From Thamnocephalis sphaerospora (taxonomy: Eukaryota; Zoopagomycota; Zoopagomycetes; Zoopagales; Sigmoideomycetaceae), in contig KZ992684.1 of assembly GCA_003614735.1 (NCBI GenBank), positions 1 to 21,274 on the forward strand: 21,274 nucleotides of DNA, read 5' to 3'. Position numbers and translations under genes: made by a program. The notes beneath the pieces are model-generated. The model saw only the letters and a list, made by a program, of their open reading frames with translations. It was not told the DNA's origin and searched no databases. Below are positions 1 through 21,274 of this stretch, one piece after another. The first letter of the stretch is position 1, and each line of letters begins with the position of its first letter.

Positions 1-6
1 GCTTTC

Positions 7-54
7 ATGGCAGTTGAGCAACAACAGGATACGCCTGTTGTGCGTTTGAAAGAG
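7..54 (+). other. Possible partial exon of an unknown upstream gene
   Basis: An open frame begins with ATG at position 7 (MAVEQQQDTPVVRLKE) and runs into a good donor, GAG|GTAAGC, at 54/55. It could be an internal exon of a + strand gene that enters from the left edge and ends before FES1. The closing exon must then lie between 55 and 310, and I cannot place it with confidence: acceptor-like AGs near 120-126 and 170 are possible. It could also be chance. No family is recognised. Confidence 0.2.
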
Positions 55-310
55 GTAAGCCGGCCACTTGGGCTAGTCAGCGCCATTTCTTTACAAAAGC
101 ACTGTGGTTACTCTGATACTAGTGCAGTGCTTGACTTTCCACACGTGAGCGTTCACTGTGACAGCTTTGTTTTTTTCAACCAGACGCTTCCACAACCTTC
201 TGCACTGGACTGTATATCACCAGGCGCGCACACTGTTTTGCGTTTGCCCTTTTTCTCCCTGTAACGATTACCACTGCCTACCTTGCTCACTTGCGTACAC
301 ACCTGTTGCC

Positions 311-1819
311 ATGGAAAAACTACTCAAGTGGGCCATTCTCAACTCGGCCACCGCGGGCGAAGACACCACCAAGCCGAGCGCGCCCCAGCGGACGCTTAAA
401 GACCTTGTACGTGGTCGACAGAAGCGTGTTCTAGCAGAGCGCGCACGCTAATCGCAGTGCGCTGGGTAACGCCGGCGTGACAGGACCCTGGAATCATTGA
501 CGTGATTCTCGGCAAGGACGATGCGGCGGTGATGCGCGGTAGGTGCGGTCGCGGCGATGGACTATGACCAGACGCTGACGTTGTAGTGGACTGGTCACGA
601 TGAATCGCCAGAGATTATGGAGAAACTGGAGGATCCGGACGTTGATGTTGAGCAAAAGGAGGTGCTTTTCGAGGACTTGGAGATGGTGAGCGTGCGACAT
701 CGATCGTGGTTTGCCGCCGGTGTATGTCTCTCATTGTTTGCGTCTCTTGTAGCTGGTCGGACACATTGATAATGCTCAGAGTAGGTGCTGCGCATGGCCA
801 AGTGCGATGGTGTGGTGTTGATCAAAGCAGGACGGCTGACGCGTATGCATTCGGGGTAGACTTGGTGCCGCTGAAGATGTGGCCGCGCGTGCTTGCGTTC
901 CTGGATGCACCTGAGCCTGAGGTCCGCTTGGGCGGCGCATGGATTGCAGGCACCAGCGTGCAAAACAACCCCAAGGCCAAGTTGGCGGTGCGTGTCTCGT
1001 CACGCCACAAGTAGGATATTTGACGAGCGTGCATGTTGCTTACACGGATTGTTTGCGCTCGTCGCTCGCCGCAGTTTATCCAAGAAGACGGTCTGCCTCG
1101 CGTGCTGGATCGGTTACAGCAGGATGAAGATGCCGATGTACGCGCCAAAGCACTATACTGCCTATCTAGTGGGTACATCAAGTGGCAGCGGTCAGTGTGA
1201 TGGGTCATCTGTGCTAATTGCTTGGCAATAACGCAGGTCTACTGCAGAATGCACCGCCTGTTGTTGAACTATTTGCCACCAAGGGTGGCTACGACGCTTT
1301 ACTCTGTGTGCTACAGCAGGATACAGGTGCGTTGTGGCGGCAGCGCGATACAGTCCGCTTCTTGTGCGCTCATCCATAGTGCGCGTTTCTAGTTGGGCTA
1401 CAGCGTAAAACACTCTTTTTGCTACACCAGCTGGCCATCCAGTGTCCGGAGGAGCATTTGCCCGAGGTGCGACGACGGCCGTTTATCAGCGAGATTGTCC
1501 GTCTGGTGGATTCAAAGCAGGATGACGAGGACCTAGTTGAGAAGGTGCGTTTGCTGCACTACTAAGCGTCTGCCAGCTACGTTATCCGACTAACACAATG
1601 TCGCCGATATTGCGGCACTCTGATAACTAGGCGCTTCGCGCGTTAGCGGAAATTCATGTACCGCAGCCGGCCACTACAGCTGCTGACACAGCCGATAGCC
1701 AGCTCACCGATGCACTTGCCAAGTTGCGCAACATTTATCCCTCGCTGCGCAGTCGTTACGAATCAGAGGGAGCATTGTCCGCGGATGAATGGGACCGTGT
1801 GGCCATGCTGACGGTGTAG
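311..1819 (+). CDS. FES1: Hsp70 nucleotide exchange factor Fes1 (HspBP1 family)
   Basis: Fes1 is a cytosolic armadillo-type exchange factor that drives ADP release from Hsp70 and so promotes client release. My splice model has nine exons: 311-406, 484-538, 612-685, 753-780, 860-987, 1075-1194, 1248-1326, 1393-1544 and 1631-1819. They join in frame to give 306 residues, close to the usual length of about 290. The start MEKLLKWAI and the following LDPGIIDVILGKDDAAVM are the typical Fes1 N-terminus. Armadillo helices follow, with MWPRVLAFLDAPEPEVRLG, then FIQEDGLPRVLDRLQ and ALYCLSSGYIKWQ, and the protein ends at TAG 1817-1819. The eight introns are 53-87 bp. The acceptor of intron 6 is the least certain: 1247 keeps the frame with a 53-bp intron, while the AG at 1236 breaks it. 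Exon 4 is only 28 nt. The gene converges on the kinase gene downstream. Confidence 0.92.
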
Positions 1820-2415
1820 CAAGGATCAATATCGTATCGCTGCTGCAAAACCATTTCGCCTTTGGGCCATTAAAAATACCGTTGCATCAGTGTCGATTGA
1901 ACAAGCTATGAGAATATGTTATTGAAAGTGGCGAATCGAATTGCATGTGTTTAGACTTGGTGCGGGTGGACACGGGCGCTTACTGGCGCCGACGAGGAGT
2001 GCGGTAAAAGTAAAAGTGGAGTGCTGGTGAAGCTGATGGCTAACGATCAAAATGAAGGGGGTGACGACATGCTGTAGGTAGCAGTGCGACAGACACGATA
2101 TCGATAGACCAGATGCAGAAAAGGTAAATGTAGCGCGATGGAAGCGAGAAAGGCGATGCCATTGCGGGGATAAGGGTACAGCACCGCTAAAAGAATGAAG
2201 GGGCGGCAGGTGTCGCATCCACCTTTCCGAAGAAACGGAAGAGACTGACTAGCGAGATACAAAGAGGGGGGGGGAGAAAGGATGTGGAGAACGGTGACCG
2301 CAGTGCTGACGGCGGTCGCCGCCATCATACAATACACGAGACAGAGATAGAAGACGCAAAATAGGCGACAAAAAGAGGAAAGGTGGCAAACAGAGCACGC
2401 ACACACCGCGTGTGT
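1820..2415. other. Convergent intergenic region between FES1 and the kinase
   Basis: These 596 bp separate the stops of two convergent genes and should hold both 3' UTRs. The + strand is purine-rich in 2200-2400 and has a run of nine G at 2266-2274. Two open frames on the - strand here (to about 119 codons) are low-complexity Cys/Ser/Leu-rich text without recognisable domains. I see no gene. Confidence 0.6.
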
Positions 2416-4978
2416 CTAGTGCCCGCTCACCGACGAGGATGAGGTGGTGTCATCGGCAAACATTGCGGCCACAGTGTTGGCGGACGGCTGTGCCGGCTTG
2501 GAGCGCTTGCGCAGACCAAGCGTGTTGGACAGGCGTCGGATCTGATTGCGAATGCGCTCCTTGATCGTGACGGCCCGCTTCACCTCCTCATCGGTGACAT
2601 TCACCTGCGTGTAGCGAGTAGGATCCGTCGCACGACGCCAGCCATCCGGATCGGGCAGGTCGGCAACGACCCACGGATGGCGCTATTGTGTAGCGGGTAG
2701 GCAGTACGCATCGGCACGCGTATGAGTATGGGTGCGCACTCCTATCGCCGTTCTCACGAGCGCAACAGCAATAGCTTACCTTTACTTCGGACAGGGTGAT
2801 GCGTGCCGTCGGATCCTTGGTGAGCAGCCTCTGCAGCAGATCCCGCAGCAGTGGCGAGACTACTACATCGCTGGGAAATGTCAGTTCCTTGCGCGGAATC
2901 ACATTGAACAGCTCCCATTCTGTTTCCGCCATGAATGGACAGCGACCGTACACCAGACAGTAGAGCGTGACACCCAATGCCCACACGTCAATGGCCTTGG
3001 TGACGGGCGGACGGCTGCTGCTGTTGCTACGGTTGCCCGACGAAAGCCGGTGCACATCTGGCGGTGTCGCCGCCGCCAAAGACGAAGTCCTGCTGGCCGT
3101 CCCGTCGTCGTTATTGTCGCCCAGACCGCCAGTGTAGCAGAGTTCGGGAGCAAAGAACGCCGGGCTGCCGACCGTCTTGGCCAGCTCTGCTTCGTCGTCG
3201 GCCCATCGGCCATCCGTATCCTCGTCGTCGTCAACACTACCGTGCGACTCGTTTGAGGAACAGGTGCGCTGGCTATGGCGACGAGCCATCGCTACGCTGC
3301 TGGTGCTGCTGTTGCGCAGGCTGGCGGTACGGGGTGCTCGCAGATGGCTCACGCCAAAGTCGGTGATTTTGACTGTGCGCGAGTCGGCCGTCATGAGCAA
3401 GTTGGCCGGCTTGATGTCCCGGTGCACGATGCCCTGGTGATGCAGGTACTCGAGGCCGAGCACCACATCGCGGAAGATGCGTCGCGTGTCTTCCTGCGAC
3501 AACAGCGGCAGATCAGCGTCCGGCTGCTTCCAGCGTACTTCACCGCCATCCAACAGCTCGAGGATCAGGTAGATTTTGCGCGCATCAGGGTCGTCGATGA
3601 CCTCGTTCAACCGGACAACATTCGGATGACGGCACTTTTTCAGAATAGCAATCTCACGCCGAATCTTATCCAGATGCGGCTCGCGCGAGCTGGGCATACC
3701 ACCGCCTGGCAACATAGCGTTGGGCGTGCCGGGCGACATGCTTCCAACACCGCTGCGGCTCATGCGACCGTATTGTGACATGCGATAGCGCCGCCGCACC
3801 GACTTGTCGACGATCTTGATGGCGCACGACTGGCCCGTGATGGTGTCACGCGCCAGCTTTACCTTGCCGTGCACGCCACGGCCAAGATCGCCGGTGATCA
3901 TATAGTGGTTTAGCATTTTGTTGCCAGTGTGCGGGTCGTACTCTTTGACCACTTTGTTGGTCTCCTTGACAGGCGGCGCGGCATTCGACGCCATCGTCGC
4001 CACGGCGTGCTGCTGTCTCGAGCGCTTGCTACCATGGCGAGAAGCATCGCCCGCATTCACCGCTAGATCCATAGAAAAGACGCGGCGTCCACCTCGTCCC
4101 TGGTCATCCAACGGCAGAATCGGCGATGGAATGGCGGTGGACGGAGCTGACGAGAGCGACGCATCCGAGCCATTCTTGCTGCCACGCAAATGCCGCAGCC
4201 GAGACCAGAATCGAATCGCCTTATCACTGCGCGCACCAGGCGCGCCGAGTGAACCGGGCATCAACAGCGATTCGGTGGGCGGCAGCATGGTGGCATTCGG
4301 TAGAGCCAGGTAAGCAGGGTCGGCGTGTCGACGTTCTGGGCGTGCACGATGCATCAGCGCATCACCCTCGCTGGTGCGCCGGCGCACCGACACAGTGCCA
4401 CTGCCGCTCAGCGTGCCGAAACCAGATGCTGGCGAGAGGCCGGCCGAGTGTACACTCTGCTGGCGCGGCAGTCCGGGACTTCCTAGCGCACCGGCCGACG
4501 CCCACGCCGTTGCAGAGCCGAGATGACCTGCATCGCTGTAGGCATCGTCATGGCTACTTGTGCTGTATGCCGGGCTGTGCGGGCTGCGCCGCGCACCTCT
4601 AGGTCTGGATGCAGTGGGTGCTGGCGCATAGGCGTCGTCGGCCGACACGTGAAACTCCTCGCTGTCGCCAGTCAACGGCGGCGACGGGATCACCGATGCA
4701 TCACCCATGGCCAGTTCCAGGCGCTGCAGAATGGACGGATGCAGCGAAGTGGGCGGACACGCCAGCGTAGCGGCCGAGAGATTAGCAGGCTTGGAGAAGG
4801 ATGGAGTGGGCGCATGCACGGGAGAAGCAGGAATTGGCGGTAATGTGCTGCAGGGTGCAGGTTTGTGCAAGCTACCACTGCGCGGTCGAGCTGCGCTGGA
4901 AGTCAGCGTTGGCGGGGCCGACAGATCCAGCGTGAACGCGGGGCGACCGGCGCCGTCGCTGTGTCGGGCTGTCATCAT
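2416..4978 (-). CDS. Ser/Thr protein kinase, CaMKK / Sak1-Tos3-Elm1 (Ssp1) type
   Basis: Two exons, 2780-4978 and 2416-2682, are joined across a 97-bp GTAAGC...TAG intron to give 821 residues. The start is the ATG at 4978 (MMTARHSD); upstream in frame there is only a TTG. The first 345 or so residues are Ser/Pro/Ala-rich and probably disordered. The kinase domain has a glycine loop GRGVHGKVKLA near residue 363, CAIKIVDK with the catalytic Lys, HRDIKPANLL near 517, DFGVSH near 540, FFAPEL and DVWALGVTLYCL. The loop form GxGxHGKVKLA and the LLDGGEVRW stretch are typical of fungal CaMKK-like kinases, which activate Snf1/AMPK and, for Elm1, control morphogenesis. A Ser-rich acidic insert of about 60 residues lies between DFG and APE, and another insert follows APE. 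Exon 2 supplies RHPWV and a basic tail. I infer kinase activity; which of Sak1, Tos3, Elm1 or Ssp1 it matches cannot be fixed by eye. Confidence 0.9.
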
Positions 4979-6841
4979 TGACAGAACGTTCGGGCAGCAA
5001 GCACACGGCTGCCGCGGCTGCAAGTGCGGTATCTGTTACCGATACTGCTGCAGCAGGATGAAGGGGTGGCGTATGGGTGGTTTAGCAGTCAAGCGTACCT
5101 GCCTGTGACGAGACAATATATCGACGTTGCAAAAGCAATTAGCGTCAGTCGGTGTTGCTTCAGCCAAGCTCAGCAGCCAAGCGTTGCCGAGAGCGAGAGG
5201 AAGACGCGACACAAAGACTAAGCGCCGTGCGGCCTTAGAAACGATGTCGGGCAAAAAAGGCAAGCGTATCACCAAGTATTGCACGCCGTGGTCAGTCAGG
5301 GCGCCAGCGCGCAAAGCGAAAGCAGAAGGGCGATAGCGTACAGGGAAAAGGGTAGAGTGTGGGGCGCGTGCTCGCCAGAAGGAGAGAACGGCGTTTGGAC
5401 TAGGAACAAGCGTGCGCGTGGGTGTGCGCGCATGTATCAGTGAGAGTGTGGCGACAGGTGCGTGGGGTGGGCGAGTGTATGAACAGATGCGAGCGCACGC
5501 GCGCAACGAGCACGGCAGTGCAGCAGCCAGACCAGACGTGTGGTCGATCAGGCTCCCAGTGTACAGCCGCCGCCGTATCAAGGGCAGGGGACGGTGTAGA
5601 CTGCGATGAGGCAAGAGGGCGAAGCAGCGTAGAGAGCAATAGGGAGAGAGGACAAGAGGAAGGGAGAGAGCGAAAGCGTGGAGCGGGGCTGCGTGACCAC
5701 CACCACCAGACTTGGCAGCTCTACCCAACTTGCTCATCGGAGCAGCATCCGTGGCACCGGCGGTATTGCCGCTCCGTTGATCAGAAGCCAGCCAGCTAGC
5801 CGTCAACGCTCGCGCAATCCACCAGATCAAACAGGGGAAAGCAATGCTGTATCCGCGCGGCGCTATCACCCAAGACGTCCATGGCCACTTACCGATAATG
5901 GGCTGTATGCGCTTAGCCAGCAACAAGGCGTGAGCAGCAGGTGCAAGATCTAAGTGTCCGCGCTACGATTTAGCGAGTGCTGCCAAGGCGTACGGTGCAG
6001 CTCGCGAGCTGGACAATGGCGGACCAAGAAGGCACGTCCGTCTAGGTGGACACAAGGGTAGTGGTGGGTGGGATGGCTGTTCTGAGGCGGGCGGAACAGC
6101 ATACAATGACGAGCACGTCTCAGGCTCGCAATCTATGCTTACGTATCTAGCAGGTGGAAAGAAAAGAGTGGGACGTAGGCAGGCAGGCGAGCAAGTGAAT
6201 GGACGGACGAGCAAAAAGACAGACACGACGGCACAGAAGAGGAAAAGGCGTTACGCCGTACGAGCCGACCATCGGATAAAGTGCAACGAGTAAAGAAGCA
6301 AGTTCAAGGTGGACGGCAACACAGACCAGCGAGACGACGCATAGCGCAAGCAAGGCCGGCTGCGGGCAGGTGCGCACATCAACGCATGTTGCATCGACGC
6401 CGAACAAGCCAAGCAAGGCCCCTTTTTGCCGGACGGTGCACGCGCGCGCACATTCTCCGGATAGACGAGCAGGCGGAGTACGCGCCCACGCGTCCAGGGG
6501 GCATGGATGTAGTGAGGGCGCGTACAGGCCAGCATGACGCGAGCGCAGCATAGCCGCAACGTACGCGCACGCAGACCTTTTCATATGCACGGCAACGACG
6601 ACGACAGTAACTTACTCGAGCGTAGTATTCAGCGTCCAGGGAACGGGAACGTTGTGGTGACGGTGCACGGCAGCAATGAGCGCATACACCCACGCACGTC
6701 GACCACAACAACGTAGCACGCGTGTAGGCCGGCCGAGGTGGCGTTGGCAGGAATGCTGCGACAGCGACTGGGACAGTGGACGCGTAGTGCAGCGTGCGTG
6801 CTTGGTTGGGGAAACAGGTGAAGAGAACGAGCGAGCGAGCG
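4979..6841. other. Long region upstream of the kinase, no recognised gene
   Basis: This 1.86-kb stretch lies 5' of the kinase. Its - strand is pyrimidine-rich, with CTCTCT and CACAC-like runs around 5400-5700 and 6100-6500, which would suit a long 5' leader and promoter. A 296-codon open frame on the - strand (5036-5926) is rich in Arg, Leu, Pro and Ala. It shows no domain or motif I recognise, and the compositional bias explains its openness. No tRNA or other RNA gene was seen. Confidence 0.5.
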
Positions 6842-7171
6842 ATGCTAGTGGATCGTGGATATCTGAAAGCGGCGACCGGCACACTGGCACTGCCTTTTTT
6901 TGTGACGACAGCGTCCTCGCGCCAAATTGGCCTAGCCTACAGTGCGCATCGCTTCTTTGGCGTCTCTATCGATGCTACCATGGGCCAGCGTATCGCCAGT
7001 GTCTATCGGCACCGAGCTGATGGGGCCCTGATACACTGTATGAAGATGCAAGCCACCGGAACATGTCCCGTGGCGTCTGCCATCGCCGGCGCGGTTACAG
7101 TGGTTACAGTTGCCGTGAATCCATGTGGACGCGACGGCATAAGCCTCATTCGCGTGCACGCACCCCTCTAG
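6842..7171 (+). CDS. Hypothetical protein, doubtful
   Basis: The first ATG of this open frame (6842) gives 109 residues starting MLVDRGYLKAATG. The text looks less biased than that of its surroundings, with mixed hydrophobic and polar residues and a C-terminal half rich in Ala and Val. I recognise no family, signal peptide or clear membrane segment. Splice signals could extend it, but no model is compelling. It is equally likely to be non-coding sequence between the kinase leader and the inositol monophosphatase. Confidence 0.2.
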   Translation: MLVDRGYLKAATGTLALPFFVTTASSRQIGLAYSAHRFFGVSIDATMGQRIASVYRHRADGALIHCMKMQATGTCPVASAIAGAVTVVTVAVNPCGRDGISLIRVHAPL

Positions 7172-7344
7172 GCCATGGCCCACCACCATAGGGCATATTG
7201 GGCAAGGGTCAGTGTCCCAAACTGTGTCGTCTGTCTCGCTTTGGTCTGCTTATGCGCTGCCTCGTGTTGTAGCGCCCACCGATAGACTCGGCCAGCTAAC
7301 GGCAGTGTGCGCATACACTCACCCACAAACACTCACAAACACGC

Positions 7345-7590
7345 ATGCCCTCACCTTCACGGAGAGAGAGACGCATACATACACGGATGGATGCAAGTAT
7401 ATGCGTGAACATGAATGCCGCCGCAGGCTCGTTCGAGGCCTTTCTCAGCCGCAAAGGATCACGCGCTGACGTGCAAACACCTGCCGCGACCCTCTTGCTT
7501 TTCCACGCCTACACAACCGTACAGGATGGCCAGGTTGTGCGAGCAAGAGAGGACCCGCGTCAGCCAACGGTAAACCAAAGGGAGGTTTAA
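7345..7590 (+). CDS. Hypothetical small protein, doubtful
   Basis: An 81-codon frame runs from ATG 7345 to TAA 7590, with further in-frame Met codons including the one beginning MNAAAGSFEAFLSRKG. The part from that Met on has an ordinary protein-like composition and ends 57 bp before the convergent inositol monophosphatase stop, a natural gene-end spacing. A GTGCAA...ACAG segment inside the frame could be a phase-0 intron, and both versions stay open. No family is recognised. It could be the last exon of a longer + strand gene. Confidence 0.25.
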   Translation: MPSPSRRERRIHTRMDASICVNMNAAAGSFEAFLSRKGSRADVQTPAATLLLFHAYTTVQDGQVVRAREDPRQPTVNQREV

Positions 7591-7646
7591 TGCGGTGACA
7601 CACACATGTGCCGCGCAGCGCCGGTGTAGTCGCTCGGTACGCGCCC

Positions 7647-8990
7647 TCAGTCGCTTTCCTGATCGAGATCCTCTACCAGCGAAAGCGCCTCGGCAGCTAG
7701 TTGGTGCGCGTGCGCAGGCACATGAGTGGATCCACCGTGGCCACGAATGGCCAGGACCTTGCGCTGCAGGAGGTGAAAGGCGGTTGGCACCTTGCTGGTC
7801 GGTGCAACCGGGGCGGCCAGTGCGTCGTCGTCGAGCGGTGCATGCCAGCCCGCGCCGTGCCAAACGCTGCCGCCGCTTGCTTCTTGGACAATCAGCGCGC
7901 CTGCTGCCACATCCCAGCAGTGAATGCCAATTTCCCAGTAGAGGTCAAGTGCGCCGCGCGCTACCAGGCAGAGGTTGAGCGCGGCGGAGCCGGTGCAGCG
8001 TACACCGTGGCAGTGACCTTGGCCCGCGGCAGCCAGGCGCTGGATCGATCGACTCTTGGCCGGCAGCGTGGCTGCATCACGCATCGCGCCAAACTCTACG
8101 CCGACCAGGCAGTCGGCCAAACGCGATGCGAGCGGGCGTGAATGCAGCGGCAACCGCGCAGTGCGGTTCAGGTAGGCGCCATCGCCGCGCACCGCCGTGT
8201 ACAGCTAGCGTTTCAACCGATATTCAGCATTAGCCAAAAGCGCACAATATACGCCGCTTTTCGCCCGCTGACCTCGCCCAGAATGGGATTAAAAACGACA
8301 CCCACGGCCAGTTCACCGTCTACGACCACACCAATGGACACGGCGACAAACGGAAAGCTATCGGATGATCAAGGCAAGACTAGCGTTAGAGACAGCCTGC
8401 TTTTCGCTTTCTGCATGTCGCTGGCTCACTTGCCCGTGCACAAAGTTGGCGGTACCGTCTAAACACCACAGGTTCACCGCCAAATATGCATGCACTGTCG
8501 TCAGCGTTGTGAATGGGGCTTGGTGCGCTGCAGCGCGTCGGCTCACCGATCGGATCCATAATCCACGTCGGCTCCCGGCCCAGCTGCACGCCCTGCCCAC
8601 CCTCGGCGCCAAACTCCTCGCCCACGCAGCTGTGCGCAGGGAAGCGCGCTGCAATGCGTTCGCGCAGTCGGCGCTCAACGGCGCGGTCGGCCGCCGTCAC
8701 CAGGTCAGCCGAGTTGCCGTCCTTGATGTCGATCTCACTCGCATCGCAGCTATCCGCGCTGCTCGTTACGACCGCTGTTCCAGTCGCAAGTGGGTAGCCA
8801 TGTCTTTGACGGAACGCCTCACGAATGGTGGCGCCTGCTTCCTGGGCCAGCTCTACGGCAAAGTCGCAGTAGGAACGTAGTACCAGCGTCTGCTCCTTGG
8901 TCACTGCATACAGGCACGGCTGGGTAAACGACACCGGGCACTGGACATGCGTGTCCGCGCATACAGCCACCTACAGGGTGTCGCAACCAT
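7647..8990 (-). CDS. Inositol monophosphatase
   Basis: This Mg2+-dependent, lithium-sensitive family hydrolyses myo-inositol 1-phosphate to free inositol for phosphoinositide synthesis. I join five exons in the - direction: 8975-8990, 8547-8903, 8434-8458, 8273-8357 and 7647-8204. They give 346 residues, somewhat longer than the usual 270-300. The start ATG at 8990 is chosen because splicing MVATP into LTKEQTLVLRSYCDFA gives a normal N-terminal helix. The metal-site motifs are all present: GEE at 100-102, DPIDGT at 122-127 (full form WIMDPIDGTANFVHG), and WDVAAG at 258-263 followed by QEASGG. The third exon is a 25-nt microexon coding for DGTANFVHG, and the intron after it (8358-8433) starts with GC rather than GT. 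Loss of either would destroy the active site. The C-terminal extension of about 60 residues ends DLDQESD. Confidence 0.93.
8358..8433 (-). other. GC-AG intron in the inositol monophosphatase gene
   Basis: The donor reads CACGG|GCAAGTGAGC and the acceptor GATAG|CTTTCCG. Joining them restores HGFPFVAVSIG, the normal sequence after the DGT motif. GCAAGT is the usual form of rare GC donors. Using the nearby GTGAGC as donor instead shifts the frame. Confidence 0.8.
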
Positions 8991-9327
8991 TTCGGACAGA
9001 TGACAGGCCGGCAGCAAGTGGGCAAAGCACGCGTGCGTAGAGATTAGGAATGTAGTCGTAGTGGTAAGGGTTGGCGGTAGCATGGAGGCACGCCAGCGCA
9101 GTTCCGATCGCATCAGTACAGCATCACGTGCATCACACGGGGGCGCATGAGCGAACATCCTATTTACTGTGGCAATAGCAACAGATGCACATGGCGTGGG
9201 ATGGGCCGTAGACACGGCGATGACGGGGGAGAGGCAAAAGTGCCATAGCGTGCCCGGAACAGATATTAGGTCGGCCGCGCGCGTAGGTATAGATGCAGCT
9301 TGCGGTCAAAGGGAAGCCGGGCGGCAC
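8991..9327. other. Intergenic region, inositol monophosphatase promoter
   Basis: These 337 bp lie between the 3' end of surface protein gene A and the start of the inositol monophosphatase, both on the - strand. They should contain the 3' UTR of A and the phosphatase promoter. No clear TATA box or gene is seen. Confidence 0.5.
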
Positions 9328-9789
9328 TTAGATCAGGTAGACGGCCTGGCCGGCTGCCATCGCACCTAGCAGAGCAGCGCCCAGCATACCCTGACTGTCG
9401 ACGGCCAAACCCGCTGCACCGCTGGTTGGCGTAGGAGATGCCGTCACCGTGGTTGTGCTGCTGACCACATCCGTCACGGCGGGCGCTTGCTCTGGTGCCG
9501 GGGCCACCGGGGCCACGGGAGCTACGGGGGCTACGGGGGCCACGGGAGCTACGGGAACGACGGGAACGGGCTCCGGTACAACCACAGTAGACAGCAGGGG
9601 GGTCTCGGCAGGCGGCGCAGGAGGCGGTGCCGATGTATAGACAACCGGGCTGATGGAGCTTGCAGAGAAATCCGGCAGCGGCTCACCTGGCGCGGGCGAG
9701 TAGATGGCACCTTCGGCGCTCACCGAGCTGGCAAGCAGAAAGCTGGCCAGCACGACGGCAGCAGGCGCAAAGAGCTTGGTGGTGAACAT
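9328..9789 (-). CDS. Surface protein A: secreted, PVAP-repeat, likely GPI-anchored
   Basis: A single exon encodes 153 residues. The ATG at 9789 begins MFTTKLFAPAAVVLASFLL, a typical signal peptide probably cut after SVSA near residue 26. The mature part starts EGAIYSPAPGE, then is Pro/Ser-rich with VVYTSAPPPAP. It has six or so PVA/PVAP repeats followed by APEQAPAVTD, and a Thr-rich stretch with TASPTPTSGAAG. It ends in a hydrophobic tail (GAALLGAMAAGQAVYLI) that fits a GPI-attachment signal. There is no enzyme domain, and a wall or surface role is inferred. It shares its C-terminal module with B, D and F. A TATA box lies 139 bp upstream of the ATG. Confidence 0.8.
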   Translation of the reverse strand: MFTTKLFAPAAVVLASFLLASSVSAEGAIYSPAPGEPLPDFSASSISPVVYTSAPPPAPPAETPLLSTVVVPEPVPVVPVAPVAPVAPVAPVAPVAPAPEQAPAVTDVVSSTTTVTASPTPTSGAAGLAVDSQGMLGAALLGAMAAGQAVYLI

Positions 9790-9927
9790 TATGGTGGATG
9801 GACACGGCGGTAGTAGCAGTACTAGTGGTGGTCTCGCAGGAAGGTGCACAAAAGTGGCCAAAGTGGCTGATGCTGTTGAGCTGTCGTAGTAAAGAGCAGG
9901 CCGATGTATACGCGCCGATTGCCAGCA

Positions 9928-9933
9928 TTTATA
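9928..9933 (-). promoter_or_regulatory. TATA box of surface gene A
   Basis: TATAAA on the - strand in the context GCGTATAAATGC, 139 bp upstream of the ATG at 9789. Confidence 0.5.
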
Positions 9934-10577
9934 CGCGCAAAATGCATGCTCTTGTATGCTTCTGCGACATGAAGAGATAGCATGTGTCAAACCGTAAACC
10001 TTGCATTACGCAAGAATGTACCAAACCATCGCCAGTACGCACGCACGCACGCAAACGCAACTGCCCCCAGAAGAAGCAAGCGCGGCAGGGGTGTAGAACC
10101 ACCGTGTCTGACGCAGTGCCGGTCTCTTTCTCCCTGTGAGTGGCATGTTTAAGGCGGTAGAGCGCATCCGTCGGTCACCGATCGCGTCATGCGTTCTATT
10201 ACAGACACAAATTGGTATCGGCCGTGTTTGCACTGCGGTCAGCCTGGCTTGCAAGCACGCACGATGCACATGTACGTATCCGCATGTCTCATCTCCTCTA
10301 CTCACTCGGCTGTTTATTTATCTGAATCGGAAGCGCCAGACAATAGCGTAAGCAGTCAGTGATAATGTCATGGTTTGAGTAGGATACGGTAATACGCTTT
10401 GTACAAAAACATGCGCCAAGCGATCGACGCAGTACCGCTCTAAAACGCCATCGCTATCCAATATGACCATGCAAATGATAAACAGCAATCGCAAAGTTGT
10501 CTCACTCAACGTTATGTGTGCCTTATGTTGCAATATGCTCGTAAAACAAAGATGATATAGTGCTATGAACAAACGTA

Positions 10578-10583
10578 TTTATT
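10578..10583 (-). terminator. Polyadenylation signal of surface gene B
   Basis: AATAAA on the - strand, about 55 nt after the stop of gene B. Genes C and G have the same hexamer at nearly the same distance. Confidence 0.5.
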
Positions 10584-10636
10584 CGTACTATGACAGTGCA
10601 GCACCAATGATGGATTGAATCGCACGGCGCTGGCGC

Positions 10637-11107
10637 TTAGAAGAGCGCGTAACCGGCGTAGGCGGCCCCCACTGCGGCGAGACCTAGCATGCCATTGCCG
10701 CTCGCATCCAGGTTTGCCGCGCCACTCGTGGGCGATGCCGTTTCCGTGACCACTTCAGTGGTAGTGGTGCTGACCACCACAGTGTTGGGGGCCTGTTCTG
10801 GCGCTGGCGCGACCGGGACCGGAGCGACAGGCGCAACAGGCGCAACAGGCTCGACGGGAAGGATTGGTGCGTAAAGCACCTGCGACGGGGCACCACCGGC
10901 CGCTGACGCGGTGCCGGAAGGCGCGTACATTACTTGCGAAGCGTCCTTCTTTTCAACCTCTTTAAATCCCATCGCAAGTCAAGGTGAGCATGGTGCATAG
11001 TATCGCAACACGCGAGATACACGCTGCTTACGCTTCGAATCGGCCGCAACGCCAACGATCAGCATGGCGGCCATGGCCAGGAGGGCAAAGTGCTGAGAGG
11101 TCTTCAT
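10637..11107 (-). CDS. Surface protein B: secreted, YAP and PVAP repeats, likely GPI-anchored
   Basis: Two exons, 11032-11107 and 10637-10959, join across a 72-bp GTAAGC...AAAG intron to give 132 residues. The first exon encodes the signal peptide MKTSQHFALLAMAAM through ADSK, and splicing restores ADSKQVEKKDASQVMYAP. Two copies of a SQV-[ML]-YAP motif follow, then VEPVAPVAP repeats, VAPAPEQAP, a Thr/Val-rich run with TETASPTSGAANL, and a hydrophobic end (AAVGAAYAGYALF). The last third is clearly related to the ends of A, D and F. The EKK site near residue 30 could be cut by a Kex2-like protease. Without the intron the second exon has no signal peptide, which supports the splice model. A surface role is inferred. 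Confidence 0.82.
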
Positions 11108-11216
11108 GGTGTTGGTAGCAATTAGGTAACGACGATATAGACTAGTCAGAGACACAGTAGACGGTAATACTCGGGCCGAATAACGTACCAATGTTGTTGG
11201 CGTAGCCACCACCAGG

Positions 11217-11223
11217 TTATATA
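11217..11223 (-). promoter_or_regulatory. TATA box of surface gene B
   Basis: TATATAA on the - strand, 110 bp upstream of the ATG at 11107. Confidence 0.5.
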
Positions 11224-11570
11224 CCAATACGTGGAGCAACCGCTGCTGGCCTTAAACAAATCACCGACACAACACGCTTGGGTTGGAACCACACGAGACG
11301 CAATCTGTGCAGGATGAAGACTACCGGTGACGCCGCTACTTGCATGCCTGCTTGCCAAGATGATACAAATTGGCCACCTACGTCTGGCCAACGTGGATTG
11401 CACACACCGGTGGCCGATGTCTGTCAGGCGGTGTTGCGCTATCGTCATCGCATGGCTACTTGTGCCTGCATCGGTCCAGGTCTGCCGACTCGCGCAAAGT
11501 GAGTGCTACGCCAGGGTTTATTAGATACAGGTGTGCTCAAGAGGCAAAGGCTGGTGTGGCAAACGGTTAA
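11224..11570. other. Intergenic region between genes C and B
   Basis: About 350 bp upstream of B and downstream of C. It contains the AATAAA of C at 11517-11522. Short + strand frames here look like chance. Confidence 0.5.
11517..11522 (-). terminator. Polyadenylation signal of surface gene C
   Basis: AATAAA on the - strand, about 50 nt downstream of the stop of gene C. Confidence 0.5.
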
Positions 11571-12149
11571 TTAGAGCAAAAAGGCTGAATTAACTAACAA
11601 AGGAACTAATAGACTAAAGATTACGGCGATCAGAGGGCGGCCTGTAGAGTCGTGTGGGCTGCCGGAACTCTGCGGTGATCCCGTACCATTAGGCACAGCG
11701 GTGGCCGACGTGTTTGTCGTCGGCGCCACTGTCGTCACATTTGCCGCCAGTGTGGGAGATGGTATGGGCGAGAGTACGTGCGCGGGTAGCGTAGGCGACG
11801 GTATTGGCGGGAGCACAGGCGATGGCACTGCTGGTTGCGTAGGCGACGGTGCCGACGAGCGCATAGGCGATGAAGGACCAGTCGGCTGCTTGCTGTCTGG
11901 CCCCTGGCCGGGAGGATATAGCGGCCATTGTGCGCCAACACCAGGCAGATGCAAAGGCCAGCCGCCTTCCGTGCCAGGGATCATCAACGGCCAGCCTTTC
12001 TCAGTACCTGGTACCGCGGGCGTGTGCACCGCCGGTGTGGAGGTGATCGGCAATGTCTGTACTGAATCTATAGCCACTGCGAGCGCCGTGTGGCTGATAT
12101 AGCTGGTGAGGATGCCCAGAAGCAGGGCAGTTTTTAGAAGGGCTAGCAT
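11571..12149 (-). CDS. Surface protein C: secreted, GWP-repeat, Ser/Pro-rich, likely GPI-anchored
   Basis: A single exon from ATG 12149 encodes 192 residues; an upstream in-frame extension exists but would bury the signal peptide. MLALLKTALLLGILTSYI is the signal peptide. Residues 47-81 hold three imperfect copies of a PG-TE-GWPL motif: GTEKGWPLMIPG, GTEGGWPLHLPG and a degenerate GVGAQWPLYPPG. A region with SPTQPAVPSPVLPPIPSPT repeats follows, then NVT, NTS and NGT N-glycosylation sites. The hydrophobic end (LIAVIFSLLVPLLVNSAFLL) fits a GPI signal or a membrane anchor. The GWP repeat is shared only with D in this window. I recognise no named family for it. Confidence 0.8.
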   Translation of the reverse strand: MLALLKTALLLGILTSYISHTALAVAIDSVQTLPITSTPAVHTPAVPGTEKGWPLMIPGTEGGWPLHLPGVGAQWPLYPPGQGPDSKQPTGPSSPMRSSAPSPTQPAVPSPVLPPIPSPTLPAHVLSPIPSPTLAANVTTVAPTTNTSATAVPNGTGSPQSSGSPHDSTGRPLIAVIFSLLVPLLVNSAFLL

Positions 12150-12420
12150 AATTAATGACGCGCAGCTGCGACTGTGGCGAACGTGTACTGGCAGCAAGCA
12201 GAGGACACATTAGCTACGGTGATCGATGCAACATCCCGCGCCTGGTGGACATGTGGAGAGGCTTCATTCGGCCTGCTCGCCCAAGCACGGCCACACAGGC
12301 ATACCTGGCTCAAAGTGAACAGTTGGATTCATTATTGCAGAGCACGAAAATGCAACGGGGGATGGCGGGAGGAAAGAGAGGCGGTTGTGAAAAGGCGGAA
12401 AACATTGCGCAGTCTGTGGT

Positions 12421-13473
12421 CTAAAGAGCAAAGAAGGCTGAGCAAAGGAGTGCCGCCACGCCGACGACCACTTGTTGCAAGAGAGCGTGGTTGTGCCCGT
12501 TTTGGCCAAGGGCGCCGCTTGTCAGCGTGGGAGACGCAGTCTCAGTCACAACCGTGGTCGTGGTGCTTGTCACAAGCACAGTACTCTCATTCGCTTGTTC
12601 CGGCGCGGGAGCAACGGGGGTTGGTTCAACGGGAACGACCGTGGCAACAGGCTCAATTGGGGCGACCGGCGCGACTGGAGCAGGAGTTGGCGTAACTTCA
12701 GCATTGGGTGGCACGTAAACAATCTGGTCGGGGAACTGGCCGCCATCGGTCGGAGCAAAGACGATCTGACTTGGTGGCGCACTGTCTCCCACCAGCACTG
12801 GCACCTGGTTGCTACCTGCGCCTGGCAGGCCGACAATCACCGGAACGGGACCGCCGGCCGGAGGAGGAGGAGGCGGAGATGGTGATGGTGGTGGTGGTGG
12901 TGGTGGTGCGGGCGCTGCCTCTGGTGCCGGAGGCGGAGGCGGCGCCGGAGCTGGCGCTGGCGGTGGTGGTGGCGGAGGCGGCGGGGGAGGCGGCGGAGGT
13001 GGAGGCGATGGCGATGGCGGCGGAGGCGGAGGCGGCGATGTGGTAGCCGGCAGAGGTGCAACAACGACTTGTCCAGGTGGAGGCGGCGGGCCCACGGCTA
13101 CCGGCACCTGAGTACCAGCGCCAGGTGGCACGATAAGGACAGGAACGGTTGTCGAGGCTGCTGCAGGAGCTGGAGTAGAAGGCGGAGACGGCGATACTAC
13201 TGGTGCCGGGAGAACAACGGGGCTGCCAGCCGGGGCTGCCAGGTCGGCAGCGCTGGCACGCTCGTTGCGTGGTGGGATCACAAATGGCGCACGCTCCCGG
13301 GCGCCAAACGGCGTTGGCGGCCATCCTGCCTCGGTGCCTGGAATGGGCAGGGGCCATCCATTCTCCACACCGGGAATGGGCGGTGGCCAGGCGAGCACGC
13401 CAGAGGCAAGCGCAACAACAGAGGCTGCAAGTAGCATGGCCACATCGGTAAGCGGTTGCTGTGGTCTGCGCAT
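12421..13473 (-). CDS. Surface protein D: GWP repeat, polyproline core, PVAP module, likely GPI-anchored
   Basis: A single exon encodes 350 residues from ATG 13473 (MRRPQQPLTDVAM); a start at 13437 (MLLAASVVALASG) is also possible and leaves the signal peptide intact. Residues 34-55 carry two GWP repeats like those of C. Residues 110-141 and 210-241 are diverged copies of one another (VPV-[LI]-x-PGAG...QVPV...Q-[VI]-V-x-AP). They flank a Pro-rich core (about 146-206) with long proline runs. Then come QIVYVPPNAE, PVAP repeats, VAPAPEQA near 286, TETASPTLTSGAL near 310-322 and a hydrophobic end. The front resembles C and the back resembles A and B, so it looks like a module fusion. Polyproline suggests an extended wall-spanning stalk. 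That role is inference. Confidence 0.82.
   Translation of the reverse strand: MRRPQQPLTDVAMLLAASVVALASGVLAWPPPIPGVENGWPLPIPGTEAGWPPTPFGARERAPFVIPPRNERASAADLAAPAGSPVVLPAPVVSPSPPSTPAPAAASTTVPVLIVPPGAGTQVPVAVGPPPPPGQVVVAPLPATTSPPPPPPPSPSPPPPPPPPPPPPPPPPAPAPAPPPPPAPEAAPAPPPPPPPSPSPPPPPPAGGPVPVIVGLPGAGSNQVPVLVGDSAPPSQIVFAPTDGGQFPDQIVYVPPNAEVTPTPAPVAPVAPIEPVATVVPVEPTPVAPAPEQANESTVLVTSTTTTVVTETASPTLTSGALGQNGHNHALLQQVVVGVAALLCSAFFAL
12880..13045. repeat. GGT/GGC-rich repeat encoding polyproline
   Basis: The + strand shows runs of GGT (around 12888-12906) and GGC/GGA triplets. Read on the - strand they are proline codons in the core of gene D. The mixture of codons suggests selection for proline as well as slippage. 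Confidence 0.7.
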
Positions 13474-13588
13474 TTCGGATAGCAGGCGGAGGGCCGAGTA
13501 CGATGGTTGATCAGCTGGAAAAAAACAGGTCTGCAGACAGGCCGTGCTAGTTGGTATGCGACCACAGGCCCAAGTAATCTGCCGCTTG

Positions 13589-13595
13589 TTATATA
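13589..13595 (-). promoter_or_regulatory. TATA box of surface gene D
   Basis: TATATAA on the - strand, about 116 bp upstream of the ATG at 13473, the same spacing as in gene B. Confidence 0.5.
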
Positions 13596-14085
13596 CACGT
13601 TTCTGTGGCGACAGATGCTCGGCCGGGAGGCGTGTACTCTGTTGCAAATGAAGCGCAACAGAGTGTGCGCTCATTGTCATTTGGCAGCAGCCGCTCATCT
13701 GTGGGCATTTGACGTGATCAGTCTCAATATACCATGGCAGTCATGCCAATTTCCTGATATGCTGCCAGGGTGCCTTGTAGGCACACACACACAATATGGC
13801 CGCACACTCGCAAGGACATTGAGCACAAATATGTCTAGAGGTGACTGCGACTTCATTGCGAGTTGGTACGAGAAGGCGTGGTGGCCATCACCCTGGGTGT
13901 ACAGCCACGCCACAGTGGCTGGCATAGCAAACCCCCTGGCACACCACGGGCTACCTGAGCCAAGAACGAATGTATCACGGAGTAATGATGGCGATACTGG
14001 CCGCTGTATTGGCGTGGACGCGAGATTGGCCTGCATAGACTGTATGCTCTAGCACGCCACGCAGACAACATGACAGCATCCCGTC
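13596..14085. other. Intergenic region between genes E and D
   Basis: About 490 bp with no recognised gene. It should hold the distal promoter of D and the 3' UTR of E. An ACACACACAC run lies near 13783-13792. Open frames here lack signal peptides or motifs. Confidence 0.5.
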
Positions 14086-14937
14086 CTAGATGCCCCATAC
14101 CACTGGAATAGCCATCAGCAATGAGAAGAACACCGCAATGGCTGTCCACCAAAGGGCAAGTATATGACCTGTATCCCTGATGGCTGTTGCTGTAAACGCA
14201 GTGGTCTCCTTTGCCGGAGATTGCTGTGTAGTGGTGGGTTTGGTGGCTTGGGTGCTAGTAGTAGTAGTAGCGGCAGTAGTAGAGGCTGACTTATCGCGCG
14301 AGCTAGATGTCTTTGTCGCGGTGATAATAGGCTCCTGCGGCGTTGTCACCAGCACGTCAAAGGCATTGCTGGACGACAGTAGCGTGCGACTCGACGTAGC
14401 CGATGCTGATGGTGGATGTGTTTGAGAAGCAGATGGCGCATCCTCCGTATGCGTCGGCGCAGCAGATGCTGACGACGCATGTGTTTGAGGAGTAGACGAT
14501 GAACCTTCTGCGTGTGTCGATATGGTAGGCGAAGGTGCCGCACGCGATGGCGGACCAGTGGATGACGATGTCCACGTTGAAGCGCCAGTGGATGATGGTG
14601 TCCACGTTGAAGTGTCAGTGGATGACGGTATCTGTGTCGGCACGGCGTCTGCCGGCTTTTCATTACTCGTCGGCATGGATGGCATCTCATTAAGCTCCTC
14701 GATGGACGGCGGCACCTGATCTCGCTTCGTCAACATGTTTCCCGAAAGCGCAGTTACAGGGATATGCGGGAAATCATTGAGCAATCGCGTATAGCTGTCG
14801 GCTGTATTTGATTTCTCTACAGGCTTCAGCGTAAACTTGGAACGAGTGCTCTCGGCCACAACGCTCCGAGTCGACCCGTATGCCAGTGCGATCGTAAGCA
14901 CAGAGATGGCAACGTGGTAATAGCTGCAAGTCTTCAT
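14086..14937 (-). CDS. Surface protein E: mucin-like Ser/Thr-rich, KR processing site, membrane/GPI tail
   Basis: A single exon of 283 residues starts MKTCSYYHVAISVLTIALAY, a signal peptide. The segment up to about residue 70 is of ordinary composition and ends GNMLTKR, a likely Kex2 site at residues 71-72 that would release the rest as DQVPPSIEELNEM. Residues from about 90 to 240 are Ser/Thr/Pro/Ala-rich. Internal repeats (SSTDTSTWTPSSTGASTWT, and QTH-SSASA units) fit dense O-mannosylation. The C-terminus HILALWWTAIAVFFSLLMAI is strongly hydrophobic, a GPI signal or transmembrane anchor. It lacks the PVAP and TSGA modules of its neighbours. No named family is recognised, and a heavily glycosylated surface or sensor protein is inferred. 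Confidence 0.8.
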   Translation of the reverse strand: MKTCSYYHVAISVLTIALAYGSTRSVVAESTRSKFTLKPVEKSNTADSYTRLLNDFPHIPVTALSGNMLTKRDQVPPSIEELNEMPSMPTSNEKPADAVPTQIPSSTDTSTWTPSSTGASTWTSSSTGPPSRAAPSPTISTHAEGSSSTPQTHASSASAAPTHTEDAPSASQTHPPSASATSSRTLLSSSNAFDVLVTTPQEPIITATKTSSSRDKSASTTAATTTTSTQATKPTTTQQSPAKETTAFTATAIRDTGHILALWWTAIAVFFSLLMAIPVVWGI

Positions 14938-15214
14938 TGTAGCAAGCGAAAAGTGAACGATTACCGTATCTAGTCTGCACTTTCGCCGTTCTTTATCTGC
15001 CGTAGAGCATCATGCAAGACTTGTTGCAAACAGCGTCTCAGATAGGATAGCACGTCCATTGGATTGCAAAGCTAGACCCGGCCGCCAATGCGTGTACTGG
15101 ATGTGGAACATGTGTTTATTGGCGGTGCTATGATAGCGCGCGCCGAAATCATTATGGTTGTACGCGCGCGCGGAAAGGGCATGCGCTCAGGATGCGCACT
15201 GTCACTGCAACGGT
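14938..15214. other. Intergenic region between genes F and E
   Basis: About 280 bp with the E promoter and the F 3' UTR. No convincing TATA box was found for E. An AATAAA for F lies at 15115-15120. Confidence 0.5.
15115..15120 (-). terminator. Candidate polyadenylation signal of surface gene F
   Basis: AATAAA on the - strand, about 95 nt after the stop of gene F, farther than for B, C and G. Confidence 0.35.
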
Positions 15215-15445
15215 TTAAAAGGCGTACGCGTAGCCAGCAACCGCGGCTAGACCGAGTGCAACCATTTCTGGCACACCCTTGCCCTGTGCATCGCGCAGAG
15301 CACTGGCGCCAGAGGTGGGCGTTGGAGTTATGGTGGTGGTTGAAGTGGTCGTCTGCACCACGGTCTCTGTGACTTGAGCGGCAACAGGTCCGACAAGGGC
15401 CACCAAAAGGGCGGCAGCAGGCAGAAGGAGAGTTTGAGCGCGCAT
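15215..15445 (-). CDS. Surface protein F: minimal secreted protein with TSGA tail module
   Basis: A single exon encodes only 76 residues: a signal peptide (MRAQTLLLPAAALLVALVG, cut near PVAAQ), a Thr-rich stretch (VTETVVQTTTSTTTITPTP), then TSGASAL and a hydrophobic end (MVALGLAAVAGYAYAF). It is in effect the C-terminal module of A, B and D attached directly to a signal peptide, without the PVAP or Pro-rich spacer. The end GYAYAF closely parallels GYALF of B, which argues for common descent. After signal removal and GPI attachment only about 25-30 residues would remain, nearly all potential O-glycosylation sites. Confidence 0.75.
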   Translation of the reverse strand: MRAQTLLLPAAALLVALVGPVAAQVTETVVQTTTSTTTITPTPTSGASALRDAQGKGVPEMVALGLAAVAGYAYAF

Positions 15446-15505
15446 GTTGTCAGGAGATATTATGGTTAACGGTGCGATCAGATACTGGCACAGGATGTGC
15501 GCTGG

Positions 15506-15512
15506 TATTTAT
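15506..15512 (-). promoter_or_regulatory. TATA-like element of surface gene F
   Basis: ATAAATA on the - strand (context GGATAAATACC), 61 bp upstream of the ATG at 15445. Confidence 0.35.
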
Positions 15513-16027
15513 CCTGGTGTAGTTGGCAGAAAGCGCTGACAGTGCAACCAATCTGTGGCAATGACCAGATCGTATCCATGGACTAATAGACACGAGCGCT
15601 TCTATTTGCTTGTAATTCCCCTAGTCAACAGTAAAGGCTATAATATGTCTCATGTAGCGTCACACTCTTCGCTGCTGGAGGTACGTTGCCAAGGAAATAC
15701 GTGGCATCGCTAGTCTCATTCAGACCAGTCTGTCTCTCGACCGTTGTCGCTGTGTCATTGACGCATCAGAATGTCATCATCATGTTTAGATCACAGTTTC
15801 TGGAACGGGTGTTCATCTGGGTCATGTCGAATGACCTGGTCACCGTTGGCAATACATCAGCGTGGATGTGATCAGATGAGATCATGCATGTACATTAGTA
15901 GCTTATACGCAAATGATAAATGATGGACTGTAAGCAGGTGTCTGGTTAAATGTCCATGCTGAAAATGTCATTTATTGAACACGGACCCCGCAAGGTGAGG
16001 CTCATAAAGCTGGTAATGTCGGCCAGC
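15513..16027. other. Intergenic region between genes G and F
   Basis: About 515 bp, AT-richer than the genes around it. It holds the upstream region of F and the 3' UTR of G (AATAAA at 15971-15976). No gene recognised. Confidence 0.5.
15971..15976 (-). terminator. Polyadenylation signal of surface gene G
   Basis: AATAAA on the - strand, about 52 nt after the stop of gene G. Confidence 0.5.
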
Positions 16028-16693
16028 CTACACGACACTGTAGACAGTCTGCACCACGGCGGCAATCAGTACGGTAAGGCAGACGTGAGCAATGGTGTCA
16101 CTGCCAAGCACGATGCTGCGCAAACCAGCCGATGGCGTGTTAGTTGGACGCTGCGGCGTTGGCGATGTGCTGGTCTTGGGCGCGGGGACGGTTGGCTGAG
16201 GTGCCGTTGTTGGCTCAGGAGATGGTGGTGGTGAAGGCTCCGGTGAGGGCTCCGGTGAGGGCGAGGGCGATGGGGACGGTGAAGGCGAGGGTGAGGGGGG
16301 CGGTGAAGGCGAGGGTGAGGGGGACGGTGACGGCGACGGAGAGGGCGATGGTGAAGGAGACGGAGAGGGCGATGGTGAAGGAGACGGAGAAGGCGAAGGC
16401 GATGGTGAAGGAGAAGGCGAAGGCGATGGTGAAGGCGATGGTGAAGGAGAAGGCGAAGGCGATGGTGAAGGAGAAGGCGAAGGCGATGGTGAAGGAGAAG
16501 GCGACGGGGATGGAGATGGAGAGGGCGAAGGCGACGGTGGCAGTTGCGCAGGAAGGACCGAAACTTCCGGTACCCGGTTTGTCGGTGCTGCTGGCAAGAA
16601 AGCAGGCGGCTCGGTCCTCTGGGGCGCCTGCTCACTGAGGCCTGCAAGCAGCGTCAATGCTGCAAACACTGGAAGGACAAAATACAGCTGCAT
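16028..16693 (-). CDS. Surface protein G: secreted Ser-Pro dipeptide repeat protein, likely GPI-anchored
   Basis: A single exon from ATG 16693 encodes 221 residues. MQLYFVLPVFAALTLLAGLS is the signal peptide. A short Pro-rich segment (VPEVSVLPAQLPP) leads into roughly 95 residues of almost uninterrupted Ser-Pro dipeptides, then EPSPEPSPPPSPEP variants and a Thr/Pro/Ser-rich region. The tail is hydrophobic (HVCLTVLIAAVVQTVYSVV). The repeat would form an extended rod that displays Ser for O-mannosylation. It has no TSGA or GWP module, so its place in the cluster rests on position, strand and general design. Repeat length is likely to vary between strains. Confidence 0.8.
   Translation of the reverse strand: MQLYFVLPVFAALTLLAGLSEQAPQRTEPPAFLPAAPTNRVPEVSVLPAQLPPSPSPSPSPSPSPSPSPSPSPSPSPSPSPSPSPSPSPSPSPSPSPSPSPSPSPSPSPSPSPSPSPSPSPSPSPSPSPSPPPSPSPSPSPSPSPSPEPSPEPSPPPSPEPTTAPQPTVPAPKTSTSPTPQRPTNTPSAGLRSIVLGSDTIAHVCLTVLIAAVVQTVYSVV
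16207..16543. repeat. Minisatellite encoding the Ser-Pro repeat
   Basis: The + strand is built of GGCGAAGGCGATGGTGAAGG-like hexamer multiples. From about 16385 to 16505 a 24-bp unit recurs almost exactly, while the ends are more diverged. Every unit is a multiple of 6 bp, so copy-number change keeps the Ser-Pro frame on the - strand. Confidence 0.8.
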
Positions 16694-17198
16694 GGTGTGC
16701 GCTTGAACAAAACGACAAGAGTGGTTCGACACGAAAGCGAGTAAAGCTACTCAAAATCTCCGGATGCCAAAGCGTTGATGTGAATGCAGAGCACGGGAAA
16801 ACCTGATATATGCTGAGGGAATGGGAAACGGCAAAAAGTAGGATGCGACGTAATGCGTCCGATAGACGGAGTCTGTGAATGCAAGCGACAAGCGATGCGG
16901 AGCTGGAATGCAGGGATGCTGAAAGAGACGAAGGGCAAAGGCCAGGTGGACGCAACACAGGCGGCTTTATATTCATCGGCAGCATGTGGTGACGCGCAAT
17001 AGTAGCCACTTGTTGATGATCTTGGGCTAAAAATAACCATCGCCAAATTTTGCTGCCATTTCTACTACAAATACGTCAGACCGAGCACAGCGCAAATAGT
17101 TATCTTGTGTGCCGTCGGTCGAGTGCCGCACTACGTTTGCGTTTCATGGACACCATGAGCTCCTGCAACCATCCACTGCAGCACTGCACAACGTAGTT
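16694..17198. other. Intergenic region between the anillin-like gene and G
   Basis: 505 bp with the G promoter and the 3' UTR of the anillin-like gene. Open frames on the - strand here are Ser/Cys/Phe-rich and end at the G start. I see no separate gene. Confidence 0.5.
16966..16971 (-). promoter_or_regulatory. Candidate TATA box of surface gene G
   Basis: TATAAA on the - strand (context GAATATAAAGCC), 273 bp upstream of the ATG at 16693, farther than in genes A, B and D. Confidence 0.35.
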
Positions 17199-20135
17199 CT
17201 ATCGATGTTGGCGAACACGGCCCATGCCACCGGATTCCACCGCAACCAGCGCCTCTTCTATCCAAGCGTGGGCCGGTGGGATTGTAATGTTGGGTAGGGC
17301 GCCAAGCATGCCTAGCCAGTGCATGCGCCCTTCTAGGGTGTCGGCGCGCAATTCCAGCTCTCCATCGGCAAAACAGAGGAAGAACGGATCGTCTGCACCC
17401 ATGTTAGGCACCGCAGCGGCCAAATCGCCACGTGTAGACACTACAGCCAGCAGTCGGCGTAGATTGACCTGCGCCACGGGCGTCTTCGTGACTGGATCGC
17501 TCAGTTGCAGTATAGCGCCCACGAGTCGACAGTGGCGACGGCGCCAAAACTAGGCACGCCGTCAGGTGAGCCATGGCCTGTATTCGCACGACCGCGTGTC
17601 TACTTACCGTCAGTCCGCCGCCCCGCTGATGCAGAATGCCCTCTGCCAACACCCGTCTGTGCCAGTGGTGCTCGTTGATAATGCGCTGGCAGGCGTCGAA
17701 TGTTTGTGGAACCTTGTGCTCCTACGCAGCCATGGACGTGTAAGCAGCGGAACCACCGTGGACAAACCAGCGTTCACCTACGGGAATACGGCAGTAGGGA
17801 GGAAGGTAGATGCCTTGCACCACCACTCGGCCACACTCCAGGCTCGATCCGGACACGTACAGCGGCCAGATGTATTTGGTCACGCAGAGCGGTACAAGCT
17901 GATCTGCAGGGACTCTACACTCGCCAACCGACTGAGACGTGTTCTGCAGGTGTGCTCCGTTCACCCCTGCGTGTCGAGGACAGACGTTTGTCTCTTTAGG
18001 CGACCGGGTTTTGCCCGAAAACAGCTGGCCTAGAGAGCGCTTCGACTGGATAAACACAGACTGCGTGCGTTGATCCCGCTCTGCGTTTGTTGTGCACTCG
18101 TGCGCAGCTGCGCGGTTCAGCGTCAGCAACACCGAGCCATGTGGCGGTATTTCGCTTTTTGTACGGGCGCACAAAACGTGATGGTGGTGTGTAAGCATCA
18201 CTGCTCAAAGGGCTGTGCAAGTCACGGCACTTACAGAACAATGCTCTCATTAAGCTTGATCTCGCTGGCAAGCGGCATGCATGTTGATCGGAAGACCGGT
18301 ACGGTATTCTTGTCTACCCGACAAGCATCGATAGCAGCGTAAGTATTGGAACAGCCATCGCCATCGTGACAATCGACACTGTCGCATCGCTCACCATGCT
18401 GTCCACGTTTGCGGATATTCTTATCCGCCGGCCAATCGCTCGTTCCGCGCATCTCTATGTGAACCATTCTGCTGGGACGACGTGCTGTAATGCAGTAGCG
18501 TGCTGTGAGCGGCAAGATGGGTTTGCTGCGACAAGATGTACGCCACTTACCAATGATAAGGCACGGATCAATCTGCTCAATTTGAAGCGCTACCGACGAT
18601 CAGTTAGCATACGTCATCTGTCATGCCAAGAGCCAGCCTACCTTTCAAGTAGAGTCTTCCGCAGCCTAGCTCTTTGTTGCTGTTAGAGGCAGTGGTCACT
18701 CTGGCGTTATACCGCTGCCGCATGTTGTCTGCTAGTGCACTTTCCCCGCGCCATGGGCGTACACACTTTAGCGGACGCGCCGCATAAGCCAAATCAATGT
18801 TGCCGTTGTTACGGGTGTGCAACCTGTATGGTTGTCTATCCCGGCCTGGATCTGCGTCGTCGTCTAGCTGCAGCAGATAAAAGGATTCAGCAGCACGTTC
18901 CATCGCCTCGTCAATAGCGCGAAATGCGTCGCTGGAGAAGCTGGATGCATTGGTAGGTGCTTTTGGTAGCTGATTGTCGTATGCTTCACGACTTGATAGC
19001 TGCTCTAGTGCCGCCATGGAACGGCAAAGCAAGCTTGTCAGTGACCCGCTGCTTTCATCACATGCTGACGACACATCGCTTGCAGTGGTGCTTGAGCGCT
19101 CGCTGGCGGTGCATGTGCTATCATGGCACAGCGAGCCGTCTCTAGCGGCTACATCATCTGCAACGCACTCGTACAGACTGCGAATATCCTGCCGAATACC
19201 TACGCAGCATGTGAGCAACGCTGCATGCTTGACTACGCGCAGCGGTCATTACCTTGCGCTTGGCGCTTTGAAAGCGCAGTATCTGTCGCAAGCGAAAAAG
19301 GCCGCGGTTGCTGTGCCAGCGATTCTTTTGGCGGTGCTACAGGCCGTGGATGCCAGCTATGCACCTGCTCAGCCCACTGGTGGTGACGCTTGGAGTGATC
19401 GTTGTCAATGCCAGAATCGGTGGAGCTGAGCAAGTCCGAGGGAAACGACGTATAGTACGCGTCCACATCGTCACCAGCATCACTACCGTCGGTAATGCTG
19501 GCATAGTCCAGTAAAATGTTGTTTGGTAATAGCGGAGAGGAAGGCCGCCGTCCAAACCGACTGTCAACGCTTCCAGTGTCGGCCGTGTGCGGTGTGCTGG
19601 CGCGTGATACCCTGCGCCGTGCGTTTACGCGGGCAATTTTTGGTCGCTTTCTACTGGTACGAGACAGGTATCTTGCAGCGCCACCGGCACGACTGCTCAT
19701 TCTACGCGACACTGCTCGACGTGAATGATAGTACGCCGGCATGGAAATGGCTCGACGGGCATTTGTCAAGCCATTGGCAGAGTAGATGTGCCCATTGGAA
19801 AAAGGCTGACTGGCCACTCTGCCAGTACGGCGTAGACAGCCCAATGTAGCATGCCCTGTAGTAAGATCAGCCGCAGCTTTTGCTTGTGCCGACACAGGGA
19901 CGATCTGGCTGGCATACGGTCGCTCTTTCAACAGGTACCGCGAGTCGCGCGGGTGCTTTGACCCTGCGCCTGACTCCGACAAACGAAAAGCGTTTGGATT
20001 GGCCATGGTACGGTAGAATGGTCCGATAAGTAGCGCAGACAGCGCTTCGGCGCAAGTTGCTTTGGCAGAGGAGTTGAACGTAGCGTGGCGAACAAGAGAA
20101 GCAAGGCGGCCGACCGCCAAATGCTGCGGCTGCAT
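17199..20135 (-). CDS. Anillin-like protein with C-terminal PH domain (Mid1/Bud4/Int1 type)
   Basis: Fungal anillins organise septins and the contractile ring at the division or bud site. My model joins 19253-20135, 18642-19199, 18551-18589, 18235-18484, 17782-18154, 17608-17721 and 17199-17549, giving 855 residues in frame with introns of 52-80 bp. The acceptor at 18484 is uncertain (18502 also works), and the 5' end is not settled. Up to about residue 450 the text is Ser/Arg-rich and disordered. Then comes an anillin-homology region: CGRLYLKALQIEQIDPCLII, CMPLASEIKLNESIVLEIPP, VLLTLNR, then SKRSLGQLFSGK. A PH domain follows from about residue 722: AEGILHQRGGGLT, FWRRRHCRLVGAILQLSD, TPVAQVNLRRL, DDPFFLCFADGELELRADT and MHWLGMLGAL. 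The GGGLTFWRRRHCRL join across the 58-bp intron is strong support. Part of exon 2 (19127-19181) recurs inverted at the window end. Confidence 0.8.
19127..19181 (-). repeat. 55-bp inverted repeat, copy inside the anillin-like gene
   Basis: Read on the - strand this segment begins GCAGTCTGTACGAGTGCG and ends GGCTCGCTGTG. It is identical over 55 bp to 21220-21274 read on the + strand. Here it lies in an open exon and encodes SLYECVADDVAARDGSL, so this is probably the original copy. Confidence 0.9.
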
Positions 20136-20642
20136 CTGCGGAAATACCCCTTGGCGGCCCTGCTATTGTGGCTGGTGTATGGCTGGCATAACCAGTCTGC
20201 CGTCTCCTTTTGCTCCCCCTAGAAATATGTTCCTCAGGATGTCGTCGTCTGTTCTTTTTCCGCCAAAGGTAGCGGCAACGGCAGTGGCAGCAGGCATCCA
20301 GTCATTTCGTGTCCAATGGCGGTGTACATTTTCGATCGCGATATTACCTTGGGATGTCACTGGCAAGGGCAGGTTGGCTTTATCTCCAAATACAATAAGC
20401 CGTCTTTGGCAGGCCACGTTGCGCCGGTCTGCAGTGAGAATCGCGCCTCTTGTTTCTCCCACCTCGCCAGCATCGCCATCTCATCACCTGCCCGTGCGGC
20501 CGTACTCACCTGCTCTCCCCGTCTTGGCTGACCTGTCGGGCGCTCGCCGCCACCTGCCACAGACCGTCCGCTCGTCTGTCCGTGCGGCCGCTGTAAACTC
20601 ACCGACCACGCACACCCCTACCGCTGCCCCACCACCGGAACA
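20136..20642. other. Divergent promoter region, with a possible 5' extension of the anillin-like gene
   Basis: About 500 bp lie between the anillin-like start and the AP-2 alpha start. On the - strand the anillin frame continues open upstream from 20166 to about 20462, broken only by one TAG at 20163-20165 flanked by Gln codons. An extra exon of the anillin-like gene could lie here, but no consensus splice pair restores the frame. The part nearest 20643 should hold the AP-2 alpha promoter. No TATA box is seen. Confidence 0.4.
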
Positions 20643-21219
20643 ATGTCTATGCGCGGCCTTACCGTGTTCATTGCCGACATTCGCAAATGTAGGTGACTGC
20701 TCTTATTGGTGTAGCTGGCAATAGTGATGGAATCCGCGGCGGATGGGCAGCCAGACACGGGCGCAGTTTACGCTGACGGGTGGTGCGCGCACAGGTCGGG
20801 TGCGTGAGCTGGAGGAGAAGCGCATCAACAAGGAGCTGGCCAACATTCGTGCAAAATTCAAAGGTGAGCTATGACGAGGACAGCGGATAGCGGGCGCTAA
20901 TCACAGCGCGCGCGCTGGCATCAGAGGGAAAGCTTGACGGGTACCAGCGGAAAAAGTATGTGTGCAAGCTGCTCTACATCTACATTCTCGGCTGGGACGT
21001 GGAGTTTGGCCATAGCGAGGCGGTGAACCTGATCTGCAGCGCAAAGTACAGCGAAATGCAAATCGTACGTGCTAGCCTTGCTGGCGGCGAGCGGCGTCCG
21101 TCTGACCGTGGCATTGCCATCTTCGTCGACTGCACTACCTTCCATCGCTATGTAGGGCTACCTTGCGCTCACGCTGCTTCTCTCGGAAAACCACGAGATG
21201 ATTCGTCTGCTGGTCAATA
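20643..21219 (+). CDS. AP-2 complex subunit alpha, 5' part
   Basis: AP-2 alpha is the large subunit of the plasma-membrane clathrin adaptor and binds PI(4,5)P2 and cargo during endocytosis. Exons 20643-20688, 20795-20863, 20925-21064 and 21156-21219 onward join in frame. They read [76 protein letters not shown] and [20 protein letters not shown]. These are the strongly conserved first helices of the alpha trunk domain, about 5-10% of a protein of roughly 950 residues. Introns are 106, 61 and 91 bp, the second with a GCTAATC branch-like site. After LLVNS the frame runs into a 55-bp block copied from the anillin-like gene, so the native sequence probably stops near 21219. The rest of the gene is outside the window. 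Gamma adaptins are less likely given [12 protein letters not shown]. Confidence 0.92.
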
Positions 21220-21274
21220 GCAGTCTGTACGAGTGCGTTGCAGATGATGTAGCCGCTAGAGACGGCTCGCTGTG
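21220..21274 (+). repeat. 55-bp inverted repeat, copy at the window end
   Basis: This block is identical to the reverse complement of 19127-19181. It follows the AP-2 alpha codons LLVN without a stop and in the same reading frame as in the anillin-like gene, giving SLYECVADDVAARDGSL. AP-2 alpha normally continues with a short NDL-S/A-RN type helix here, so most of this block looks foreign. It runs to the last base of the window. Confidence 0.9.

Follow-up and report, generated by a model that had tools for sequence, protein, structure and literature searches.

Contig C260 of the Thamnocephalis sphaerospora draft ends with a short piece of one of its own genes, read backwards and set into the middle of another gene. 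Does this tail record a rearrangement in the organism, or was it made on the way from cell to assembly? The window that we analysed, 21,274 bases long, is the entire contig (1-21274), so that the match runs out at a genuine contig end. Our answer, to which we assign a probability of about 0.93, is a two-step artefact, in which an inverted chimera formed during multiple displacement amplification (MDA) and SPAdes then stopped at k = 55, with no rearrangement of the organism's genome.

The inverted copy and its junction

An exact inverted-match scan of the window found that positions 21220-21274 are the reverse complement of positions 19127-19181 at 55 of 55 bases, with zero mismatches, a match for which the number expected by chance is about 1e-25. 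Apart from this, the window has one exact inverted match of at least 16 bases, a 16-base palindrome. A spacer of 2,038 bases separates the two inverted segments. When the continuation of the partner segment is compared with the 60 bases that precede the junction, 21 of 60 are alike, and similarity thus ends at 21219/21220. The original prediction had described both a perfect inverted copy of this stretch and an abrupt loss of similarity at this point, and both descriptions are borne out by these counts.

Across the 14,455,036 bases and 594 contigs of the draft, the end query was placed twice, at its own site and at 19127-19181. We considered a dispersed or terminal inverted repeat as the source of the tail and rejected it, since the query matches itself and the donor site only in 14.46 Mb. 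The exact edge of the copy is blurred by its opening two bases, which complete an AGC serine codon and fit either real AP-2 alpha sequence or a microhomology of 2 bases.

The donor gene and the severed gene

At their native site the 55 bases sit within a single coding block (18643-19200, minus strand), in keeping with the earlier description of a continuous exon. The joined donor gene matched a sole protein, P0241, THASP1DRAFT_30496 [Thamnocephalis sphaerospora], which maps to the minus strand of the window in five tblastn matches, three of them at 100%. One of these takes residues 150-335 along 19200-18643 at 100%, and the donor block reads through the 55 bases. The gene had been called anillin-like. 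That a coding gene lies here has held up; the anillin label is unconfirmed, as the Pfam search of the donor frames supplied returned zero domains and the database name of P0241 starts 'PH domain-containin'.

The gene on the other side of the junction is AP-2 alpha. Its N-terminal piece matches Adaptin_N in Pfam (E 7.1e-19) and, with the false tail counted, shares 87% identity with either of two Syncephalis AP-2 alpha proteins; among the matches listed, the closest named relatives of the gene are from Syncephalis, at 76% identity over 82% of the query. No T. sphaerospora protein stands among the 120 matches listed for AP-2 alpha or for the kinase ORF of this window, and in naming the species we weighted the donor gene more heavily. 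We used the 976-residue AP-2 alpha of Syncephalis fuscata (P0121) as a tblastn query against the window and the draft, and this placed residues 1-107 in four blocks within 20643-21221 of C260 (Table 1). Past the junction, six aligned relatives read on as N(S/T)(L/I)(R/K)KD, the position after N being S in five and T in one, and the window instead reads SSLYECV, which is the donor gene's own frame. The Adaptin_N match and the differing continuation of the relatives confirm that the copy interrupts AP-2 alpha, as had been proposed.

The true AP-2 alpha is shown to continue elsewhere, the gene being split in the draft with its C-terminal half on C191. The P0121 search found residues 482-956 and 939-972 there (about 482-972), at 24751-26319, stopping at most 2 bases from the end of this 26,319-base contig. 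The intervening residues 108-481, about 374 in all, were not found across the 594-contig draft. Matches to this interval were confined to C18, at 26-31% identity, save for the tip of a 39% match of C18 to residues 9-112. C18 was rejected as the missing middle on account of its identity of only 26-31%, and we take it to be another adaptin. No second copy of AP-2 alpha was seen in the 594 contigs, and the final 300 bases of C191 had no further match in the draft.

Table 1. Features of the window discussed in the text (position 1 is the first base of contig C260)
Feature	Position	Strand	Basis or remark
Pro/Ser/Thr-rich ORF	9328-9990	-	
Pro/Ser/Thr-rich ORF	11571-12197	-	
Pro/Ser/Thr-rich ORF	12421-13698	-	
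Pro/Ser/Thr-rich ORF	14086-14937	-	
Pro/Ser/Thr-rich ORF	16028-16732	-	Long Pro-Ser repeat
Donor gene, hypothetical protein THASP1DRAFT_30496 / PH domain-containing	17202..19700	-	P0241, five tblastn matches
Native site of the 55 bases, in a coding block of the PH-domain (earlier: anillin-like) gene	19127..19181	-	P0241 residues 150-335 at 100% on 19200-18643
AP-2 alpha coding block 1	20643..20693	+	tblastn P0121, 17/17
AP-2 alpha coding block 2	20800..20862	+	tblastn P0121 20788-20886; probable limits, from the alignment
AP-2 alpha coding block 3	20924..21064	+	Adaptin_N match 20924-21067, tblastn P0121; probable start
AP-2 alpha coding block 4, severed by the junction	21156..21221	+	tblastn P0121 residues 86-107, 91%
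Probable chimeric junction	21219..21220	.	21/60 identity upstream; six relatives read (S/T)(L/I)(R/K)KD vs SSLYECV in the window
Probable artefactual tail closing C260 at its 3' end, exact inverted copy	21220..21274	+	Identity with the reverse complement of 19127-19181; contig end; opening 2 bases may be AP-2 alpha

A second case and the survey of contig ends

The same arrangement is found at the end of contig C261, whose last 55 bases (21209-21263) are an exact inverted copy, exactly 55 long, of sequence that lies 2,619 bases upstream. Here the gene cut short encodes an acyl-CoA oxidase, and the inverted tail puts a stop codon inside its frame. The ACOX profile is reached to position 133 of 181; elsewhere in the genome its matches end at 173 and 179 (two matches), at 168 and 165 (C386) and at 144 (C457). 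A search for the identity of the frame copied at the C261 end gave no name.

Among the contigs viewed, lengths drop with contig number, the last-numbered, C594, has 10,047 bases, and contigs below 10 kb seem to be absent from the set searched. We surveyed 56 other contig ends for inverted repeats, taking 3,000 bases from each of 20 3' ends, 3,500 bases from each of 20 5' ends, 1,500 bases from each of 15 3' ends and 1,520 bases from the 3' end of C191. An exact inverted 55-base tail was present in one of the 56, that of C261, a figure that is a lower bound since pieces of 1,500 bases are blind to partners at least 2 kb away. In the loci compared other than these 15 ends, the only inverted repeats of at least 24 bases were those of C260 and C261, both of 55 bases and both at the contig's last base; the 15 3' ends of 1,500 bases had no inverted repeat of at least 16 bases.

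A genome-wide search of 94 contig ends was run as composite queries of 19, 26 and 49 ends, the best 40 of 47 and the best 40 of 91 candidates being scored in the latter two. Among the matches listed for these ends there was no further exact match of 55 bases, and some may have been missed. Identical overlaps of other lengths do occur: C60 and C87 share 62 bases, positions 1-166 of C262 and the end of C463 share at least 166, and at least 300 are shared both by the end of C257 with C252 (4476-4775) and by C594 (1-300) with C450 (3518-3817). The end of C160 has 100% copies in C16, C503 and C402 and inexact ones in C23 and C12, and inexact matches of 88-97% were found for the ends of C160, C265, C256, C264 and C587. 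These overlap lengths tell against a universal 55-base overlap at contig ends, and the exact overlaps in the sample agree with a floor of 55.

The three longer overlaps (C262/C463, C257/C252, C594/C450) may themselves be redundant draft sequence, arising from haplotypes or from alternative assembly paths. Contig C100 (35.7 kb) has inverted ends of another sort, with positions 1-300 and 35428-35727 near-identical over at least 300 bases and the first mismatch at base 105. Its end sequence is also present in C444 (87%) and C48 (73%) and therefore looks like a dispersed repeat. This recurrence marks another type of repeat, and the C100 ends were rejected as being of the same kind as the C260 tail.

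Origin of the tail

SPAdes contigs may end with an overlap of length k. In a de Bruijn graph with k = 55, a path that has passed a chimeric junction meets its first fully foreign k-mer after 55 bases, at which point it merges and the contig may stop. A literature search that required all terms jointly found no paper on SPAdes contig overlap or chimera.

In a published analysis of 475 MDA chimeras, 406 were inverted; in 337 of the 406 the joined segments lay within 10 kb of each other, and the joins often fell at short complementary sites (PMC1855051). For T. sphaerospora RSA 1356 (portal Thasp1), a single-cell genome was produced from sorted cells by MDA with TruSeq libraries. Single libraries were assembled by SPAdes in its single-cell mode, the k-mer sizes being 21, 33 or 55, and for the co-assemblies the paper says just 'again with SPAdes' (PMC6784888). 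We infer that the present draft is that assembly, and the THASP1DRAFT tag agrees with the name of the portal.

The tail resembles the k-length overlaps of SPAdes-type assemblies in being exact, in equalling the largest k reported for the single libraries of this species, in lying at the last base and in occurring on two contigs. The other exact overlaps seen at contig ends are of at least 62 bases. It departs from the usual overlap of this kind in that C260 overlaps its own interior, in inverted orientation, rather than a neighbouring contig. We take the tail length of 55 to be the assembler's k-mer size, and this explanation of the number is what we add to the original prediction. The length marks the assembler's stopping point and does not by itself make the junction molecule artificial. 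Also weighing against our reading are the low count of one further case in 56 ends and the lack of any other exact-55 match among those listed for the 94 ends.

That the molecule was an MDA product is suggested by the nature of the join. MDA is reported for the species, and the segments are in inverted orientation, 2,038 bases (C260) and 2,619 bases (C261) apart, which is under 10 kb. As in the inverted chimeras of the MDA study, the segments lie less than 10 kb apart and the intervening sequence is lost, and any microhomology at the junction would be short (PMC1855051). Unlike those chimeras, the C260 case is known through the assembly alone, its molecule being deduced from the contig, and its copy goes no further than 55 bases.

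We therefore propose the following order of events. As phi29 MDA amplified the DNA of the sorted cells, a 3' end displaced within AP-2 alpha would have primed anew about 2 kb off, on the other strand of the neighbouring gene, giving an inverted chimeric molecule that linked AP-2 alpha to that gene. SPAdes, run with k up to 55, would then have had the chimeric junction as its route onward from AP-2 alpha. At the first 55-mer of the neighbouring gene the path would have merged and the contig stopped, leaving behind one inverted k-mer, of which the length is observed. On this proposal exactly 55 bases are copied because the contig stops at the first merged 55-mer.

A real inversion or inverted duplication, whether carried by the genome as a whole or by just one of two haplotypes, would also join AP-2 alpha to its neighbour, and some reads must span any junction that has been assembled. 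Alternative haplotypes or paths in this draft are also hinted at by contigs that overlap over at least 300 bases. Such an event nevertheless gives no reason to expect two unrelated contig ends to carry precisely 55 bases each, and at the native site the donor block runs uninterrupted across the 55 bases. It would moreover break AP-2 alpha, of which the 594 contigs yielded no second copy. We consider a rearrangement of this kind highly unlikely, and the recurrence of precisely this length on the unrelated C261 led us to reject it as the principal reading. A narrower form would confine a real junction to part of the nuclei in the sorted cells, as a recent inverted rearrangement of about 2 kb on a minority haplotype that disrupts AP-2 alpha and happened to be caught at the contig end; this strikes us as extremely unlikely.

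The chimera might instead have been formed by fold-back or template switching while the TruSeq libraries were prepared or during sequencing, and been followed by the same k-mer stop. The assembled sequence would be expected to be identical. Spacers of 2.0 and 2.6 kb, however, exceed the usual fragments of short-insert libraries. TruSeq libraries were indeed used (PMC6784888), and it is MDA for which inverted joins at such range are documented (PMC1855051), so that we regard an origin in the library or sequencer as exceedingly improbable. The MDA chimera with a k-mer stop remains our reading, and the original prediction's preference for a fold-back or chimera over a real inversion finds support in the contig end, the twin on C261, the AP-2 alpha sequence on C191 and the use of MDA and of SPAdes with k up to 55 published for this species.

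The contig ends of this single-cell fungal draft can thus bear one inverted k-mer, here 55 bases, of foreign sequence, and gene models that reach such an end can gain false residues, in the present case SLYECVADDVAARDGSL after residue 107 of AP-2 alpha. The apparent truncation or loss of genes at these ends should not be taken for biology. A simple remedy is to flag any contig end at which the final k bases are found again, inverted, within the contig itself.

Elsewhere in the window, a kinase ORF (2588-5023) has its closest named relatives, among the matches listed, in Syncephalis, at 51% identity over 90% of the query, and one further protein matches it at 69% over 54%. The minus strand between 9328 and 16732 holds a series of ORFs in which hydrophobic stretches that look like leaders occur alongside tracts rich in Pro, Ser and Thr; by eye, the series resembles a cluster of genes for secreted or cell-wall proteins.
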